Positions 1 to 64,000 of a DNA stretch of 64,000 bases are shown piece after piece (within the stretch, counting starts at the first letter, position 1; every line of letters starts with the position of its first letter). The notes under the pieces are model-generated. The model did no database searches. It was not told the origin of the DNA and was given only the letters and a program-made list of their open reading frames with translations. The stretch comes from Candidatus Chlorohelix allophototropha (GTDB taxonomy: Bacteria > Chloroflexota > Chloroflexia > Chloroheliales > Chloroheliaceae), in contig NZ_CP128399.1 of the NCBI RefSeq assembly GCF_030389965.1, forward strand, positions 2,826,799 to 2,890,798. The letters run 5' to 3'. The translations under genes were made by a program, and so were the position numbers.

Positions 1-795
1 ACGTATCTCACCTTCATCTATATGTACACAATGCGCGGCGATAACTTTGGCATCCAGTATGTTCTGCTTCTTAATCCAAGGAACCACCGGCATATTATTT
101 TCCTTGCGCATATTTTCAACTTCGAGCGCGGTTTCGGAAATGTGAATATGTAGAGGTACATCAAATTCCTGCGCCAGCGCAGAACAAGCTCGCAAAACTT
201 CAGGTGGGCAGGTATAGGGAGAATGCGGACCAACCGCCGGGACAATCAGGGGATGTCCTTTCCATTGCTGGATATATTCGCGGGTGCGTGCCAACGCATC
301 TTCATAACTCGCCGAGTCGGGGCTAGGATACTTCATAACGCTCTGAGCCAGCACTCCGCGCATGCCTGCCTCAGCAGTAGCAGCAGCTATTTCTTCTTCA
401 AAATAGTACATTTCGTTAAAACAGGTAGTACCGGTTTTAATCATTTCCGCGCACGCCAGTTTTGTCCCCAATCTTACAAATTCTGGGTTAACAAATTCGC
501 GTTCTACTGGCATCATGTAACCCATCAGCCACACATCTAGCCGCAAGTCATCGGCTAAGCCACGCAGCAAAGTCATAGGCACGTGGGTATGGGCATTTAT
601 CAAACCGGGAATTATCGCCTGACCGCTACAATCTACAACTTCAACGGCATCGTACTGTGCTGCTATAGCTGCGGTAGTGCCAACTGCCAGAATTTTATCT
701 TCTTTTACTGCAATAGAGCCATCTTCAATTACGGTGCGGGCTTCATCCATCAGCACTACTGTGCCACCCGCCAATATATAATCAGCCTTTTCCAT
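1..795 (-). CDS. Amidohydrolase, MTA/SAH deaminase or chlorohydrolase type (3' part missing)
   Basis: The gene runs off the left edge; the first 265 residues are visible, starting at ATG 793-795 (MEKADYILAGGTVVLMDEA). They show the amidohydrolase fold: an N-terminal beta-sandwich, then the metal-binding NAHTH motif near residue 68, the HIHISET strand near 222 and the AHCVH histidine near 253. These belong to the Zn-dependent TIM-barrel deaminases that act on 5'-methylthioadenosine, S-adenosylhomocysteine or related amino-purines and triazines (MtaD/SsnA/AtzA group). Role is inferred to be purine or methylthio salvage in the cytoplasm. The substrate cannot be fixed from the visible part; a cytosine or guanine deaminase-like member is possible. 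It is followed upstream by a separate tRNA unit, so it has its own promoter. Confidence 0.85.
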   Translation of the reverse strand, partial: MEKADYILAGGTVVLMDEARTVIEDGSIAVKEDKILAVGTTAAIAAQYDAVEVVDCSGQAIIPGLINAHTHVPMTLLRGLADDLRLDVWLMGYMMPVEREFVNPEFVRLGTKLACAEMIKTGTTCFNEMYYFEEEIAAATAEAGMRGVLAQSVMKYPSPDSASYEDALARTREYIQQWKGHPLIVPAVGPHSPYTCPPEVLRACSALAQEFDVPLHIHISETALEVENMRKENNMPVVPWIKKQNILDAKVIAAHCVHIDEGEIR

Positions 796-814
796 TTTTC
801 CTTCCTTTGCTTAT

Positions 815-845
815 GAATAAAAAAAACCGCCCAAATAGGCGGTTA
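815..845 (-). terminator. Rho-independent terminator after tRNA-Arg
   Basis: On the minus strand AACCGCC, a 6-base loop and GGCGGTT form a 7-bp stem followed by a run of T's. It lies directly downstream of the tRNA-Arg gene and ends that transcript before the amidohydrolase start. Confidence 0.85.
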
Positions 846-865
846 AGGATTTCTTATTTTGCTGA

Positions 866-939
866 TACGCGTGAAGGGACTTGAACCCCTGACCTTTTGG
901 TCCGCAACCAAACGCTCTATCCAACTGAGCTACACGCGC
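866..939 (-). tRNA. tRNA-Arg (anticodon GCG)
   Basis: Full cloverleaf on the minus strand: acceptor GCGCGTG/CACGCGT (one G-U pair), D arm GCTC/GAGC, anticodon stem TTTGG/CCAAA with loop TTGCGGA, and T arm AGGGG-TTCAAGT-CCCTT; discriminator A. The anticodon reads GCG, so it decodes CGC (and CGU by G-U wobble). CCA is not encoded. Most bacteria use an ACG arginine tRNA edited to inosine for this box, so GCG is less common. Confidence 0.95.
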
Positions 940-967
940 ATAATTTTGTAGCTTTTTACAGGTGATA

Positions 968-996
968 ATTATAAGACCTAGCACCTTGTTTGTCAA
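968..996 (-). promoter_or_regulatory. Consensus sigma-70 promoter of tRNA-Arg
   Basis: On the minus strand TTGACA (991-996), a 17-bp spacer and TATAAT (968-973) match the full consensus. The predicted start is about 20 nt before the tRNA 5' end. Confidence 0.9.
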
Positions 997-1091
997 ACCT
1001 TGAAAGCTTCTGAAACTTTTGCCTTTCTACATGTGTATAATACTACATAGCGTGCGCTTAGAATAGTCACAATTTAAGGATTGGTGAGACA

Positions 1092-3707
1092 TTGAAACGC
1101 TTTAAATTTTATTTTACCTATGCTTGGCGTTCGGTATTGCGTGGAGGGCAACGCAGCTTTTTTGCTATCTTGTGTGTAGCGGTTGGCGTAGCAGCATTGG
1201 TAGCGTTACAGGTACTGGGCAGCAGTATTCAGGATACGCTGACGGGCGATACCAAAGCTCAGGCAGGGGGCGATATTGTTCTACGAATAGCTAACTCTCG
1301 CGGCACCAATACCAACACTAACCGGGTATTTACCACCGATGATCAAGATAGATTAAATAAATTTAAATCCGATGGTGTAATAACAGAATGGTCTCCCCTG
1401 ATTGTGCAAAGCACTATCCGTTTGCGCAACTATTTCAGCTTTCCACCCACGCTATACGCGGTTGATCCGGCTACCTATCCGCTCTACGGCAATTTTGAAA
1501 TAATAGAGCCAAAAGGTAAAAATCTACGTGAGCTAATTGGGCAACCCGGTACGGTAGTGGTCAGTAAAAACCTATGGGAAAAGCTCGGACTAAAGCTCGG
1601 ACAGGATTTGGAAGCTTCTGGGAGCAACGGGCAAAATATCAAGCTCAAAGTGGTTGGGGAGAGTAATATTGTATTGCCAGGGGTAATCTTTGGGCCGGGG
1701 CAATTCTTCGGCTTTATGATTACATCTATACCAACTTCCGCCAGTATGTATGACGCTGCCGACAATTTACCCTCCCAAGTCTTCGTTAAAACTTCTAGCG
1801 ACAAAGTATTAGACTCTGCCAAACAAACCCTGACTAGCGGGACGCGCTTTAGAGGCGATACTGCTTACGAAATCCAGAGCCAGCTAACCAAAGGCATCAG
1901 TATTACCCAAGATTTTCTGTCCTATATCGGGTTGCTATCGTTGCTCGTAGGTGGCATCGGGGTAATCAATACCATGCTGGTGGTTATCGGGCGGCGCACC
2001 ACCGAAATCGCTACCGTAAAAGCGCTTGGCTTGAAAACGCGCCAGACCCTTTTCATCTTTACGCTGGAAGCCTTATTTCTAGGCATAATGGGCAGCCTAT
2101 TGGGCGTTATTTTGGGTGAGTTGCTAGGACTTGGCATAAAAGGAGTAGCCGAGGGCTTCTTTGCCCGCCCGCTGGTTTGGTCGCTCTACCCGGGACCTAT
2201 AATTATAGGTATGTTGGTGGGCGTAATCACATCGGGAGTCTTTGGCTTCCTGCCGAGTTATGCCGCTGCCAGAGTACGCCCGGCGGTAGTGCTACGCGCT
2301 CAATCTACGATGGTGCCACGCATCGGCGGTATTCCGGGCTTCATCATCCTACTATTAATGACTCTTGCGCTAGGAATCATCGCGGGTGTTTTGATTAAAA
2401 ACCTCGTGTTGGGAGTGATAATCGCCTTTATCACGCTGTTATTGATGGCGGTGTTAGTGGGAGTGCTATGGCTCATAATTCTGTTGTTCGGTTTGTTGCC
2501 TACGCCTCGCAACCCTGCTATCAAAATGGCGGTGCGTAGTTTCAGCCGCAATAGGGGGCGCACTGCTACCACCGTAATGGTCATGGTAGTGGGGTTATTC
2601 TTCATCAGCTTTATTACCTTTGTGGCTGACAGCGTGAAATCCTCCATCCGAGAGGCTTTCGACATTCAGTTAGGCTATAACACTATCGGTTTTACCGGGC
2701 TACTGGCAGGCGGTAACACCCCCGAAATTACCGCTAACAATATTGCCAGCCTCAAACAAATACAAGGCATGCAAAAAGTCTTTCCAAGCAATTTTGCCAG
2801 CGTAAGACTTGAAGCGATAAACGGCAGCACCCCATCGGGTGGTCGCATTACTATTACCCTAGATGGGCGAGCTTACATAAACGGGGAATCTACCGGAAAC
2901 ACCGCTACCCAGAAAATTGCGGCTGGACGTAACCTTACCCCCGAAGATGCCGATCAGAACGTGATTTTACTCTACAAAAATACTGCCGATGCGCTTGGAC
3001 TCAAAACGGGTGACAAGCTAACGGTGCGACCTCAATCCACTACAGGGCAAACCAGCCAAACTACCGAACTTGAAGTGGTAGGTATTGCCGAAGAATTTAC
3101 CTCTTTTGTAAATTTTGAGGACAGCTATGTTGTCCCGTATAATGTGGTAGCCAAACTGGGCACACCCTTTACCCTCTACTATATGCTCATAGATCGCCCC
3201 TTCAAGCAAGCCGCGCTTCAGAACGCGCAAGCTATTGTGCCAACGGTGCTAGATTTGGACGATCTGATAGATACCTTTAATCGGCTTCTCGACCAAATTT
3301 TGGCGTTTCCCTTAATTCTAAGTCTGCTGAGCCTGTTCAGTGGGGCAATATTGGTAGCGAACAATGTGGCGCTGGCTGTGCTGGAACGGCGCACCGAAAT
3401 CGGCGTGCTTAAAGCGGTAGGCGCAAAGCGCAGGCGGGTTATGAGTATCCTGCTGTGGGAAAGCGGTTTGGTAGGCTTTTTGGGTGGCTTGATCGGGATA
3501 GGCGCAGGCATCCTACTGGCGCTAGGTGTTAACACCTTTTCCTCACCCTCAGATGGGCGGGGCGCAAGCGCGATAACCTTTACATGGTCGCCGGGAGTTG
3601 CGGCGCTTCTCATGCTGCTAAGCATCGGCTTGGCGTTGGTAGCTACATTAATCAGCGCGTGGGGCGCAGTGCAAGAAAAACCGCTGGTAGTTTTGCGATA
3701 TGAATAA
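1092..3707 (+). CDS. ABC transporter permease, FtsX/MacB family with duplicated core
   Basis: An 871-residue membrane protein. A first TM helix (about residues 21-43) is followed by a MacB-type periplasmic domain, then three TM helices with the FtsX signature (GGIGVINTMLVVIGRRTTEIATVKALGL, quoted in two parts: GGIGVINTMLVV and RRTTEIATVKALG). A second half repeats this layout and ends with LERRTEIGVLKAVGAKRRRV. This two-core arrangement is that of LolC/E-like and antibiotic or lipid exporters in which two FtsX halves are fused. TTG start at 1092 with AAGGA upstream; a TATAAT at 1035-1040 may serve as -10. Its ATPase partner follows 18 bp downstream. Substrate unknown. Confidence 0.9.
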   Translation: MKRFKFYFTYAWRSVLRGGQRSFFAILCVAVGVAALVALQVLGSSIQDTLTGDTKAQAGGDIVLRIANSRGTNTNTNRVFTTDDQDRLNKFKSDGVITEWSPLIVQSTIRLRNYFSFPPTLYAVDPATYPLYGNFEIIEPKGKNLRELIGQPGTVVVSKNLWEKLGLKLGQDLEASGSNGQNIKLKVVGESNIVLPGVIFGPGQFFGFMITSIPTSASMYDAADNLPSQVFVKTSSDKVLDSAKQTLTSGTRFRGDTAYEIQSQLTKGISITQDFLSYIGLLSLLVGGIGVINTMLVVIGRRTTEIATVKALGLKTRQTLFIFTLEALFLGIMGSLLGVILGELLGLGIKGVAEGFFARPLVWSLYPGPIIIGMLVGVITSGVFGFLPSYAAARVRPAVVLRAQSTMVPRIGGIPGFIILLLMTLALGIIAGVLIKNLVLGVIIAFITLLLMAVLVGVLWLIILLFGLLPTPRNPAIKMAVRSFSRNRGRTATTVMVMVVGLFFISFITFVADSVKSSIREAFDIQLGYNTIGFTGLLAGGNTPEITANNIASLKQIQGMQKVFPSNFASVRLEAINGSTPSGGRITITLDGRAYINGESTGNTATQKIAAGRNLTPEDADQNVILLYKNTADALGLKTGDKLTVRPQSTTGQTSQTTELEVVGIAEEFTSFVNFEDSYVVPYNVVAKLGTPFTLYYMLIDRPFKQAALQNAQAIVPTVLDLDDLIDTFNRLLDQILAFPLILSLLSLFSGAILVANNVALAVLERRTEIGVLKAVGAKRRRVMSILLWESGLVGFLGGLIGIGAGILLALGVNTFSSPSDGRGASAITFTWSPGVAALLMLLSIGLALVATLISAWGAVQEKPLVVLRYE

Positions 3708-3725
3708 CAGCTTGAAAGGATAAAT

Positions 3726-4418
3726 ATGCCGACCATACTAGAGGCGCAAAATCTGGTAAAAGAACTCCCAATGGGACGCGAAAAGCTCAGTATTTTAAGG
3801 GGAGTAAACCTAAAAGTAGAGCAGGGCGAAGTGGTGGCAATTGTAGGACCTAGCGGTTGCGGCAAAACTACGCTGTTGGGCTTAATCGGGGGGCTGGATA
3901 CCGCTACCAGTGGCTCAATTACGGTTGCCGGGCAAGAACTCAGCCGACTTTCCGAAGACAAACTGGCGGACGTGCGCAACCGCACTATTGGTTTTGTTTT
4001 TCAGTTCTTTAACCTTGTCCCTACGTTGACCGCATTGGAAAATGTGGCGCTGCCGGTGCAATTTGACGATAAAAGCCGCTTCCAGCCCGAAAAACGCGCC
4101 GCCGAGTTGCTAACATTGGTGGGGCTTGGGCATCGCTTGAAGCACAAGCCTAAAGAATTATCCGGCGGTGAGCAGCAGCGAGTAGCCATTGCCCGCGCCC
4201 TTGCCAATCAACCCGCCATCTTGTTGGGAGATGAGCCTACCGGAAACCTCGATAGCGAACGCGGACAGGAGATTCTGGAATTAATTTTCAAACTGCGGGA
4301 TGAATTGGGTTTGACGGTTATTTTGGTTACGCACGACCCCAAAGTGGCAGCACGCGCCGACCGGGTGTTGCACATGAAAGACGGGCAATTCATCGAGACG
4401 AGCGTGATGCAGAGCTAA
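3726..4418 (+). CDS. ABC transporter ATP-binding protein, LolD/MacB type
   Basis: A 230-residue ATPase that powers the permease just upstream. Walker A GPSGCGKTT (about residues 38-46), Q-loop FQFFNLVPTLTALENV, signature LSGGEQQRVAIARAL and Walker B ILLGDEPTGNLD are intact, followed by the switch histidine in VTHDPKVAARADR. The FFNLVPTLTA Q-loop is the family mark of the MacB/LolD/FtsE group. ATG at 3726 with AAAGGA upstream. The two genes form one operon. Confidence 0.95.
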   Translation: MPTILEAQNLVKELPMGREKLSILRGVNLKVEQGEVVAIVGPSGCGKTTLLGLIGGLDTATSGSITVAGQELSRLSEDKLADVRNRTIGFVFQFFNLVPTLTALENVALPVQFDDKSRFQPEKRAAELLTLVGLGHRLKHKPKELSGGEQQRVAIARALANQPAILLGDEPTGNLDSERGQEILELIFKLRDELGLTVILVTHDPKVAARADRVLHMKDGQFIETSVMQS

Positions 4419-4463
4419 AAATTTGAATTAATTAGCCGTCCATGTTATTATTGCTATTCGTGC

Positions 4464-4540
4464 AATGCGCTGGAACTTATTGGTTCGGCGCATTATCATG
4501 TAAAGATGTTTCTGGCAAGCTCACTGAGCAAGCTCACTGA
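4464..4540 (+). promoter_or_regulatory. rpmI leader: hairpin and 13-bp tandem duplication
   Basis: A 7-bp stem AATGCGC/GCGCATT (4464-4470 with 4488-4494) encloses a second pairing GAAC/GTTC. It is followed by a perfect direct duplication of GCAAGCTCACTGA (4515-4527 and 4528-4540) ending at the AAAGGA ribosome site of rpmI. L20 autoregulation through leader RNA is known for rpmI-rplT operons; that this hairpin does so is inference. It could instead end the ABC operon. Confidence 0.4.
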
Positions 4541-4555
4541 AAGGACAAAGCGCAA

Positions 4556-4759
4556 ATGACCAAGCTCAAAACCCATAAGGGTGCGGCAAAGCGCTTCAAA
4601 CTGAGCGCAACCGGGAAGGTGATGACCCCTAAAGTAGGTCGCTATCACTTCCGGGCAAAGCGCGCTAAGCGTAACAAATATTTGGCGGATAAATCCCTCG
4701 TGATGAATCCCGCGCTTAGTAAACATGTTGTGAAGGCGCTACCCTACGGTCTTGATTAG
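4556..4759 (+). CDS. rpmI: 50S ribosomal protein L35
   Basis: A 67-residue basic protein beginning MTKLKTHKGAAKRFKLSATG, the standard L35 N-terminus, and containing HFRAKRAKRNK. It is a large-subunit protein. ATG at 4556 follows AAAGGA. It is followed by rplT, the usual partner; infC, normally the first gene of this operon, is not next to it here, where an ABC transporter sits instead. Confidence 0.98.
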   Translation: MTKLKTHKGAAKRFKLSATGKVMTPKVGRYHFRAKRAKRNKYLADKSLVMNPALSKHVVKALPYGLD

Positions 4760-4833
4760 TTAGAATTTCTGGTTACCCCCGGCTGGCTGCGCCCGTGCCA
4801 GACCACCCTCACCGGGTTTTAGGGGATTAGAAT

Positions 4834-4850
4834 TTGACCTTGACGGTCAA
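4834..4850 (+). promoter_or_regulatory. Hairpin just upstream of the rplT ribosome site
   Basis: TTGACC/GGTCAA (6 bp, 5-base loop) lies 5 bp before the GGAGG (4856-4860) of rplT. Such a placement could modulate translation of L20; this is inference. Confidence 0.35.
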
Positions 4851-4868
4851 TTTATGGAGGTATTATAA

Positions 4869-5252
4869 ATGCCCAGAGCAACAAACGGCGCAGCGACCCG
4901 ACGCAGGCACGATAAGATTCTAAAAGCAGCGAAAGGTTTCCGCGGCGCACGCAGCAGACAGTATAGGATGGCAAAGCAGATAGGCATGAAAGCCCTTGCT
5001 TACGCCTATCGCGACCGACAAACGCGCAAACGTGATATGCGCGCGCTATGGATTCAGCGTATCAACGCCGCTTCCCGCGAACTGGGTTTGCCCTACAATC
5101 GCTTGATTGAAGGTTTGACCAAAGCCGGAGTAGAGGTTGACCGCAAGATGCTGGCAGAATTGGCAGTAAATGATCCGGAAGCCTTCAAGGAAATCGTGGA
5201 GCTTGCCAGAAAAAACCAAACTGCGCCCGTAGCAGTAGCCAAATCCGCTTAA
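4869..5252 (+). CDS. rplT: 50S ribosomal protein L20
   Basis: A 127-residue protein with the L20 core: basic helix [40 protein letters not shown] and the conserved YNRLIEGL segment. It binds 23S rRNA early in 50S assembly and in other bacteria represses its own operon. ATG at 4869 follows GGAGG at 4856-4860. It carries a short C-terminal extension rich in Ala/Val after the usual end. Confidence 0.98.
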
Positions 5253-5280
5253 GCGCAATAATTATAGAAGTAAGAAACTA

Positions 5281-5305
5281 CAGGGGCGGTGTGAAACCGC
5301 CCTTA
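5281..5305. repeat. Palindromic GGGGCGG repeat, possible rplT terminator
   Basis: GGGCGGT and ACCGCCC arms with a short loop make a strong hairpin 30 bp after rplT. It resembles the copies at 6311-6337, 9445-9470 and 60106-60131, so it is both a member of an interspersed repeat family and a plausible transcription end. Confidence 0.55.
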
Positions 5306-5323
5306 TAAATTTGAGCAGGTTTT

Positions 5324-6289
5324 ATGCCCGAAAAACGCCGACCCGCGCCATTTGGTTCAGCCAGAAAGAGCGCCCCTCCTAAAAGTGACTTCAAGAAACC
5401 GCAGCCCCAGCCCGAACCGGAAATTGAGTTGTCCCAGAGCGGTTTTATCACCAGCCTTGAAAATGACAAGGCAAAGTTTGTGCGCTTGCTGCTCAACAAA
5501 AAGGAACGCTACGCCTCGCGCCACTTCCTGATTGAAGGGGTCAGGCTGGTTAAAGAAGCCTTGAAAGCGGCAATCGCCCCTACCTTCACCCTGTTTGAGC
5601 CGGATTCGCTTCGCAAAACCGAGTCGGGGCGCAGCTTATTGTTCGACCTGAGCGAAATGGTGGAGCAAAAAAAGGGCGCGTACCCGGTTACAGAAAGAAT
5701 AATCGCAGCGGCTTCCGATACCGTAACCCCGCAGGGAGTAGCCGCCGCCATCCCTTTCCTGACATGGGAAGATGAGCAGTTCGCCGCGAAAAAGCTGCAC
5801 CTGATTCTCGATGGCTTGCAAGACCCCGGCAATCTCGGTACGGTGTTGCGCTCGGCATGGGCAAGCGGCAATGCGGCGGTTTGGCTCACCGAAAGCTCGG
5901 TGGATTTCTATTCGCCCAAAGCGGTACGCGCCGGAATGGGCGCACATTTTCATGTGCCTACCCGGTTCGACCAGAAATGGGCTGATTTAGTAAAGCAGCT
6001 CAAGAATTTGGGTATTAAGCAGGTGTTATTGGCAGAAGGCGAAATCTCCGAAGGGGGCGAATCGCGGGCGAGCTATCGCGCGTTGCCGGGCGTGAGCTTG
6101 TACGAGGTGGATTGGAATCAGCCGACCGCCATAATCATCGGCAACGAGGCGCACGGACCTAGCGCGGATGGTTGGAAAGCCGCCAATAGCCTTCTGCACA
6201 TCCCCATGCCCGGTGGCGCAGAATCGCTCAATGCCTCTATCGCCGCCAGCCTCATCATCTTCGAGGCGTTGCGACAACAAACCAATTAA
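5324..6289 (+). CDS. TrmH/SpoU-family RNA 2'-O-methyltransferase
   Basis: A 321-residue SPOUT enzyme that methylates ribose 2'-OH in rRNA or tRNA using S-adenosylmethionine. After a disordered Pro/Lys-rich N-terminus of about 45 residues come the SpoU substrate-binding domain (HFLIEGVRLVKEAL, about 70-83) and the catalytic knot: motif 1 LDGLQDPGNLGTVLRSA (about 168-184), motif 2 IIIGNEAHGPS and motif 3 IPMPGGAESLNASIAASLI. All three motifs look intact. It resembles 23S rRNA G2251 (RlmB) or YsgA/TrmH-like enzymes; the target base cannot be told. ATG at 5324. It follows the rplT hairpin and probably has its own promoter. Confidence 0.93.
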   Translation: MPEKRRPAPFGSARKSAPPKSDFKKPQPQPEPEIELSQSGFITSLENDKAKFVRLLLNKKERYASRHFLIEGVRLVKEALKAAIAPTFTLFEPDSLRKTESGRSLLFDLSEMVEQKKGAYPVTERIIAAASDTVTPQGVAAAIPFLTWEDEQFAAKKLHLILDGLQDPGNLGTVLRSAWASGNAAVWLTESSVDFYSPKAVRAGMGAHFHVPTRFDQKWADLVKQLKNLGIKQVLLAEGEISEGGESRASYRALPGVSLYEVDWNQPTAIIIGNEAHGPSADGWKAANSLLHIPMPGGAESLNASIAASLIIFEALRQQTN

Positions 6290-6310
6290 TTTCCCGATTC
6301 GTTTTAACCC

Positions 6311-6337
6311 GTAGGGGCGGTTCGTGAACCGCCCTTC
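6311..6337. repeat. Palindromic GTAGGGGCGG repeat
   Basis: GGGCGGTTC and GAACCGCCC are perfect 9-bp arms with a 2-base loop, flanked by GTAG on the left. It lies 22 bp after the methyltransferase stop. See the related copies at 5281, 9445 and 60106. Confidence 0.7.
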
Positions 6338-6492
6338 ATGCCGTTGCACCCATCCCCGCCACCCCACGCGGGCGTGTCCAGCCCCAACCCCCCAATTTTC
6401 GGGCGGCGCTTCGCGCGTACGGAATTCCCTTTACTCCTTACCCCCTTGACCTTACCCTCTCCCCAGATTTTTGGGTTAATTTAGAGGAAAGA

Positions 6493-6538
6493 GCGCCAGA
6501 GGCTCAGAGATCAGAGGATTCAGAGTTCAGAGTGGCGC
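6493..6538 (-). repeat. Degenerate CTCTGA repeat within a GCGCCA/TGGCGC inverted repeat
   Basis: On the minus strand, the last codons of the STAND-FGE gene and the bases after it contain five CTCTG(A/G) units about 8 bp apart, bounded by the inverted repeat TGGCGC/GCGCCA (6493-6498, 6533-6538). It could fold as a hairpin 3' of the gene. Its position right after the putative variable region recalls the hairpins found after DGR variable repeats, but loop length (34 nt) is unlike those. Confidence 0.45.
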
Positions 6539-9357
6539 ATAGGGGCACAAACCACCACCCGAAAACCATAATTGAGGAAATCGTTGTAAGGGTTGAAGAG
6601 GTTGCGGTACACGCAGGACGCATTAGCCTGATTGCTGCCGTCAGAGCCGCCCCGCAGCACTCGACTATCTCCGCTACCATCCACCACCACTTCCGAAGGC
6701 TTCCCATACTTGTTCAAGCACCACTCCCACAAGTTTCCGCTCATATCCAACGCCCCGCATTTCGCCGCCCCTTGCGGGTACATGCCCACGCCCACCGCCC
6801 GGTTCAGCCCCGCCTCTGCGGTATTGGCATAGCCTTCTCGCCACTCCTCGCCCCATGGGTACTCCCGCGCTTCCGCGCCCCCCTGCGCCGCCCACTGCCA
6901 TTCCCATTCCGTAGGCAGCCGTATCTGCGCGTTTTCACCCACCACCAAGGGCGTACCCTGCGCATTTCCCGGATTGCCCAATTGTAAGCCCCGCATCCGT
7001 TTGTTCAACCACCGCCCATATGCCACCGCCTGATACCAAGAGATTGTATCGCGCGGGTTATTCCACGTTTTGGTGCGCTGTTCAGCCAGCTTTTGCGGTT
7101 GGTAATCCTTCGGAAATCCTGCCCACCACTCCCGGTTCTGGTAGCCATCCCCCGCTTTCACAAAGGCTTCATACTGCCCATAGGTTATCTGATATTGCCC
7201 GATGTAGAACGGCGCTACCTTGAAAGTAGCCTTTTCTATTTCCACTTCCCCGCCCGGCGCAACAGGCAGCCACGCTATTTCGGGCGTGCCTATCCCTCGC
7301 CGAGTATCCCCGATTATGTTCAGCCTATCTCCTATCTCTCGTCTCCGCGCATGTGTAGTTTGCAGTAGGGTTATTTCCCGCAGCAGTCGCGCCTGCTCAG
7401 GCTCAATGAATTCTTCTTCCAACACCTCCGGCTTCCACTCCAAACGCTGCTTCATCTCGTACACCAGCAGCAACCGCTCTTGCTGCCAACGCCACGAGTC
7501 GGGTTTGCCCCGCTTTAACCATTCTGCCGCCGCGCTTTTCACCTGCCGTTTGAGGATTAAATCTTCCTGCACCTCCTCCAGCCATTGCCGCAGCCGTTTC
7601 CAGTTTCGGAATAACGCCTCGTGCGCCACCTCCACTTGTGTTTCATCCATCACCAGCAACCGCGCCTGCGTGAAGGCTTCCACCAGTTCCAATTCCGCTG
7701 TCCCGAAACAGGCATGCTCAACGCGCTGGCGCGTGGCAGCAAACTGCCCCTCTACTTCGTTGACCGCCACCAACTCCCGAAAGACCCGTCCCAACAGCCG
7801 CTTTTTGGCTTCTTCCTCTCCCGGTAGCTGCGCAAAAACTTGCTCAGCCCGCTTGCCGATTGCCCCCGCTACCCCGCCCAACCCCTCGTAATCCGCATAG
7901 GTCAGGCAATGGTCGCGCTTCACCGCCACCTTATACAACTCGTCCAGCAAGTACGCCAGCAACGCCAACGACCCGGCAGCGCTGCCCGTGTCGTGCAGAA
8001 TCAGCGTGGGCAAGCCTCCCTCAAATGCCAGTCCCGCCATTTCCGCCGGACGCTCTATCATTTGGGACAAGGCGGCAGCGGTAGGCGCGGCTAGGCTGAA
8101 AAAGCCCGGTCGCAGCAGTTCCGCCATTATGGGGATTTCGATGGCGCGATGCACAAAATCGTGCCGTAGCGTGGCTACCACCCGCAAGCGCGGATGCTTT
8201 GCCAGTGCGCCTAGCATAGCGGTAAACGGTTCTATCGCATCTTGTTTTGCCAGCGTGAACAGTTCCTCAAATTGGTCAATGAACAGCAGCGTTTCCGCCC
8301 ATTCCGGCGCTTTTACCGTGTCCAATGAAGCCTTGAGTATTTCGCCGAGATAGGCAGGTTCGCGCCGTACATTCTCAATAAAGGTTCTCTTCTTGTCGGG
8401 ATAATCAAGCGGATGCGGGCGTAACGACTCGAAGGTATTCAGAAAGGCATCAAACAACGCCTCAAACGGTTCTTTTCCGGGCGTGAACTGCACCCCCCGC
8501 CAATCTTTGCTGCCGGGAATTGCGCCTGTTTCCAAACGAGGCAACAAGCCCGCGCCCACCAGCGAGGATTTACCGCTGCCCGATGCGCCCACCACCGCCA
8601 CAAAGCGACTCTCCGCCACCTTTCGCACCAGCGCATCGGTCTCATGTTCGCGCCCGAAGAAGATAGGCGCGTCTTTCTTTTTGAAAGCGACCAAGCCGGG
8701 AAAGGGCGAACCATCCCATATAGTAGAAGTGAAAAGGGGCGTTGTTTCTGGCGTGGAATCAGGAATAGCAGGTACAAGCGGACGCTTTAGCAGTTTCTGG
8801 ACAAGGCTTTCAAGGTCGGTCTCGAACTTTTCCTTGAACTCGGCAGGGCTGGCGTAGCTATTCACGCCACGCTGTATATACCCGGTAGCAGGGTCGTAGA
8901 ACATGTCGCTCTTGAAAAAGTCTTGCACCTTCTTGTACTGCGCTATGCCTTTATCATCGTCAAAATCAAAAAGCTTTTTCTCGGTGCGATGATAGATGAG
9001 CGTATAAGTTTGGGGATTGCTCAGCGCGTCCAGCAATTCATAGTGCGTGCCGGAAGGATATGCTACGCCTTTATAGCTAAAGGGCGTACCCATGCGCGAC
9101 CACAAGATTACCACCACAATGTCACACTTGGACGGTTTGGGCAAACCCTCGTCAATCGCTTCTTGCGGAGACTTGCTGGCGATCATCGGCGTACCTGCGC
9201 CAAGCTTGTCCCATGCCACCGCGCGGAAACTCACCTTGTCGCGTAAAGAGGGGCGGTTGGGCAGATTCGCCAGAACGTCCAACGCCAATTTACGTTCTTC
9301 GTTGACATCACCCGGCGATGAAAGAAACACCTTAACCTGTGGTATCTGCTCTGGCAT
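6520..9357 (-). CDS. DUF4062 - nSTAND NTPase - FGE/C-type-lectin domain protein
   Basis: A 945-residue multidomain protein. Residues about 6-195 are DUF4062 (VKVFLSSPGDVNEERKLA), a Rossmann-like domain at the N-terminus of many STAND proteins. Residues about 215-680 are an nSTAND1-type NTPase: PFPGLVAF, FFGRE, Walker A GASGSGKSS (257-265), Walker B LLFIDQFEELFT (357-368). Residues about 693-938 are an FGE-sulfatase/CLec fold (LPTEWEWQWAAQGG, YPWGEEW, ALDMSGNLWEWC, LRGGS, GFRVV). No TM segment or signal peptide: cytoplasmic. STAND proteins are switch-like ATPases that oligomerise on sensing a trigger; in bacteria many defend against phage or control signalling. Here the FGE domain would be the sensor and DUF4062 the effector; this is inference. 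ATG 9357 fits the GGAG better than ATG 9363. The gene stands alone, between unrelated housekeeping genes. Confidence 0.9.
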   Translation of the reverse strand: MPEQIPQVKVFLSSPGDVNEERKLALDVLANLPNRPSLRDKVSFRAVAWDKLGAGTPMIASKSPQEAIDEGLPKPSKCDIVVVILWSRMGTPFSYKGVAYPSGTHYELLDALSNPQTYTLIYHRTEKKLFDFDDDKGIAQYKKVQDFFKSDMFYDPATGYIQRGVNSYASPAEFKEKFETDLESLVQKLLKRPLVPAIPDSTPETTPLFTSTIWDGSPFPGLVAFKKKDAPIFFGREHETDALVRKVAESRFVAVVGASGSGKSSLVGAGLLPRLETGAIPGSKDWRGVQFTPGKEPFEALFDAFLNTFESLRPHPLDYPDKKRTFIENVRREPAYLGEILKASLDTVKAPEWAETLLFIDQFEELFTLAKQDAIEPFTAMLGALAKHPRLRVVATLRHDFVHRAIEIPIMAELLRPGFFSLAAPTAAALSQMIERPAEMAGLAFEGGLPTLILHDTGSAAGSLALLAYLLDELYKVAVKRDHCLTYADYEGLGGVAGAIGKRAEQVFAQLPGEEEAKKRLLGRVFRELVAVNEVEGQFAATRQRVEHACFGTAELELVEAFTQARLLVMDETQVEVAHEALFRNWKRLRQWLEEVQEDLILKRQVKSAAAEWLKRGKPDSWRWQQERLLLVYEMKQRLEWKPEVLEEEFIEPEQARLLREITLLQTTHARRREIGDRLNIIGDTRRGIGTPEIAWLPVAPGGEVEIEKATFKVAPFYIGQYQITYGQYEAFVKAGDGYQNREWWAGFPKDYQPQKLAEQRTKTWNNPRDTISWYQAVAYGRWLNKRMRGLQLGNPGNAQGTPLVVGENAQIRLPTEWEWQWAAQGGAEAREYPWGEEWREGYANTAEAGLNRAVGVGMYPQGAAKCGALDMSGNLWEWCLNKYGKPSEVVVDGSGDSRVLRGGSDGSNQANASCVYRNLFNPYNDFLNYGFRVVVCAPMRHSEL
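6568..6642 (-). other. Putative diversity-generating retroelement variable region (VR)
   Basis: Codons 906-930 of the preceding gene, between LRGGS and GFRVV, encode the lectin-fold loop that DGRs diversify in FGE-type targets. Fifteen of 25 codons end in C and 22 end in C or T; six are still AAY. The protein reads YRNLFNPYNDFLNYGFRVV, where a DGR template of the common FGE type would give Asn-rich YRN..NP.N.....GFRVV. Aromatic and aliphatic residues sit where AAY codons are expected. No reverse transcriptase or template repeat lies in this window, so the assignment is inference. Confidence 0.5.
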
Positions 9358-9444
9358 TAGCATACTCCGGTGTAAGTTTATCGGTAACGCAACTACGGTT
9401 TAATTATACCCAAAGGGGGAAAGATTCGCTACTTGAAATAAAAC

Positions 9445-9470
9445 CGGGTGTGTCGAGCCACGCCCCTACC
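9445..9470. repeat. Palindromic repeat, GGGGCGTGG type
   Basis: GGGTGTG-TCGAG-CCACGCCC with CTACC at its right end; read on the minus strand it begins GGTAGGGGCGTGG, like the copies at 6311 and 60106. It lies in the 180-bp space upstream of the STAND gene, so this gene is flanked by a copy on each side. Confidence 0.6.
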
Positions 9471-9514
9471 AAATCAACCTCAACGCCAAAAAATCGCTGG
9501 ACAAATGGCGTGAA

Positions 9515-9866
9515 TTAGGCTAAAATTACTACTTGCAAGTAGGTACAGATGGCTGTGCTTGCTGAAAGCAATAAGGCTGAGACGGAGAGAGTAAGCCCGC
9601 CGTAACCTTCAGGGAGAAAAGGTCGCAGACTGAAAGCCTTTTCGGAGTAGGCGCGCCGAAGTTCACTCCTGAGCTTGCGGGTGAAAAGCAGCAAGGCTGT
9701 GTGAGTAGTCCGGCACGGAAGCATCCCGTTATCGAGCGTTTGAGCGGTTTTTCCTTAGAATGGGAAAAACAACCAGGGTGGTACCGCGTGGCATTTTCTG
9801 ATAGCGCATTTGGAAGCTGTCGGTTTACCGCGTCCCTGTTGGGGCGGTGGCTGGACGGTTTTTTTA
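9515..9866 (+). promoter_or_regulatory. T-box riboswitch controlling pheST
   Basis: A long structured leader ends in the T-box sequence AACCAGGGTGGTACCGCG (9771-9788), the element that pairs with the uncharged tRNA CCA end. It is followed by a terminator in which ACCGCGTCC pairs with GGACGG before seven T's (9860-9866). The specifier codon should be Phe; TTC at 9662-9664 in GAAGTTCACTCC is a candidate. Uncharged tRNA-Phe would favour the antiterminator and raise pheST expression. Confidence 0.92.
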
Positions 9867-9894
9867 TTTTATAAACTCAGGAGGAATCGGCGAC

Positions 9895-10926
9895 ATGTCG
9901 CAGTTGCAGGAGCAAATAAACCGGGTCAAGGAAACCGCGCTGGAAGAACTGGCGGTGGTAACAGACCTCACCGGGCTTGACGAATGGCGTATAAAATTTC
10001 TCGGCAAGAAGGGCGAATTAACCGGCTTCCTGCGGAGTATGGGCGCAGTTTCGGCGGAAGAACGCCCGGCAGTAGGTCAGGCGGTAAACGCGGCGAAAGT
10101 AGCGCTGGAAAGCGCAGTGGATGAGCGAGCAGTGGTCTTGAAAGAAGCCGCCATCGAATCGAACCTTGCCAGCGATAGGGTGGACGTAACGCTACCCGGT
10201 CGCCCGGTTACGCCCGGCTACATCCATATCATCAACAAGACTCTGCGCGATATTACCGAAAGTTTCACGGCAATGGGCTTTCAAGTTTACGAAGGACCCG
10301 AAGTGGAACTGGATTATTACAACTTCGAGCTGCTAAATATGCCGCCCGGACATCCCGCCCGCTCGATGCACGATACTTTCTATTTCAGCGAGTCAACCTT
10401 GCTGCGTACCCACACTTCACCTAACCAAATTCGCGTGGCGGAAAAGCTGCAACCGCCCATTCGCATTATTGTGCCGGGCAAATGCTACCGCAGCGAAGCC
10501 ACCGATGCCACCCACGAGTTCATGTTCTACCAATGCGAACTGATGGTGGTGGATAAAAACGTAACGCTGGCAGACCTGCGCGGAACGCTGGCGGACTTTG
10601 CACGCCGCCTGTTCGGGCAAGAACGCAAGGTGCGCTTCCGCTGCGACTACTTCCCCTATGTAGAGCCGGGCGTTGACCTTTCGATTGACTGTGGCGTATG
10701 CAAGGGAGTAGGCTGCCGCTCTTGCAAATATACCGGCTGGCTGGAAATTATGGGCGCGGGCATGATACACCCGCAAGTGCTACGCAACGTGGGCATTGAC
10801 CCGGAAGTGTATAGCGGATACGCCGCCGGAATGGGACCGGAGCGCATTTCTATGCTCAAGTACGGTATTGATGATATTCGCCAGTTCTACCGCAATGATT
10901 TGCGCTTCCTGTCACAGTTCGCTTAA
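9895..10926 (+). CDS. pheS: Phenylalanine-tRNA ligase alpha subunit
   Basis: A 343-residue class II synthetase subunit that charges tRNA-Phe as part of an alpha2beta2 complex with PheT. Start chosen at ATG 9895 because AGGAGG lies at 9879-9884, just after the T-box terminator; an upstream in-frame ATG at 9847 lies within the terminator. N-terminal coiled-coil (LQEQINRVKETALEEL), then motif 2 (CYRSEATDATHEFMFYQCE), the FRCDYFPYVEPGVDLSIDC strand and motif 3 AAGMGPERISMLKYGIDDIR. Four Cys in CGVCKGVGCRSC (about 262-273) suggest a small metal or structural knuckle, seen in many PheS. Confidence 0.97.
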   Translation: MSQLQEQINRVKETALEELAVVTDLTGLDEWRIKFLGKKGELTGFLRSMGAVSAEERPAVGQAVNAAKVALESAVDERAVVLKEAAIESNLASDRVDVTLPGRPVTPGYIHIINKTLRDITESFTAMGFQVYEGPEVELDYYNFELLNMPPGHPARSMHDTFYFSESTLLRTHTSPNQIRVAEKLQPPIRIIVPGKCYRSEATDATHEFMFYQCELMVVDKNVTLADLRGTLADFARRLFGQERKVRFRCDYFPYVEPGVDLSIDCGVCKGVGCRSCKYTGWLEIMGAGMIHPQVLRNVGIDPEVYSGYAAGMGPERISMLKYGIDDIRQFYRNDLRFLSQFA

Positions 10927-10947
10927 AAATCAACATGTAGGTGACAA

Positions 10948-11706
10948 ATGGCTGACCATTTTGCATGTATCGGATACAGGTTCGAAAATCAAGAAGACTG
11001 GAATACGCTAATCGTACGCTCTGCGAAGAACGGTGGAATAATTCAGTCCAACTTAGGCTATTACAGTTTGCTTGCCCCCGGCGAAGGCGTAGAAGTTTGG
11101 ACACAGCTTGACGCAAGCATAGAGGGGAAAATTATCGGCTGTAACCCTCATTTTCACGGAAGCAGCCGGGTAAAAGTGGGAATTACAAAAATCTGGCGAG
11201 ATGAGGAATGGCCCCTCGAAGGTAGCCTGCATTGCTGGTCTAACCCGGACGAGCAGAACCCAGAGCAGGGCGATTATCCTTTTGTGGTAGATGTGCCTGA
11301 CCTCGATTTGGCATATGAAAATCTGGCATGCCCCGGTTATGTCACACTACAGCTTGCGGCTTTCGCGCATCAGTTGGAATGCTACCGGGATGAAGAAACC
11401 TATTACAATTCGCAAAGCAGACAGCGGAAATTCGCAGCAGAGTCGTTTTTCCCCACCGGGCTTTACCAACAACCCCCAGAAGGGGAGCAAACAACGCCAC
11501 CCGCCACCGCCATTTTTGCTGGACACATTGAGGCGGTGGAAACTCGCACTAACCCTGATAGCGGCTATGAGTTTCTCTACATGTCGATCAAAACGCTGGC
11601 AATGACGATAGATGTAGTAGCCGACTCGGAAATGGTAAAGGGCGAGCCGGTAGTCGGTGGAATAGTATCCGGTAGCTTCTGGATAAGCGGACGGGTTGTG
11701 GAATAA
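10948..11706 (+). CDS. Uncharacterised protein inserted between pheS and pheT
   Basis: A 252-residue soluble protein with no signal peptide or TM helix; I do not recognise its family. It begins MADHFACIGYRFENQEDWNT and ends in a beta-rich half (FAGHIEAVETRTNP, GGIVSGSFWISGRVVE) that looks like a small beta-barrel. Many Trp, Gly and acidic residues. The pattern (GYRFENQEDW at the start, IVSGSFWISG at the end) recalls small hypothetical proteins of the 'suppressor of fused or SMI1'-like toxin-immunity classes only loosely, and no function is claimed. GGTG ribosome site precedes ATG 10948, 21 bp after pheS; pheT follows 59 bp later, so it is co-transcribed and under the same T-box. Confidence 0.75.
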   Translation: MADHFACIGYRFENQEDWNTLIVRSAKNGGIIQSNLGYYSLLAPGEGVEVWTQLDASIEGKIIGCNPHFHGSSRVKVGITKIWRDEEWPLEGSLHCWSNPDEQNPEQGDYPFVVDVPDLDLAYENLACPGYVTLQLAAFAHQLECYRDEETYYNSQSRQRKFAAESFFPTGLYQQPPEGEQTTPPATAIFAGHIEAVETRTNPDSGYEFLYMSIKTLAMTIDVVADSEMVKGEPVVGGIVSGSFWISGRVVE

Positions 11707-11765
11707 CAATAATTCCCATCTTGCGGGATATGTCGTGATAAATAATTAATGGAGAATACCAGACC

Positions 11766-14273
11766 ATGATAAAAGCGCCGATTAGCTGGCTAAAAGATTA
11801 CGTGGATATTGTATGGACACCGGAGCAGATTGCTGCCGGTTTGACCCTGCGCGGTCTGGAAGTGGAAGCGGTTATTCGCACCGGAGCAGGCTGGGATAAA
11901 ATTGTAGTAGGCGAGGTACTCTCAACCGATAAGCATCCTAACGCCGACAGGCTAGGGCTGGTGCAGATTACCGACGGAACGCGCACCTATCAGGTAATTA
12001 CCGGAGCAATGAACCTTAAAGCAGGCGACAAATGTCCGCTCGCTTTGCCCGGCGCACGCCTGATTGACGGGCATAAGCTACATGCCGATGGAACACTGGA
12101 AGGCGCGCTAGAACGCAAGCGCAGTGAGTTGCCATACTTCACCGTTAAAGCGGGGAAAATGCGCGGCGTAGAGAGCGATGCGGTAGCCTGCGCCGAACTG
12201 GAACTGGGCGTGAGTGAAGAGTTCGATGGGATTATGGTACTTGACCCTAGCGCCCCGGTGGGCAAGTCACTGGAAGAAGTGCTAGGCGATGTGATTCTTG
12301 ACCTCGACCTCAGCCCGAACCTAGGACGCGCCCTATCCATCTTCGGTATTGCGCGTGAAATAGCAGCAATGACTGGGCAGAAAGTGCGCTTCCCTAAAAT
12401 CGAAATCGTAGAGGATGGCGACCCCGTAGAAGGGAAAATCTCGGTCAGAATTGACGCTCCAGAGCTTTGCTCTCGTTTCAGCATGATGGTAATCGAAGAC
12501 GTAAAAATCGGGCAAAGCCCCGCATGGATGCAATATCGTTTGCGCGCCACCGACCAGCCCGTGATTAATAACGTGGTGGATGTTACCAACTACGTGATGC
12601 TTGAACTTGGACAACCGCTGCACGCCTACGATTATGATGATATTAGCGGCAAGCAATTCATCGTGCGGAGGGCATACCCCGGCGAAAAAATGGAAACGAT
12701 TGACCACGTAGAGCGCACCTTCACCCCCGAAGTTTTGCTGGTAACGGATGCCGCACGCAGCGTAGGCATGGCGGGTGTCATGGGTGGCGCTGACTCCGAA
12801 ATCAAGGATACCAGCGTAAACATCGCGATGGAAGGGGCGCACTGGGATTCTTTCAATGTCCGGGCAACCGGGCGCGGGTACTTTGCCAAAGTCAGTGAAG
12901 CTGCCAAACGCTTCGAGCGTTTCGTTGACCCTGAACTGACGGTGCTAGGAGTGCGCCGCTCTATTCAGCTAGTTCAACAACTGGCGGGTGGACGTGTCGC
13001 TAAAGGAATGATTGATGAGCACCCGGTAAAACACCCTCAGCGAGTGGTGGACTTACCGATTTCGGAAATCCCGCGCGTGCTAGGCATCGAGATTCCCAAA
13101 GAAACTATCATCGAGATGTTGGAACAACTAGAGTTTGTAATCGAGGATAAAGGCGATAGCCTTGCGGTTACCGTGCCAACCTACCGCAACGACGTGACTA
13201 TCAAAGCCGATTTGGTGGAAGAAGTGGCGCGTATGTACGGCTACGATAAAATCCCCGAAAAGCGCATGAGCGGGGAACTACCTGTACAAACCTTCAATAG
13301 CGTACTCGCCTTTGAGGATAAAATGCGTGACACTTTAACCGCTTGCGGCTTGAGTGAGATTATCACTTACCCGCTGGTAAACTTGGCAGATTTGGAAAAG
13401 CTGCATGCTGGTGGGGTTAGCGCGGAAAACCGCTGGAGCGATCCGGCGAAATTACTCAAGCTGGCAAACCCGTTGAGCAGCGAACACGAATATATGCGCC
13501 CTACTTTGTTGGCTTCTACTCTAACAGTTCTGGGTGAAAATCGTCGCTTTGTGAACCGTGTCGCCATTTTTGAAATTGGGCGTGTTTATCTGGTAAGAGA
13601 AAACGAACCGCAACCGGAAGAACGCAGGACGCTCTCAATTGCGATGAGCGGAGAGCGCAATCCACTTTCGCGCTTCACCGCTGTTAAAGACACCGAGAAA
13701 CTGGATTATTTTGACCTGAAAGGGGTGTTGGAAGCAGCATTAACTCGGCTGAACCTGAACGGCATCACCTTTGAGCCATTAAGCGGAGCACCAGTGCTAC
13801 ATCCGGGACGGGCGGCAGCCATTTACGTTACTGTAAAAGGCGAAAAGAAGCAGATCGGTATTCTGGGTGAATTACATCCCAAAGTGGCGATGGCTTTCGA
13901 TTTGTCGGAAGAGCGTGTGGGAGTTGCCGAACTCGACATTGAACTGATGGTAGAGTTGGCGCAACCTGTACCCTACAAAACCGTTACGCGCATGCCAATG
14001 CTTTCCCAAGATTTGGCGGTTATAGTGGAGGAGGACGTACCCGCTTCCAGAATCGAAAAGCTGATTCTCGAAACGGGCGGTAAGTTGTTGGCAAGCGCCA
14101 CCCTCTTTGACCTGTATCGGGGCAAACCCATTCCAGAAGGCAAAAAGAGCCTTGCGTATCGTCTGGTATTCCAACCGGAAGAACGCAACCTGACCGACGA
14201 AGAAGGCAACAAACTGCGCGAGAAAATCGAGAAGCGCTTGACTCGAGAAGTAGGAGCCACTTTCCGAGGTTAA
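11766..14273 (+). CDS. pheT: Phenylalanine-tRNA ligase beta subunit
   Basis: An 835-residue subunit with the full domain set: N-terminal segment (MIKAPISWLKDYVDIVWTPE), tRNA-binding EMAP-like OB domain (about 40-155, VVGEVLSTDKHPNADRL), B3/B4 editing domain (about 210-400, with HAYDYDDI and GVMGGADSEI), B5 helix domain (about 410-480), the inactive synthetase core, and the C-terminal ferredoxin-fold anticodon-binding domain (about 740-835, RMPMLSQDLAVIVEEDVPAS). Length is normal. GGAG precedes ATG 11766. It contacts and edits mischarged tRNA-Phe. Confidence 0.97.
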   Translation: MIKAPISWLKDYVDIVWTPEQIAAGLTLRGLEVEAVIRTGAGWDKIVVGEVLSTDKHPNADRLGLVQITDGTRTYQVITGAMNLKAGDKCPLALPGARLIDGHKLHADGTLEGALERKRSELPYFTVKAGKMRGVESDAVACAELELGVSEEFDGIMVLDPSAPVGKSLEEVLGDVILDLDLSPNLGRALSIFGIAREIAAMTGQKVRFPKIEIVEDGDPVEGKISVRIDAPELCSRFSMMVIEDVKIGQSPAWMQYRLRATDQPVINNVVDVTNYVMLELGQPLHAYDYDDISGKQFIVRRAYPGEKMETIDHVERTFTPEVLLVTDAARSVGMAGVMGGADSEIKDTSVNIAMEGAHWDSFNVRATGRGYFAKVSEAAKRFERFVDPELTVLGVRRSIQLVQQLAGGRVAKGMIDEHPVKHPQRVVDLPISEIPRVLGIEIPKETIIEMLEQLEFVIEDKGDSLAVTVPTYRNDVTIKADLVEEVARMYGYDKIPEKRMSGELPVQTFNSVLAFEDKMRDTLTACGLSEIITYPLVNLADLEKLHAGGVSAENRWSDPAKLLKLANPLSSEHEYMRPTLLASTLTVLGENRRFVNRVAIFEIGRVYLVRENEPQPEERRTLSIAMSGERNPLSRFTAVKDTEKLDYFDLKGVLEAALTRLNLNGITFEPLSGAPVLHPGRAAAIYVTVKGEKKQIGILGELHPKVAMAFDLSEERVGVAELDIELMVELAQPVPYKTVTRMPMLSQDLAVIVEEDVPASRIEKLILETGGKLLASATLFDLYRGKPIPEGKKSLAYRLVFQPEERNLTDEEGNKLREKIEKRLTREVGATFRG

Positions 14274-14288
14274 TACTTTAAACCCAAA

Positions 14289-14312
14289 GAGACGGAAGTT
14301 TAATTCCGTCTC
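14289..14312 (+). terminator. Hairpin after pheT
   Basis: GAGACGGAA/TTCCGTCTC, a perfect 9-bp stem with a 6-base loop, 16 bp after the pheT stop. No T-run follows, so termination may be weak. Confidence 0.6.
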
Positions 14313-14359
14313 ATCACTTGCTTATCCATACTATCTTTAATTCGCAAGGATTAATAACA

Positions 14360-14845
14360 TTGTACACACCCATACTTGCTACACTGGGCTATATCCTCTC
14401 ACACGATGGTTCGCAGGTATTGATGATTCATCGCAACAAGCGCCCGGACGATATCCACTACGGCAAATATAACGGGTTAGGCGGGCGGCTTGAGCCAAAC
14501 GAGCATGTAACAGGCGGGATGAAACGCGAGATTTTCGAGGAAGCAGGCATCCATGTGGAAGCCTTGAACTTACGCGGCACAATCTCATGGCCCGGTTTTG
14601 GCAAACACGCTGAAAATTGGTTTGGCTTTATCTATCTGATTGATAAATGGAGCGGTGAACCGCACGAAGGCAACCACGAAGGCACGTTGGAATGGGTTCC
14701 AGTTTCAGCTATTCTGGATTTGCCATTGTGGGATAGCGATCGACTGTTTCTCCCAATGGTCTTTGATGGCGACACGCGCCCTTTCCATGGCTTTATGCCT
14801 TACAAGGATGGGCATATGGTTAGTTGGAGTTTTGAGCGGTTGTAG
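14360..14845 (+). CDS. NUDIX hydrolase (8-oxo-dGTP diphosphatase-like)
   Basis: A 161-residue NUDIX enzyme that cleaves a nucleoside diphosphate linked to another group. The NUDIX box is complete: GGRLEPNEHVTGGMKREIFEE followed by AGI, about residues 40-62. TTG 14360 is preferred as start because AAGGA lies 10 bp upstream and the family begins MYTPILATLGY; an in-frame ATG at 14318 would add 14 unrelated residues. The N-terminal YTPILATLGYILS and C-terminal FHGFMPYKDGHMVSWSFE match the MutT-like subgroup that sanitises oxidised nucleotides. The exact substrate is unknown. Confidence 0.88.
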   Translation: MYTPILATLGYILSHDGSQVLMIHRNKRPDDIHYGKYNGLGGRLEPNEHVTGGMKREIFEEAGIHVEALNLRGTISWPGFGKHAENWFGFIYLIDKWSGEPHEGNHEGTLEWVPVSAILDLPLWDSDRLFLPMVFDGDTRPFHGFMPYKDGHMVSWSFERL

Positions 14846-14849
14846 GGCA

Positions 14850-15206
14850 TCAATGCGCCGCCACGCAAAACTCGTTACCTTCGGGGTCTTGCATCACTGT
14901 CCACACAATACCCAATTCGGCGCGCTCGATAATTTTCTTAGCGCCTAAAGCGATGAGTCGCGCTACTTCAGCATGCATTCCGGTGAGGTCGCCCGCTCCA
15001 AAGTCGAGATGCATACGGTTCTTGAGCGTCTTTTTCTCTGACACTTGCTGCAATAAGATGCCCGCTTCAGCCTCATTGGGATTAACCAGTTGCATGTATT
15101 GCCCAAACGGTCCTTGCTTCTCCCAACCTGTTGCAAGCGACCAAAATTCTGCCAATTTTACGGAATCTTCACAATCCAGCACAATGTTGGCAATTTTAAG
15201 GCTCAT
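14850..15206 (-). CDS. VOC-superfamily (glyoxalase-like) protein
   Basis: A 118-residue protein starting MSLKIANIVLDCEDSVKLAEFW, with the two beta-alpha-beta-beta-beta modules of the vicinal oxygen chelate fold; the second ends VMQDPEGNEFCVA, the usual family signature. The start at 15206 is supported by AAAGGAGT on the minus strand. Members bind a divalent metal and act as glyoxalases, dioxygenases or resistance proteins, but this small single-domain type is usually of unknown substrate. It converges on the NUDIX gene with 4 bp between stops. Confidence 0.82.
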   Translation of the reverse strand: MSLKIANIVLDCEDSVKLAEFWSLATGWEKQGPFGQYMQLVNPNEAEAGILLQQVSEKKTLKNRMHLDFGAGDLTGMHAEVARLIALGAKKIIERAELGIVWTVMQDPEGNEFCVAAH

Positions 15207-15346
15207 CGCAAACTCCTTTCCATTTCCATAACCTGATGTATTATAAACCAATCCGCAATATAACAATAACTATGTTTAACTTCCATATTTTGTAAAAATA
15301 GGGTAAAAATAAAGGTGGTATTAATCTATTATCGGAGGAATTAAAA

Positions 15347-15742
15347 ATGTCGATCTTTTCAGCAGAGCAACGCAAATTATTTGAAGGACCTAATTTTGTT
15401 AATGTAGCTACCATAAGCATGGATGGAACCCCTCGCACCACTGCTATTTGGGTTGATATAGATGGCGATGATATTTTGTTAAATGGGGCACGTAGCCGTA
15501 AATGGATCAGCAATTTACGTAATAACCCAAACATAGCTTTGAGTATTTTCGATGTTACAATGCCTTACCACCAAATAAATGTGCAAGGTGAAGTAATGGA
15601 AATAACCGAAGAAGGCGCAGAGGAGCATATTGATAAACTCTCCCAGAAATATTTTGGGCGTGATTATCCGGATCACAATCCAAATGACCCGCGTACCATT
15701 GTCAGAGTCAAGGTGAAAAAATTCAAGAGTACTGGGGTTTAG
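15347..15742 (+). CDS. PPOX-class, probably F420-dependent, oxidoreductase
   Basis: A 131-residue split-barrel flavin or F420-binding protein beginning MSIFSAEQRKLFEGPNFVNV. The segment ATISMDGTPRTTAIWVDID and RSRKWISNLRNNPNIALSIFD match the Rv1155-like PPOX family that uses F420H2 to reduce varied substrates. GGAGG lies just upstream of ATG 15347. F420 use is inferred from the family and from the presence of cofC at 41720-42385; an FMN-dependent role is the alternative. Confidence 0.85.
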   Translation: MSIFSAEQRKLFEGPNFVNVATISMDGTPRTTAIWVDIDGDDILLNGARSRKWISNLRNNPNIALSIFDVTMPYHQINVQGEVMEITEEGAEEHIDKLSQKYFGRDYPDHNPNDPRTIVRVKVKKFKSTGV

Positions 15743-15834
15743 GGGGAGGTTAGCAGCTATATCAAAACGCGGGTGATGGGAAAAGACTCGCGTTTCGGTA
15801 TAGTGTAATTTTTCATTATTAGAAGAGAAAAAAA

Positions 15835-15883
15835 ACAAAAAAGCCCTGCTTATACTGCATTATAGGCAGTACATTCAGAGCTT
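15835..15883 (-). terminator. Terminator of the SH3-domain gene
   Basis: On the minus strand AAGCTCTG pairs with CAGGGCTT around an inner TACTGC/GCAGTA stem, followed by a T-run. It lies 28 bp after the stop of the SH3 gene. Confidence 0.75.
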
Positions 15884-15910
15884 GCAAATTAGATTATTGA
15901 GCGGACTAGC

Positions 15911-16537
15911 TTATTTCTTCTCCGCAGCGTAGCGTGGTATGTAACCGATAACCCCAGTTGAAAGCTGAATTTGGAAGAAATAGCCGTCATCCGAGAGTAA
16001 CCCGGCGCGTTCACCACGTCGCATCTTAGCAATCTGCCGACCGATAATGCCCGGTTTGTCATAAACCGCAATTTCAGCCGATGTTACCGAGATGGTAGAA
16101 GCAGATGATACTCTTGTAGCAGGACCAGACGATTCGCGACGAGAATTGCTGGAAGAACTAGAAGACGTAGAAGCTGGAGCGGACTTGGGCGCAGCCTGGC
16201 GAGGAGCGCGAGCAGCTACTGTAGGAGCGCTGGATCCGTTAGCGCTTCTAGTGGCTATAGGTTTGGTGGCAGCTTCGGCAGGAGCAGGAGAATCGATAAG
16301 GGGCAACTTAGAAAGTGCTACACCCTGCACAATTTCCCCGGCAGCTTTGTAGATGTAACCAGCCAACCCGTTGTCTAATTGAACTTTGAAATAGTAAGGA
16401 TCGCTATCCTCAATCACCAGAACTACAGCACCCTTTGAGAGATTGCCTAGTACATTCGAGGTGCCCTTTGGCGCTACCAGCAAATCGGCTACTTGGTACT
16501 TAATTTTAAAAGGTGTACTACCCGACATCTGATTCAA
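15911..16537 (-). CDS. Protein with two bacterial SH3 domains
   Basis: A 208-residue protein. An N-terminal SH3-like domain (about 5-75: KYQVADLLVAPKGTSNVLGNL, YYFKVQLDNGLAGYIYKAAG) and a C-terminal one (about 145-208: IAVYDKPGIIGRQIAKMRRGE, YFFQIQLSTGVIGYIPR) flank a low-complexity linker rich in Ala, Ser, Pro and Arg. No signal peptide is seen, unusual because such SH3_3 domains mostly act on the cell wall. TTG 16537 is chosen since AGGAGGGG lies 5 bp upstream; ATG 16528 is an alternative. Function unknown; binding of peptides or wall fragments is the usual role. Confidence 0.8.
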   Translation of the reverse strand: MNQMSGSTPFKIKYQVADLLVAPKGTSNVLGNLSKGAVVLVIEDSDPYYFKVQLDNGLAGYIYKAAGEIVQGVALSKLPLIDSPAPAEAATKPIATRSANGSSAPTVAARAPRQAAPKSAPASTSSSSSSNSRRESSGPATRVSSASTISVTSAEIAVYDKPGIIGRQIAKMRRGERAGLLSDDGYFFQIQLSTGVIGYIPRYAAEKK

Positions 16538-16824
16538 TTTTACCCCTCCTAATTGGAGATTCATCGCCGTTGATAAGCAGTTTCTAAAGACCGAGGGAAG
16601 TGTTGCCAATCTATAAGATTACACAAATCTCACACAATTTTACCACATTCTTTGTATTGTATATATTTTAACAGATGTTAGAAGGGTTTGCTAACGGAAT
16701 ATGGGTTTTTCTATGAATCATTTGTGTCTTTTGAGTAGATTCGGTTGTGAGTATTGTAACAGCGTGGTATACCCTTTCGTATAGGTTATAATTAATTGAA
16801 ATCTAATAAAGATAGGGTTTTGCA

Positions 16825-17892
16825 ATGAGAATACTCCAATCAATTTCATTGTTGCTGGTTTTGGTACTGGGCGCGTGTGGCGAATCAGCAGCAACTTCTA
16901 CACCTGTTCCTGATAAAGCAACTCAGCAGATTATACCCACTCAGGGAATCTCGACCGTAAGCACAATATCACCCGGTGTAAAGTTACCAAACCAACCGGA
17001 ACAACCACTCTCAGGTCCGGGCGGAAGCAGCTACAAATACGGTGGAAGCGTCAGCAACAGCTATGGAGAAGGCGCTAGCAAATATTATATTTTTGAACCT
17101 ACAAACCCCACACCCGCTACCGCACCTGTAATTGCCCTACTACATGGTTATACCGATATTAACCCGCAAAGTTACAAATACTGGATTGACCATTTGGTTA
17201 GGCGCGGGAATATTGTGATTTTTCCGGTATATCAAGCAAACATCCTTGATATGAACGGTTCGAAATTTACTGATACCAGTTTGACGGCGCTGAAAGCCGC
17301 CCTAGCGCAATTACAACAAAACGGTAATGTCAAACCTGAACTGGATAAATTTATGCTGGTCGGTTACAGCGCAGGCGGTATTATTGCTACTAATCTGGCA
17401 GGGCGTGCAGCTAGCGCGGGTTTGCCGGAACCCCGTGCTCTTTTTGACATCACGCCGGGTGGTTGTAATAATTGCGGGGCAATGGCAATCGGAGGTTTCC
17501 CCTTAGAGATGGAGGCTTTGCCTGCTATCCCCGCTTCTATGAAAATGCTGGTGCTGGTAGGAGACCGGGATATCATAGTCGGGGACAAACCTTCAAAAGT
17601 TATCTGGCAAAATACTTCGCAAATATCGTCGGAAAATCGCGATTTCATTAAAGTTATCAGTGATAGCCACGGGGCACCACCGTTAATTGCCGATCATGGC
17701 ATGACGAATCGCCGCACACAGGATGCGCTGAATTACTACGGCATATGGAAATTGACCGATGCGCTGCAAAGTTGTGCGTTATATAATAAAGAGTGTGATA
17801 GTGCGCTTGGCAACACTCCGGCGCAACGTTTTATGGGCAAATGGAGTGACGGAACCGCTGTAACAGAATTGGTAGTTACTAAAAACCCATGA
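16825..17892 (+). CDS. Lipoprotein alpha/beta hydrolase
   Basis: A 355-residue exported lipoprotein. Lipobox LVLGAC at residues about 13-18 places Cys18 as the lipid site. After a Thr/Pro-rich linker (to about 70) comes an alpha/beta-hydrolase: oxyanion strand IALLHGYTDINP, nucleophile elbow GYSAGG (Ser about 181), a Cys pair in GGCNNC (about 213-217), acid near GDRDIIVG and His in SHGAPPLIADHGMTN. The layout is similar to dienelactone hydrolase or cutinase-like esterases. ATG 16825 follows a TATAAT-like box at 16786-16792. Substrate unknown; it acts outside the membrane. Confidence 0.85.
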   Translation: MRILQSISLLLVLVLGACGESAATSTPVPDKATQQIIPTQGISTVSTISPGVKLPNQPEQPLSGPGGSSYKYGGSVSNSYGEGASKYYIFEPTNPTPATAPVIALLHGYTDINPQSYKYWIDHLVRRGNIVIFPVYQANILDMNGSKFTDTSLTALKAALAQLQQNGNVKPELDKFMLVGYSAGGIIATNLAGRAASAGLPEPRALFDITPGGCNNCGAMAIGGFPLEMEALPAIPASMKMLVLVGDRDIIVGDKPSKVIWQNTSQISSENRDFIKVISDSHGAPPLIADHGMTNRRTQDALNYYGIWKLTDALQSCALYNKECDSALGNTPAQRFMGKWSDGTAVTELVVTKNP

Positions 17893-17912
17893 GTCGGGGA
17901 GGTAGAAAATAA

Positions 17913-18455
17913 ATGCAACTGATGATTGCCGCTCAATTTCAAGGTACGCTGCCAGAAATCCAGCAGAAAATGGCAAAGGTAGCCGAAATTTTCTACCCAA
18001 AAGATATTTATTACCAGTTAGAAGCTATCCCCAAAATGATGCGCTTCAAAGTGCTGGTCTATTCCGATGATTTAACCAAAGCCAAAGATGCGCTTTTTGG
18101 GATATTCCCCAACGAACCACGCAAGTTACAGGTACAGGTTGATTCTCAAGTGCCGCTCAAACTTTCAAAAAACGTGATTAAGCCGGGACAAACTGCGCTT
18201 TTTGGGCGTTTGCCCTTTGCCTTAAAAATTCCCGGCTCTGAAGCTTTCCAACTGGATGGGGATAACACCATCGCTTTGAATGAATTTGCGGTGGAATGGG
18301 ACGGTTTTGGAACTTTGCGCATTCGCGATTTGGGAGAAGGTATCGGGGTAGTAGTGGGCGAGGTAATGGCTCCCGCTAACGAATGGTTGCAAATTGAAAC
18401 AGGGGCAAAGGTGCGAATCGGACGGCAGGCAGTGCTACGCTTTGTGGAAATATAG
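17913..18455 (+). CDS. Uncharacterised protein, possible FHA-like C-terminus
   Basis: A 180-residue soluble protein, 20 bp after the lipoprotein gene with GGAGG before ATG 17913, so likely in its operon. The first 90 residues (MQLMIAAQFQGTLPEIQQKM) look like an alpha/beta domain; the last 70 (FQLDGDNTIALNEFAVEWDG, IETGAKVRIGRQAVLRFVEI) are a beta-sandwich that resembles a forkhead-associated domain, but the diagnostic GR..S..H motif is not seen. I do not recognise a family. An FHA-like fold would suggest a link with the Ser/Thr kinase at 33878; this is only inference. Confidence 0.7.
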   Translation: MQLMIAAQFQGTLPEIQQKMAKVAEIFYPKDIYYQLEAIPKMMRFKVLVYSDDLTKAKDALFGIFPNEPRKLQVQVDSQVPLKLSKNVIKPGQTALFGRLPFALKIPGSEAFQLDGDNTIALNEFAVEWDGFGTLRIRDLGEGIGVVVGEVMAPANEWLQIETGAKVRIGRQAVLRFVEI

Positions 18456-18608
18456 AAACTCTAATTGAGCTTTAAACAAACCCCTGTGTGTATAGGCAAT
18501 TCTGCTTTGCATTGAGTCAAGGAGTAGCTTAAAATAGATGAAGCTTGCTTACTTTTAATAAGTGCATTAGTTAAATATGGTTATAGAACTGGAAATTATA
18601 AAACTGGT

Positions 18609-19832
18609 ATGTTAACGCGAGTAGTAAATAAGAATCACCGCAAATCCCCCCTTATTCTTTTGATAACTTTTTTGCTCATTAACTTGCTAGCTATATTTGG
18701 TGAAGTCGTACCCGCCCAAGCCTATAAAGCAGAAGCAATACCTGGCAGTTCCAAAATAGATAACATGCCGGTTTACGCACAGCAGCGCACCCTTAGCTGC
18801 GAATATGCTGCCACACGCGCCGCATTAGGGCGGTGGGGCATAAATATCAGTGAATTAGACTTTATTAACGCTATACCACAAAACCCCAATCCACATTTCG
18901 GTTATCGCGGAAATATCAATGGGGTATTCGGTGGAACGGTAGATTACGGCATTTATGCTGAACCGATTGCACTCTATCTCAACTCGCGTGGAATAAATAC
19001 CAAATTGTTGTCGGGAGGCGTAGAGGAACTTAAAAGCGAAATTTCCAAAGGTCGCCCAGTAGTAGTGTGGGTTCCTAGTGGGGTAGGCTGGGGTAGCCCA
19101 TACCTTACTAGTTACGAAGGCATAAACTTCAAATTAATGGCTTACGAGCATGCGGTCACTGCTTACGGCTACGATGAGGATGGGATTTATATTGCCGACC
19201 CGGGTTTTGGCACTTACGATTATTATAGCTGGGATCGCTTTATACGAGCGTGGGGCTATCTAGATAACATGGGTATGTCGATTTTACCCGGTAGCCCGGC
19301 TTATACGGCAGATGAAACCTATGGAATCGCGCCCCAATTCTACCGCCAGTGGCTTTTAGAAGGTGGACTTGATCTCTACGGCTACCCGATTTCGCTGTCG
19401 GTGGAAAATAATGGCAAAATCGTCCAGTATTTCGAACGGGCGCGTATGGAATATGATGTAAGCGAACCAGTTACCCAGACTATCGCATTGGGACTATTAG
19501 GAAGTGAGATAACAGCAACCCGTACAAATGAACTGTTCTTCCGCCCTGTTGCGCCCTTAAAATCCGATAGTATCTGGTATCTGGAAGAAACCGGGCATAC
19601 GTTAGGAGGGGCTTTCCTATCGTACTGGCTTAGCCAAGGCGGGTTAGCAGTTTTCGGTTATCCCATCTCAGAACCTTTTGTAGAGCATGGTCAGGTAGTG
19701 CAATACTTCGAACGAACTAGGCTTGAATTGGTTCCGGGCACTAGTAACCAAATTACGTTGGGCTTGTTGGGTAGAGAATTGCTCATTAGAAAACCTGCTA
19801 CCATACTGACCCACCTGCCGATTATGGATTAA
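18609..19832 (+). CDS. Secreted C39-like cysteine peptidase with two FGYP/VQYFER repeats
   Basis: A 407-residue exported protein: signal peptide (LILLITFLLINLLAIFGEVVPAQA) with AQA cleavage near residue 38, then a C39_2 peptidase-like domain (about 50-225) with catalytic Cys in LSCEYAATRAAL, and His and Asp in YEHAVTAYGYDEDGIYIADPG. The rest holds two copies of a repeat (about 235-310 and 320-397), each with GG-L...(Y/F)GYPIS and VQYFER.R followed by LGLLG. Both subtilisins near 60 kb carry the same repeat. It is probably a cell-surface or extracellular peptidase. ATG 18609 has only weak ribosome-site support. Confidence 0.85.
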   Translation: MLTRVVNKNHRKSPLILLITFLLINLLAIFGEVVPAQAYKAEAIPGSSKIDNMPVYAQQRTLSCEYAATRAALGRWGINISELDFINAIPQNPNPHFGYRGNINGVFGGTVDYGIYAEPIALYLNSRGINTKLLSGGVEELKSEISKGRPVVVWVPSGVGWGSPYLTSYEGINFKLMAYEHAVTAYGYDEDGIYIADPGFGTYDYYSWDRFIRAWGYLDNMGMSILPGSPAYTADETYGIAPQFYRQWLLEGGLDLYGYPISLSVENNGKIVQYFERARMEYDVSEPVTQTIALGLLGSEITATRTNELFFRPVAPLKSDSIWYLEETGHTLGGAFLSYWLSQGGLAVFGYPISEPFVEHGQVVQYFERTRLELVPGTSNQITLGLLGRELLIRKPATILTHLPIMD

Positions 19833-19850
19833 AAATTCGAATTTCTTTGG

Positions 19851-19879
19851 TTGCAAAGCCCTACCCATCGTGCTATAAT
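19851..19879 (+). promoter_or_regulatory. Promoter of tRNA-Val
   Basis: TTGCAA (19851-19856), 17-bp spacer, TATAAT (19874-19879), 17 bp before the tRNA 5' end. Confidence 0.85.
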
Positions 19880-19896
19880 TTTTGTCACCTGAATAA

Positions 19897-19970
<74 letters not shown>

Positions 19971-20060
19971 CTTTTTATGTCTGCTATTCCTCATTGCTTG
20001 TAACCTCTCTCCAATCAGTTCGTTTTATATAGTGTGAAATAATAATCTTTATGAGGATTC

Positions 20061-21059
20061 ATGTATATGCGGAAGCGCTTAATTCTACTACTTTTGTTTT
20101 GCATGCTTTTCAGCGCTTGTAGCTCCGATAGTGTGCCGAATGAAACGCTTACTCCTAATCCGGAAGTGTCGTCTGCACCTTTCTGGTTTCTTAGAACACC
20201 TACACCACTTGAAGAAACAATCAATACCACCTTGGAACCCGCAATAACCATTACGCCGATTCCTATTGCTACCGAGCCGCTAACTACTGCGCCAGTCACT
20301 ACTATTGATATTACAGAGCCAACTGCCAGCCCGGTGCCGCTAAATACTACTACCGTGGCAAAAACGGTTGCCAGTCCACCTAAAACCACCACGATTGCAG
20401 CTAAAACCACTATAGCCGCCACCGTTGCCTATGCAACCCCTATACCCGGTTTAAGTGAAATTGCAAAAGGGCGAACCGGCAAAAAACAGGTAGCCATTAC
20501 CTTTGATGCCGGATCGAGCGGTGAGGCTTTTCCTTTGATTAAAACCGCACTTGACAAGTATGGCATAAAAATCACTTTCTTCCTGACAGGTCTATGGGCA
20601 GAGCATTACCCACAATATGTTAAACAACTCGCGGACGACAAAATGGAATTGGGCAATCATTCTTGGAATCATCCCGATATGACCAAAATCGGGATGGAGG
20701 AGATTCGTACTGAGCTTTTACGCACCGATGCGCTAATCCAACAACAAGCCGGGAAATCTACCAGACCGCTTTTCCGCTTTCCCTATGGAGCGCGAACGGC
20801 TCGAGAACAAGGTATCGTAAACGGGCTAGGGTATCGCTCAATTTTCTGGACGCTGGACAGCCTCGATTCAGTGGGTGCGCCAAAAAGCGCGGATTTTCTG
20901 GTACAGCGCATAAATGGACAAACCGATGCCCAATTAGATGGGGCAATTATATTAATGCATATAGGTGCACAAACTTCGGCAGAAGCATTGCCGCTAATTA
21001 TCCAGAAATTACAGGCGCGTGGATTTAAGATAGTGACCGTTTCACAGCTAATAAATTAA
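20061..21059 (+). CDS. Lipoprotein polysaccharide deacetylase (NodB family, CE4)
   Basis: A 332-residue exported lipoprotein that removes acetyl groups from cell-surface polysaccharide such as peptidoglycan or chitin-like polymer. Lipobox FSAC ends at Cys20. A Thr/Pro-rich spacer of about 110 residues is followed by the NodB domain: motif 1 ITFDAG (about 147-152), metal-binding motif 2 NHSWNHPD (about 197-204), motif 3 RFPYGARTA (about 238-246). The usual TFDDG is TFDAG here, as in several characterised CE4 subfamilies that bind metal with one Asp. ATG 20061 has GAGGATTC upstream. Confidence 0.9.
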   Translation: MYMRKRLILLLLFCMLFSACSSDSVPNETLTPNPEVSSAPFWFLRTPTPLEETINTTLEPAITITPIPIATEPLTTAPVTTIDITEPTASPVPLNTTTVAKTVASPPKTTTIAAKTTIAATVAYATPIPGLSEIAKGRTGKKQVAITFDAGSSGEAFPLIKTALDKYGIKITFFLTGLWAEHYPQYVKQLADDKMELGNHSWNHPDMTKIGMEEIRTELLRTDALIQQQAGKSTRPLFRFPYGARTAREQGIVNGLGYRSIFWTLDSLDSVGAPKSADFLVQRINGQTDAQLDGAIILMHIGAQTSAEALPLIIQKLQARGFKIVTVSQLIN

Positions 21060-21089
21060 GAAATAGGTAAAAACTTCACCATTTTTCTA

Positions 21090-21118
21090 TTGACTCGTTA
21101 TTGTTGAGAGAATATAAT
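21090..21118 (+). promoter_or_regulatory. Strong sigma-70 promoter
   Basis: TTGACT (21090-21095), exactly 17 bp, TATAAT (21113-21118). It is followed by a 31-codon reading frame and a terminator, so it defines a short transcript of about 190 nt. Confidence 0.85.
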
Positions 21119-21199
21119 CGTTGCATCACGGTAATAACACACTCTTTACCGCTTACGAAGGGTTTACAGGTTTAAATTGAAAGTCGCCGGGGGTGCACG

Positions 21200-21295
21200 A
21201 TGAAGACAGCACCAATAGAAAAGGTAGAAAAATCAATCAAGACTGTTTCTTCGGATACGGAGTATATGCGCGAGTCTGCGGCACAGGTACGATAA
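21200..21295 (+). CDS. Possible 31-residue small protein or leader peptide
   Basis: ATG 21200 to TAA 21293-21295: MKTAPIEKVEKSIKTVSSDT then EYMRESAAQVR. GGGGG lies 7 bp before the ATG. Charged and probably helical. Its stop codon falls in the loop of the terminator hairpin at 21279-21309, so translation through the last codons would disrupt the 5' arm. Either a real small protein or a regulatory leader for the SWIM gene; support is modest. Confidence 0.45.
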   Translation: MKTAPIEKVEKSIKTVSSDTEYMRESAAQVR

Positions 21296-21317
21296 CACGT
21301 CCTGTGCCGTTTTGTTT
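21279..21317 (+). terminator. Strong Rho-independent terminator (possible attenuator)
   Basis: CGGCACAGG (21279-21287) pairs perfectly with CCTGTGCCG (21301-21309), extended by ACG/CGT inside the loop, then TTTTGTTT. It ends the short transcript from 21090, 119 bp before the SWIM gene. Confidence 0.9.
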
Positions 21318-21435
21318 GAGTGTGAGTTTTAGGGGAACTCTAACGGGCTTGGTTTACCAGACTCGCCGAGCAAACCAGTTAGAGCATTAATACTTCCCGG
21401 TTAATTCCGGAAAGTTAGAGTTTAGGAGGCAACAC

Positions 21436-21696
21436 ATGCACAGTAGCTTTATTGGGAAGATTGAAAAAGCCAAACGCTATCAAACTGAGCCTGGGCGCAT
21501 TCACTTCCTGAACGCGACAGCCGAATTTCATGGTGAACACGACAACTATGTAGTAGAGCTTCGCGAAGGGCATTGGCATTGCACCTGCCACACTTTCCAA
21601 ATAGGACTTGAGGAATGTGCGCATATTATGGCGATGCAACGAATACTAGATCCAATGTTGGATATAGAGTCTCGCTCTGCGCATCACGAAGGGTAA
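21436..21696 (+). CDS. Small SWIM-type zinc-finger protein
   Basis: An 86-residue protein. HWHCTCHTFQIGLEECAHIMA contains the SWIM pattern C-x-C-x(n)-C-x-H (Cys about 53, 55 and 66, His about 68), a Zn-binding module found in DNA- or protein-binding factors. The rest (RIHFLNATAEFHGEHDNYVVEL) forms a short beta-hairpin before it. ATG 21436 follows TTAGGAGG at optimum distance. It may be controlled by the leader with a terminator just upstream. Biological role unknown. Confidence 0.85.
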   Translation: MHSSFIGKIEKAKRYQTEPGRIHFLNATAEFHGEHDNYVVELREGHWHCTCHTFQIGLEECAHIMAMQRILDPMLDIESRSAHHEG

Positions 21697-21721
21697 CCTG
21701 AAAATTATTCGAAAATCAGGT

Positions 21722-21757
21722 AAGACTGCTCTATACAAGATAGGGCAGTCTTTTTTT
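21722..21757 (+). terminator. Terminator of the SWIM gene
   Basis: AAGACTGCTCTAT pairs with ATAGGGCAGTCTT (13 bp with one T-G) around ACAAG, followed by seven T's. Confidence 0.93.
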
Positions 21758-21835
21758 GCCTAAAATTGACGCATCCACGGGCTTTTTGTATCATGCTGTG
21801 TACACAGCTTTTTTATTATTGGAGGAGGCACAGTT

Positions 21836-22408
21836 TTGGATTTATTTTTAGGGTTATTGGGTGGTCTTGGTATAGCAATCCCATGCGGCTTTAATCCTTA
21901 TTTACCCTTATTGGTTATTAGTGTGGCAGGAATGGGCAAACTAACTACACTGAATCCTGATATCGGGTTTTTAGGTTCATGGACAGCCTTAATCGTGCTG
22001 GCAATCCTTGTCGGGTTGGATATTGTTGCCGATAAATTGCCACAGATTGAGAACTTGTACCGCTGGGTAAATCTTCTGATATGTCCCATCGCCGGGGGAC
22101 TAGCAATGGCAGCTATAATCCCTTCCAGCACTGTGGCAACACCCGCCAGTTTTGCAATCGGGCTGATTGCCAGCGAATTGATGCATCTAGTTAAAAGCGG
22201 GCTACGCCCTGCACTGATAGGTTCCAGCAAAATGGCGCTTGCCTTTGAATCCATGATCAGTATGGGCGAAGATATGTTGGTAGCGGTGCTAGCGGTGCTT
22301 TCGATTGGAGTAGCTATTCTGGGAGGCTCTCTCTCGATTCTGACTCTGGGAATGAGTTTCTGGTGGATGTCTAATCTCAAACGACGCAAGCTACCGGCTA
22401 AAGTATGA
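21836..22408 (+). CDS. DUF4126 integral membrane protein
   Basis: A 190-residue membrane protein with about four to five TM helices, starting DLFLGLLGGLGIAIPCGFNP (a re-entrant NPYLPLL segment follows) and containing GLDIVADKLPQIENLYRWV, the family's conserved centre. TTG 21836 follows GGAGGAGG. Function of DUF4126 is not known; a role as a small transporter or channel has been guessed. It ends by overlapping the glycosyltransferase start by 4 bp (ATGA type), so the two are translationally coupled. Confidence 0.82.
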   Translation: MDLFLGLLGGLGIAIPCGFNPYLPLLVISVAGMGKLTTLNPDIGFLGSWTALIVLAILVGLDIVADKLPQIENLYRWVNLLICPIAGGLAMAAIIPSSTVATPASFAIGLIASELMHLVKSGLRPALIGSSKMALAFESMISMGEDMLVAVLAVLSIGVAILGGSLSILTLGMSFWWMSNLKRRKLPAKV

Positions 22409-23550
22409 AAATAGGCATAGATGCCAGCAGGCTGGCGGTGGGCAAGCGCACCGGCACCGAAAATTATGCCTATCAAGTGACGCGGCGAATTATCGAAAAC
22501 CGACAGCATGATTTTGCGCTCTATTTCAATAAGCCCCCTACCAGCTTGCAATTGCACGGATTGAATTTGGGAAAAAATGTAACCACATGTGCAATGCCTG
22601 CACCGCGCTTGTGGACGCATACGCGCTTGAGCTTTGAAATGCTGATACATGCGCCAGACGCTCTTTTTATTCCGGCACATGTGTTGCCGCTGTACCACCC
22701 CTTACGTTCGGTAGTTACAATCCATGATTTGGGCTACCTTTACCACCCGGAAGCGCATACCCCACTTTCCCGTATGTATCTGAACTGGTCGACTCGCTTT
22801 AGTGCGCTTAAATCGCGCTTAGTGATTTCGGTAAGTCAAGCCACCGCAAACGACCTTGAGCGCCATTATGGAATCAGCCCTGAGAAAATCCGAGTAATCC
22901 CACATGGTTATGATCGTGAGCAGTTCAAGCCTATCAAAGATTCCAGCCTGATTGCATATGTGCGCACCAAATACAATATAGAGCCGGGACCCTACATCTT
23001 TTATGTAGGCACTATCCAGCCGCGCAAAAATCTGGAGCGTTTGATGGAGGCGTTTGCAGCATTGGTACGAGATGAAAATTTCGATTATCCGGCGCGCCAC
23101 CAATTACAACTGGTGTTAGGGGGTAAGCCGGGCTGGATGAGCGAACCGATTATGCAGAAAGCCGTTGCGCTAAACCTACCGGAACAAATCAAACTGGTGG
23201 GCTATGTCTCTGATATGGATTTGCCCGCACTCTATAGCGGCGCAGAAGCTTTCACATTTCCTTCGCTCTACGAAGGGTTCGGTCTACCAGCGCTGGAAGC
23301 AATGGCGTGTGGGGTGCCAGTAATTTGCTCTAACGCCGGAAGCCTACCTGAAGTAGTGGGGGATGCTGCTTTGTTACACCACCCGCTCGATGCCAAAGCA
23401 ATAGAATGGAACTTGCGCCGCCTTTTATGTAACCCACAACTGCGAGGCGAAATGATAAATAAGGGCTTACGCCGTGCAGCTTTATTCTCGTGGGAGAAAT
23501 GCGCCGACGAAACCCTAGCTACTTTGATGGAAGTGGCAGGTAAGAAGTAA
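22405..23550 (+). CDS. GT4-family glycosyltransferase
   Basis: A 381-residue GT-B enzyme that transfers a sugar from an activated donor, probably to a cell-envelope glycan or glycolipid. N-terminal MKIGIDASRLAVGKRTGTENYA with the glycine-rich loop, central VGTIQPRKNLERLMEAF, and the donor-binding signature FPSLYEGFGLPALEAMACG (E-x7-E type) followed by GSLPEVVGDAA. Similar to mannosyltransferase WbaZ-like proteins. It is coupled to the DUF4126 gene upstream and converges with the lipase gene. Exact sugar not predictable. Confidence 0.9.
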   Translation: MKIGIDASRLAVGKRTGTENYAYQVTRRIIENRQHDFALYFNKPPTSLQLHGLNLGKNVTTCAMPAPRLWTHTRLSFEMLIHAPDALFIPAHVLPLYHPLRSVVTIHDLGYLYHPEAHTPLSRMYLNWSTRFSALKSRLVISVSQATANDLERHYGISPEKIRVIPHGYDREQFKPIKDSSLIAYVRTKYNIEPGPYIFYVGTIQPRKNLERLMEAFAALVRDENFDYPARHQLQLVLGGKPGWMSEPIMQKAVALNLPEQIKLVGYVSDMDLPALYSGAEAFTFPSLYEGFGLPALEAMACGVPVICSNAGSLPEVVGDAALLHHPLDAKAIEWNLRRLLCNPQLRGEMINKGLRRAALFSWEKCADETLATLMEVAGKK

Positions 23551-23555
23551 TATTT

Positions 23556-24491
23556 TTAGGCAAACGGTTGGAAGTGATTAGTAAACATTCCATTGGTTTG
23601 GTAATTACCACTTTCCTTGCGGTCAATCCAATTTATTATACGTTTGCGTACCTCCGGAGCATCTGGGTCATTCAGGATTGCGTGGAAAGCCTCCGGGAAA
23701 ACATGCATCTCCTTATCAGTTGCAGCAATACGATGGAAAAAGGCTCGGGTAGGGCGATGACGTACCGTTATATCCTTGCCACCTTGTAAAATGATAGTTG
23801 GCATGCTGAGAAGATGGTGGGATTGCGCCGCTCGGTTCATCGCCTTTGTCATATTAAGCAAAAACCGCACGCTGACATGCTTGTTGAACAGCACATCCGC
23901 TTTCAAAACTTTGATAAATTCAAGGTCTCGAATACCCTGCTCTTCGCGCCCGGTAATGGGTAAAGCCGGTTTACGCCGATTAGTTGCCAAGTAAAAGGCG
24001 GTACGCAATATTTCATCGATTCTAGGTGTTATGGTCGGCGCTACCACACACGCTGCGAGTATAAGATAATCCGGCTTCAATTCAGGCTTGCTGTTAGCGG
24101 CATGTAAAATGGCAAGCGGAGTTCCCATGCTTTCACCAAGCAGGTAAAACGGCAAATTCGGATGCCGATTGCGTACCCAAGATGCCGCTGCCGCCACATC
24201 TCCTTCTAGTTCGCCAAAAGATTCTATATCGCCACGCACTCCATCGCTGCGCCCATGTCCGCGTAAATCCGGGGCATAAACCATTGCGCCTAGTGGCACA
24301 AGGTAAGGCGCAAGGGAAGAAGCGTAATAAGCGCCATGCCCACCCAGACCATGCACTATAAGTACCACCCGCGAGGCAGGAACGTCGGAAGGCTTCCAGC
24401 AATGCATATGTAGTCGCATGCCATCATGGCTCAAAAACTGTTCAGTTTCTTCCTGTAATAGCTCGTAAAGATTCTTCGTAAAAATACCCAT
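23556..24491 (-). CDS. Alpha/beta hydrolase, monoacylglycerol lipase-like
   Basis: A 311-residue soluble hydrolase with the serine hydrolase motifs: oxyanion HGLGGHGAYY (about 49-58), nucleophile LGESMGTPLAI (Ser about 123), acid in ILQGGKDITV and His in FPEAFHAILNDP (about 280). These resemble lysophospholipase/monoglyceride lipase (Hydrolase_4). The start is set at ATG 24491 (MGIFTKNLYELL) with AAAGGA before it; an upstream frame extension has no ribosome site. It lies 37 bp after the gene at 24529, so it can be co-transcribed with the cell-wall operon. Confidence 0.85.
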   Translation of the reverse strand: MGIFTKNLYELLQEETEQFLSHDGMRLHMHCWKPSDVPASRVVLIVHGLGGHGAYYASSLAPYLVPLGAMVYAPDLRGHGRSDGVRGDIESFGELEGDVAAAASWVRNRHPNLPFYLLGESMGTPLAILHAANSKPELKPDYLILAACVVAPTITPRIDEILRTAFYLATNRRKPALPITGREEQGIRDLEFIKVLKADVLFNKHVSVRFLLNMTKAMNRAAQSHHLLSMPTIILQGGKDITVRHRPTRAFFHRIAATDKEMHVFPEAFHAILNDPDAPEVRKRIINWIDRKESGNYQTNGMFTNHFQPFA

Positions 24492-24528
24492 ATCCTTTAA
24501 TTTAAACCGAAAGTTAGAAGTTAATCTG

Positions 24529-25263
24529 CTAATTTGATGATTTTTTCTTGCTACCAATAAAGCGGAAGTATCCCAACGTAACAAAACCAGTAAATAATAC
24601 CAGTATAACAAGAAGGGCAATTAAACCCTGCTCATACCAAAAATGCAACTTCACCCAAAGCCATGGGAAAGTCAAGGTATCGGCTAAACTCGCCCCATTA
24701 CGGTTGCCTGTTAACAGCACATATTTACCACCATGCTCAGCCTGGTCAAAAACCGCTACATAATAAGTGCCATCCTGCGTCAATTCGCGCCCGATACGTT
24801 GCCCTTCCCAGAAACCGATCTGGGTATAGGGTTCATCTACTAAAATTCTAGCCTTTGGTTCATTGGGGTCGTCCTGTGAAAGCACCATACCGTATTCGGG
24901 AGGAAGTGTGAAAGGCAATTTCCTTAAATCTGATTCGGGAGGCATGGGTAGACCGGGTCCAAAAAGCGCCAGAGAAGGGCGAAAATTATCTAACCCCTCT
25001 AGGCGTGGGATGTTTAGTTCAAGGTTTATTTCTAGACCCTTGCTGGCAGTAAAAGAATAGAATTGCGCCTTATCAGAGACTAGTTCGCTCACAAACTGAC
25101 GTGCCCGATCAGGGTCATCGTAAGAAATTACGTCGCTAGAAGATAAATTGTAGTTGGCAGTGAAAACATTTTGACGAGCAGCAGAAGCGCCAGAGTATAA
25201 AAGAATGAATACTATCCCTAGTACACTTAGAACAATAATAGCTTTTAAAATCCGGTCTATCAT
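24529..25263 (-). CDS. Exported two-TM protein of the pbpA operon, function unknown
   Basis: A 244-residue protein with an N-terminal membrane anchor (about 8-30), a beta-rich extracytoplasmic domain (about 45-205, FYSFTASKGLEINLELNIPR, GTYYVAVFDQAEHGGKYVLL) resembling bacterial pre-peptidase C-terminal sandwiches, and a C-terminal TM helix (about 212-236) with a short basic tail. Its start overlaps the pbpA stop by 4 bp, so it is coupled to cell-wall synthesis genes. It may assist the RodA-PBP2 pair or bind surface sugars; no family was recognised. Confidence 0.8.
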   Translation of the reverse strand: MIDRILKAIIVLSVLGIVFILLYSGASAARQNVFTANYNLSSSDVISYDDPDRARQFVSELVSDKAQFYSFTASKGLEINLELNIPRLEGLDNFRPSLALFGPGLPMPPESDLRKLPFTLPPEYGMVLSQDDPNEPKARILVDEPYTQIGFWEGQRIGRELTQDGTYYVAVFDQAEHGGKYVLLTGNRNGASLADTLTFPWLWVKLHFWYEQGLIALLVILVLFTGFVTLGYFRFIGSKKKSSN

Positions 25264-26996
25264 TTAACCTGTGACAAAACGCGCTTGAGTATGGTATTTG
25301 CTTTGGGCATTGCATCGGTTAAGCCTTCGGCACCGCGCTTGTTATCTATCACCACCGCAATAGAGAAAGCTCGATCACCCTTTGTCGCCCAAGCGATATA
25401 CCAGCCATTGTTAATACCCTGCTGAGGGTTTACTTCGGCAGTGCCGGTTTTGCCACCTACTATTGCACCAGAGCCGGGCAAACCGCCCCCATTAAGTCCC
25501 ACATAACCGTTCGTGGCAGATTTTACCATAATATCGCGTACTGCTTTAGAGGTTTCCGGCAAAAGTGGTTTGAGCCATGCTTCGGGCTTGGTTGCTTTGA
25601 CCAGCACTTTTTCACGGGTGCGGATTTCTTTCACCAATATGGGTTTGGGAAGCGCCCCGTCATCGCGGGCAAAACTGGCAGCCAACATCGCCCAATGTAG
25701 CGGTGTTACTAGTATCTCGCCTTGACCAAAGCCGGTGGAAGCCTGCGCCGGACGCTTGTCTAGAAAACCCGTAGTTAGGAAAGGACGGCTCTTTTCCACC
25801 GGAATATCAAAGGGAATTGCTGTATTGAAGCCGAAACGTTCCATATAACGCAATTCGTCTGCGCCGCCAATCGCCAACCCGATTTGCCCGAACACAGCAT
25901 TGAGCGAAAAGATATAGCCTTCGGTGGTAGTCCAATCGGTGCGAGTCTTGTCTGGGCGATTCGGGTCGTTAAACACCGCGCCATCCACCGTTAGTTTGCC
26001 TTCGTCTTTCCAAAGCGTATCGGGAGTAGCTTTTCCCAAATCGAGTAAAGCGGAAAGTGAAAGGGTCTTAAAGGTTGAACCGGGAATGTATAAGCCCTGA
26101 GTTGGGCGGGTGAGAAGCGGCTTTTTAGGGTCATCGCGAAGGGCGTTCCAGCGTTTCTGAATTTCTTTGGTTTGCGCATCCCATAGGTCATCCGCCACCG
26201 TTGGGTCAAATGCCAGTTGAGCCGGGTCGAAGTGAGGATTGCCGACCATCGCCAATATTTCCCCGCTTTTGGCATCCATCAATACAATAGCGCCATCCTG
26301 AGTACCCAACTGCTGTTGCGCCAGTTCCTGATATTCCGGCACAATGCTCAAATACAAATCGTTGCCAACTATCGGTTGGTGAGTTAAATCGCGGGTCAGC
26401 GCCACAAACGGATTTGTCCCAGAACGCCCGGAAAGGTAATCGTCGTAACTCGCCTCTAGCCCGCTACTACCGAACTGAAGCGGACTATAATAACCCACCA
26501 GCGGGCTGATATAAGGATTCAGGTAGGTGCGACGTACCACGCCATCCTTGACTTCAATACTTACCAGCGGGTTGCCAAAAGTATCGCGAACCGTCCCACG
26601 CTGCACCGTTAGTTGTTGACGAATAATGCGGGGGTCTTGGACTAATTCGTTTTTGGGGGTGAAATAAGGTTTGCTGATTTCGTCCGTAATTACAATTTGG
26701 TTGCGCAGCAGTTGAAAGCTGAGCAGGATAAAACCTGCCAGAATGAAAGTCATAGCGCGTTGTGTATTATGCGCAATCCGTTCCTGACTAGAAGCATCTT
26801 TTTTGATGGGCGCGTTGCCATACCAGAAAGCCAAGAGCAGCAGAAGCCCGGTGACGAGCATACAGATTAGCCAAACGGAGTCGCTACGCCCGTTTGCATC
26901 CCAATCTGGACCGAACAGGAAGCCAAAAGAAAGTCCAAAACCGATTATACCTGCTGCCAATATCAAGCTCAGGTATCGAATTGTTTTTGGATTCAT
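25260..26996 (-). CDS. Penicillin-binding protein 2 / transpeptidase (PbpA-like)
   Basis: A 578-residue class B PBP that cross-links peptidoglycan. Two N-terminal TM helices (about 7-25 and 40-58) and a third at about 85-105 are unusual, since most class B PBPs have one. After the dimerisation domain (VQRGTVRDTFGNPL) come the catalytic motifs SxxK in PGSTFKTLS, SxN in SLNAVFG and KTG in GGKTGTAEVN. All are intact. It overlaps the rodA gene upstream by 4 bp; the pair RodA-PBP2 forms the elongation SEDS complex. Confidence 0.95.
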   Translation of the reverse strand: MNPKTIRYLSLILAAGIIGFGLSFGFLFGPDWDANGRSDSVWLICMLVTGLLLLLAFWYGNAPIKKDASSQERIAHNTQRAMTFILAGFILLSFQLLRNQIVITDEISKPYFTPKNELVQDPRIIRQQLTVQRGTVRDTFGNPLVSIEVKDGVVRRTYLNPYISPLVGYYSPLQFGSSGLEASYDDYLSGRSGTNPFVALTRDLTHQPIVGNDLYLSIVPEYQELAQQQLGTQDGAIVLMDAKSGEILAMVGNPHFDPAQLAFDPTVADDLWDAQTKEIQKRWNALRDDPKKPLLTRPTQGLYIPGSTFKTLSLSALLDLGKATPDTLWKDEGKLTVDGAVFNDPNRPDKTRTDWTTTEGYIFSLNAVFGQIGLAIGGADELRYMERFGFNTAIPFDIPVEKSRPFLTTGFLDKRPAQASTGFGQGEILVTPLHWAMLAASFARDDGALPKPILVKEIRTREKVLVKATKPEAWLKPLLPETSKAVRDIMVKSATNGYVGLNGGGLPGSGAIVGGKTGTAEVNPQQGINNGWYIAWATKGDRAFSIAVVIDNKRGAEGLTDAMPKANTILKRVLSQVK

Positions 26997-28321
26997 ACTT
27001 TGCTATCTCGCTCTAACGAAAGGCGCACCAATAACCCTGCCATCAGAAAGTTTACTAGAATTGAACTACCCCCATAACTGATAAAAGGTAAGGTCATGCC
27101 GCTTAGGGGGATAAGTTTGGTCACACCACCTACGATAATTAAAGTTTGAATGCCAAAAATTGCGCTGATGCCGATAGCCAGAAATTGGTAAAAGCCATTG
27201 GTGGTATGCAAGGCAATGTGGAAACCGCGATATACCAGCAAAACATCCAAGCCTAATATACCAAGCGCTCCAGCCAAGCCCATTTCCTCACCAATAGCCG
27301 CCATTACATAATCGGTATGTACTTCCGGGATAAAATAGGGCGCGCCTTGTCCAATACCTTGCCCGAATACGCCACCTTCCGCGAAAGAGAATAGCGCCTG
27401 AACAATCTGGTAAGAACGTCCCTGCCCGGTAGGCCATGGGTTTAGCCATGCATCCACCCGCACGCGCACATGCGCCAGTTGGTCAATATTGGCAGATAAT
27501 ACATAAATCAAGGCAAACCCGGCGATGATTAAGACCAATCCTACTATTACATAGCTGGCGCGTCCGGTAGCGGCAAAAAGCATTATGAGGAATACGCCGA
27601 AAAATAATTCCGCTGCGCCTAGTTCTTTTTGAACAATCATGGTCAAAAGGGCTATACCCAAAATACCAAGCATTGGCATAAGATAAGGAAAAGGCGGTAG
27701 CGGGATAGGACCTAACCTGAAATTGGTAGAAAGAATTACCTCACGTTTATCATCTAGATAGGCGGCGAGGAAAACCACCAGCATCACTTTTAAAAGCTCG
27801 CTAGGCTGGAAACTGAAAATTCCAAAACGAAACCAAAGCCGCGCCCCGTTTACTTCCTGACCAAAAATAGTTACCGCCGCTGTGAGAAGCAAACCTAGAA
27901 AAAGGAAGGTGTATTTGTAGCGTCGCAGCGCCATAATATTGCGCAGCCCTAACGCTACAATAAGAAAGGTGGTATAACCCAGCACTACCCATAGCACTTG
28001 CCGACTGGCAATATTGCCCGTTCGAGTGGTTTCAAGACGCTGGCTCATTATCAACCCAAAAGCGGACAGAGCAGAGACTAACGGCATAATAAGCTGGTCT
28101 GAACGTGGCAACCAGATGGTAAGTACCAGATGCGTTACCAACAGCAGACCGATAAATACAAAGGGCATCCACAGGTCTTTGGCATCCCAGCCAACCCGCT
28201 GATTTGGTACAGAAATGACAATCAACATTCCAAGCAGCACCAGTAGCGCTGGCGCAACCAGCAATTGGAGTTCTACCAGCCGTAATGGCGGTTTTTTCTT
28301 TAAAGTTGGGGTTATTTGCAT
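26993..28321 (-). CDS. SEDS peptidoglycan glycosyltransferase (RodA/FtsW/SpoVE)
   Basis: A 442-residue polytopic membrane protein with about 10-12 TM helices. SEDS motifs are visible: GARLWFRFGIFSFQPSELLK in the large extracytoplasmic loop (the catalytic Asp loop), HVRVRVDAWLNPWP, QIVQALFSFAEGGVFGQGIG and HTDYVMAAIGEEMGLAG, SGMTLPFISYGGSSI. It polymerises lipid II into glycan strands and works with the class B PBP encoded next. ATG 28321. Which of the RodA or FtsW roles it fills is not certain from sequence, but pairing with a PBP2-like gene favours a wall-elongation role. Confidence 0.93.
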   Translation of the reverse strand: MQITPTLKKKPPLRLVELQLLVAPALLVLLGMLIVISVPNQRVGWDAKDLWMPFVFIGLLLVTHLVLTIWLPRSDQLIMPLVSALSAFGLIMSQRLETTRTGNIASRQVLWVVLGYTTFLIVALGLRNIMALRRYKYTFLFLGLLLTAAVTIFGQEVNGARLWFRFGIFSFQPSELLKVMLVVFLAAYLDDKREVILSTNFRLGPIPLPPFPYLMPMLGILGIALLTMIVQKELGAAELFFGVFLIMLFAATGRASYVIVGLVLIIAGFALIYVLSANIDQLAHVRVRVDAWLNPWPTGQGRSYQIVQALFSFAEGGVFGQGIGQGAPYFIPEVHTDYVMAAIGEEMGLAGALGILGLDVLLVYRGFHIALHTTNGFYQFLAIGISAIFGIQTLIIVGGVTKLIPLSGMTLPFISYGGSSILVNFLMAGLLVRLSLERDSKV

Positions 28322-28458
28322 AATTGGCTATAAAAACGAAAACGAGCAGACTCAACCAAGCTGCCCGACTTCAATTCACAAGGGGTATCTAGAAATAATT
28401 TGCCCAAGAGTTTTGCGGATAATTATCTATAATAGCTTAATCTGGAAGGACCACGCCA

Positions 28459-28611
28459 CTAATGGCGAGGTCGCCGCTCCACAGATTTTTCATCTACACG
28501 AACAGGCACACGTACACGACGCTTTTCAGCATCTTTTTGTTGGCGTTCTATTGCTTTAGCGGCAGCTATAGCAGCGGTAACGGCAGCGATGACGGCAGCT
28601 AGTAATTCCAT
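28459..28611 (-). CDS. Small 50-residue protein, one TM-like helix
   Basis: MELLAAVIAAVTAAIAAAKA forms an Ala-rich hydrophobic helix, followed by a strongly basic tail (KRRVRVPVRVDEKSVERRP). GGAAGG lies 9 bp before ATG 28611. The hydrophobic-plus-basic pattern occurs in small membrane proteins, including some type I toxins, but no antisense partner was identified. Hypothetical. Confidence 0.55.
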   Translation of the reverse strand: MELLAAVIAAVTAAIAAAKAIERQQKDAEKRRVRVPVRVDEKSVERRPRH

Positions 28612-28913
28612 AGTGTAAAACCTTCCTATCCCAAAGAATTTGTAGCCCCAGCCTTTCTGAGTCAGGACCAAACTAGAGCGGTGACCGATAGCTGGTATAT
28701 TAGGTAGACCAAAGACCGCCCAGATAGGGTTCTGGTGCTATCTGCAAATTTATCTTAACCCATGTACCGTACCAACGCAATAGGATATACATATAATGTT
28801 CACTATTTTTAAGACTCTTTTAACACTTGGTGCGGGAGGGTTATTGTGGCGCTAGATTCGAACACAATTACATTTAGGTGGTTTTCTTCTCGGCATAATT
28901 TGAGAGCTGAAAA
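28612..28913. other. 302-bp intergenic region with one hairpin
   Basis: Between xseA (ends 28914) and the 50-residue gene. It has a GCGGT/ACCGC pairing about 28678-28719 and a 6-bp hairpin AGATAG/CTATCT (28722-28743). No clear promoter or gene was recognised. Confidence 0.4.
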
Positions 28914-30101
28914 TTAACGCACCTCAGCCTCAAATTCGCCGTTGCTTAGTCGAACTCGGATTTTGTTTGTATTGGCTATTTGGGATATGTCGTGAATAAC
29001 TTCGCCCGATTCTTTCTTGGTCACTATGGCATAGCCGCGTTGCAAAATCTGTTGAGGGTCAAGCACTTTGAGACGGTAGGAAAGGGCGCGAGTCTCCAGT
29101 TGTAAAACCTTTAAACGGTGGTTTGTATTTTGAGAAATTTGAGCGATTAATTGTTCTACCCGGTTGCGCTGCTGCGCGAGCAAGGTGGAGGGCGAAGCCA
29201 ATTCAAGTCGTCTTTGTAAGGCGTTTATAGCCGCTCGACTCTCCTCCAAGCGGTAATCGAGCGAGGCGGAAAGTTGCGATTGTAATTCTTCAAGCTCACT
29301 CCGAATATCGGCAATATCGGGGGAGACGAGTTCGGCGGCGGCGCTAGGAGTAGGGGCGCGCATATCCGCCACGAAATCCACAATCGTGAAGTCGGTTTCG
29401 TGACCAACCCCGGTGATTACTGGATGCCTACTGGTAAACACGGCACGCGCCACCCTTTCATCATTAAATACTGCCAGTTCTTCGGGCGCACCACCACCAC
29501 GCGCCAGTATTATAACTTCAACTTCTGGCATAGCATTGAGGCTGTGCAAGGCAGCCACAATCTGCAGCGGTGCATTTTCGCCCTGTACCAGCGTGGGAGA
29601 CAATACTACGGTGGCGAGCGGGTAGCGACGGCGCAATACATTCAGGATGTCCTGAAAAGCGGCAGCTTTCCCGGAAGTTACCACCCCGATAGTTTTCGGG
29701 CGTTGAGGGAGGGGGCGTTTGCGTTCCGGTGCAAACAGTCCTTCCGCTTCCAGCCTTTGCTTGAGCAATTCAAATTCGAGCGCAAGTTTGCCCTGCCCTT
29801 CCGGCTGGATCAAATCCACATAGAATTGCAGCTTTCCGGTCTGTTCGTAAATCGAAACTTTACCATGCATTAGGTAATTGGTTCCGTTTACAGGCTTGTA
29901 TTTTTGGCGCAGAGCGTTACCCTTGAACAATACGCAATCCACCACACCGCTGGCATCTTTAAGACGAAAGTAGGTATGCCCGTTCTGATAGGTATTGCTG
30001 TTTGATACCTCGCCGCGCAACCACATATCACTGAGGCGCTCGTCCAGAGCCATCAAGGCTTTGAGATATTCGAGTAGTTCGCTAACACTGAAAATTTCCA
30101 A
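28914..30101 (-). CDS. xseA: Exodeoxyribonuclease VII large subunit
   Basis: A 395-residue subunit of ExoVII, which degrades single-stranded DNA in either direction. N-terminal OB-fold (SVSELLEYLKALMA, LWLRGEVSN-like DMWLRGEVSN, HTYFRLKD), then the catalytic domain with GVVTSGKAAAFQDI, ILARGGGAPEELAVFNDE and GVGHETDFTIVDFVADMRAPTPSAAAEL, then a long coiled-coil and a C-terminal GYAIVTK strand. Start TTG 30101 is likely since GGGGA precedes it; TTG 30113 is an alternative. The small subunit xseB is not found next to it. Upstream are four TTATCCC repeats. Confidence 0.93.
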   Translation of the reverse strand: MEIFSVSELLEYLKALMALDERLSDMWLRGEVSNSNTYQNGHTYFRLKDASGVVDCVLFKGNALRQKYKPVNGTNYLMHGKVSIYEQTGKLQFYVDLIQPEGQGKLALEFELLKQRLEAEGLFAPERKRPLPQRPKTIGVVTSGKAAAFQDILNVLRRRYPLATVVLSPTLVQGENAPLQIVAALHSLNAMPEVEVIILARGGGAPEELAVFNDERVARAVFTSRHPVITGVGHETDFTIVDFVADMRAPTPSAAAELVSPDIADIRSELEELQSQLSASLDYRLEESRAAINALQRRLELASPSTLLAQQRNRVEQLIAQISQNTNHRLKVLQLETRALSYRLKVLDPQQILQRGYAIVTKKESGEVIHDISQIANTNKIRVRLSNGEFEAEVR

Positions 30102-30103
30102 GA

Positions 30104-30142
30104 TTATCCCCAATTATCCCAAGTTATCCCAAGTTATCCCCA
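30104..30142. repeat. Four TTATCCC(C/A)A units at exact 10-bp spacing
   Basis: TTATCCCCA at 30104-30112, TTATCCCAA at 30114-30122 and 30124-30132, and TTATCCCCA at 30134-30142. The units differ from the DnaA box TTATCCACA by one or two bases and lie on one face of the helix, directly upstream of xseA. Nature unproven. Confidence 0.7.
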
Positions 30143-30340
30143 GCGGGTAGCAAGCGAGTAGGCGGTTCACTACTCCACGTTGGTGTTGCAACTTGCACAC
30201 CGCTGTCGCTGATGCCGCTAATCGGCACATACCGGCTTTTCATTGCTACGTTCAGCTTTACCACATCCCAACACTATCCCGCTCGGTGTTATATATCGCC
30301 GCCTTCTATACAAGCTTAAAAGCGTATAACAAAGGTTATA

Positions 30341-31138
30341 TTAAGGGCGATAAGTCTCGCGAAGGCGTTTTTTACGTTGGCGTTCCAGAAAGTCCAGCAC
30401 CACCATACCGGTAAGTTCGGGGCGTTGCTGCGGGACAGCATGGGCAACACCCGGCAAGATACACAACTCGCTGCCTTCGATAAAGCGGTGCATTTCCAAA
30501 ACCTGATCAACTGTGCCAAAAGGGTCACGCTGCCCAGTCATCAATAGCACCGGAAGCTTCATAGCACGCATCTCTGCTTCGGTGGGATAGCCGGAATCAT
30601 CCAGCCACATCGCAATCATTTGCGCACTCAATTTTTTCCAGTAGCCCGGTTCACGGTGCGCATATTGCCTTTCGAGAATAGCCGCCCACTCCTTGAAGTT
30701 CTGCTCAATGTAAGCGCCATCAAGTTTATACATTGCAGCAAGAATCTCAGGTGTATTACGGTAGTTCACGCCGATTGCCACCAAAGTATCTACCAAAGCG
30801 GGATATAGGGAAGCAAGCTTTAGCGCGGTTATACCACCATCGCTGAAACCAACCACATGCACTTTTTTGATACCCAGATATTTCAGCAACCCTGCGGCAT
30901 CGTCAGCCAATTCACTATAACCGGAAAACTTTTGAGAGGGATTATCGGTGCGTCCATGCCCGCGATGCTCATAGGCAATCAAGCGATAGTGACGGGCAAA
31001 AACTTCAAAGTGCTTACCCCAATCGCTGGCGGAATCAATCAGACCAAAAGCGCCGTTGAGGAGTAAAAGCGGCTCGGCTTCTTCAGCCCCGCTTACTTCG
31101 TAATAGATCTTTAAATCGCGTAGAGGTGCATAAGGCAT
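30341..31138 (-). CDS. Alpha/beta-fold hydrolase
   Basis: A 265-residue soluble hydrolase. Strand LKIYYEVSGAEEAEPLLLLN, nucleophile elbow GFSDGGITAL (Ser about 98), acid region GQRDPFGTVDQVL (Asp about 210) and His in GVAHAVPQQRPEL (about 236) are present. Similar to 3-oxoadipate enol-lactonase or bromoperoxidase-like AB-hydrolases; the substrate is not known. ATG 31138. It is followed by a 240-bp space before xseA and has no clear operon partner. Confidence 0.88.
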   Translation of the reverse strand: MPYAPLRDLKIYYEVSGAEEAEPLLLLNGAFGLIDSASDWGKHFEVFARHYRLIAYEHRGHGRTDNPSQKFSGYSELADDAAGLLKYLGIKKVHVVGFSDGGITALKLASLYPALVDTLVAIGVNYRNTPEILAAMYKLDGAYIEQNFKEWAAILERQYAHREPGYWKKLSAQMIAMWLDDSGYPTEAEMRAMKLPVLLMTGQRDPFGTVDQVLEMHRFIEGSELCILPGVAHAVPQQRPELTGMVVLDFLERQRKKRLRETYRP

Positions 31139-31258
31139 CTTCTACCTCTGGATTCTGTGGAGAAGGATAGAAAAGACGCTACAGTTATAAAGATAAATTA
31201 GAGAAACAAAGAACTAAATCAAGACTTTCACTTGGAACAGAAATGAATCTAGATTAGA

Positions 31259-31282
31259 GACAAGAGGCTTAAGCCCCTTGTC
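31259..31282. terminator. Hairpin after accB
   Basis: GACAAG and CTTGTC flank the palindrome GGCTTAAGCC with one A-C mismatch each side, giving a stem of 9 to 10 bp. It lies 47 bp after the accB stop. No T-run on either strand, so termination or RNA-end protection is uncertain. Confidence 0.45.
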
Positions 31283-31328
31283 CGAAAATCCATCTGATGC
31301 GAAAGTTCTACATGAGCTAAAAGGCAGA

Positions 31329-31874
31329 TTAAATCGGCTCCAGCAAAAACAGGGTTTGCCCGTATTCTACAGGCTGACCGTTCTCAACGCTGATTTTCAC
31401 GCAGCGACCGGTATGATCGCTGGTTATTTCGTTCATTATCTTCATAGCCTCGATAATGCCGATAACCTGTCCTTTTTCCACCACTTCTCCTTCGGTCACA
31501 AAGGAGCGAGCTTTGGGGTCGGGCGAACGGTAGAAAGTGCCGACCATAGGCGCAACAACTTTGTGGAAAGAGTCTTCCGGTGGCGCGCCGGGATCGGTAA
31601 TCGAACGACCATCCATTGCGGATACAACATTGCCCTGCCCGCGTGAAGCGCGATTCGATCGATTAGGTGAAACCTCTAATGTTTGTACCACCATCTTTTC
31701 GCGCTTGATAAGAAGCTTATGTGAGCCATTCTCAATAGCCAATTCCGTAATATCACTGGCTTCGACCATTTTGATAAGCTCGCGAATTTCCTCATTAAGG
31801 AAATTTCCTGATGGAGATGAGCCTTTTTCTGGTTCACCGGATGGTATCCGGCTGCTTGAGCTGGAAGTAGTCAA
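31329..31874 (-). CDS. accB: Biotin carboxyl carrier protein of acetyl-CoA carboxylase
   Basis: A 181-residue protein carrying biotin for malonyl-CoA formation in fatty acid synthesis. The C-terminal biotinyl domain (about 105-181) has the biotin lysine in IEAMKIMNEI (Lys about 143), with GTFYRSPDP (about 113) at the start. The N-terminus (about 1-90) is Ser/Pro-rich with a short helical segment LNEEIRELIKMVEAS typical of BCCP. TTG 31874 begins immediately after the efp stop (31875-31877), so the two are coupled. accC is not adjacent. Confidence 0.93.
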   Translation of the reverse strand: MTTSSSSSRIPSGEPEKGSSPSGNFLNEEIRELIKMVEASDITELAIENGSHKLLIKREKMVVQTLEVSPNRSNRASRGQGNVVSAMDGRSITDPGAPPEDSFHKVVAPMVGTFYRSPDPKARSFVTEGEVVEKGQVIGIIEAMKIMNEITSDHTGRCVKISVENGQPVEYGQTLFLLEPI

Positions 31875-32432
31875 TTAAGCACGCTCCACATAAGACCCCG
31901 AACGGGTGTCTACCTTAACTTTATCGCCAATATTAATGAATAACGGGACATTGACGGTTAATCCTGTATCAGTAGTTGCCGGTTTGCTGGTACCACTGGC
32001 GGTATCGCCTCTGATACCCGGCTCGGTATAAGTTACGGTTAAAACTACCGAAGGGGGGATTTCAATATCAATAGGTTCACTGTTATAGGTAATTAGGTCA
32101 ACTGTATCATTTTCGTGGATATAATATTTCACGTCACCCATCTGCTCATCGTTCAATATCGACTGCTCGTAGTTATCCACGTTCATAAAATGATAGTCGT
32201 CGCCATCCTTGTAAAGAAACTGCACCACTTCGCGCTCTAGCCGCACATCGTTAAATTTGGCACCGGCTTGGAATGTACGCACAGTATTAGAACCGCTGCG
32301 CAGGTTCTTAAAACTAATTTTCACCTGAGCGCTGCCTCGCCCGATCTTCTGGTGATCAAATTCCAGAATCTTCTGAAGTTGACCATCAAGGTCAATTACC
32401 ATTCCGCGTTTAATTTCGCTGGTCGAAACCAT
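31875..32432 (-). CDS. efp: Elongation factor P with Arg32 at the tip
   Basis: A 185-residue three-domain protein that rescues ribosomes stalled at poly-proline. Domain I (1-65) starts MVSTSEIKRGMVIDLDGQL and has the tip loop HQKIGRGSAQVK: the residue at the modification position (E. coli Lys34) is Arg32. Domains II and III are complete (YHFMNVDNYEQSILND; GLTVNVPLFINIGDKVKVDT; ending SGSYVERA). Arg-type EF-Ps are rhamnosylated by EarP in some bacteria; no earP is in this window. It lies in the aroQ-efp-accB order common in several phyla. ATG 32432. Confidence 0.96.
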   Translation of the reverse strand: MVSTSEIKRGMVIDLDGQLQKILEFDHQKIGRGSAQVKISFKNLRSGSNTVRTFQAGAKFNDVRLEREVVQFLYKDGDDYHFMNVDNYEQSILNDEQMGDVKYYIHENDTVDLITYNSEPIDIEIPPSVVLTVTYTEPGIRGDTASGTSKPATTDTGLTVNVPLFINIGDKVKVDTRSGSYVERA

Positions 32433-32465
32433 ACCTTCTCCTGAATAAACTGGTGTTATGATATC

Positions 32466-32912
32466 CTAGAAGCTGCCAACAAGCGCTTCTAAAGCAAGTA
32501 AGTAACCTTTGGGACCAAAGCCGGCGATTTGACCCTTAGCTATGGGCGCAATCAGACTGTGATGCCGGAATTGCTCACGGGCATATACATTGGATAGATG
32601 TACTTCCACAATTGAGACCCCATCCAACGCTGCAAGACAATCACGCAGTGCAATACTGTAATGGGTAAAGGCTCCCGGGTTAATAATTATACCACAAATC
32701 TCCTTGCGTCGCGCTTGCACAAAATCTATAAGCGCCCCCTCGTGGTTGCTCTGGAAGTCTTCGAGTTCATATTCGGCATTGATAGCCGCATTTCTCACTT
32801 TTTCCACAATTTGGGACAAGGTAGTGTAGCCATATACCTGTGGCTCGCGTTCACCTAACAAATTTAGGTTTGGTCCGTTAATCAGCAAAATCTTTTTTGG
32901 TTTTGGTTCCAT
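32466..32912 (-). CDS. aroQ: Type II 3-dehydroquinate dehydratase
   Basis: A 148-residue enzyme of the shikimate pathway that converts 3-dehydroquinate to 3-dehydroshikimate. Motifs: ILLINGPNLNLLGEREPQVYG with the catalytic Tyr, FQSNHEGALIDFVQ, INPGAFTHYSIALRDCL and VEVHLSNVYAREQFRHHS. Length is standard. ATG 32912 follows a purine-rich site. It starts the aroQ-efp-accB operon that reads left and is divergent from the structured RNA at 32980. Confidence 0.97.
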   Translation of the reverse strand: MEPKPKKILLINGPNLNLLGEREPQVYGYTTLSQIVEKVRNAAINAEYELEDFQSNHEGALIDFVQARRKEICGIIINPGAFTHYSIALRDCLAALDGVSIVEVHLSNVYAREQFRHHSLIAPIAKGQIAGFGPKGYLLALEALVGSF

Positions 32913-32979
32913 AACTTCAACCTCCTTAATAGGTTATAATAGCGGTTGGGTGCTACTACTATGTAATATAATCAGGGCA

Positions 32980-33067
32980 GTTGCAAAGGTGGAAAGCGGT
33001 GTAAACCCTTACGGGTCACACAGGCAATGGAAAGCCTACCGAGGTCGCAAGGAGTGACCTTTTGAAC
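32980..33067 (+). ncRNA. Putative structured RNA (class unknown), 5' to the DUF218 gene
   Basis: A three-way junction can be drawn: P1 closes 32980-32990 with 33057-33067 (GTT.AAAGGT with ACCTTT.AAC); P2 GTGT-ACCC-TTAC-GGGT-ACAC at 32999-33021; P3 AGGC/GCCT at 33022-33037. A TATAAT at 32967-32972 (weak -35 TTGGGT, 15-bp spacer) places the start near 32980, where P1 begins. I could not match it to riboswitch families I know. An RNA of at least 88 nt, possibly a riboswitch or a small RNA. Confidence 0.45.
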
Positions 33068-33124
33068 TTACATCCCCTTCCTACTCTGTGGTGGGCGCAA
33101 AGAATTACGTCCTAAAATCGTTTC

Positions 33125-33167
33125 TTGCAACAAACCTGTTAATGTAATATAACGTCCGTTATATTAC
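33125..33167 (+). promoter_or_regulatory. Promoter overlapping a near-perfect palindromic operator
   Basis: TTGCAA (33125-33130), 17-bp spacer, TATAAC (33148-33153). The -10 lies in an inverted repeat with arms GTAATATAACG (33144-33154) and CGTTATATTAC (33157-33167), spaced by TC. The 11-mer ATGTAATATAA of its left half recurs at 32961-32971 over the other -10 box. A dimeric repressor is the simple reading. Confidence 0.75.
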
Positions 33168-33180
33168 TGGAAGGTTTTTG

Positions 33181-33876
33181 ATGGCTCAATCTGATACGCG
33201 GAGAGGTAATAAAAAAGCCTCCAACGCGACTCTTGAGAAAAAAAAACCAGCAAGGCGCGTTTCAAAATGGCGAATACGCTTACGACTAACGCTGATATTA
33301 TTAATAATAATCATATTATTGCCTCTCTTGCTGGTTTATTTTATCACCGAAGGTCAAAACTCACTTATATACAACGAGGTCTCCGGAATACCTTCGCGTC
33401 CGGTTGCGCTTGTCTTTGGAGCAGGCTTAAATCGCGATGGTACTCCCAGTTGGATGTTGGCTGATCGAATAGATGCTGGAATCGCCTTGTATAAAAGCGG
33501 CAAGGTGCAAAAACTGATGATGACCGGAGATGGAATCGACAATAACGAGGTAAACGCCATGAGCTTGTATGCCCAACAAAGGGGTGTTCCGGCTTCAGCG
33601 ATTATTAAAGACTCAGGGGGGCTACGTACTTACGATAGTTGCTGGCGCGCTTTAAATAGTTTTCAAATACACAGCGCGATACTGGTAACGCAAGGTTACC
33701 ATTTGCCCCGTGCGCTTTACCTGTGCAAATCGCTAGGAATCGACTCGATAGGGTTGAAAGCAGGGCTAGAACGCTACCCGGGGCAGGATTTTTACAACGG
33801 TCGGGAATTTTTTGCAATTCTCGGCTCGTGGTTTGACATTAATATCTTCAAACCTACCCCGGAAGCCAATCGCTAA
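33181..33876 (+). CDS. DUF218/SanA-like membrane-anchored protein
   Basis: A 231-residue protein. A basic N-terminus (about 1-35) precedes one TM helix (about 36-57, LRLTLILLIIIILLPLLLVY), then a DUF218 domain: VALVFGAGLNRDGTPSWMLADRID, LMMTGDGIDNNEVNAMSLYAQ, ILVTQGYHLPRALYLCKSLG. This fits the SanA/YdcF group, in which the domain is linked to barrier function and vancomycin sensitivity. ATG 33181 is used (GGAAGG upstream). It ends 1 bp from the stop of the kinase gene that converges on it. The upstream palindrome overlaps its -10 box, so it is likely repressible. Confidence 0.85.
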   Translation: MAQSDTRRGNKKASNATLEKKKPARRVSKWRIRLRLTLILLIIIILLPLLLVYFITEGQNSLIYNEVSGIPSRPVALVFGAGLNRDGTPSWMLADRIDAGIALYKSGKVQKLMMTGDGIDNNEVNAMSLYAQQRGVPASAIIKDSGGLRTYDSCWRALNSFQIHSAILVTQGYHLPRALYLCKSLGIDSIGLKAGLERYPGQDFYNGREFFAILGSWFDINIFKPTPEANR

Positions 33877-33877
33877 G

Positions 33878-36409
33878 CTAAGGCACTTTTATTCTGCTCA
33901 ACCCATCCTTGGCATCCATATTAGTAGGGTCGACATCCAACGCTTTCTGGTATGCCTCACGCGCTTTCAACGGTTGGGTAGTAGCTTCATAGCAAAGCCC
34001 CAAATTTGAGTAATAGACCGACACTTTGGCGTTAAGCTGAATTGCTTTCTGGTAAGCATCAATTGCCGCGGGATATTTCTTTTGCTGATAAAGCGCAATT
34101 CCTAGCAAGTTATAGGCGCGAGCATTGCTGGCGTTGTTAGGGTCGATATCGATAGCTGCTTGAGCTTCCTGCGCTGCCTCGGTATAACGTTTAAGCTCAA
34201 TCAACGTACCCGCCACATTCCGATGATAAAGCGCCACTTTAGGTTCTATTTGTACCGCCTTGGCATAAGCAAGGTTGGAGTCGCCCCATTTCTCTTGCAA
34301 CTCAAGCGTCAGACCTAATAGGTTATAACCAGCAGCATAATTTGGATCGAGCGAAATTGCTTTGCGAGCTTCCGCTTCTGCAGCCGGATATTTCTTTTCG
34401 TAATAAAGCGCATTAGACACGTTAAGTTGATAAATGGCAGAGTTAGGCACCAGCGTTACAGCATCGCGATAAGCTTTCTCGGCATCAGGGTATTTGTCCT
34501 GATCCAGCAAAGAATCACCCAAAATGTTATTTGCGGCTGCCAGATTCTTGTCTTTATCTTTGCTTGTGTCAGTAGCATAAAGAGTAATAGCCCTGCGTAC
34601 TTCCTGTTCTGCCACGTCCGGCTTTCCTAGATCAACCAGACATTCAGCGAGATTACGATGGTAAAGTGGTTCGCTAGGTTTCAAGCGGGTGGCTTCCTCG
34701 TAGGATTTCTGCGCATCCGATTTTTTACCCTGATTGAAAAGCGCCAAACCCAGATTGTTATGGAAACGGGCTATACTGGCATCAATACTGACGGCGAGAC
34801 GCGCTTCGTTTTCTGCCAGAGCGTAATCTTTGGTAAGATTATAGGCAGCTGAAAGATTATCATGGTAAATTGCTACGTTGGGCGCAAGCCTGACAGCTTC
34901 TTTGAACTTGTCAATTGAACCTTGCACATCACCGCTAGCCAGTAATCCTTCGCCGTCTTTATTTAGCTGCACAGCGAAATCTATTGCCGAGGTAGTGGGT
35001 GTAGGAAGGACGCTGGTGGCAGTAGGCGGCACGGTTGTGATAACCGCTGTGGTTATAGCTACAGTTGCAGTAGGGGTGGGTTTGCTACCACCAACCACCA
35101 CTATAAGTATCACGGCGATTGCTGCAACTACTACTACCCCGACTATGGCAAGAATCAAGCCTGTTTTTGATCCGCGTTTTGGAGACACCACCGCGCCGCC
35201 ACCGGTGGAAGAAGTAGCACCTTGTTGGGTATAGTTTGACGGTAAGGGAGTATTAAACCCGTAATTAGCAGCGGGGGCAGTGCCGGGTACTCCGGTAACG
35301 CTGCCCGTCATGCGGGCGCTTGGCACATAACCTTGGCTTACATAGAAACGGTAGCGGGTAGTAATGTTGGTATCAGCAGGAAAGCGCGATTGCAAGGTAT
35401 GCAACCGATTGAAGGCTTCCTGATATTGATTTTGTCTTTCGAGTTCGGTAATGACGTTGAGTTCCTGTGTAGCAAGAGGATTTGAAGAGGGTGCAGCAGC
35501 CATCCCAAAAGTGCTGTTCTGCGGCGAACCATAGTGGGAAGGCGAAATCGCGATAGTAGCCGGATTTACAGACCCGCCTTTTATAGCCATTTCCAATGCC
35601 CGCGCCATTTCCCCGGCAGATGCGTAACGATCTTCTTTCTTTTTGCTAAGCGCTTTATTTACAATCGCTTCAACCGCTGGCGGGATATCAGGGTTCATGG
35701 AACGGATAGGTGGCACTGGTTTTTGAATATGCCCCATTACTACCGAAATAGGCGTATCTCCCCGAAAAGGCAACGAGCCTGTCAGCATTTCAAAAAGCAC
35801 CACACCTAGCGCGTAAATATCGCTTCGGCGGTCGAGCGGTTCACCCATAGCCTGTTCAGGACTCATATAATCGGGCGTACCAACGCCTTCACCCAAAGAG
35901 GTAAGTTGGGTACTACGGCTAACATCTTTGGCTATACCGAAATCCCCAAGCGCTACCCGCTTGCCACCTTCGAAAAATACGTTGCTGGGCTTAATGTCGC
36001 GGTGCACAATATTATGGGCTTCGTAGGCGTAGTCAAGCGCAGAGGCAATTTGGTTAATAATTCCAGAAATCTCAGCCAGATTTAAATTGCCTTCATGCAA
36101 ACGGTCGCGAAGAGTAATACCGCCTTCGATGATTTCGGTCACGATATAACTATCTGCACCGGGAACTTCTTCGTAGTCATAGACGGTTACAATATTTGGA
36201 TGTTTTAGCTGTGAAGAAAGTTCTGCCTCGCGCCGGAACCGTTCCAATGCACCGGGAGAGGAAAGAAACTCTGATTTTATGGTCTTAACTGCAACGTAGC
36301 GTTTCAAAGGGGGTTTATAAGCTTTATAAACAGACCCCATACCGCCTTTTCCCAACAGATCAACTACGTGATAAGGTCCTATTGTTTCGGGCATTGCATC
36401 CGCAGGCAT
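33878..36409 (-). CDS. Membrane Ser/Thr protein kinase with TPR repeats (PknB type)
   Basis: An 843-residue eukaryotic-like kinase. Kinase domain (about 10-285): glycine loop GKGGMGSVYKA (20-30), Lys42 in VAVK, catalytic HRDIKPSN, DFG (GDFGIAKDV) and SPEQAMGEPLDRRSDIYALG. One TM helix, GLILAIVGVVVVAAIAVILIVVV, at about 415-440. The C-terminal part, after Thr/Pro-rich spacer, has about eight TPRs (for example AEAEARKAISLDPNYAAGYNLLG) to the end at DGLSRIKVP. TPRs replace the PASTA repeats of PknB. Start ATG 36409 (MPADAMPETIGPYHV) is chosen; upstream in-frame extension is weaker. Target proteins unknown; it likely senses or scaffolds partners through its TPRs. Confidence 0.93.
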   Translation of the reverse strand: MPADAMPETIGPYHVVDLLGKGGMGSVYKAYKPPLKRYVAVKTIKSEFLSSPGALERFRREAELSSQLKHPNIVTVYDYEEVPGADSYIVTEIIEGGITLRDRLHEGNLNLAEISGIINQIASALDYAYEAHNIVHRDIKPSNVFFEGGKRVALGDFGIAKDVSRSTQLTSLGEGVGTPDYMSPEQAMGEPLDRRSDIYALGVVLFEMLTGSLPFRGDTPISVVMGHIQKPVPPIRSMNPDIPPAVEAIVNKALSKKKEDRYASAGEMARALEMAIKGGSVNPATIAISPSHYGSPQNSTFGMAAAPSSNPLATQELNVITELERQNQYQEAFNRLHTLQSRFPADTNITTRYRFYVSQGYVPSARMTGSVTGVPGTAPAANYGFNTPLPSNYTQQGATSSTGGGAVVSPKRGSKTGLILAIVGVVVVAAIAVILIVVVGGSKPTPTATVAITTAVITTVPPTATSVLPTPTTSAIDFAVQLNKDGEGLLASGDVQGSIDKFKEAVRLAPNVAIYHDNLSAAYNLTKDYALAENEARLAVSIDASIARFHNNLGLALFNQGKKSDAQKSYEEATRLKPSEPLYHRNLAECLVDLGKPDVAEQEVRRAITLYATDTSKDKDKNLAAANNILGDSLLDQDKYPDAEKAYRDAVTLVPNSAIYQLNVSNALYYEKKYPAAEAEARKAISLDPNYAAGYNLLGLTLELQEKWGDSNLAYAKAVQIEPKVALYHRNVAGTLIELKRYTEAAQEAQAAIDIDPNNASNARAYNLLGIALYQQKKYPAAIDAYQKAIQLNAKVSVYYSNLGLCYEATTQPLKAREAYQKALDVDPTNMDAKDGLSRIKVP

Positions 36410-36561
36410 TTTATTCTTGCTCCGTTCTAACCCTGAGACCGCTTGCGGCAAGGGTACAATATATGCAACCATTCTCCATGTTAAGCCGCAATTAACGCCT
36501 ATTTTATCAGTAGTCGCTTCACAAAACAATTACGATTCTGGAAGAATAACGCTCAATTATA

Positions 36562-36590
36562 ATGACTGATATCGTGCTATCATGTATAAT
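36562..36590 (+). promoter_or_regulatory. Promoter of the S41-like gene
   Basis: ATGACT (36562-36567), 17-bp spacer, TATAAT (36585-36590). Transcription from here starts near 36597, which excludes the in-frame ATG at 36582 as the gene's start and supports ATG 36642. Confidence 0.75.
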
Positions 36591-36641
36591 TCTTTTATCG
36601 GTGGAGCAATTCTTATATCTTGTGGGATATGTGTTCTTAAA

Positions 36642-38177
36642 ATGCGCTTTTTTATCTTAAAAAATCTAAATTGGCAGAAAAGTAATCGTAAATCTAACTT
36701 GGCAGGGTTAACGATCCTTTTGTTGTTATCCTTGCTATTGGGTGCATGTAGCGCCAGCAGTCCTAGTGTGGTTACTGCTACCCCCGCGCAAAAAGATATC
36801 GCTTTAACCCAAGCGGCAGTTATACCTACCATTACGCCACTACCGCCACTTCCAACCAATACTCCACGCCCAACCCTGCAACCTACCTCTGGCAGCGTGA
36901 AACCTTCGAAAGCTGATATGGTAAAAGCGGCGTTTCAGGCGCTAATCGGCAGTTATTTTTATCCCTTGAACAGCGCAAATGTATATGAAATTGCGCTACG
37001 CGGGATGAAAAATTATCTACAAGATAATGGTATAAACGATCCTCAAGTACCTATTCCCGATTTTAGCGGAGACCTAAACGGAGACTGGCAATTATTCTTG
37101 CAAGCGTACACATTGACCCTAGAGAAATACCAGAGCCAGATAGGAGAAGAACCGCTGGCTTACGGGGCAGTGCAAGCTGCCACTAGTTCGTTAGGAGAGT
37201 GCCGCACCGGTTTTTACCCTCCTGCCAATACAGATGATCTAATTCAGAATGTCGCGGGTACAGCCCCTGCGCTTGGTTTAGGAATTATTGTAGTAGCGCC
37301 AGCAGGAGGCGAAGGGCTATATATCTCTAGGGTAGTGCCCGGTAGTCCGGCTGATAAGGCGGGCTTGAAAACAGGGGACTCCATCAGAGGAGTCGGTGGT
37401 CAAAGTATCGTAGGGATGAGTATAGGAACTGCTTCACGCCTGCTGGTTGGCGGAGATAAACCCACACCCGGTACACAGGTCAGTATCGAGATAAAACGTG
37501 CGGTAACCGGAAAAACCGAACAGCTACAAATCACCCGCGGTAGTACGCAGGTGCAAACCTTTGAGCGACAGATTATTGGCAACGTAGGCTATCTGCGAAT
37601 AAATAGCTTTCCTAACCGCAGCCAGTTAACCGATCTGAACCTTGAATTTGACAATAACCTCAGTGAATTGAGCAAGCAAAACGTTAAGGGTCTTGTGATT
37701 GACTTACGCGGCACTCGCTACGGCAATTACAGCACGGTGCGCAGTTTCTTGAGCCGTTTTGTACAGGACAACGGCTTGCTGATAATGTCGGGGCGCAATG
37801 CTCAGGGTAAATTTTCGGCGTTACAAATGAACAGCATACCGGGCGTTACCGTCTTCAATAAGCCCTTAGCAGTGTTGGTAGATGGCACTACTGCCGCCGA
37901 AGCTGAGCTTTTCAGTTATGCGCTGCAACTCAAAAAAACCGCCCGCCTTTTCGGACAGCCCACTGCCGGGTGTCTAGTAGGCAGTGACCTAGTACGAATG
38001 CCCGATAGCTCGATCCTAAACCTTGCAATTTTCCGAGTAATACAAGACCCTACCCAATTGGACTCAGTAGTAGACCGTGTTATACCCGATGAAGTTGTAG
38101 ATATGGAATTATCTTCGCTCAACCAAGGCAAAGACTCAATACTCGAAAAAGCCCTAGCTTATATCCAATCTTTATAG
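36642..38177 (+). CDS. S41-family (tail-specific protease-like) lipoprotein with degenerate active site
   Basis: A 511-residue exported lipoprotein: lipobox LLLLGAC, then a Thr/Pro-rich linker, an N-terminal helical region, a PDZ domain (about 230-310, GLGIIVVAPAGGEGLYISRV) and an S41 core with GYLRINSFPNRSQL and GLVIDLRGTRYG. In active CtpA/Prc the segment here reads as a Ser-rich S-A-S-x-E box and a GKG Lys loop; this protein has DGTTAAEAELFSYAL and FGQPTAGCLVG, so both the serine and the lysine are absent. It probably binds or scaffolds peptides rather than cutting them. Its promoter is at 36562-36590. 20 bp before the M24 gene; likely co-transcribed. Confidence 0.85.
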   Translation: MRFFILKNLNWQKSNRKSNLAGLTILLLLSLLLGACSASSPSVVTATPAQKDIALTQAAVIPTITPLPPLPTNTPRPTLQPTSGSVKPSKADMVKAAFQALIGSYFYPLNSANVYEIALRGMKNYLQDNGINDPQVPIPDFSGDLNGDWQLFLQAYTLTLEKYQSQIGEEPLAYGAVQAATSSLGECRTGFYPPANTDDLIQNVAGTAPALGLGIIVVAPAGGEGLYISRVVPGSPADKAGLKTGDSIRGVGGQSIVGMSIGTASRLLVGGDKPTPGTQVSIEIKRAVTGKTEQLQITRGSTQVQTFERQIIGNVGYLRINSFPNRSQLTDLNLEFDNNLSELSKQNVKGLVIDLRGTRYGNYSTVRSFLSRFVQDNGLLIMSGRNAQGKFSALQMNSIPGVTVFNKPLAVLVDGTTAAEAELFSYALQLKKTARLFGQPTAGCLVGSDLVRMPDSSILNLAIFRVIQDPTQLDSVVDRVIPDEVVDMELSSLNQGKDSILEKALAYIQSL

Positions 38178-38197
38178 AAAACGGAGAAATCAGTAAA

Positions 38198-39310
38198 ATG
38201 AGTGCAAATATATATGAAGAACGCTGTCGCCAAGCGCAAGCGGTGATGGCTTCACTTCAAATAGATTTCCTATTTCTTGGACCCGGCGCAGATATGCGCT
38301 ACCTAATCGGCACACCCGGCATGGAAAACGAGCGTATGATGCTCTTTATCGTGCCTCAAACTGGACAGCCCGTTATGATAGTACCAACACTGGAAAAACT
38401 TGCTACCGGCAAACACGCTACTTATTTTGATTTGCTGGATTGGTCTGATGGGGTCGGACCACAGGGCAGTTTGCTGGAAGCCTTGGGCGATTCTGTAAAT
38501 CGGGAAGTCAAAGCGGCAGTTGGTGCGCATTTGTGGAGTATGTTCCTGCTGGAACTACAGCGTATCTTGCCAAATTCAAGTTGGACAACCGCAACCGAGA
38601 TACTTAAAAAACTGCGGATAAGCAAATCTGCCGCAGAGGTAAAATTGCTCAAGGAAGCGGCAGCAATCGCAGACCGCACCTTTGATGATATTCGCCAACT
38701 TAAATTTGCAGGTAGGCGCGAACTTGAAATTATGGGCGATATCAATAACCTGTTACTCAAACACGGCCAAGAAAGAATGGAGTTCTGTATCGTGGGGAGT
38801 GGACCTAACGGGGCGCAGCCACACCACCATACCGGAGATAGAATAATTCAGCCGGGCGATGCGATTGTACTGGACTTCGGTGGGATGTATCAGGGTTATT
38901 TCAGTGATATGACTCGCATGGTGTTGGTAGAGGGTGCGGATGCCGACCCCCTTTACCGTGAAGTATATGACGTTGTAAATAAGGCACGCGCAGCGGGACA
39001 TGCACAGGCAAAGCCCGGCGTTACCTGCGAAAGTGTGGACGCAGCAGCGCGAAAAGTAATTGTGGATGCAGGCTACGGCGAGTTTTTTGTGCATCGCACC
39101 GGACACGGCATCGGTATGGAAGTACACGAAGAACCTTATATTGTAAACGGCAATCAGCTTATATTAGAACCGGGTATGGCCTTCAGTATCGAACCGGGAA
39201 TATACCTGCCGGGTCGTTTTGGAGTGCGCATTGAGGACATCGCAATAGTAACCGACAACGGCGAAGAAAATATCAACCTCAGCACGCATGAAATTGTCAC
39301 AGTACGCTAA
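38198..39310 (+). CDS. Xaa-Pro aminopeptidase / M24 metallopeptidase
   Basis: A 370-residue peptidase that removes N-terminal residues ahead of proline. N-terminal creatinase domain (1-130), then the pita-bread core with metal ligands: Asp in VLDFGGMYQGYFSDMTRMV (two Asp), His in HRTGHGIGMEVHEEP, and Glu in FSIEPGIYLPGRFGVRIED. Two divalent ions, usually Mn or Co, are expected. ATG 38198. Downstream of the S41 gene by 20 bp; a terminator at 39326 ends the unit. Confidence 0.93.
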   Translation: MSANIYEERCRQAQAVMASLQIDFLFLGPGADMRYLIGTPGMENERMMLFIVPQTGQPVMIVPTLEKLATGKHATYFDLLDWSDGVGPQGSLLEALGDSVNREVKAAVGAHLWSMFLLELQRILPNSSWTTATEILKKLRISKSAAEVKLLKEAAAIADRTFDDIRQLKFAGRRELEIMGDINNLLLKHGQERMEFCIVGSGPNGAQPHHHTGDRIIQPGDAIVLDFGGMYQGYFSDMTRMVLVEGADADPLYREVYDVVNKARAAGHAQAKPGVTCESVDAAARKVIVDAGYGEFFVHRTGHGIGMEVHEEPYIVNGNQLILEPGMAFSIEPGIYLPGRFGVRIEDIAIVTDNGEENINLSTHEIVTVR

Positions 39311-39325
39311 TAACAATATTCAGAA

Positions 39326-39353
39326 GGGCGCAGGCAAACTGCGTCCTCTTTAT
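39326..39353 (+). terminator. Terminator between the M24 and rdgB genes
   Basis: GGGCGCAG (39326-39333) pairs with CTGCGTCC (39339-39346) around a 5-base loop, followed by TCTTTATTT. Confidence 0.8.
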
Positions 39354-39369
39354 TTGGGAGTAAATTAAC

Positions 39370-39981
39370 GTGAAAATACTGGTCGCAACCAACAACCGAG
39401 GCAAAGTGCTAGAACTGGCAAGGCTATTTAATATAGAAGGCTTGGAACTGGCTTTACCAGCCGATTTGGGTTTGAAGGATTTTGATGTTGAGGAAACGGG
39501 ACAAAGCTATTACGAGAACGCCGCGTTGAAAGCGGCTGCCTTTGCACGCGCTTCCGGCATACCCGCACTGGCAGATGACTCCGGGCTAGAAGTGGATGCG
39601 CTAAACGGTGAACCGGGTCTGTATTCCAAACGCTACGCCGGAGAAAACGCCACCGATGCTTACCGGATTAGTTACCTTTTGAAAAAACTGGAAAATGTAT
39701 CACAAGAGAACCGCACTGCACGCTTCATAGCTTTGCTGGCTTTAGCCGCGCCGGACGGCACGATTATAGAACACGAGCAAGGAATCTGCGAAGGTGCGAT
39801 CGGGTTTACGCCAACCGGAAATAATGGGTTCGGTTATGACCCGATTTTTCTGCCGAGCAAAGCAGGCAATAATAATAGTATGGCTGACCTGAGTAACGAA
39901 GAGAAAGACTTAATCAGCCACCGTGGTAACGCGGCGCGCAAACTTGCTCCTTATCTCAGGAAATATATACAAGCAATTTGA
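39370..39981 (+). CDS. rdgB: Non-canonical purine NTP pyrophosphatase (RdgB/HAM1)
   Basis: A 203-residue enzyme that hydrolyses ITP, dITP and XTP to monophosphates so they are not built into DNA. Starts with GTG 39370: VKILVATNNRGKVLELARLF, followed by VEETGQSYYENAALKAAAFAR, DDSGLEVDAL, YSKRYAGENATD and GFGYDPIFLPSKAG. All substrate-binding motifs are intact. Its last codon overlaps an inverted repeat in front of radA. Confidence 0.97.
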   Translation: MKILVATNNRGKVLELARLFNIEGLELALPADLGLKDFDVEETGQSYYENAALKAAAFARASGIPALADDSGLEVDALNGEPGLYSKRYAGENATDAYRISYLLKKLENVSQENRTARFIALLALAAPDGTIIEHEQGICEGAIGFTPTGNNGFGYDPIFLPSKAGNNNSMADLSNEEKDLISHRGNAARKLAPYLRKYIQAI

Positions 39982-40056
39982 TAGAACATTTATGCTATAA
40001 GATGATATAATAATTCTATCAATGTTCACGAGTAATCTGAGTAAGAAGGCTATCAT

Positions 40057-41661
40057 ATGGTTAAAGGGCGAGCAAAAGTAGTATTTACATGTGAAAAATG
40101 TGGCTTCGAGAGTCTCAAATGGCTGGGCAGGTGTACCGAATGTAGCGCTTATAATAGCTTCACAGAAACAGTCAAAGTGGCAGAGCGCACAGTGGGTAGT
40201 AGTGGCGGAGAAAGCGCACGGCAAAATCGCGCCGCCTTAAGCAGCAACAAACCTGAAAGCATAGCTAGAATAAGCTCTGAAAATTTCAAAAGGATTCCCG
40301 TACCGATTGGCGAGTTCGAGCGAGTTATGGGCGGCGGTATTGTGCCCGGCTCACTTACACTTATTAGCGGCGATCCCGGAATCGGCAAATCTACCCTGCT
40401 CTTACAAGTAACTGCGGCTTTGGCAGAATCAATCGGCAAGGTGCTATATGTCTCGGCAGAAGAATCTGCTAACCAGATAAAGCTGCGCGCCGAACGATTG
40501 GGGCTTGCCCCTGAAAACCTTTACCTACTGGCAGAAACTAACCTCAACTTGATTCTAGACCACATCGAACACCTGAAGCCCGCTTTGGTAGTAGTAGACT
40601 CGATCCAGACGGTGTATCTTACCCACAAAGAACGGCAGGAAGAAGACCTCTCTTTAGGCTTTGGTGCAAGCGGCTTTGAATCGTTGGGCGCAGAAATTAA
40701 CTCGGCGGCAGGTAGCGTAACCCAAGTAAGGGAATGTGCCGCAACCTTGATGCGCCTTTCTAAGAAATTACACTTGCCCGTATTTCTCGTGGGGCATGTT
40801 ACCAAAGAAGGAAATATAGCCGGACCTCGCGTGTTAGAGCATATGGTGGATTGTGTACTATATCTGGAAGGTGACCGATTTCATCAGTACCGACTTTTAC
40901 GTGGTGTAAAAAACCGCTTTGGTTCTACCAATGAAGTAGGTGTTTTTGAAATGCGCGGCGAGGGTATGGCAGAAGTGACTAACCCTTCGCAAGTTTTCTT
41001 GGAAGAACGGCAGAAAGGTGCGCCCGGTTCGGCAGTTGCGGTAACGATGGAGGGTACTCGCCCTATTCTGGTAGAGGTTCAAGGTTTGTGCAGCCAATGT
41101 TACACCCAGATGCCGCGTCGAACCACCAACGGTATTGATATGAACCGCCTGCTAATGCTTAGTGCAGTTTTGAGCAAACGCTGTGGGCTTGGTCTGGGAA
41201 ATCAGGACGTTTATGTAAATGTGGTAGGTGGTTTAAAAATCACCGAGCCAGCTGCCGATTTAAGTATTACCGCTGCTATCGCTTCTTCATATAGAGAAGC
41301 GGAAATAGACTCTAATACCGTATTGATAGGCGAGATTGGTCTTTCCGGTGAAGTGCGTATGGTCAGTCAGCTTGAACGTAGGCTGGCAGAAGCAGCAAAA
41401 CTTGGCTTTACCCGCGCAATCTACCCCAAAAGCGCACATAGTAACGGTCGCGATTTGAAATTACCGGAGGGGTTTAAGGGCGTGCCAGTAGCTACGCTGG
41501 CAGAAGCGTTGGATAAAGCTTTAGCGGATAGTGGAAATGCCCGACGCCACAAACCGAATGCACCGCAGGAAAAAGAGATTTCACCCAGTTATACCCAATT
41601 TGACGAATATGGGAACGAGCTTGAGAAAGAGTTGGAAGTTTCCGAGCTTGGGGATTTTTGA
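40057..41661 (+). CDS. radA: DNA repair protein RadA
   Basis: A 534-residue helicase-like ATPase that processes recombination intermediates. N-terminal zinc finger CEKCGFESLKWLGRCTEC, Walker A GDPGIGKST (about 109-117), the KNRFG motif (VKNRFGSTNEVG) and a C-terminal Lon-like domain (about 380-475: VNVVGGLKITEPAADLSI, IGEIGLSGEVRMV). The final 60 residues form a variable acidic tail. ATG 40057. Promoter region is described in a finding below. It converges on cofC. Confidence 0.96.
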   Translation: MVKGRAKVVFTCEKCGFESLKWLGRCTECSAYNSFTETVKVAERTVGSSGGESARQNRAALSSNKPESIARISSENFKRIPVPIGEFERVMGGGIVPGSLTLISGDPGIGKSTLLLQVTAALAESIGKVLYVSAEESANQIKLRAERLGLAPENLYLLAETNLNLILDHIEHLKPALVVVDSIQTVYLTHKERQEEDLSLGFGASGFESLGAEINSAAGSVTQVRECAATLMRLSKKLHLPVFLVGHVTKEGNIAGPRVLEHMVDCVLYLEGDRFHQYRLLRGVKNRFGSTNEVGVFEMRGEGMAEVTNPSQVFLEERQKGAPGSAVAVTMEGTRPILVEVQGLCSQCYTQMPRRTTNGIDMNRLLMLSAVLSKRCGLGLGNQDVYVNVVGGLKITEPAADLSITAAIASSYREAEIDSNTVLIGEIGLSGEVRMVSQLERRLAEAAKLGFTRAIYPKSAHSNGRDLKLPEGFKGVPVATLAEALDKALADSGNARRHKPNAPQEKEISPSYTQFDEYGNELEKELEVSELGDF

Positions 41662-41673
41662 TTGCATGCAACG

Positions 41674-41706
41674 TTATCCACAGTAAATGTGGAAATGTGT
41701 GGAAAA
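41674..41706. promoter_or_regulatory. Cluster of three DnaA-box-like sites
   Basis: TTATCCACA (41674-41682, perfect E. coli-type box), then TGTGGAAAT (41688-41696) and TGTGGAAAA (41698-41706) in the opposite orientation. They lie in the 58-bp gap between the convergent radA and cofC stops. The first two also form a TCCACA/TGTGGA hairpin, so a terminator function is a plausible alternative. Confidence 0.45.
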
Positions 41707-41719
41707 GTAGTGGGTTTTA

Positions 41720-42385
41720 CTAAAATACAGAAATCGTTTGCCATTTCTGAGGCAACCGAGCAAAATCTTCAGGGGTGTCCAAATCGTAAGCTAACTCAGG
41801 TATATGGCATTGCCGTATATTCTTTAGCCCGCAAGAATGAAATTTCCTCAAATGAAGCGCGAAGCTATTTTCCCCAAAACTGTAAGAAAAATCGAGTAAT
41901 TCTGAAGGAGCAAGAAGTAGCGCGTTAGTGCCCTTGTGCAGACGATCAGGCGCAATTGCAACAAATGGAGTATCTTGCAGGAGTAAAAAATTATGCAAAA
42001 CTCCGATATCCAGTAGCGGCAGGTCGGCTAACAGTATTAGCAAGGCATCACAGTGTGTGTTATTGGATATTTGACGAGCAGCTAACTCCAATGCGGCATT
42101 TAATCCGATTTCCTGACCGTCTGAGCTTTCTTCAAAGGATGTTGCGCCATAAAAACGCCCCATGCGCAATGCCTCCTGATCTGCGCTCACAACGTTATAC
42201 CCCGAAATAAAACCCAACGCGGAAATATCTTTAAGTACCGAAAGGGTATGCAATAGTAGGTGTCGTGCCAAAATAGTACGATGGTTTAAATCCAGCAATG
42301 GCGCTATACGGCTTTTGCCTTTTGAAAAAGGCTTGACCGGCACAAGCACTTGTATATTCGGTTTGGTATAAAGCGTATTCTGCAA
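41720..42385 (-). CDS. cofC: 2-phospho-L-lactate guanylyltransferase
   Basis: A 221-residue nucleotidyltransferase that activates 2-phospholactate (or phosphoenolpyruvate) for coenzyme F420 assembly. The start region LVPVKPFSKGKSRIAPLLDL has the family's VPVK...GKSRL pattern; LILLADLPLLD is the GTP/metal-binding strand and DLDTPEDFARL the late motif. TTG start at 42385. It is the only F420-synthesis gene in the window, and the PPOX-type protein at 15347 is a potential user of the cofactor. cofD/cofE (fbiA/B) are not nearby. Confidence 0.9.
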   Translation of the reverse strand: MQNTLYTKPNIQVLVPVKPFSKGKSRIAPLLDLNHRTILARHLLLHTLSVLKDISALGFISGYNVVSADQEALRMGRFYGATSFEESSDGQEIGLNAALELAARQISNNTHCDALLILLADLPLLDIGVLHNFLLLQDTPFVAIAPDRLHKGTNALLLAPSELLDFSYSFGENSFALHLRKFHSCGLKNIRQCHIPELAYDLDTPEDFARLPQKWQTISVF

Positions 42386-42537
42386 CTCTCAGTCCTCTAT
42401 AGTTCTATGAGTATAACTGATTATAACATTGTGAAGGTTTTTATAAAGTTAGAAATGTGCTATTATCATGGAGAAGTAGATGGTGTTTAATCTTAACAAG
42501 CTGTTACAAATTGGTGCGAAACAAAAGGCTTAAATTT

Positions 42538-42765
42538 ATGTTGGAAGATTATTTGCAAAAAATCGAAAAGCTTTCTGATGAAAAGTTATTAGCTTTAGCA
42601 AACCGCTACCGCAATACGATTCAGGAAATTCGAATTTATCGACGCGATGCGGAAATTGTGGCTTTTACAACGGTTGTGAAATACACCGACGAGGAGTTAA
42701 GAAAGAAAGAAGAAGAACTGGCAATTATCCAAAGCATGATTGAGAAGCGAGGGTTAACAGAATAA
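42538..42765 (+). CDS. Small coiled-coil protein, unknown
   Basis: A 75-residue charged helical protein (MLEDYLQKIEKLSDEKLLAL... TDEELRKKEEELAIIQSMIE) predicted to be coiled-coil. AAAAGG lies 11 bp before ATG 42538. A helix-rich regulatory or structural protein of unknown role; no family recognised. Confidence 0.7.
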   Translation: MLEDYLQKIEKLSDEKLLALANRYRNTIQEIRIYRRDAEIVAFTTVVKYTDEELRKKEEELAIIQSMIEKRGLTE

Positions 42766-42770
42766 AAAAA

Positions 42771-42797
42771 GCGCGAGACTTGCATCTCGCGCCGTTT
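42771..42797 (-). terminator. Terminator between convergent genes
   Basis: GCGCGAGA/TCTCGCGC, a perfect 8-bp stem with a 6-base loop. On the minus strand it is followed by seven T's, so it mainly ends the HhH-protein transcript; plus-strand T's are few. Confidence 0.9.
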
Positions 42798-42809
42798 CAG
42801 CATAAGAAG

Positions 42810-43373
42810 TTAGTTGTTCTCAGCCGCCAGTTTAGCTGCTTGCTCAGCCCATCTATTTCGCTCAATCCGAGTAGCGTTGATGCCAGTTTTCTCAGCAAGT
42901 TCTTCTGGGCTCAACTTAGAAAGAGCTTTAAAAGTGGTAACACCAGACTCATAGAGTTTGCTGCGAAAAACTGGCCCGATATCCTCGATTAAAGTAAAAT
43001 CATCCTGACCTTCCAAAACAATCATCGAAGTGTCTTCAACAGCCTCTTTTACATTCTCGGCAACCACTTCGGTGGAATCGGATGCAACTACAGGCTTTTT
43101 AGCGGTAAGAGTGATTTTGTTTTCTGCACCTACAGCGGCATTAACTTCATCAATGACATTAGGACCATGTGGCTTGGGACCGGAATTACGAACGGTAAAC
43201 CTAGCAGTGCTCTGAGGGTTAGAAATCTGCATCGTTGGCGATTCAGACTTAGCGGGCGTGGCAGACTTTGACGCTGTAACTGCCTTTTGCTTTGCGGAAT
43301 AACGTCGTAGTAAATAAAATGCTAGCAATCCCACTCCAGCACCTAGTGTAAAACCCAGAAATTTTTTAAACAC
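42810..43373 (-). CDS. Membrane-anchored HhH-like (DUF4332-type) protein
   Basis: A 187-residue protein with an N-terminal TM helix (FLGFTLGAGVGLLAFYLLRR), a long low-complexity linker, and a C-terminal helix-hairpin-helix-like module (about 128-187: DDFTLIEDIGPVFRSKLYES, then LSKLSPEELAEKTG). The module resembles DUF4332 and the minor DNA-binding HhH fold in which GP/GI-type hairpins bind DNA. GTG 43373 is used because AGAGGAGA precedes it. A link between membrane and nucleic acid is possible but unproven. Confidence 0.8.
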   Translation of the reverse strand: MFKKFLGFTLGAGVGLLAFYLLRRYSAKQKAVTASKSATPAKSESPTMQISNPQSTARFTVRNSGPKPHGPNVIDEVNAAVGAENKITLTAKKPVVASDSTEVVAENVKEAVEDTSMIVLEGQDDFTLIEDIGPVFRSKLYESGVTTFKALSKLSPEELAEKTGINATRIERNRWAEQAAKLAAENN

Positions 43374-43414
43374 AGTGAAATCTCCTCTTAGTCTAGTAAT
43401 TCTATAATCAGCAA

Positions 43415-44185
43415 TCAACCACGTTGAACTATTTGAAGCTTGCTAAGATAAATCAAGGTATCGTCTACCTCTGCCTTACGACCAACCAAATCGGTTCTTT
43501 TCTTTAATTGGGTCTCATTCAAAAGCTGTTCATAGCGTAAAAAAAGCACATCATAAACTCGTGGGTCTTTAGTAGAGCGAGTGTAATAATAGATAATAAA
43601 AGTGCTGGTCTGTTTACTTTTGGGATCAACAGTAGGCTCAGGACTTTTACTTGGCGGTGTAGCATAACCAGTTACGCCATAATCTACCTCAAGTTTTTTC
43701 TGATTGAATTGCTTCCATTGTAACGGGACAAGCTTCTTGCTGTAGTAGTTGTTAAGCTCTTCAGCAGATTGCTTTATAACATAAATCTCCGTTTTGTTAG
43801 AAGCAACCCGGTAATTAGGCATAGCAATTGAAACAATATTATCTGCCAAGCTCGATTGAATCGAGTCTGGTGTTTTAGTAATTTCTCGGATGCCGGCTGG
43901 CAAAGGCACATCACCCATTGTAATAGATTCGGTGGTAGTGCCGGGCTTAACTTCACCTGCTGCTGAAACAAAGGTTAGATATATAACAAGAATGATAGAG
44001 GCGATAAAAAAGGTTGGAGCAAAGATAAAAAGCCCGTAGCGAAAAAGACGGCGGGTGCGTTGCACTTCAGGATTCTTATAAACTGCCACTGGAACTCTAG
44101 GTGATAGCGAAGGAGGCATGATGTTTTTGCTATTGCCGATTCCAGACAAAGAGCCAGTGCTATTTTTATCGGTGGTATTACTCAT
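43415..44185 (-). CDS. Membrane protein with one TM helix, unknown
   Basis: A 256-residue protein. Cytoplasmic N-terminus (MSNTTDKNSTGSLSGIGNSK), one TM helix (about 52-75: LFIFAPTFFIASIILVIYLT), and an extracytoplasmic domain of alternating strands and helices (SSLADNIVSIAMPNYRVASN, TSTFIIYYYTRSTKDPRVYD). No family recognised. Two residues' overlap in the region with the HhH gene (41 bp gap to its start) suggests co-transcription. ATG 44185 (AGG upstream). Confidence 0.75.
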   Translation of the reverse strand: MSNTTDKNSTGSLSGIGNSKNIMPPSLSPRVPVAVYKNPEVQRTRRLFRYGLFIFAPTFFIASIILVIYLTFVSAAGEVKPGTTTESITMGDVPLPAGIREITKTPDSIQSSLADNIVSIAMPNYRVASNKTEIYVIKQSAEELNNYYSKKLVPLQWKQFNQKKLEVDYGVTGYATPPSKSPEPTVDPKSKQTSTFIIYYYTRSTKDPRVYDVLFLRYEQLLNETQLKKRTDLVGRKAEVDDTLIYLSKLQIVQRG

Positions 44186-44300
44186 AACCAAACCTATATT
44201 TAAGCCCATAATAGCAATATAAAGTATAGCTTGCCTGTACATTATAACACTACAATGATAGTAACTGCATCAAGAGGGTAATTCCCGTCTAATACCAACA

Positions 44301-44383
44301 TGTTTCACGTTAAACATTATAGGGATGTTTCACGTTAAACATGTGGCAGTTGCTACAATCGGAAGTTCGTTTCACGTGAAACT
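44301..44383. promoter_or_regulatory. parS: Cluster of three parS-like centromere sites
   Basis: TGTTTCACGTTAAACA at 44301-44316 and 44326-44341 (15 of 16 matches to the universal parS TGTTTCACGTGAAACA) and CGTTTCACGTGAAACT at 44368-44383 (14 of 16, perfect 14-base GTTTCACGTGAAAC core). They are spaced 25 and 42 bp apart in a non-coding gap. parS is bound by ParB for origin segregation and SMC loading. parA and parB are not in this window. The surrounding 348-bp space holds no gene. Confidence 0.85.
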
Positions 44384-44533
44384 AAGATCAAGGGTTGTTC
44401 GTCATTATTATGGGGGGTACATAGCCTATAAGTCCGATATGTTTAAGGTTTGACTCTGCTATAATTGGTTTTCTAGAAGTTTTATTAGGGTCAATTAGCT
44501 ATTAACCCACAGTCTCTTGAAAGGAGAAACAGG

Positions 44534-45961
44534 TTGTTTGGTTCCATGCCCTCTTCTAAAAAATTCCGGTCTCTGCCGCTAATAGTGGTTTTCCTTCTGA
44601 TATTACAACTTGTAGCTACCACGCTGCTCTTGCCTAGAAGCGCAACCGCCCAAACTCAGACCATAAACCCTTACGGGGTTAACACTTTCCTAGAAAAGGA
44701 AGTGGAAAACTGGAAGAAAGAGAAAACTTTCCAGTTGATTTCCGAGGCTGGTATCGGTTGGGTGAAGCAAGAGTTTTCTTGGGATGAAATCGAGTTCCGC
44801 AAGGGCTACTTCTATGATGACAAATTCCAGAAATCGAGTTGGGAGAAGTTTGATCAGATCGTAAACCTAGCAGTGAAGTACAATATCAATATTGTTGCAC
44901 GCCTCGATCGCACCCCGTTATGGGCTAATCCCCAGAGTGGCGACCCAATGCACCCACCCGCGAATTTCCAAGATTATGCCGATTTTATCAAAGCATTTGT
45001 GACTCACTACAAAGGCAAGATTAACTATATTCAGGTCTGGAACGAACCGAATCTAGGCTACGAATGGACAGGCACACCGGATGCTAAGAAATATGTAGAG
45101 ATGCTTAAACTTGCTTACCAAGCGGCTAAGAGCGCAGACCCAAACATTAAGGTCATGAATGCGCCGCTTGCTATGACAGTTGAGAAAGGTCCTACCAACC
45201 TGAGTGAACTGGATTTCTTTAGCCAAATGTATCAGGCTGGCGCAAAACCCTACTTCGATGTAATAGCCGCTAATGGCTACGGCTTGGAGTTTCCGCCTGA
45301 AGATGCGCCCGATCCTCAGAAGCTTAACTTCCGCAGAGTGGAATTGCTTCACGATATAGCGGTTAAAAACGGTGATAGCACTAAACAAGTCTGGTTCAAC
45401 GAATATGGCTGGAACGCCTCCCCAGCAGACTTTCCCGCAGATAAACTCATCTGGAGACGTGTCACCGAACAACAACAGGCTGATTACACGGTACGTGGCT
45501 ACAAATATGCACGTGATAACTGGTCATGGTCTGGTGTTATCTTTATGTGGTATTTCCGCCAAGTGGGAGATATTACACCTGATCGAAGTGACTATTATTT
45601 CCAAATGGTCACCACCGATTTCAAAACCAAGCCTGTTTATGATGCCTTAAAGAAAGATGCGCTGGCATTTATAAACCAAAAAGGTTTACCAACGCCGGTG
45701 CCTTTTACACCCGTCACACAACCGGTTACTACTACAGCAGCGGTGGCAACTACGCAAGCTAACACAACAGCGGCAGTTACTACCACAAAAGCAGTTGCTA
45801 CTACAGCAGCGATAGCAGCTCCTACGCAAACATCCAGCAGCAGTTCCGGGAGTGGGGATAATTCCAGTGCGTTAAATCTCATTATCGTTGGTATCGTAGT
45901 CTTGTTGGTAGGCGGCGGTGGCGCGGCGTTCTACTTTATACAGCAACGTAATCGACAGTAA
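44534..45961 (+). CDS. Cell-surface glycoside hydrolase, clan GH-A (GH39/GH5-like)
   Basis: A 475-residue exported protein: signal peptide (LPLIVVFLLILQLVATTLLL, cleavage near residue 40), TIM-barrel catalytic domain (about 45-385), Thr/Ala-rich linker with many TTA/TAA repeats, and a C-terminal TM helix (about 447-468) with basic tail. The acid/base Glu171 in VWNEPNLGYEW and nucleophile Glu290 in WFNEYGWNASP match clan A. It may cleave a beta-linked polysaccharide at the cell surface. TTG 44534 has AAAGGAG upstream; an ATG at 44546 is an alternative. Substrate not predictable. Confidence 0.88.
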   Translation: MFGSMPSSKKFRSLPLIVVFLLILQLVATTLLLPRSATAQTQTINPYGVNTFLEKEVENWKKEKTFQLISEAGIGWVKQEFSWDEIEFRKGYFYDDKFQKSSWEKFDQIVNLAVKYNINIVARLDRTPLWANPQSGDPMHPPANFQDYADFIKAFVTHYKGKINYIQVWNEPNLGYEWTGTPDAKKYVEMLKLAYQAAKSADPNIKVMNAPLAMTVEKGPTNLSELDFFSQMYQAGAKPYFDVIAANGYGLEFPPEDAPDPQKLNFRRVELLHDIAVKNGDSTKQVWFNEYGWNASPADFPADKLIWRRVTEQQQADYTVRGYKYARDNWSWSGVIFMWYFRQVGDITPDRSDYYFQMVTTDFKTKPVYDALKKDALAFINQKGLPTPVPFTPVTQPVTTTAAVATTQANTTAAVTTTKAVATTAAIAAPTQTSSSSSGSGDNSSALNLIIVGIVVLLVGGGGAAFYFIQQRNRQ

Positions 45962-46004
45962 CTTTACTCCGCATTAACAAGTCTGACTTGATTAACGTAA
46001 GCAA

Positions 46005-46030
46005 GAGCGTCCCGACTTTCGGGATTGCTC
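46005..46030 (+). terminator. Hairpin after the glycoside hydrolase gene
   Basis: GAGC/GCTC and TCCCGA/TCGGGA pair around a 3-base loop, 45 bp after the stop. No T-run, so a weak terminator. Confidence 0.5.
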
Positions 46031-46100
46031 CTGCTATCTATAAAAGCCATATCTTGCGTTATACAGTTTTCTTCAAACAAATTTTATCTGGAAGTGAAGT

Positions 46101-47165
46101 ATGATAGAAGCAGTTAACCTAACAAAAGTATTCGGCGACTTTATGGCAGTAAACGATGTCTCGCTTACAGTTAAAGAAGGACAGGTTTTGGCGTTATTGG
46201 GACATAATGGCGCAGGGAAAACCACTACAACCCGTATGTTGAGCGCTATTCTTGCACCAACCAAAGGCTATGCCAAAATTGCCGGGTACGACACTGTAAC
46301 ACAAGCTCTTGAAGTGCGTCGCTCTATCGGTCATCTCACTGAGCTACCCGGATTGTACTCGCGTATGCGGATTGAGGAATATCTGGATTTCTTCGCAGAA
46401 GTTTTCAATGTGCCTAAAGAAACCAGACGCAGCCGCACCGAAGAAATGATGCGCCAATTTGACCTATGGGAAACTAGAAAGCTAAAAATCGGCGAGTACT
46501 CAAAAGGGATGCGCCAGAAAACTGCCCTTATCCGCGCTTTAATTCATGACCCTAAAGTGCTGTTCCTCGATGAACCTACCAGTGCAATGGATCCTTATAG
46601 CTCGAAGTTGGTACGAGATTCTATTTCAGAATTAAAAAAACAAAATCGCACGGTTGTCTTGTGTACCCATAATCTATACGAAGCAGAAGAACTGGCAGAC
46701 CATATTGCCATAATTCGCAAAGGTGAAATCCTAATCGAAGGAAGCCCCGACGATTTGAAACGCCGTTTACTTGGCGCACCAAGCTTTACCGTGAAGTTGG
46801 CACAATATCAGCAACCGGATAATTTGCCAACCCGTTTGAAAGAGCTAGTCGAAGTAAGCGACTCCGGTGTAGATTGGTTCACTTACCGATGCGAGGAGCC
46901 AGAAAAATACAATCCGCACTTGCTAAAAATTCTGGTAGAAAGTGGCTATCAGGTAATTACTATCAGCGAAACGCCGCGCAGCCTTGAATCTGTGTATCTC
47001 AAGATTGCAGGAACCCCTGCTACCGCCAACCAGAACCGCGATGAAAGCGAGCAAACCCTGTCAAAGCTCAAAGAAAAACGCAAAGGCTGGTTTAGAAACC
47101 GCAGTAAAGAAGAAGCCAACAAGACGCAAGAAACACAGGCTGAGCAAGAGGAGGCAGTACGTTAA
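46101..47165 (+). CDS. ABC-2-type transporter ATP-binding protein
   Basis: A 354-residue ATPase with Walker A GHNGAGKTT (about 34-42), signature YSKGMRQKTALIRAL (degenerate LSGGQ, seen in NatA-like proteins), Walker B VLFLDEPTSAMDP and the switch His in CTHNLYEAEEL. The C-terminal about 60 residues are highly charged (KEKRKGWFRNRSKEE...). It overlaps the permease start by 1 bp. The pair is similar to sodium or peptide exporters; substrate unknown. Confidence 0.93.
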   Translation: MIEAVNLTKVFGDFMAVNDVSLTVKEGQVLALLGHNGAGKTTTTRMLSAILAPTKGYAKIAGYDTVTQALEVRRSIGHLTELPGLYSRMRIEEYLDFFAEVFNVPKETRRSRTEEMMRQFDLWETRKLKIGEYSKGMRQKTALIRALIHDPKVLFLDEPTSAMDPYSSKLVRDSISELKKQNRTVVLCTHNLYEAEELADHIAIIRKGEILIEGSPDDLKRRLLGAPSFTVKLAQYQQPDNLPTRLKELVEVSDSGVDWFTYRCEEPEKYNPHLLKILVESGYQVITISETPRSLESVYLKIAGTPATANQNRDESEQTLSKLKEKRKGWFRNRSKEEANKTQETQAEQEEAVR

Positions 47166-48688
47166 TGCTAAAAAATTTAACTTTTAGAATTGGTAACCAG
47201 CCACCCTCCTCTATTGCACGCGCTTTAATAATCACCCGGCGCGAACTTCGGGACAGTATGCGTGATTGGCGTATTCTCTCCCCCCTAATAAGTCTGACTT
47301 TTATTGTCCCTTCGCTGGTGGTGCTGGCTATACGGTTCGGTAAAACTATGCTGGAACGCCTTGAACCGGGCACTTTCGAGGATAGGGTGCTACCCTTTGC
47401 TACATTATCGGTTGGGTTCTTCCCAATGTCCTTCTCGCTAATCATCGCTTTTGAAAGCTTCGTGGGCGAGAAGGAACGTAATAGCTTAGAGGCTTTACTT
47501 TCGGCTCCCCTAACCGATCTGGAATTATTCATGGGTAAGTTTCTGGCAGCAGTAATTCCTACTATACTTTCCAGCGCTTACGGCACACTGGTATTTGTGA
47601 TAGGAATTCTGCTCACAGGTGGACCAATGCCAGCCGACCCCTTAAACCTCATATTCTTTATACTGCTTGGAACGGCGGAAGCGTTGGTAATGGTGACAGG
47701 GGCAGTAATAGTAAGTAGCCATTCAACCAGTGTGCGAGGGGCAAACCTGTTAGCCAGTTTCGTCATTCTGCCAATGACTATCATCGTACAAATAGAAGCG
47801 CTTCTGGTAATCAGCGGTCAGAGCAATATGCTTTTCTTCGTATTGCTTAGCCTGTTATTTATCTTCGTGATTTTACTACGCACGGGTGTAAGAGTCTTTA
47901 ATCGTGAAGAAATTCTCGCGCGCGAAGGTGGAGATAGCTTGAAGATAAAAGCAATCTTCTCCAATTTCCTTTATCTGTTCGCGCGTACTCCTGAAGAAGC
48001 CATTTACAACCGGAAAAGCAACCTACGAAAATTCAGCCTGTGGCGCTTGTACCGCTACGACATTCCCCAGATTATAAAGCTCAATGGACCGGCTATCATT
48101 ATGGTAGTGGTAAGTCTGATGATTGCAATATTTATCGGCTGGTGGGTTACAACCCTACAACCCGTAAAAGAGTTATTAGCGCAATATCAAGGAAGTATCA
48201 AAGATCAGGTAGCCAGCGCCCAGAATCCCGCCTGCAATTCCCAGCTACTGGCAGATTACGGGATAACTTGGCAATTCATTTTCTTCAACAATGTTAAGTC
48301 GGTACTCATCGGAAGTGGGCTTGGCTTCATATCAATGGGGATAGGGGGTTTGCTCCTTCTCATGGCAGCGATTGCCCCAATCGGCGGGTTGGGTAATATA
48401 ATGGCGCAATCGGGAGCAAATATATTTCTGCTATTTATAGGCTTTATCCTGCCGCATGGAATTATTGAGTTACCCGCCGCGATTATGGCTACCGGCGCGG
48501 CATTACAAGTAGCTACTTGCTTTATAGCACCGCCAAAGGGTATGAGTATTGGGCGCAGCCTACAATTTTCTCTGGTAAACTATATAAAGCTGATGGCGTT
48601 GATAATTCCTTTGTTATTTGTAGCCGCATTAATTGAGGGCAATTTAACGCCTGTAATAGGATGCTGGATTACCAATTCGAGATTTTAA
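47165..48688 (+). CDS. ABC-2 permease fused to a SpoIIM (DUF95)-like domain
   Basis: A 507-residue membrane protein. The first about 260 residues are an ABC-2 permease (SPLISLTFIVPSLVVLAIRF, FPMSFSLIIAFESFVGEKERN, VTGAVIVSSHSTSVRGANLL). From about 310 on is a SpoIIM-type domain: a TM segment, then FFNNVKSVLIGSGLGFISMG, FIGFILPHGIIELPAAIMAT and the final helices. SpoIIM-like proteins (DUF95) normally occur as separate genes next to ABC-2 systems, so this is a fusion. It partners the ATPase encoded 1 bp earlier. Role likely in envelope transport or remodelling. Confidence 0.85.
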   Translation: MLKNLTFRIGNQPPSSIARALIITRRELRDSMRDWRILSPLISLTFIVPSLVVLAIRFGKTMLERLEPGTFEDRVLPFATLSVGFFPMSFSLIIAFESFVGEKERNSLEALLSAPLTDLELFMGKFLAAVIPTILSSAYGTLVFVIGILLTGGPMPADPLNLIFFILLGTAEALVMVTGAVIVSSHSTSVRGANLLASFVILPMTIIVQIEALLVISGQSNMLFFVLLSLLFIFVILLRTGVRVFNREEILAREGGDSLKIKAIFSNFLYLFARTPEEAIYNRKSNLRKFSLWRLYRYDIPQIIKLNGPAIIMVVVSLMIAIFIGWWVTTLQPVKELLAQYQGSIKDQVASAQNPACNSQLLADYGITWQFIFFNNVKSVLIGSGLGFISMGIGGLLLLMAAIAPIGGLGNIMAQSGANIFLLFIGFILPHGIIELPAAIMATGAALQVATCFIAPPKGMSIGRSLQFSLVNYIKLMALIIPLLFVAALIEGNLTPVIGCWITNSRF

Positions 48689-48716
48689 CTTTACATAACT
48701 GATAATAGGAAAGAAA

Positions 48717-49760
48717 ATGTCGAAAATTATAGACCTACGCAGCGATACAGTAACCAAGCCTACCGCAGCAATGCGTGAAGCTATGTACAAAGCTGAGGTG
48801 GGTGATGACGTGTATGGAGAAGACCCCACTGTAAACAAGCTGGAAGAAACAGCCGCCGAAATAATGGGAAAGGAGGCGGGATTATTTGTAACAAGCGGTA
48901 CTATGGGTAATTTGATTGGGGTAATTACCCATTGCAGCCGAGGGCAGGAAGTAATAATGGGCGCAGAGTCCCACATTTTCTATTATGAGGTAGGTGGGGG
49001 CGCAATAGTAGGCGGCGTGATGTACCACACCGTTGCGGAAGACCGTCTGGGAAAGTTCACTCTCGAACAGATTGAGCATGCCATTAGAGGTAAAAATATT
49101 CATTATCCTGTAACTGGGTTAGTATGCCTTGAGAATAGCCATAACCGCAAGGGTGGTACGGCTATGAGTATCGAGGCTACAAAAGAAATCTGCGATACAG
49201 CGCATGCACATGATGTACCAGTCCATTTGGACGGAGCGCGGGTATTTAATGCTGCTACCTATCTTGGCAAAGATGTACGAGAACTGGTAGCCGAGATTGA
49301 CTCGGTTCAGCTCTGCCTCTCAAAAGGTTTGGGTGCGCCAGTTGGCTCGGTGTTGGTAGGTAAGCGGGAGTTCATCGAACGCGCCCGCAAGAATCGAAAG
49401 ATGCTAGGCGGCGGTATGCGGCAGTCGGGGGTGTTAGCAGCGGCAGGTCTTATTTCTCTGACTGAAATGACCAAACGACTGGCTGAAGATCACTACAATG
49501 CACACCTCCTCGCTAAAGGCTTACAACAGGTAAAGGGACTAGAGGTAGACCTAGAAACGGTGCAGACTAATATTGTGATGGCAGATACTACAGGTTCAGG
49601 GCGTACCGCCGATGAATGGGTAGCAAGCTTGAAGCAAAAAGGTGTTTTGATTAACTCAATGGGAGCTTATACCATCCGCTTTGTGACCCATTACGAGGTA
49701 GATCGAAGCGGAATCGAGGAAGCATTGACCACAATCTCAGGCATTTCTAGTGGGAATTAA
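48717..49760 (+). CDS. ltaE: Low-specificity L-threonine aldolase
   Basis: A 347-residue PLP enzyme that splits threonine and allo-threonine to glycine and acetaldehyde. N-terminal IIDLRSDTVTKPTAAMREAM, VYGEDPTVNKLEE, the FVTSGTMGN loop, HLDGARVFNAA (Asp ligand of PLP) and the PLP lysine in QLCLSKGLGAPVGSVLVG (about 205). All catalytic motifs intact. ATG 48717. Its stop is followed by a promoter-containing non-coding region. Confidence 0.95.
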   Translation: MSKIIDLRSDTVTKPTAAMREAMYKAEVGDDVYGEDPTVNKLEETAAEIMGKEAGLFVTSGTMGNLIGVITHCSRGQEVIMGAESHIFYYEVGGGAIVGGVMYHTVAEDRLGKFTLEQIEHAIRGKNIHYPVTGLVCLENSHNRKGGTAMSIEATKEICDTAHAHDVPVHLDGARVFNAATYLGKDVRELVAEIDSVQLCLSKGLGAPVGSVLVGKREFIERARKNRKMLGGGMRQSGVLAAAGLISLTEMTKRLAEDHYNAHLLAKGLQQVKGLEVDLETVQTNIVMADTTGSGRTADEWVASLKQKGVLINSMGAYTIRFVTHYEVDRSGIEEALTTISGISSGN

Positions 49761-49873
49761 TAAACTTTGCTCCCTACTACAGTCAGGAGAAAGGCATATA
49801 ATTAATTGCTCTTGTAAAGTGCTTAATAAAAAAATATCTATTAACGATTTGTTAATTTTTAACAAAAATACTA

Positions 49874-49902
49874 TTGACTCGCATACAAAACCGCTATATA
49901 CT
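49874..49902 (+). promoter_or_regulatory. Sigma-70 promoter of an orphan transcript
   Basis: TTGACT (49874-49879), 17-bp spacer, TATACT (49897-49902). Upstream is AT-rich with A/T tracts, as in UP elements. Predicted start near 49909. Confidence 0.8.
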
Positions 49903-50052
49903 GTGGATGTAGAGAGAATATCTACACCCCACAGAATTGAGAAGCTACAATTCTTGGGAAGATAAATAAGGATGTTCACCTCAAAAGTGCGCATCTTTCT
50001 CTGTTATTGGTGGTAGCTTCACTTGCAAGTCCCAAATAGGAGGTGTACTGGT

Positions 50053-50100
50053 ATGGTTAAACCTCATGTGCTATTTGGAGTTTGGCAGGAAGACAGATAA
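50053..50100 (+). CDS. Possible 15-residue micro-ORF
   Basis: ATG 50053 to TAA 50098-50100: MVKPHVLFGVWQEDR. It has a near-perfect AGGAGGTG (50038-50045) 7 bp upstream, which is why it is listed; the size is too small for a firm call. It may be a leader peptide or a micro-protein within the orphan transcript. Confidence 0.3.
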   Translation: MVKPHVLFGVWQEDR

Positions 50101-50216
50101 AGCCCCAGTACTACTGCATCTGATCTTTTAGTAAATTTGTGTAAACTTGTAGTGTAAACGCGCTGGATAAGCCCTGATGCTATAGGTTTTAAGTGGTGAG
50201 TGTAGTTGAACTGTAA

Positions 50217-50402
50217 TTAAACTAAGGTGTATGTAGACACACAGAACCAAAGTAAAATTACAGGGTTAACAAAATCGGTAATAAAAAGATCAGCGGTACT
50301 CACGAGATAAATTAGACAGTATGCTGGGGCGATAAGCAATAGTTGGTTCCTGTAGCTCGGTGTAAGTAAGAGGAATGCAAAGGCGTATAGAAAGCCACGC
50401 AT
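50217..50402 (-). CDS. Possible small membrane protein, opposite to the orphan transcript
   Basis: A 61-residue hydrophobic frame (MRGFLYAFAFLLLTPSYRNQ... ending LLWFCVSTYTLV) with GGAAG just before ATG 50402. Two or three TM segments can be drawn. It lies antisense to the candidate RNA, has no family that I recognise, and may be chance. Confidence 0.2.
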   Translation of the reverse strand: MRGFLYAFAFLLLTPSYRNQLLLIAPAYCLIYLVSTADLFITDFVNPVILLWFCVSTYTLV

Positions 50403-50545
50403 CCACTTCCAAGATGGTTCCGTTAGAACCTTCACCGCTGCTTGAGCCGAGGAGTCGTGTAACGCAAAAGCGACTCAGGTTAATCTAGCGCAAATAAGCT
50501 GGTTAGCCCGCGTGTCTTCAGCCCATAAACTAAATAGAGAACTTT

Positions 50546-50585
50546 AAGAAGCTTTGGAACTCTTGCCAGAGCTTCTTTCCTTTTA
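50546..50585 (+). terminator. Terminator of the orphan transcript
   Basis: AAGAAGCTTTGG (50546-50557) pairs with CCAGAGCTTCTT (50566-50577), 12 bp with one G-U, then TCCTTTTATATT on the plus strand. The minus strand lacks a T-run after the stem, so it ends the plus transcript, not the DUF362 gene. Confidence 0.85.
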
Positions 50586-50590
50586 TATTC

Positions 50591-51652
50591 CTAATACCGG
50601 GCTACATCTTCGGGTTTTGGGGCAGGGGTGAAATTCTGTTTCACGCTCTCAACAGGTAAAGCTTTCTGTATAATCCGATCCTTGCTCATCACACCCTGAC
50701 CAAGCCAATCGGCATACCAGATATGTTTAAGGAAATCTTTGGTTGGTTCAAAGCCCATTATACGAGCACATGTAGCATCAACCGCTACCAGATCGCGCCC
50801 GATTACCAGCACCTGCGCGGGTTTAGGTGTTCCAAACAAAGGACCGTCTCCCTCCATCGCCATAATTCCATCTACAATGGTAGCTTGTGGAGGCATTGTT
50901 TCGTACAATTCAACGATATTTTGCTCAATCCCGGTCACATGCAAAATATTCTTGGGCCAGCCGTATTTTATGCCCGGCACAATCCCGTACAAATTCTTCA
51001 TGCTCAGAGTCACACCCGCCCAGTGATGAGTTTTCATTTTAGGCATCGAAACCAGCAACTCTGCATGAGCAATTGTCTTTGGCAACCACATGAACTCTAG
51101 ACTGTTGTAACCGCCTTTGGTATTCACCTTAACCAAATCATCGTGATTCAAATCTACGAAAGGCACATTCAGTTTATCCAATACCTGCTGAATACCACTC
51201 TGATACAATAAATCGGTAATATCGCGCTGGTAAGCTGAGCCTTCCGCCACGATAACCTCTTTCGCGCCCTGCTCCCGGAAAAGACGTATAGCTGCCTCCA
51301 ATACGGCGGGGTGCGTATTAATAGCTGAGTCGGGAAAGTTATAAATAATATTGGGCTTTAAAACAACACGCTTACCGGTTGCCGAGGGAGTATCTACCGC
51401 TTCCCAAGCAGTGCGTAAGGGCGTTAAAATATCACCCTCATAGGTTGCGTTAACTATCGCCACCTGTGATTTCTCCCCAAAGCCTTTTCCAATGCGGCGG
51501 AAATTTAAGCTAATCCACTTAATTATCCCAAGGGGACGACTGGCAAATTCAACCAACACTAAGGAACCACCGATTGCACCTGTAAGCATCAGGCGTGTAA
51601 ACTGGCGGCGACTAATTACTCTACGTCTGGGACGGTTAGGATTTATTGTCAT
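50591..51652 (-). CDS. DUF362-family protein with Tat signal
   Basis: A 353-residue protein starting with a twin-arginine-like signal (RRRVISRRQFTRLMLTG) and a hydrophobic stretch (about 25-45). The DUF362 core is recognised by VVLKPNIIYNFPDSAINTHP, EVIVAEGSAYQRD, LLVSMPKMKTHHWAGVTLSMK, NLYGIVPGIKYGWPK and VIGRDLVAVDATCARIMG. Members are thought to bind metals or Fe-S clusters; this one lacks the CxxC clusters of the ferredoxin-linked type. It overlaps the terpene-cyclase-like gene by 4 bp, last gene of a four-gene operon. Confidence 0.9.
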   Translation of the reverse strand: MTINPNRPRRRVISRRQFTRLMLTGAIGGSLVLVEFASRPLGIIKWISLNFRRIGKGFGEKSQVAIVNATYEGDILTPLRTAWEAVDTPSATGKRVVLKPNIIYNFPDSAINTHPAVLEAAIRLFREQGAKEVIVAEGSAYQRDITDLLYQSGIQQVLDKLNVPFVDLNHDDLVKVNTKGGYNSLEFMWLPKTIAHAELLVSMPKMKTHHWAGVTLSMKNLYGIVPGIKYGWPKNILHVTGIEQNIVELYETMPPQATIVDGIMAMEGDGPLFGTPKPAQVLVIGRDLVAVDATCARIMGFEPTKDFLKHIWYADWLGQGVMSKDRIIQKALPVESVKQNFTPAPKPEDVARY

Positions 51653-52698
51653 TGCGGTTGTACAAAATAAAGATTATCGCTTAAAGCTAGAATTGCCAAG
51701 GCAGTAGAATGAGGACTATCCATCCAACCACCACTGAGAGCTTGTCCTTTTGAGGCAGGTTTACCGGTTTGGGAAGGAGTGCCTTTGAGTAGCTTGATAT
51801 AAAAGCGATTCAGGCGATCTGAGTTATTAGTACCGATATCCGGATAAAAGCGTAAAGCCGTCAAGCCAAGCGCCAACACATGGTCACTGTATGTTTCTTC
51901 TACAAAATCGGACAACACTGAAACACCACTCCACACTTCCTGTGTCCCGCCAAAATCTGAAGTGCTAAGCGTGACGGCAAAAGCCAGTAAAGCATAGGCG
52001 GTTCCATCCGGGGTTGGAGGCAATTGTTTATCGTACATATAAGGGTTACCTACGTTCCAACCACCGCCAGCGCATGCGCGGTCACGTAGGTAAGCCTTAC
52101 CTTCTTGAATCTGGTCACTATCGGCTACTATTACGCGATCTTCCACCGTCAAGGCTATCATTGCCAAAGCAGTTGGAATCACAAAGCCTGCTTCGGTAGC
52201 GTTAGGTCCCCATTTCCAACCTAACAGATTCGAGTCAATACTCAGTAGTTTTTTATAAATATCCCACTCTTTCTGAGTGACCTTTGGTTCGCGCTGTTTA
52301 TTCAAAATCACGCCACGCGCCCTGCCCCGTAAATCGGTATCCTCAGGTCTGGCATAGAGCGCTGACAGTTCGGGGATTTTAAGCAGAATATTAAAACACC
52401 AAGTTGCAAGGTAAGTCATCCAGCCGCTAAACTGATCTTCCTTGAAAATGCCCCACCCACCGTCTTGATGCTGATCAGCACGCAGCCTCGTAAGCCCCTT
52501 CTGAACCGCATCTACATAGGGCTGAGGAGCATTCAACCTGCCAGCCCCAATATCGGGGTGGAAAAGCGCCAACAAAGCCAGAGCAGTTGGCTCTGCAAAG
52601 CTTTGACCGCCAACTTTATAACCCCAACCACCGTCAGGGTTCTGTGTTTTTACCAGAAAATCAAGCGCCAGACGTATCTGGTTATCATATATTCCCAC
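51649..52698 (-). CDS. Terpene-cyclase / prenyltransferase-repeat protein without DxDD
   Basis: A 349-residue alpha/alpha-barrel protein with QW-like repeats: FLVKTQNPDGGWGYKVGG, RADQHQDGGWGIFKEDQF, AYLRDRACAGGGWNVGNPYM, and a terminal segment LSGGWMDSPHSTALAILALS. These resemble squalene-hopene cyclase or prenyltransferase beta subunits, but the catalytic DxDD motif is absent, so cyclisation as in squalene cyclase is unlikely. GTG 52698 follows AAGGTG; an earlier TTG/ATG frame begins at 52707. Co-transcribed with DUF362 and NERD genes. Role unknown, maybe lipid binding. Confidence 0.82.
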   Translation of the reverse strand: MGIYDNQIRLALDFLVKTQNPDGGWGYKVGGQSFAEPTALALLALFHPDIGAGRLNAPQPYVDAVQKGLTRLRADQHQDGGWGIFKEDQFSGWMTYLATWCFNILLKIPELSALYARPEDTDLRGRARGVILNKQREPKVTQKEWDIYKKLLSIDSNLLGWKWGPNATEAGFVIPTALAMIALTVEDRVIVADSDQIQEGKAYLRDRACAGGGWNVGNPYMYDKQLPPTPDGTAYALLAFAVTLSTSDFGGTQEVWSGVSVLSDFVEETYSDHVLALGLTALRFYPDIGTNNSDRLNRFYIKLLKGTPSQTGKPASKGQALSGGWMDSPHSTALAILALSDNLYFVQPQ

Positions 52699-52722
52699 AA
52701 AAAACACCTTGATGGAAATGGT

Positions 52723-53457
52723 TCAAGCGTTTTTTAAGCGTTGGGCAATTTGCTCCAACATTCCTTCGCTAACGACAGATGCCTCGGAAGATGACCCTTT
52801 GTGGAATAAATGCTCTTTGAGATAATTCTCCAAATCAGCATGTTCGACAATAGGGCAATTGGGGTGTTTAGAAGAAAATAATTTGCCCCTATCCAGCACT
52901 ACCACTGGTTGAACCGGAACCTGCGGTAAGTTCCGCACCGACAACCACGATTTTACCTCACGGGCGGCACGTATTACCTTCCAAGTGGGACTATCCTTGA
53001 GACGTTTGCGGTTAAGAATAGGCTGTTCTTTGATGTCTGCGCCTTGTTCTCCCATGTACTTGTACCAAGTGTCTCCCTCGCAAATATATTGACCAGAAAA
53101 AGGGGCTACTTCTAGTACCAGCGCGCCATAAGGACCTAATAACACCCCATCAATCATTCCAATTGAACGGTTCTCAGATAACAGCAGATTGAGGAAATAT
53201 ATATAATTCTCACCCAGAACTTGGTGCAATAGTGTTGCCAGTCGCTCTTGGCTGCGCCATTTCTGGAGCGTGACACGCGCCCGATTGCCAAACCAGAATG
53301 CCCCTGCTAAAGGGGGCAAGCCTAGCGCCAGTATCCAAATGGAAATCGAAAATGCCAGAAATATAAATAGCAAGGCAACTATACCAAGTCCCCCTGCCAA
53401 ACCGAGGTCTCGAAGAATCAACTGACGATAAGCTGAAGAAGTGCCTTTAGCTTGCAA
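52723..53457 (-). CDS. NERD (nuclease-related) domain membrane protein
   Basis: A 244-residue protein with two TM helices near the N-terminus (about 17-60: LGIVALLFIFLAFSISIWIL, LGLPPLAGAFW) and a NERD domain (about 85-200) with SIGMIDGVLLGPYGALVLEV, the strand and acidic residues of the PD-(D/E)xK-like fold, and VQPVVVLDRG. NERD proteins are thought to have nuclease-like activity, but the role of this membrane type is not known. Starts at ATG/TTG 53457, 9 bp after the glycosyltransferase gene. Part of the operon ending at DUF362. Confidence 0.85.
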   Translation of the reverse strand: MQAKGTSSAYRQLILRDLGLAGGLGIVALLFIFLAFSISIWILALGLPPLAGAFWFGNRARVTLQKWRSQERLATLLHQVLGENYIYFLNLLLSENRSIGMIDGVLLGPYGALVLEVAPFSGQYICEGDTWYKYMGEQGADIKEQPILNRKRLKDSPTWKVIRAAREVKSWLSVRNLPQVPVQPVVVLDRGKLFSSKHPNCPIVEHADLENYLKEHLFHKGSSSEASVVSEGMLEQIAQRLKNA

Positions 53458-53465
53458 TAGTGCCT

Positions 53466-55028
53466 CTAATTAACCGGTTCTATCCTGTAAATTTGGCTAC
53501 CCTTAAATTCTGCAATAAATTGCAATTTCAGACCAGCCGCTATTGCCCCACTCTTATCTTTATACAAAGCGTCTAAGGCTGAATAACGCTCTACGCCAAG
53601 CACCAGATAATTTGCCCCAAAGCGGCGGGCAGCTTCTAGATTAGCCGCTACACTATCGCTTGCCAGCGCTATAGCCGGATTCCCAGTAGTGTAGTAGTAG
53701 CTTAACGGCTCGCCAATAATTATAGCATAGTTTGAAATACCGTTTGCCTTGAACCAATCATTTATCTCAACAGCATAATTAAAATCGTTATCCCAAGTGC
53801 TAGCACCAGAAGCAGCTGCTATTAAAGTGATTACAGCAGATACCACCAGCAACGGCACCGCGATTCCGTTAGCGAAAAACTTGAAACGGTTAGGTCGTTT
53901 GCGCCATACGCTATATTTTCGTGCTAACCATTCAATCGCGAAAAGAGCCGCACCCGCTTGATAAGGTATAAGGCTACCAGCAGCGTGAAAAAGCGTTCCG
54001 TGCAAACTAATTTCAGTAAATACCAATGCCATTCCGAAATATAAAAGCGTTAGATGGATTAAGAATGGTGCATAAGCCCGATTCTTAAAAGTTAGAAGAA
54101 AGATACCTAGCAGGAAAAAAGGAGCTAATAGGAACAAGCCCTGTGCGCTTAGAATAAGGGCACCTATCTCCAGAGCGTTGAGTTTGCTCATAAGAATATT
54201 GCCAAAACCCCACTCGAAATACCGTGCAGGTGTTAGTGAAAGGCTATGGCTGAATAGTTCGTTATAAGTGCGCAACCACAATACCTTGCTACTGTTGGGA
54301 GAAAAGAGTGTGCCAAATTCTGACAGATTGAGCCATAACCATGGGGTTACCACCGAAAAAGCAGCAATTAGGGCTAAACCCAATCTTCCCCAACGTGGCT
54401 TCCAAATTTGAAGCCCTGTTTGTGGTCGCCAGCGCACCCAAAGAAAGGATAGTACAAGAGTAGCAGTAAATAACACCCCATCGCTTCGGCACAAGTAAGC
54501 TAGCCCACTAAATACACCCGCCAAAACCAACCAGCGGTCGTCTTTGTTCAGACCCAAATGAATAGTAATAAAGCAAAGCAAGCCGAGCAAAGCAAAATTT
54601 GCAAAATTATCCGGGGCATTCCAGAACAAGAAATAGCGTCCCGGAAAGAGCGTAGCAACCGCCATAACCCAGCTATAACGCCGCTGTGCCTCTCCAAAAG
54701 TCAGTTTCCCGGCATAAAAAGCCAAAGGTGGTAATAACGCTGCACACAGCATAAATGGCAGGGAAGCTGCAAAAGAAGACACTCCAAATAAAGCAAATGA
54801 ACCGAGAATAAGCCAGCTAGACAAGGGATTCCAGTAATCGAAGGCTGGGTGGGTATAATCAAAGGTCGGGTTGGGAGGATTAAAAGCAGTTATCTGATAA
54901 TTCCAGACTGTGTTGATTACAAAGCCATGACCCTCATGCCAATTCTGGGCAGCTTGGTAATAATAATAAGCATCTACAAAACCGGGTTGCTTTACCCAGA
55001 AAAACGCAACCAGTAAACGCAAAATCAA
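53466..55028 (-). CDS. Membrane glycosyltransferase, GT39/ArnT-like
   Basis: A 520-residue polytopic protein with about 11-12 TM helices. After a first TM segment comes FVDAYYYYQAAQNWHEGHGF, the acceptor/donor loop typical of the PMT/ArnT clan (the D-x-Y-x-Y type), followed by NPLSSWLILGSFALFGV and YFLFWNAPDNFANFALL. It transfers a sugar from a polyprenyl-phosphate donor to an exported acceptor. The frame stays open upstream to about 55140 (reading LLNRHPYLFLLGAAL before the given start), but no ATG, GTG or TTG lies there, so TTG 55028 or a rare start is used. First gene of the four-gene operon. Confidence 0.82.
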   Translation of the reverse strand: MILRLLVAFFWVKQPGFVDAYYYYQAAQNWHEGHGFVINTVWNYQITAFNPPNPTFDYTHPAFDYWNPLSSWLILGSFALFGVSSFAASLPFMLCAALLPPLAFYAGKLTFGEAQRRYSWVMAVATLFPGRYFLFWNAPDNFANFALLGLLCFITIHLGLNKDDRWLVLAGVFSGLAYLCRSDGVLFTATLVLSFLWVRWRPQTGLQIWKPRWGRLGLALIAAFSVVTPWLWLNLSEFGTLFSPNSSKVLWLRTYNELFSHSLSLTPARYFEWGFGNILMSKLNALEIGALILSAQGLFLLAPFFLLGIFLLTFKNRAYAPFLIHLTLLYFGMALVFTEISLHGTLFHAAGSLIPYQAGAALFAIEWLARKYSVWRKRPNRFKFFANGIAVPLLVVSAVITLIAAASGASTWDNDFNYAVEINDWFKANGISNYAIIIGEPLSYYYTTGNPAIALASDSVAANLEAARRFGANYLVLGVERYSALDALYKDKSGAIAAGLKLQFIAEFKGSQIYRIEPVN

Positions 55029-55179
55029 AGCCGCGCCTAAAAGGAATAGGTACGGGTGACGGTTTAGGAGTACAAAAGCTTGCTTTATGGCGTTCGTAGT
55101 GGAATTTCCCCTACTATAAGTAAAAAAGGTTATAACTCACGCTAATAATAACCTGTGAAGCTTGTATTTTCAAAAACAA

Positions 55180-55207
55180 AGAAAAACCCCACCGATTAGG
55201 GTGGGGT
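55180..55207 (-). terminator. Terminator upstream of the GT39 gene
   Basis: On the minus strand CCCCACC/GGTGGGG around CTAATC, followed by TTTTTCTTT. It is the second terminator between flp and the GT39 gene (see 55325), hinting that a further short transcript ends here. Confidence 0.85.
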
Positions 55208-55324
55208 GTCCGTGTAATATCCCTATTTTTATTCATATAGCCTAGATAGCTATATTTGGAACAGTATCAGCGTATAGCCCGTGACCTTATTTTTCCGATT
55301 AAGATTGAGCTATAGCTTCAGCGT

Positions 55325-55364
55325 AGAAATAAAATGCCTCTGCCCCAAACGGAGCAGAGGCAAA
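55325..55364 (-). terminator. Terminator of the Flp pilin gene
   Basis: On the minus strand GCCTCTGC/GCAGAGGC, an 8-bp stem with a 10-base loop that can pair further, then ATTTTATTT. Confidence 0.8.
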
Positions 55365-55375
55365 ATTCCAGTTAA

Positions 55376-55549
55376 TTAGGACAGGTTCTTAGTTACGCTG
55401 CTGAAGACGTTACCGATCTGAGGTCCGAGGAACACCAGAATGGCGATAACTACTACGGCTACCAAGAAGAGGATCAAAGCATACTCTACGAGACCCTGGC
55501 CTTCTTTTTCTTCGGTCTGTTTGCGGAAAAGTTTCTTGAAGTCCAACAT
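55376..55549 (-). CDS. flp: Flp-family type IVb pilin
   Basis: A 57-residue prepilin. Basic leader (MLDFKKLFRKQTEEKEG), cleavage by TadV-type peptidase before GQGLVEYALIL (the Gly-Glu-type pilin motif with Glu at position +5 and Tyr following), then a hydrophobic helix of 20-plus residues and a short polar end (FSSVTKNLS). GGAGGTAACGAC precedes ATG 55549. It assembles into thin Tad pili used in adhesion or, in some phyla, gliding. No Tad secretion genes are in this window, so the gene stands alone. Confidence 0.93.
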   Translation of the reverse strand: MLDFKKLFRKQTEEKEGQGLVEYALILFLVAVVVIAILVFLGPQIGNVFSSVTKNLS

Positions 55550-55962
55550 TGTCGTTACCTCCAACATAAATAGTAAGTTGTTAAAGATGAGATTGACAGT
55601 GTGGTTACAAAGGATAACTCTTCAATGCAAGAGGGACTTAATTGCGAAACAGCGGAGTGTGATTAGCAAAGGTCAGGCAGAATTAGGAAAAAAAACTTTG
55701 AATAATATTTTTTGCGCCGCGCCTATTGCTTGGATACCAGTACAGTTTGCAACTCGTCTCTTCTAGAACTGAAGCATTATTATTTGCTTCCACTATATCT
55801 ATTTTAGGATTATGAGGTTCTAATAACAATAGCCATTTGGTATGTAGTACTTTTAGATTGCTGCTATTGTGTTTTCCTCATCTGGGTCTACTATATCATT
55901 TAAACATTACGGATTCCATTACGATTATTTCACACATAAAGTTTATTTAGCAACTATTTATA
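55550..55962. other. 413-bp intergenic region upstream of flp
   Basis: Between the histidine kinase stop and the pilin start. AT-rich, with a run of A's near 55690 (minus strand: T's). It should hold the flp promoter, but I could not place a convincing -35/-10 pair. Confidence 0.3.
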
Positions 55963-57060
55963 TCAAACAGTAACCAAGGGGATATACGCCGCTACACGAG
56001 TACCCCGACCCGGTGTACTGGCTATTTCCAACCTGCCGTTTAACATTTCGGTGCGCTGCCCCATACTGTGAATACCCAGTGATTTCTGCTGTTTCTCACC
56101 TTCTAGCTTGCGAATATCGAAGCCATTACCGTCATCTTCTACGCTCAGGGTTACAGCTTGTTCACCCAGATCAAGCGATATATTAACGTGTAAGGCATGG
56201 GCGTGAATTGCCACATTGCTTAGGGCTTCTTGAATGATACGGAAAACAGCTACTTCAAACTGGTTGGGCAAACGACGCTCCACCCCACTGCTTACCAGAT
56301 TAACTTCAATTTTATTTTTCTCTTGGAAATCCTTAATATAGCGACGTAAGGTAGGCAACAAACCGAGATCATCCAGAATCATAGGGCGAAGTTGGAAGAT
56401 AAAACCGCGCGTTTCTTGTAAAGTATCGTTCACCATAGATTTCAAGCCGGTTATTTCAGCTTTCGCCCGCGCAATGTCCGCTTCCATCCAACGTTCGCAA
56501 ATTTCAGCACGTAACACTAGGTTGCTCATTGCCTGAGCGGGTCCATCATGCAACTGGCGGGATACGCGCAAACGCTCGTTTTCTTGCGCTTGAATAATCT
56601 TACCGACCATTTCCTGAGCTTCAACGCCCTGTACCCCACGCACATGGCTGGAAGTTTGTACAGCCTGACTTTTGGGACGCTGATTCAAAATCTGGTAAAG
56701 CTTGAAATTTTCTTGCTGTTGCTCTTTTAGATATTTCTGTCGCTCTCTGAGCAACTCGACTTCCTTACGCATAGAGTTGAGCCGTAGCTGCACCTCATGG
56801 TAGCTGTTATATAGCACCTTGATGTCTGGCAAGCTATAAGCATCCATGTTGGTTTCCATATCTTTTAAGCGCGCTGAAAGCTGTCCCTCTCTGGCGCCGA
56901 GCCTGTCAACCTCTGTCTGGTTCTGCCGGATTAGCATCTCAACCTCACTCAGACGTTTATTAAGCTCTTCTGCTCGGTTACGAGCTTCAATCATCAGTTC
57001 ATCTAACTTTTGATCGATTTCCTCGGGATCTGGATTTGAACCAAGTGGGGACATACTCAT
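55963..57060 (-). CDS. Cytoplasmic histidine kinase, NarL/DegS type
   Basis: A 365-residue sensor kinase. Residues 1-160 form a long coiled-coil (EARNRAEELNKRLSEVEMLI) with no TM helix; the HisKA_3 dimerisation helix has the phospho-acceptor in ENERLRVSRQLHDGPAQAMS (His about 167), and the C-terminal HATPase has N-box EALSNVAIHAHA, DDGNGFD and GIHSMGQRTEMLNG with GRGTRVAAYIP. Its response regulator is not adjacent. ATG 57060. The input is unclear; coiled-coil or redox sensing is possible. Confidence 0.92.
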   Translation of the reverse strand: MSMSPLGSNPDPEEIDQKLDELMIEARNRAEELNKRLSEVEMLIRQNQTEVDRLGAREGQLSARLKDMETNMDAYSLPDIKVLYNSYHEVQLRLNSMRKEVELLRERQKYLKEQQQENFKLYQILNQRPKSQAVQTSSHVRGVQGVEAQEMVGKIIQAQENERLRVSRQLHDGPAQAMSNLVLRAEICERWMEADIARAKAEITGLKSMVNDTLQETRGFIFQLRPMILDDLGLLPTLRRYIKDFQEKNKIEVNLVSSGVERRLPNQFEVAVFRIIQEALSNVAIHAHALHVNISLDLGEQAVTLSVEDDGNGFDIRKLEGEKQQKSLGIHSMGQRTEMLNGRLEIASTPGRGTRVAAYIPLVTV

Positions 57061-57154
57061 TTGGGTGCCTCCATTAAGGTAGCTTTATTGGCAATTATTG
57101 CTCCAATGTGTAGCCATCATGATAGCACAAAGAGCAAGCACAAGCCATAATCAG

Positions 57155-57190
57155 GAAAAAAATCTGTAAGGACAGAAGTCCCTACAGATT
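57155..57190 (-). terminator. Terminator of the first subtilisin gene
   Basis: On the minus strand ATCTGTAGGGAC/GTCCTTACAGAT around TTCT (12 bp with one G-U), then seven T's. Confidence 0.92.
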
Positions 57191-57224
57191 AGCGATACAA
57201 TATAGTTAAGGCTCAAATTAAGCC

Positions 57225-59987
57225 TTATCTTATGTAATTGCGATTGCGTGCTAAATCAACCCCTAGCAAACCAAGCAGCACATCGTATTTACTACCCGCA
57301 TTTTCAGGATGGTACTCAAAGCGATTGCGCTCAAAGTATTGCACCTGCAAACCATTTTCTAGCAATGGCTCGCTTACGGGATAGCCAAATATATCTAGTC
57401 CACCACTTTTATTCCAGTATTCTAGGAAGCGACCGCTCAGGGTATGACCAGTTTTGTCAAAATAAATCAGATTGCCCGCAGATGAAACAGGCGCTATCGG
57501 CGGGAAATTCCGGTTTTTAACCGACTCACTCCCAAGCAAGCCCAGTAACACCACGTAAGCGGTTCCGGCGTTTTCAGGGTGTAATTCGAAGCGGTTACGC
57601 TGGAAATATTGCACTGTATAGAGTTTTCCATCAGTCTTACTGACCTCAAGGAACTCTTCGCTCAAAGGATAGCCAAAGACCTCTAAGCCACCACGCGAAT
57701 CCCAGAACCGCTTGAATTCGCCTTTGAGAGTATGCCCTGTTTCAGAGAAATAACTTAGTTCATTGCTACTGGAAACCGGGGCTACTTTATTGAAATAGAT
57801 CGATTGGCTGGCAAGTTGATCTGGTGGAGCAACTGTACCTTGCCCGGTAGGCGGTTGCGTCGAATTTGGTCCTACTGCGCCCGGACCGGCGATTACCTGA
57901 CCGCTGGCAAAATCAAAGTTTACCGGCACTGCTGCATTGGAGCTACCATCTACCGTAATTGTGACAGGTCCTAGAATACGCGCTGCTTTAGGCAAAATTG
58001 CGCGTAAAGTGTAAACACCTGCGCCCAGATTATCGAAACGGTATCTCCCTGCCGAATCCGTATTTTTTACTTGCTGTCCCGGGTCCAGCGACATTACTAC
58101 ATCTGCCGGGTTAGCTCCTGCGACAAATCCGTAAACGAAAGAGTTCCGATTCGGAGTCAGATTGTTGTTTATAGCTGCCCTTACCGCAGCGCCCGCATTA
58201 ACCAGACCATACCCTGTTCGGTCATCCCGACCCGGAGCATCAATGTCTGTAGCAGTGCCTTGCAGAATAGACTTTACCTGTTCAGCAGAAAGGTTAGGAT
58301 TTACCTCCAACATCAGGCTGATAACACCAGCTACTATTGGAGCGGAAAAACTTGTACCATTTACAACTGTATAGTCGCCAGAGTCTCTGTTATGTCCAAA
58401 CGCATCGTCGGTTAGGTAAGGGTTGCCTTTGTTAAACGCAGTACCAGGCCAGTTAATATTGGTGGTCAGGATGTTAGTTCCCGGAGCCGCAACGCTAACC
58501 CATGAGCCAAAGGAGGAAAATTTTGCCGCATTATTGTTTTCGTCGGTAGCAGCAACTGCGATTACGCCATCGTATGCTGCCGGATATTCTGCCACACCGT
58601 TAGCCGCATTACCGGAAGCCGCTACAATTATCGCCCCTTTGCTCTGAGCATATTTTATCGACTCAGCCATTGCCTTGGAGTAGTTTGGTCCGCCGAGGCT
58701 CAAATTGATTATGCGTGCGCCTGCATCAGCAGCCTGAGTTATACCTTCAGCTAACCACGAGTCGGCACATTCGCCGTTCCAGTTACAGGCACGTACTGAT
58801 AAAAGTCCGGTAGAGGATGTACCAGTTTTAGTCTCGTCCCCAGGAAAATTAATGTTAGCAGAAGCAGGATAATTCCAGTTAACCCCCACCATTCCATAGC
58901 TATAGTTACGTTTATAAACCCGCATTTTTACTATAGTCACTTTAGGTGGGGTTGTAGTTGGATCTGTAACAATCGGAACATCATCTACTTCGCTATAATC
59001 ATTATTCGGGTTAGCAGCAATAATACCAGCAACAGCCGTACCATGACCGTTATAATCGGTAGTACATTCCGGAGTATTAGGTTTCCAACGAGGAGAACCA
59101 CAATCCGGTACGGTGCTGATACCCTGCGCGTAATAGACCCTACCTCTAAGATCCCAAACACCATCACCGCCATATAATCCCAAAACCGTACAACCGGCGT
59201 TTTGTTGATCTTGCCCTTGCCCTGACGAAGGGTAAGGAGAAGGTTGGGGTAGATAGCAAGGATCAGATTCTACAATACCTTTTGGAAGCGGCGCCGCCGG
59301 ACCATTTGGTGATCTTAAAGGAGTAGTAGAACTGGTTGTAGTATCGCCGTTTGGTACAAAAGAACTGTATAAATCCCATTCACCAGAATCGAGAGTTAGG
59401 CTACGATTATTGCGAATGCCAGTATCTACCACCGCAATAACAACACCCTGCCGAGGAGTATAGGCATTAGTAGCAGAGCCGTAAACCTGTTCCCACGCAT
59501 CCGGCAAATTTATCCGCTTTAGATAATCCTGTCTGCCTTGAGTGTAAAAGCTATCCGCAGGTTCTCTAGAAATATGCCTGATATAGTTAGGTTCAGCATA
59601 CTCTACTGCCGGATTAAGGCTAAAGGCAGTAACCAAGGTTTTAACATCGGCGCCGGGTGCAGAAAGAACGCTTATGCGCGGTAGCGATGCTAACCCTATC
59701 ACATTGGTCAGACCTAAATTTTTATAGTATGCAATATCGGTATTACCGGACAGATAAGCAACCGCAAGATTTTGAAATTGCCCAACGGACGTATCTTTGA
59801 ATTTTACTATTACTTCGCCTTGACGGTATTCAGCGCCATCAGGGATTACGGTTGCTGCGGGTGTTTCATCTTGCGAGGGTGCGCCCAACGCAGTCGGTAC
59901 AATGAAAAGCTGCAAAAGCAGTACAATTGCCAGCCAATGATAAGCAAAATGGGCGCGGCTGGTGAAAAATCGGTTTGGTCGCCTCAT
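57225..59987 (-). CDS. Secreted subtilisin-like protease with two FGYP/VQYFER repeats
   Basis: A 920-residue S8 protease. Signal peptide to about residue 36 (PTALGA), fervidolysin-like propeptide (about 55-140, YRQGEVIVKFKDTSVG), catalytic domain: Asp188 (VVIAVVDTGIR), His315 (NGHGTAVAGII), oxyanion Asn (AASGNAANG), Ser546 (NGTSFSAPIVAG). The Asp-His distance of 127 residues is far longer than usual, owing to a Pro/Cys-rich insert (SDPCYLPQ, VPDCGSPRW, TPECTTDY). A carboxypeptidase-regulatory-like beta sandwich (about 620-690) is followed by two repeats with FGYPLSEEF/VQYFQRNR and FGYPVSEPL/VQYFERNR. Start ATG 59987 has AGGAGA upstream. Likely extracellular protein degradation. Confidence 0.93.
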   Translation of the reverse strand: MRRPNRFFTSRAHFAYHWLAIVLLLQLFIVPTALGAPSQDETPAATVIPDGAEYRQGEVIVKFKDTSVGQFQNLAVAYLSGNTDIAYYKNLGLTNVIGLASLPRISVLSAPGADVKTLVTAFSLNPAVEYAEPNYIRHISREPADSFYTQGRQDYLKRINLPDAWEQVYGSATNAYTPRQGVVIAVVDTGIRNNRSLTLDSGEWDLYSSFVPNGDTTTSSTTPLRSPNGPAAPLPKGIVESDPCYLPQPSPYPSSGQGQDQQNAGCTVLGLYGGDGVWDLRGRVYYAQGISTVPDCGSPRWKPNTPECTTDYNGHGTAVAGIIAANPNNDYSEVDDVPIVTDPTTTPPKVTIVKMRVYKRNYSYGMVGVNWNYPASANINFPGDETKTGTSSTGLLSVRACNWNGECADSWLAEGITQAADAGARIINLSLGGPNYSKAMAESIKYAQSKGAIIVAASGNAANGVAEYPAAYDGVIAVAATDENNNAAKFSSFGSWVSVAAPGTNILTTNINWPGTAFNKGNPYLTDDAFGHNRDSGDYTVVNGTSFSAPIVAGVISLMLEVNPNLSAEQVKSILQGTATDIDAPGRDDRTGYGLVNAGAAVRAAINNNLTPNRNSFVYGFVAGANPADVVMSLDPGQQVKNTDSAGRYRFDNLGAGVYTLRAILPKAARILGPVTITVDGSSNAAVPVNFDFASGQVIAGPGAVGPNSTQPPTGQGTVAPPDQLASQSIYFNKVAPVSSSNELSYFSETGHTLKGEFKRFWDSRGGLEVFGYPLSEEFLEVSKTDGKLYTVQYFQRNRFELHPENAGTAYVVLLGLLGSESVKNRNFPPIAPVSSAGNLIYFDKTGHTLSGRFLEYWNKSGGLDIFGYPVSEPLLENGLQVQYFERNRFEYHPENAGSKYDVLLGLLGVDLARNRNYIR

Positions 59988-60105
59988 GAATTGGTTCTCC
60001 TGATTCCGACCCCATACGGTCAAAAGCCCGTTGAGTTTTGACTAGAGCTTAGTCGCACGCCATATAGCATGGGCTGTGTGGAGTTGTGAGCCAAACAGAA
60101 ACGTC

Positions 60106-60131
60106 TAGAGGCATGGCAAGCCGTACCTCTA
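60106..60131. repeat. Palindromic repeat, GTAGAGGTACGGC type
   Basis: TAGAGGCATGGC/GCCGTACCTCTA with a 2-base loop, one mismatch and one G-U. On the minus strand it starts GTAGAGGTACGGC, close to the GTAGGGGC family at 5281, 6311 and 9445. It is followed by a 12-bp direct repeat ACTTGTCATAAC (60131-60142, 60144-60155). Confidence 0.6.
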
Positions 60132-60221
60132 CTTGTCATAACAACTTGTCATAACTTAATCTACCATCAAATCGGGGATTCTGCAAGTAGTATTTAAAGA
60201 AATTTGGTCGAATCGAAAGGA

Positions 60222-62687
60222 TTAATAGCCCGGTCCCAACAAACCCTGAGTTCGCGCATAGTCCCGCGCTACCAAAGCGCCAAGAACATCAAGACTTTCT
60301 GAAGAAAGTTCAGGATGAAGTTCGAGAATCTGCTTTTCAAAATATTGCACTACCCTGCCACCATCATTAAAAGGCTCGCTGATGGGTAAACCCAAAGTAA
60401 TCCAGTTCCCATTATCTTGCCAGTATTTAAGAAATGAACCGCGTAGAGTGTGACCCGTTTCTTTCCAGTAAAATACCTGAGAATTGGCTAGTTCTACCGC
60501 GGTTGGTTCGGGTACTTTGTTGAAAGCCGGATTGTTTTTTACCTTTTCAGAGTATTCCACTCCCAACCGACGCACCTGTACAGCAAAGGGAGTTCCTGCA
60601 AACTCAGGATGAAATTCGCAAACCACTCGCTCGAAATATTGCACCTGCATACCGTTTTCGATAAAGGATTCGCTTATCGGATAGCCGAGACCCAATAAAC
60701 CGCCGTTATTCTCCCAGAATTGCCGGAAGGGCTTGCCGATGGAATGCCCTGTATCGTCGAAATAAAGTGTATCTCCACCGGGAGCGCTATCCAAAGAAAC
60801 GAAAGCGCCAAACTTTACCCCGCTCGAAAGTAGCTTGGCGGAGGGTGAAAAATCGAAGGCAAAGTTCTTCGTATTATTTCCATTGCCCGTAATCTGAAAG
60901 CTGAAATTTTGGAGCGGGTAAGTTTTATTGGGTAAACCGTATTTGCTGGAAGCGGCAGTGAGGCGATAATTTCCGGGTGGTAAATTTGAAAAGGCAAGAC
61001 TGCCATCAGCGAAAGGAACTCTAGTGTCACCTGGCGTTAGAGTCACAACCACATCACGCGGATTAGGAATGCCCGATACTTTTATTAGAGCTTGCCCACG
61101 TTTGGAAGCGACCGGATCGCCTTTTTGTGCCGCCAGAACGGCGCGATAGGCGTTCAATCTGCCAAAACCGAGGCGCGTATCATAATAAATCGGTGTAATT
61201 GGGGTAGCAGTTGTAGAAAATACAGGCGCTATAGTACGTTGGGTAATCGTAACCGGAACGGTAGCCGTTGCAGTATCGGTATCGGAGAAAGGAGCCACCG
61301 CAGCGGGAGTGGTAAAACCAACTGAAGGGGTCAAGGCAGTGGTGGATGTTGGAGAAATTGCTGTAGTAGGGGTCTGTACTATGGGAGCGCCCGGATAATC
61401 GGCAGTAGCCTCCAAAATATTTCGCACTTGTGAGGGTGTCAGGCTAGGATTAACCGAAAGCATAAGCGCAACTGTACCTGAACCATAGGGTGCGGAAAAA
61501 CTTGTGCCTTTATCAAATCCGAAAACCGAAGCGTTTGGTTGCGACCATGTCAGGCTAAATATGCTGGTGCCCGGCGCTACTAGAGATATTTCAGGACCGC
61601 TATTGCTAAAAGGTGCTACACCGTCAAACTGATTGCTCGCCCCAATAGCAATTACCTCATCAAAAGAAGCGGGATATTGCGGTACCGAATTACCCTCGTT
61701 ACCGGCAGCGCCGATCAACACCACTCCTTGGTTATATGCCTTCAACACCGCTTCGTAAACTGCTTCCGAACGTTCCGGCGCACCCAAACTCAGATTGATA
61801 ATATTGGCATGCCGTTCAGTAGCATAGTTAATACCCATTGCCACTACCGCATTGGAAGTCTGCAGCCGTGAGTTGAGGACTTTAATCGGTAATATACGCG
61901 CACCCCATGCTATTCCGGCAATCCCATAATTGTTATCGCCCCTAGCAGCAGCTACACCCGCTACGAAAGTGCCATGCCCTGCATCATCAATTGTTGAAAT
62001 GGTTGGGGGCGTGACTATAAAATTCAAACCCCCTACCACCTTACCTTCGAGGTCTTGGTGTAGCGCAGCTACTCCGCTATCAACCACTGCAATGAGAATA
62101 TCTTCCGAACCGGTGGTAATATCCCAAGCAGAAGCTGCATCTATTTTAGCTAATCCCCACTGGTCGCCCCGTAAATAATAAGGATCGTTCGGCTCTCGAA
62201 AACCATAAACCGGATAATCGAGTTCTGCAAAACGCACTTGCGTACTTTGTTGCACCTCATACAGCATTGCCCATACATCAGCATTTAGATTAGCATTAAG
62301 TCGGTAAGTACCGTTTTCCGGGTCAATAGCATCGGCTGCCCACACCCCATACTTGCTAAAAACCTCGCGTAATTTTGGAACTCCTTCTATCAAGCTTGAA
62401 TAGGGCAAACGCTGACCGATATAACTTGAATCGCCTTTAGTTTGAATGACGTTATAGCGCAATTCATTATAGAGAATACGCGCGGAGTCGGGCTGGAAAG
62501 AAGCAATAATTTCTCCCGGTATAGGTTGATGTTGGGTATTATCGAGTGACGTTTCTGAAACGCTTTGATTTGAAGGATAGGCTAGAAAATGAGGTAGGCA
62601 ATTAAGGAGCAAACCCGCAAACAAAACAAAAATAAGCCAGTAACCGGCTACACGAAGAAAAGTGGAATATCCGTTACGGGTTTTCAT
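60222..62687 (-). CDS. Secreted subtilisin-like protease with two FGYP/VQYFER-type repeats
   Basis: An 821-residue S8 protease, next to a related one. N-terminal TM or signal (LIFVLFAGLLLNC), propeptide-like region (about 50-165), catalytic Asp203 (IAVVDSGVAALH), His238 (GHGTFVAGV), Asn330 (GAAGNEGN) and Ser396 (KGTSFSAPYGSG). A Thr-rich linker (about 430-500) is followed by a beta-sandwich (about 520-620) and two repeats, with LGYPISESFIENGMQVQYFE and LGLPISEPFNDGGRVVQYFE. Its repeats keep the frame but replace FGYP by LGYP/LGLP. Both proteases are likely exported and may have arisen by duplication, though their catalytic domains have diverged. ATG 62687, weak ribosome site. Confidence 0.92.
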   Translation of the reverse strand: MKTRNGYSTFLRVAGYWLIFVLFAGLLLNCLPHFLAYPSNQSVSETSLDNTQHQPIPGEIIASFQPDSARILYNELRYNVIQTKGDSSYIGQRLPYSSLIEGVPKLREVFSKYGVWAADAIDPENGTYRLNANLNADVWAMLYEVQQSTQVRFAELDYPVYGFREPNDPYYLRGDQWGLAKIDAASAWDITTGSEDILIAVVDSGVAALHQDLEGKVVGGLNFIVTPPTISTIDDAGHGTFVAGVAAARGDNNYGIAGIAWGARILPIKVLNSRLQTSNAVVAMGINYATERHANIINLSLGAPERSEAVYEAVLKAYNQGVVLIGAAGNEGNSVPQYPASFDEVIAIGASNQFDGVAPFSNSGPEISLVAPGTSIFSLTWSQPNASVFGFDKGTSFSAPYGSGTVALMLSVNPSLTPSQVRNILEATADYPGAPIVQTPTTAISPTSTTALTPSVGFTTPAAVAPFSDTDTATATVPVTITQRTIAPVFSTTATPITPIYYDTRLGFGRLNAYRAVLAAQKGDPVASKRGQALIKVSGIPNPRDVVVTLTPGDTRVPFADGSLAFSNLPPGNYRLTAASSKYGLPNKTYPLQNFSFQITGNGNNTKNFAFDFSPSAKLLSSGVKFGAFVSLDSAPGGDTLYFDDTGHSIGKPFRQFWENNGGLLGLGYPISESFIENGMQVQYFERVVCEFHPEFAGTPFAVQVRRLGVEYSEKVKNNPAFNKVPEPTAVELANSQVFYWKETGHTLRGSFLKYWQDNGNWITLGLPISEPFNDGGRVVQYFEKQILELHPELSSESLDVLGALVARDYARTQGLLGPGY

Positions 62688-62966
62688 CTAATATCTATAT
62701 CTCCGCCAACGATTCGCTTGCACGGTTTTTGGAGGGTTCTTGCTTATAGTAAATATTATAGGCGGGAAATTCCGGGTTACTATCTCAAAAAGCCAGATTT
62801 CATAATTAGACAATCGGGACTAGACTCAGTTATACACGCTTTAGTAAAAGTATGCAAGCATGTCACAATCTAGAAAAAAAGAGCCTTCCCCAAATAATCC
62901 CTAATCGTACCCATTTTCTACCTATAGGAAAGCCATTAATTTCACTAGAAAACACTTGTACCTGAA

Positions 62967-62995
62967 TTGCATGGTTTAAACCAGCATGCTATAAT
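62967..62995 (+). promoter_or_regulatory. Promoter of the nuo operon with a spacer palindrome
   Basis: TTGCAT (62967-62972), 17-bp spacer, TATAAT (62990-62995). The spacer begins with the 10-bp palindrome GGTTTAAACC (62973-62982) and the two outer ends carry GCATG copies, as an operator would. The rest of the 455-bp gap from 62688 shows no gene. Confidence 0.75.
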
Positions 62996-63073
62996 CCCAT
63001 CGCACATTGTTCAGCATATCACGAATTTAAGCTGACTTTGTATCCTCCAACAAGGATAATATGCTCAAGTCCA

Positions 63074-63093
63074 CTTCTACACGTCCGTAGAAG
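63074..63093 (+). promoter_or_regulatory. Hairpin in the nuo leader
   Basis: CTTCTAC/GTAGAAG, 7 bp with a 6-base loop, 50 bp before nuoA. Could regulate or stabilise the nuo mRNA. Confidence 0.45.
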
Positions 63094-63142
63094 TCTAAAA
63101 CCGATAAAATCGAATAATAGAAAAAAACAAGGCTAACCCGGT

Positions 63143-63532
63143 ATGAGTTTAGAAGATTTCAACTTGGCGTATCTCTCCACTGCTATCTTTCTGGTAGTAA
63201 TAACAATCATGGGTATGACATTGTTATTGCTCGGTTTTCTTATCAGACCAAACAAACCAAATTCCCGCAAAACTATTCCTTACGAAAGTGGTGTGCCGCC
63301 TGTCGGTCACGCTCGCGAACGTTACTCAGTGCGCTTCTATATCATAGCAATGCTGTTCGTGTTGTTCGACATAGAAGCAGTGTTCCTTTATCCGTGGGCG
63401 ATTAACTTTGATGGCTTTGTACGCCGGGGTGATGGATTGTTCGTACTGATAGAAATGGGTATCTTCATCTTTGTAATCTTGCTGGGTTATGCCTATGCTT
63501 GGTTGAAAGGAGCCTTGGATTGGGTCTTCTAA
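63143..63532 (+). CDS. nuoA: NADH-quinone oxidoreductase subunit A
   Basis: A 129-residue subunit of respiratory complex I with three TM helices (about 12-35, 70-90, 99-120). It has the conserved loop [20 protein letters not shown] and the motif [24 protein letters not shown], in which Asp/Glu residues take part in the proton path. It overlaps nuoB by 13 bp. ATG 63143. Confidence 0.97.
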
Positions 63533-64000
63533 ACGAAAAGTTAAACGATAACTTTGTAACCACCACTGTAGATGCTCTGCTCAACTGGGGTCACCAAAAC
63601 TCGCTCTGGCCGGTTTTGTTTGGTACAGCTTGCTGCGGTATCGAAATGATGGCGCACGCAAACAGCCGCTTTGATATCTTGGAACGCTGGGGAATGCTCT
63701 TCCGCTTCTCCCCGCGTCAATCAGACATGATGATGGTCGCCGGCACAGTAACCAAAAAAATGGCACCTGTGATCAAGACCGTTTACGACCAAATGGCAGA
63801 GCCAAAATGGGTAATGGCAGTTGGTAGTTGTGCAATTAGTGGCAACATCTATAACAGTTACAGCACATTACAGGGAGTGGATCGCATCATTCCGGTAGAT
63901 GTTTATGTACCGGGTTGCCCACCCATCCCTGAAGCCTTTGCTTATGGCATTGACGAGTTGCGCAAGAAAATAGCCAAAGAAAGACGTATTCGCAAACCGC
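63520..64000 (+). CDS. nuoB: NADH-quinone oxidoreductase subunit B (3' end beyond the window)
   Basis: The visible 160 residues start at TTG 63520, inside nuoA, with AAGGAG 7 bp upstream: [20 protein letters not shown]. The four ligands of the N2 Fe-S cluster appear: Cys-Cys in [11 protein letters not shown], Cys in VGSCAISG and Cys in [10 protein letters not shown]. Conserved [17 protein letters not shown] is present. It carries the last electron acceptor before quinone. Incomplete at the right edge; nuoC onwards would follow. Confidence 0.96.

Follow-up and report, generated by a model that had tools for sequence, protein, structure and literature searches.

A remote diversity-generating retroelement target in Candidatus Chlorohelix allophototropha, with two stand-alone template repeats and a putative relic as the only trace found of a DGR reverse transcriptase

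The window analysed here, a stretch of 64,000 nucleotides on contig C1 of the Candidatus Chlorohelix allophototropha genome, carries a gene whose protein joins a DUF4062 match to an nSTAND1 NTPase domain and ends in an FGE/C-type-lectin-like domain (Table 1). At the end of this last domain lies a variable region (VR) of the kind rewritten by diversity-generating retroelements (DGRs), followed by a short block that we call IMH-like by analogy, the name being borrowed from described DGRs (PMC12875486). The first codon of this block is mostly GGT in VRs and GGG in template repeats (TRs). In Chloroheliaceae and Anaerolineae alike (records L138, from 512, L139 and L140), many VRs are followed by blocks of CTCTGA repeats that extend beyond the stop codon, and these may represent a stem-loop or homing part of the target. 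From the domain architecture and the literature we infer a sensor role for the 947-aa protein; as read here from its architecture, it may also take part in antiphage conflict as a STAND/DGR protein, by phage protection or by death on ligand binding.

Table 1. Features of the target gene, the template repeats and the reverse transcriptase relic (positions are those of the window unless a contig, C, or record, L, is given)
Feature	Position	Strand	Remarks
Window	C1:2826799-2890798		Ca. Chlorohelix allophototropha genome
DUF4062-nSTAND1-FGE target gene	6520..9363	minus	947 aa; ORF list and Pfam
DUF4062 domain	aa 11-110		Pfam E=6.7e-4, under the Pfam cut-off
nSTAND1 NTPase domain	aa 220-622		Pfam E=7.6e-107
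FGE/C-type-lectin-like domain, C-terminal	aa 713-937		Pfam E=6.8e-35
Identical tract, 293 bp	6647..6939	minus	100% identical to plasmid paralog C5:19916-20208; ends 1-2 bases before the VR
Variable region (VR), 26 codons	6568..6645	minus	from Ser TCT of LRGGS to the codon preceding GFRVV
IMH-like block GGTTTTCGGGTGGTGGTTTGT	6547..6567	minus	3' of the VR; common to the TRs save a few bases
Block of CTCTGA repeats	6491..6541	minus	bounded by GCGCC and GGCGC; extends beyond the stop codon
Non-coding stretch	6396..6450 (C1:2833194-2833248)	minus	95% over 55 bp to sequence immediately 5' of the TR cassettes
TR1, adenine-rich	C5:38870-38986		55-kb plasmid
TR2, adenine-rich	C2:643705-643821		chromosome 2
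Structured RNA 3' of TR1	L031:18963-19160		about 190-220 nt
Structured RNA 3' of TR2	L033:8799-8985		about 190-220 nt
Putative RT relic GFVVYPDYRRLKRRNTVN	C2:639897-639950 (L033:4898-4951)	minus	18 codons

A sequence-only reading of this DNA had proposed a DGR variable region in the FGE domain of a STAND protein, on the basis of codon counts between LRGGS and GFRVV that prove exact (25 codons, 15 ending in C, 22 in C or T, six AAY), and the Pfam domains, the near-copies of the VR and their adenine bias bear the proposal out. It had also suggested a genome search for an adenine-biased near-copy; among 28 matches of the window VR to its own genome this search found two adenine-rich copies, TR1 and TR2. 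As they lie on two other replicons, the window VR is a remote target, as that reading had expected. The two TRs differ from each other at 6 of the 78 bases equivalent to the VR and, with their flanks, are 93% identical over about 390 bp. Both stand alone, without the rest of the FGE domain, TR1 past the stop of a TIR-NACHT-FGE gene and TR2 between unrelated genes, and a TATAAT sequence, a putative promoter, lies 5' of each. Just after TR1 (C5:39236-39825; L031:19236-19825) is a pair of DUF433 and DUF5615 genes, which may be a toxin-antitoxin-like arrangement.

Compared with TR1 (78 nt, 31 of them adenines), the window VR shows differences at 14/31 template adenines and 6/47 other sites (Fisher p=0.0029), and because the differences are so concentrated at template adenines the pattern exceeds chance; codon bias by chance, considered as an explanation, is ruled out by the same counts. 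The bias is nevertheless the second weakest among the 14 VRs counted. Codon 6 is GAA in both TRs, C-initial in 11 of the 14 VRs and CAG in the window VR, as it is in three Anaerolineae TRs. Given this mismatch with TR1 and TR2, the latest rewriting of the window VR probably used another template, an older or lost TR, and altering two template bases to suit codon 6 lowers its non-adenine differences only from 6 to 4. The VR lies at the 3' end of a gene of C-type-lectin fold (assigned by Pfam), is followed by an IMH-like block and has near-copies elsewhere that differ chiefly at template adenines, and we class the feature as a DGR target and not as a complete DGR.

Searching the genome revealed at least 16 VRs in 15 genes, a lower bound since the search demanded the conserved 3' motif; a further 47-bp match at C3:161665 lies outside this count. 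By Pfam architecture the 15 genes comprise seven TIR-FGE (one with two FGE domains), three DUF4062-nSTAND1-FGE, two kinase-FGE, and one each of DUF4062-FGE, TIR-NACHT-FGE and TPR-FGE, and they are spread over four replicons (both chromosomes, the chromid and the plasmid). Clusters of TIR-FGE genes at C2:2085065-2090847 and C2:2144025-2147354 encode small effector-sensor proteins without a STAND domain, and in the clustered gene with two FGE domains each domain holds a VR.

Relative to TR1, the 14 VRs of equal length differ at 260 of 434 template-adenine sites and 89 of 658 others, with Fisher p values for single VRs from 4.4e-8 to 0.016. Against TR2 the counts are 272/434 and 117/658. Against the TR of Ca. 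Chloroheliaceae L227-5C they are 239/392 and 296/700, a weaker bias that is expected since that template has diverged. Mean column entropy is 1.62 bits at template-adenine columns as compared to 0.42 elsewhere, and the contrast persists inside codon position 1 and inside codon position 2. The two VRs of different length or register were excluded from these counts; ungapped against TR1 they differ at 25/31 adenines and 30/47 other sites, and at 18/31 and 19/47, that is, without bias in that register. Closest to TR1 are two plasmid VRs (15/31 adenines and 1/47 non-adenines; 18/31 and 2/47), while the remaining counted VRs carry 4 to 12 non-adenine differences. This higher load fits drift once rewriting had stopped, or rewriting from other templates.

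The tract immediately upstream of the window VR bears on the timing. The window gene and its plasmid paralog are 76% identical across the entire matched region as compared to the full identity of the 293-bp tract, and their VRs differ at 23/78 bases, 18/31 template adenines and 5/47 other sites. The simplest account would be gene conversion between chromosome and plasmid, followed by rewriting of at least one of the two VRs before the tract changed in any other way, in which case the DGR would have worked not long ago. Alternatively, the conversion tract could merely have ended at the VR, with no later rewriting.

Each TR is followed by a sequence predicted to form a structured RNA, so that a template RNA with a structured 3' spacer, as belongs to a complete DGR, is present. 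The TR 3' flank is common to TR1, TR2, L227-5C and three Anaerolineae records found by exact pattern, and the records holding the structured RNA are, besides L031 and L033, L075, L138, L139 and L140. In an alignment of six sequences, the 51 predicted pairs are kept in 97.7% of cells, and covariation supports the fold: 13 pairs show changes in both partners as compared to a shuffled mean of 5.2 (none of 500 shuffles reached as high, and slid versions gave 0 to 3); the structure was taken from the same six-row alignment, which favours the fit, and the rows are related, two of them being nearly alike. In helix 1, which shows no double change, the structured RNA is predicted to base-pair with some of the IMH-like block. 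Both TRs match the resulting RNA model, having been among the sequences from which it was built. The model matches 2 of 158 genomes of the class and 3 of 400 of the phylum, our own genome being included both times, and this type of RNA is therefore rare. Its distant matches in genomes G373 and G226 adjoin a related DGR reverse transcriptase (RT) and Avd, the RT of G226 being cut by the contig end. Four loci gave no Rfam match at gathering scores, the TR cassette was unmatched in plasmid records, and the exact TR-RNA pattern was unmatched in viral contigs. In phage BPP-1 the spacer 3' of the TR has been described to fold, to recruit bRT-Avd and to prime cDNA (PMC12875486), and by analogy the structured RNA is probably its counterpart.

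The enzyme itself is another matter. Neither a DGR RT nor an avd gene, both of which the sequence-only reading had suggested looking for, was found in the genome; searches of the assembly with PF00078, with the L227-5C RT as query and with a profile of six DGR RTs returned no DGR RT save an 18-codon stretch that we take, from its sequence, as a relic of one. It shares 16 of 18 residues with the DGR RT of Anaerolineae genome CFX9 and 14 of 18 with that of L227-5C (tblastn). The whole-genome E-values for the match (C2:639897-639959) are weak, 0.0265 with the L227-5C query and 0.0386 with the profile, stronger values coming from tblastn of 11 sequence pieces only. A TAG precedes the relic, remnants of a Mutator-family transposase follow it, a histidine kinase gene lies on its other side, and TR2 is 3755 bp away on the opposite strand. 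For Avd, searched with the bAvd family, the best genome match had E=0.06 and two stops; the candidates at C2:688471 (E 0.06) and C3:293213 (E 0.64) are not convincing. PF00078 recovered four full-length RTs, all of group II intron type, three of which share an identical coding stretch on the two chromosomes (C1:989369, C1:2156707 and C2:668467); maturase and HNH domains were found on one of these three and on the fourth RT, on C4. All lie away from the TRs, the nearest at about 25 kb. An RT fragment at C1:992321-992685 was rejected as a DGR RT and left unclassified, being closer to group II RTs (tblastn E 1e-8 and 5e-5 with two of these, none below 0.05 with three DGR RTs).

Within the class, 52 of 158 genomes match a DGR RT at E<=1e-20, group II RTs included, and 27 do so below 1e-90; by these matches, a DGR RT is otherwise no rarity in the class. 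Among five Chloroheliaceae genomes only that of L227-5C has a DGR RT; G001 gave no RT match at 1e-10, and the matches in G003 and G004 are weak, to long-frame or partial RTs. In L227-5C, RT and bAvd lie directly ahead of the same TR cassette, and comparing its VR with its TR gives differences at 16/28 adenines and 0/50 other sites. Three Anaerolineae records show the end of a VR gene followed by the TR cassette; in CFX9 an RT and Avd lie on the same contig, about 3.4 kb off, while whole-genome searches of MAG-262 and MAG-264 gave no RT match at E<=0.001. Only MAG-262 was counted for bias (17/31 adenines, 0/47 others), since VR and TR differ in length in MAG-264 and CFX9. As VR and TR of MAG-262 differ only at adenines, that MAG may simply lack the RT sequence, and incompleteness is a plain explanation for both MAGs.

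We consider it very probable that the window VR is a remote variable region of a DGR that was active until not very long ago, its RT having then been lost. We infer that the past activity followed the known DGR mechanism and that the RT was lost rather than supplied in trans. TR RNA would have been transcribed from a stand-alone cassette made of a promoter-like 5' flank, the adenine-rich TR and the structured 3' RNA; a DGR RT with Avd would have copied it, placing random bases opposite template adenines; and the cDNA would have taken the place of the VR at the 3' end of genes with an FGE domain, yielding variant, presumably ligand-binding, tips in STAND, TIR and kinase proteins encoded on the two chromosomes, the chromid and the plasmid. 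With the RT subsequently lost, the VRs would now be frozen and drifting. The 1 to 12 non-adenine differences of 47 in Chlorohelix VRs, versus none in L227-5C and MAG-262, are as expected if rewriting stopped, and the 293-bp identical tract stopping at a diversified VR fits rewriting after recent gene conversion.

Alternatively, the DGR might still be working, with RT and Avd coming from DNA outside the assembly (a lost or unassembled replicon, a phage or RT-keeping cells of the population) and the cassettes acting in trans. We regard this as unlikely, although several observations speak for it. For instance, the two TR cassettes are well preserved (93% identical, flanks included), the plasmid VRs agree with TR1 at 46/47 and 45/47 non-adenine sites, and the two Anaerolineae MAGs likewise hold a VR and a TR cassette with no matching RT. 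Furthermore, RT-less loci of Thiohalocapsa PB-PSB1 are described as diversified, with intact-RT and broken-RT strains coexisting (PMC10907252). Against it, the relic fits loss, and most Chlorohelix VRs carry non-adenine differences, unlike those of L227-5C and MAG-262. The assembly, of five contigs (2.96 and 2.45 Mb; 375, 241 and 55 kb) with an estimated completeness of 95.28%, also matches replicons described as closed circles, the strain L227-S17, of filamentous cells, having a closed genome of two circular chromosomes, a chromid and two plasmids (PMC10972752). Since no DGR RT was found in a genome so described, the proposed DGR holds as a remote VR with adenine-biased TRs, while a presently working, self-sufficient DGR is unsupported.

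It is very improbable that a group II intron RT of the genome stands in for the DGR RT in copying the TR RNA: intact RTs of this type are present (three alike and one on C4), but they bear maturase and HNH domains, the nearest lies about 25 kb from the TRs, and Avd was not found. Adenine-specific error is not known of group II RTs. We give next to no credence to a reading with no DGR at all, in which the VR would be the usual C-terminus of FGE proteins whose paralogs change under diversifying selection, for while FGE paralogs are numerous in the genome and selection can focus changes on loop residues, the adenine-dependence is seen at the nucleotide level within codon positions 1 and 2, the TRs stand alone without the rest of the FGE domain and with a conserved structured RNA, and the same cassette lies beside a DGR RT and bAvd in relatives.

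Returning to the reading of a DGR that lost its RT, the finding would represent a natural loss-of-enzyme case, with two intact-looking templates, a conserved folded RNA, at least 16 targets and no DGR RT found. It makes testable how long adenine bias persists in VRs after rewriting stops, whether the targets serve as frozen receptors, and whether DGRs operate across replicons. Beside STAND-FGE targets, this filamentous phototroph contributes ones of the TIR-FGE, kinase-FGE and TPR-FGE types. Earlier work had already described nSTAND1-FGE proteins bearing DGR VRs, as well as remote targets and loci lacking an RT (PMC10907252), and a filamentous host fits the tie proposed there of such DGRs with a multicellular way of life in bacteria; metagenome surveys would be expected to overlook remote targets (PMC8144416). 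Our literature search found no paper on DGRs in Ca. Chlorohelix allophototropha, and the words "retroelement" and "reverse transcriptase" are absent from the main text of PMC10972752. As far as that search goes, what is new is a genome that keeps templates and numerous targets across four replicons while no DGR RT was found in it, and the stand-alone structured TR cassette. A more speculative reading, which we hold to be unlikely, is that the TR-RNA cassettes are stand-alone units which move with FGE targets among replicons and Chloroflexota classes without a resident RT and rely on RT supplied in trans, which the population gains and loses over time; if so, the system would consist of a target, a template and an enzyme that can each be separated from the others, and gain or loss of the RT could turn sensor diversification on or off.

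Among known systems, Bordetella phage BPP-1 likewise has a TR followed by a folding spacer RNA, and an IMH and stem-loop 3' of its VR; its order is avd-TR-spacer-brt, whereas the Chlorohelix TR and spacer stand alone, with no RT or Avd found (PMC12875486). The DGRs of L227-5C and CFX9 share the TR cassette with structured 3' RNA and FGE-domain VRs, and their RTs are of a related lineage, 70% identical to each other; they keep an RT and a divergently placed bAvd as compared to the 18-codon relic in Chlorohelix. The DGRs of Thiohalocapsa PB-PSB1, as described in PMC10907252, resemble those of Chlorohelix: they occupy several loci, including RT-less ones open to supply in trans, their VRs lie in FGE/CLec domains of proteins of the nSTAND1 and NACHT types, and their host is multicellular. 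PB-PSB1 differs in keeping a complete locus per DGR class, as compared to Chlorohelix, where no RT was found, and unlike PB-PSB1 many of the Chlorohelix targets are small TIR-FGE proteins distributed over four replicons.

Follow-up and report, generated by a model that had tools for sequence, protein, structure and literature searches.

What does a transcription unit with strong ends and no evident gene encode? The question is raised by positions 49874-50585 of a 64,000-nucleotide stretch of chromosome 1 of Candidatus Chlorohelix allophototropha (G000:C1:2826799-2890798, hereafter the window). Here the original prediction had seen a TTGACT-17-TATACT promoter, two initial hairpins, a 12-bp terminator oriented for the plus strand only and no convincing protein gene, and had proposed an undescribed long non-coding RNA. 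Comparative folding in relatives and an Rfam search had been named as checks, and conservation of nothing but a short coding frame as the finding that would speak against it. The unit was resolved into the following features.

49874-49902, plus strand: sigma-70-type promoter TTGACT-17-TATACT, predicted start near 49909
49909-50037, plus strand: 5' leader with two hairpins in the predicted fold, sequence variable among relatives
50038-50045, plus strand: Shine-Dalgarno sequence AGGAGGTG, unchanged in all six copies from Chloroheliales and predicted to be partly sequestered
50053-50100, plus strand: micro-ORF MVKPHVLFGVWQEDR (15 codons and a stop), of the GVWQVD peptide family
50102-50110, plus strand: 5' strand of helix P1, GCCCCAGUA, 1 nt after the stop codon, pair probability 0.96-1.0, covarying
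50111-50321, plus strand: insert of 211 nt in the loop of P1, specific to Chloroheliales
50322-50330, plus strand: 3' strand of P1, UGCUGGGGC
50345-50356, plus strand: 5' strands of P2 (GGUUC) and P3 (GUAGC), with a 2x2 internal loop between them
50437-50448, plus strand: 3' strands of P3 (GCUGC) and P2 (GAGCC), pair probability 0.82-0.99
50546-50588, plus strand: intrinsic terminator, a 12-bp stem (50546-50577) followed by TCCTTTTATAT

Both ends of the unit were found as predicted, the terminator being oriented to the plus strand alone. In a consensus scan alone neither end exceeds chance (4 promoter-like sites seen against 6.5 expected, and 4 terminator-like sites against 3.2), and they are credible because they are conserved in the Chloroheliales comparison. 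All six copies have the -35 region TATTGAC without a change, and all finish with a terminator stem, alike in pairing but different in sequence, and then a T-rich stretch. The fold of the transcript scored z = -7.1 against shuffles, and z = -5.2 with our own shuffles. The two hairpins at the 5' start do form in the predicted fold, without conservation of their sequence. As for protein genes, the sole plus-strand ORF of at least 30 aa wholly inside the unit (37 aa, 50375-50488) lacks any evident equivalent in the aligned relatives; to this extent the earlier reading held, but it had overlooked ORFs of less than 30 aa and with them the 15-codon frame at 50053-50100.

Relatives of the unit were present in all five Chloroheliales genomes examined. 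A DNA search with the unit returned two in genome G002, and a search with one of these (L003) showed the other three genomes of the order to have copies too, giving six copies including that of the window. L003 is syntenic with the window, the order being threonine aldolase, RNA and convergent DUF362 (gene names are our reading of the translations), and the second G002 copy (L002) lies elsewhere. The two G002 copies (L002 1310-2060 and L003 1000-1740) are divergent, with 71% identity over about 560 nt. Common to all six are TATTGAC, a core around AGGAGGTG and the terminator. The RNA measures about 490-500 nt in genus g2 and 680-690 nt in the order's two other genera, and its length in this order is due to the insert in the P1 loop, which spans 82-244 nt in the six copies. 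In genus g2 a second conserved intergenic stretch was observed between the RNA terminator and DUF362 (L005 about 1860-2090 and L007 about 1890-2090), consisting of TGGCATA-N-ATGC followed by AGACCAAACCCTCAGTTTTCTCCTTTCCTGGTTATAAAGCCGG and a hairpin; it is possibly another small RNA, and the window has no room for it.

The best conserved part of the unit is the micro-ORF, which is preceded at 7 nt by the perfect Shine-Dalgarno sequence. The Chloroheliales micro-ORFs have 15-17 codons and read MVKPHVLFGVWQEDR (window), MMKPKPRVLFGVRQEDR, MIKPEPHVLFGVRQEDR, MSKLKPQDLFGVRQEDM, MSKLKPQDMFGVRQEDI and MLKIKPQDLFGVRQEDI, each followed by a stop. The codon changes are mostly synonymous, and the Shine-Dalgarno sequence and in-frame start are retained; across the members from the whole phylum the motif uses GGA/GGT/GGG, GTC/GTA/GTT/GTG, CAG/CAA, GTC/GTG/GTT/GTA and GAC/GAT, and all three stop codons are in use. 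K-x-P residues recur at the N-terminus of the peptide. Set beside the hydrophobic membrane peptides of type I toxin-antitoxin systems, which are paired with an overlapping antisense RNA, the peptide is on inspection short and charged and not a membrane helix. Because its most conserved element is a micro-ORF with mainly synonymous variation, a Shine-Dalgarno sequence and an in-frame start, the description of the unit as non-coding is unsupported; as judged from sequence the unit is not non-coding, and translation of the micro-ORF is proposed. The Shine-Dalgarno sequence is predicted to pair with ACCUC within the ORF (about 50061-50065) and with the sequence just 3' of it, with a probability of only about 0.5-1.0 in the full fold of the window copy. 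The region of Shine-Dalgarno sequence, ORF and P1 5' strand folded alone was no better than shuffles (z = 0.17), and the sequestration is not universal among family members.

The thermodynamic fold of the window copy placed P1, P2 and P3 at probabilities of about 0.8-1.0, and these long-range helices are conserved among the Chloroheliales relatives together with the promoter and terminator. In the six copies all pairs of the three helices are standard, with repeated compensatory changes and an internal loop of constant size. Among eight sequences of one class, 97.2% of the helix cells are paired, 6 of 18 pairs have changed on both sides, and the covariation score is 0.327, sliding the partner strand giving no more than 0.095; the structure (A4) had been derived from the very sequences on which it was counted. 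Comparative folding thus returned conserved helices; since P1, P2 and P3 lie outside the frame and covary, conservation is not limited to a short coding frame.

About 35 further relatives were recovered across Chloroflexota by a covariance model of the core followed by patterns, nearly always one per genome. The model of the Chloroheliales core (R1) matched only this order within the class, plus one chance match; in 400 genomes of the phylum it found loci with frames such as MRLHSIFGVFQVDS, MKLREIYGVWQVDS and VSVRVLFGVWQIDR, each ending in a stop and followed by a GCCC hairpin. Two patterns were built from these loci. The first, in which P1 was not required, gave 20 matches in 19 of the 400 genomes and none when reversed. 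The second, in which the Shine-Dalgarno sequence was not required, matched 31 of 301 genomes (control, 5 genomes), and nearly all of its matches nevertheless carry a Shine-Dalgarno sequence and an in-frame start upstream. Furthermore, a model trained on another class (R2) recovered nearly all the other members tested and gave the window copy at E = 0.005, these E-values being rough. In one class exactly one copy was found in 17 of 29 genomes; genome G425, like G002, has two (L066 and L084). Promoters scoring at least 9/12 lie upstream of 47% of the phylum members and 4% of background windows, in a scan that missed the Chloroheliales promoters because it was limited to 150 nt upstream of the start codon.

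The members share one anatomy. A promoter and leader are followed by a Shine-Dalgarno sequence, an ORF of about 9-25 codons with G-V-W-Q-V-D, a stop, 1 nt, and P1 starting with GCCC; in a simple gap-free scan the P1 hairpin has about 5-13 pairs, and 3' of it comes a branched domain, which P2/P3 close, with a strong terminator after it in most members. P2/P3 are conserved in sequence within families and in addition covary. The window contains all of this from the Shine-Dalgarno sequence onwards: a micro-ORF whose peptide fits GV(W/R/F)Q(V/E/I)D, its stop, a gap of about 1 nt, P1 with its GCCC, P2/P3 and the terminator. We are all but sure that an undescribed Chloroflexota family exists, a structured RNA with a conserved micro-ORF. 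Of the long non-coding RNA that had been proposed, an autonomous and structured RNA conserved in the order and the phylum stands and "non-coding" does not; "long" applies in Chloroheliales but not elsewhere, where the RNA has about 250-330 nt. One variant, locus L100 (about 100-190), has the peptide motif duplicated within a single micro-ORF (GAWQVDQAFLGVWQVD, then a stop).

Several candidates were set aside. One R1 match (G105, L036) lies inside an apparent protein gene, and two pattern matches (G268, L091 and G020, L151) have no micro-ORF led by a Shine-Dalgarno sequence. A Chloroheliales-type (GVRQED-type) pattern, the sole search applied to phyla beyond Chloroflexota, was run over 84,980 species and found true members in Chloroheliales only; its 13 other matches (for example L044 and L047) were judged to be parts of longer frames or frames with no such micro-ORF and stop. 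Matches with three mismatches in other Chloroflexia families mostly look like chance, the control giving a similar number. The absence from other Chloroflexota families may reflect divergence. Viral contigs, searched for a phage origin with two patterns, gave no match.

The micro-ORF and P1 are joined with little freedom. A single nucleotide separates the stop from GCCC in each of the six Chloroheliales copies and in 19 of the 20 first-pattern matches; in the last of these matches GCCC follows the stop directly. In one Chloroflexia family (f9) the stop itself is lost: genomes G022, G134, G141, G150 and G155 (L086 and L145-L148) read GVWQVDR followed by S, T or P, with TCA, ACA or CCA in place of the stop, and the frame runs on through P1 and usually ends near or beyond its far side. 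Within f9, G153 retains the stop and G137 has the more divergent RIWQVDRS. Because f9 loses the stop yet keeps GVWQVDR and P1 adjacent, the position of the ribosome against P1 is suggested to matter. That the distance from motif to P1 matters more than the stop codon would be a suggestive rather than a clean conclusion from f9, since the constant spacing in the stop-shifted members (L099-L101, L086, L113 and f9) is partly built in by patterns that fixed the distance from D to GCCC.

Comparison at the sequence level shows the GVWQVD amino acids and the helices each under separate selection and juxtaposed with one-nucleotide precision. The explanation that we prefer, at even chances, is a dual RNA, at once the mRNA of a micropeptide and a structured RNA, in which translation remodels P1. 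That both peptide and RNA have a function is slightly favoured; that they form a ribosome switch in particular is a tentative reading of the anatomy, even chances being the most it could claim. In this dual RNA ribosomes would translate the micro-ORF, and when a ribosome decodes the Q-V-D codons its entry channel would reach the base of P1, so that the nascent GVWQVD and P1 together may position or pause it and open P1. Translation would then switch the RNA between P1 closed and P1 open and set its state or fate, and the effect in trans would come from the 3' domain, from the peptide once released, or from both. A second control on initiation could be the partial pairing of the Shine-Dalgarno sequence to the ORF in Chloroheliales and some other members. 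A bolder version is somewhat improbable: a phylum-wide RNA gene of a new kind, neither leader nor tmRNA nor base-pairing sRNA, in which a ribosome translating a fixed six-residue motif would serve as the switch of an RNA that is free-standing, structured and active in trans.

The closest known systems are the dual-function RNAs, defined and exemplified by RNAIII/delta-haemolysin, SgrS/SgrT, SR1/SR1P and VcdRP/VcdP (PMC8672173). The family resembles them in being an autonomous transcript from promoter to terminator with structured parts and a small ORF led by a Shine-Dalgarno sequence; in silico it has its own promoter and terminator, and a Shine-Dalgarno sequence, a start and synonymous variation were observed for the ORF. 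It differs in that their ORFs are generally longer (VcdP has 29 aa; PMC8672173) and those of the family mostly have 9-20 codons, and in that here a conserved motif is locked to a hairpin and spread phylum-wide. Among the papers searched, none contains "GVWQVD" and none deals with Chloroflexota together with sRNA and small proteins. Should the reading be true, Chloroflexota possess an RNA gene, widespread and usually present once per genome, that is absent from RNA catalogues and whose ORF of about 9-25 codons gene callers would miss. A micropeptide joined to an RNA fold with a precision of one nucleotide would be a compact model of translation-driven RNA switching in trans, and a little-explored phylum would gain a testable regulatory RNA, Ca. 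C. allophototropha being already in culture.

Among the alternatives, the unit could be only the mRNA of a conserved trans-acting micropeptide, a signal or a modulator of a protein complex, with P1, P2/P3 and the terminator protecting or tuning translation. The peptide is indeed the best conserved part, its K-x-P recurs, and the gene is autonomous and usually single-copy with varying neighbours. But P1 stands at a fixed single-nucleotide spacing, the sequence conservation and covariation of P2/P3 exceed the needs of a stabilising UTR, and in f9 P1 keeps its place although the frame continues beyond the motif, and we consider this reading unlikely. It is more improbable still that the RNA acts alone as a regulator or scaffold, its ORF merely serving to load a ribosome, either as a decoy or so that P1 is kept open, and its peptide having no role. 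Such an RNA would fit the strong fold, the covarying helices and a stop codon that can move or vanish, but not the synonymous changes seen codon by codon in GVWQVD over about 35 loci, which are otherwise hard to explain and argue that the amino acids matter.

In the arrest leaders TnaC, ErmBL and MsrDL the ORF is tiny, conserved residues lie near its C-terminal codons and a hairpin stands just downstream. The GVWQVD family has the same tiny ORF, with conserved residues beside the stop and a hairpin directly after, and an attenuator of this type controlling a downstream gene was considered. Unlike these leaders the gene has its own strong terminator in most loci and no regulated gene downstream, and to our knowledge its motif matches no known arrest-leader motif. 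The nearest genes, named by eye from translations, differ in about 30 loci and include ferritin-like, Ffh-like, GroEL-like, lysyl-tRNA synthetase-like and OPRTase-like genes among others, many of them convergent, as is DUF362 in the window; only L065 and L084 share a downstream gene (OPRTase-like). Because the neighbours differ, the RNA gene appears to stand and act alone. A cis-regulatory leader is thus largely refuted by the neighbours and is very unlikely.

A divergent member of a known RNA class, which the size and structure of the window copy might suggest, is the least probable of all, since Rfam at gathering and permissive thresholds returned nothing meaningful for the window region at E<=10 and nothing of relevance for eight relatives. 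tmRNA (ssrA) is likewise a stand-alone structured RNA with an internal mini-ORF and usually one copy per genome, but here the micro-ORF is preceded by a start codon and a Shine-Dalgarno sequence; no tRNA-like fold or RF00023 match was found at the unit, and a separate canonical ssrA is present in all five Chloroheliales genomes. No RF00013 (6S) match was found at the unit, and 6S matches lie elsewhere in G001, G022 and G175 and, weakly, in G000. OLE, GOLLD and ROOL are regarded as non-coding. The window copy shares with them the 600-nt class and a highly structured fold; it differs in that its size comes mainly from the one P1 insert and that neither these nor other Rfam families gave a covariance-model match at the unit. 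Elsewhere the window holds a T-box leader on the plus strand (9570-9840; RF00230, 96.2 bits), a tRNA-Val (19897-19971) and a tRNA-Arg on the minus strand (864-940).
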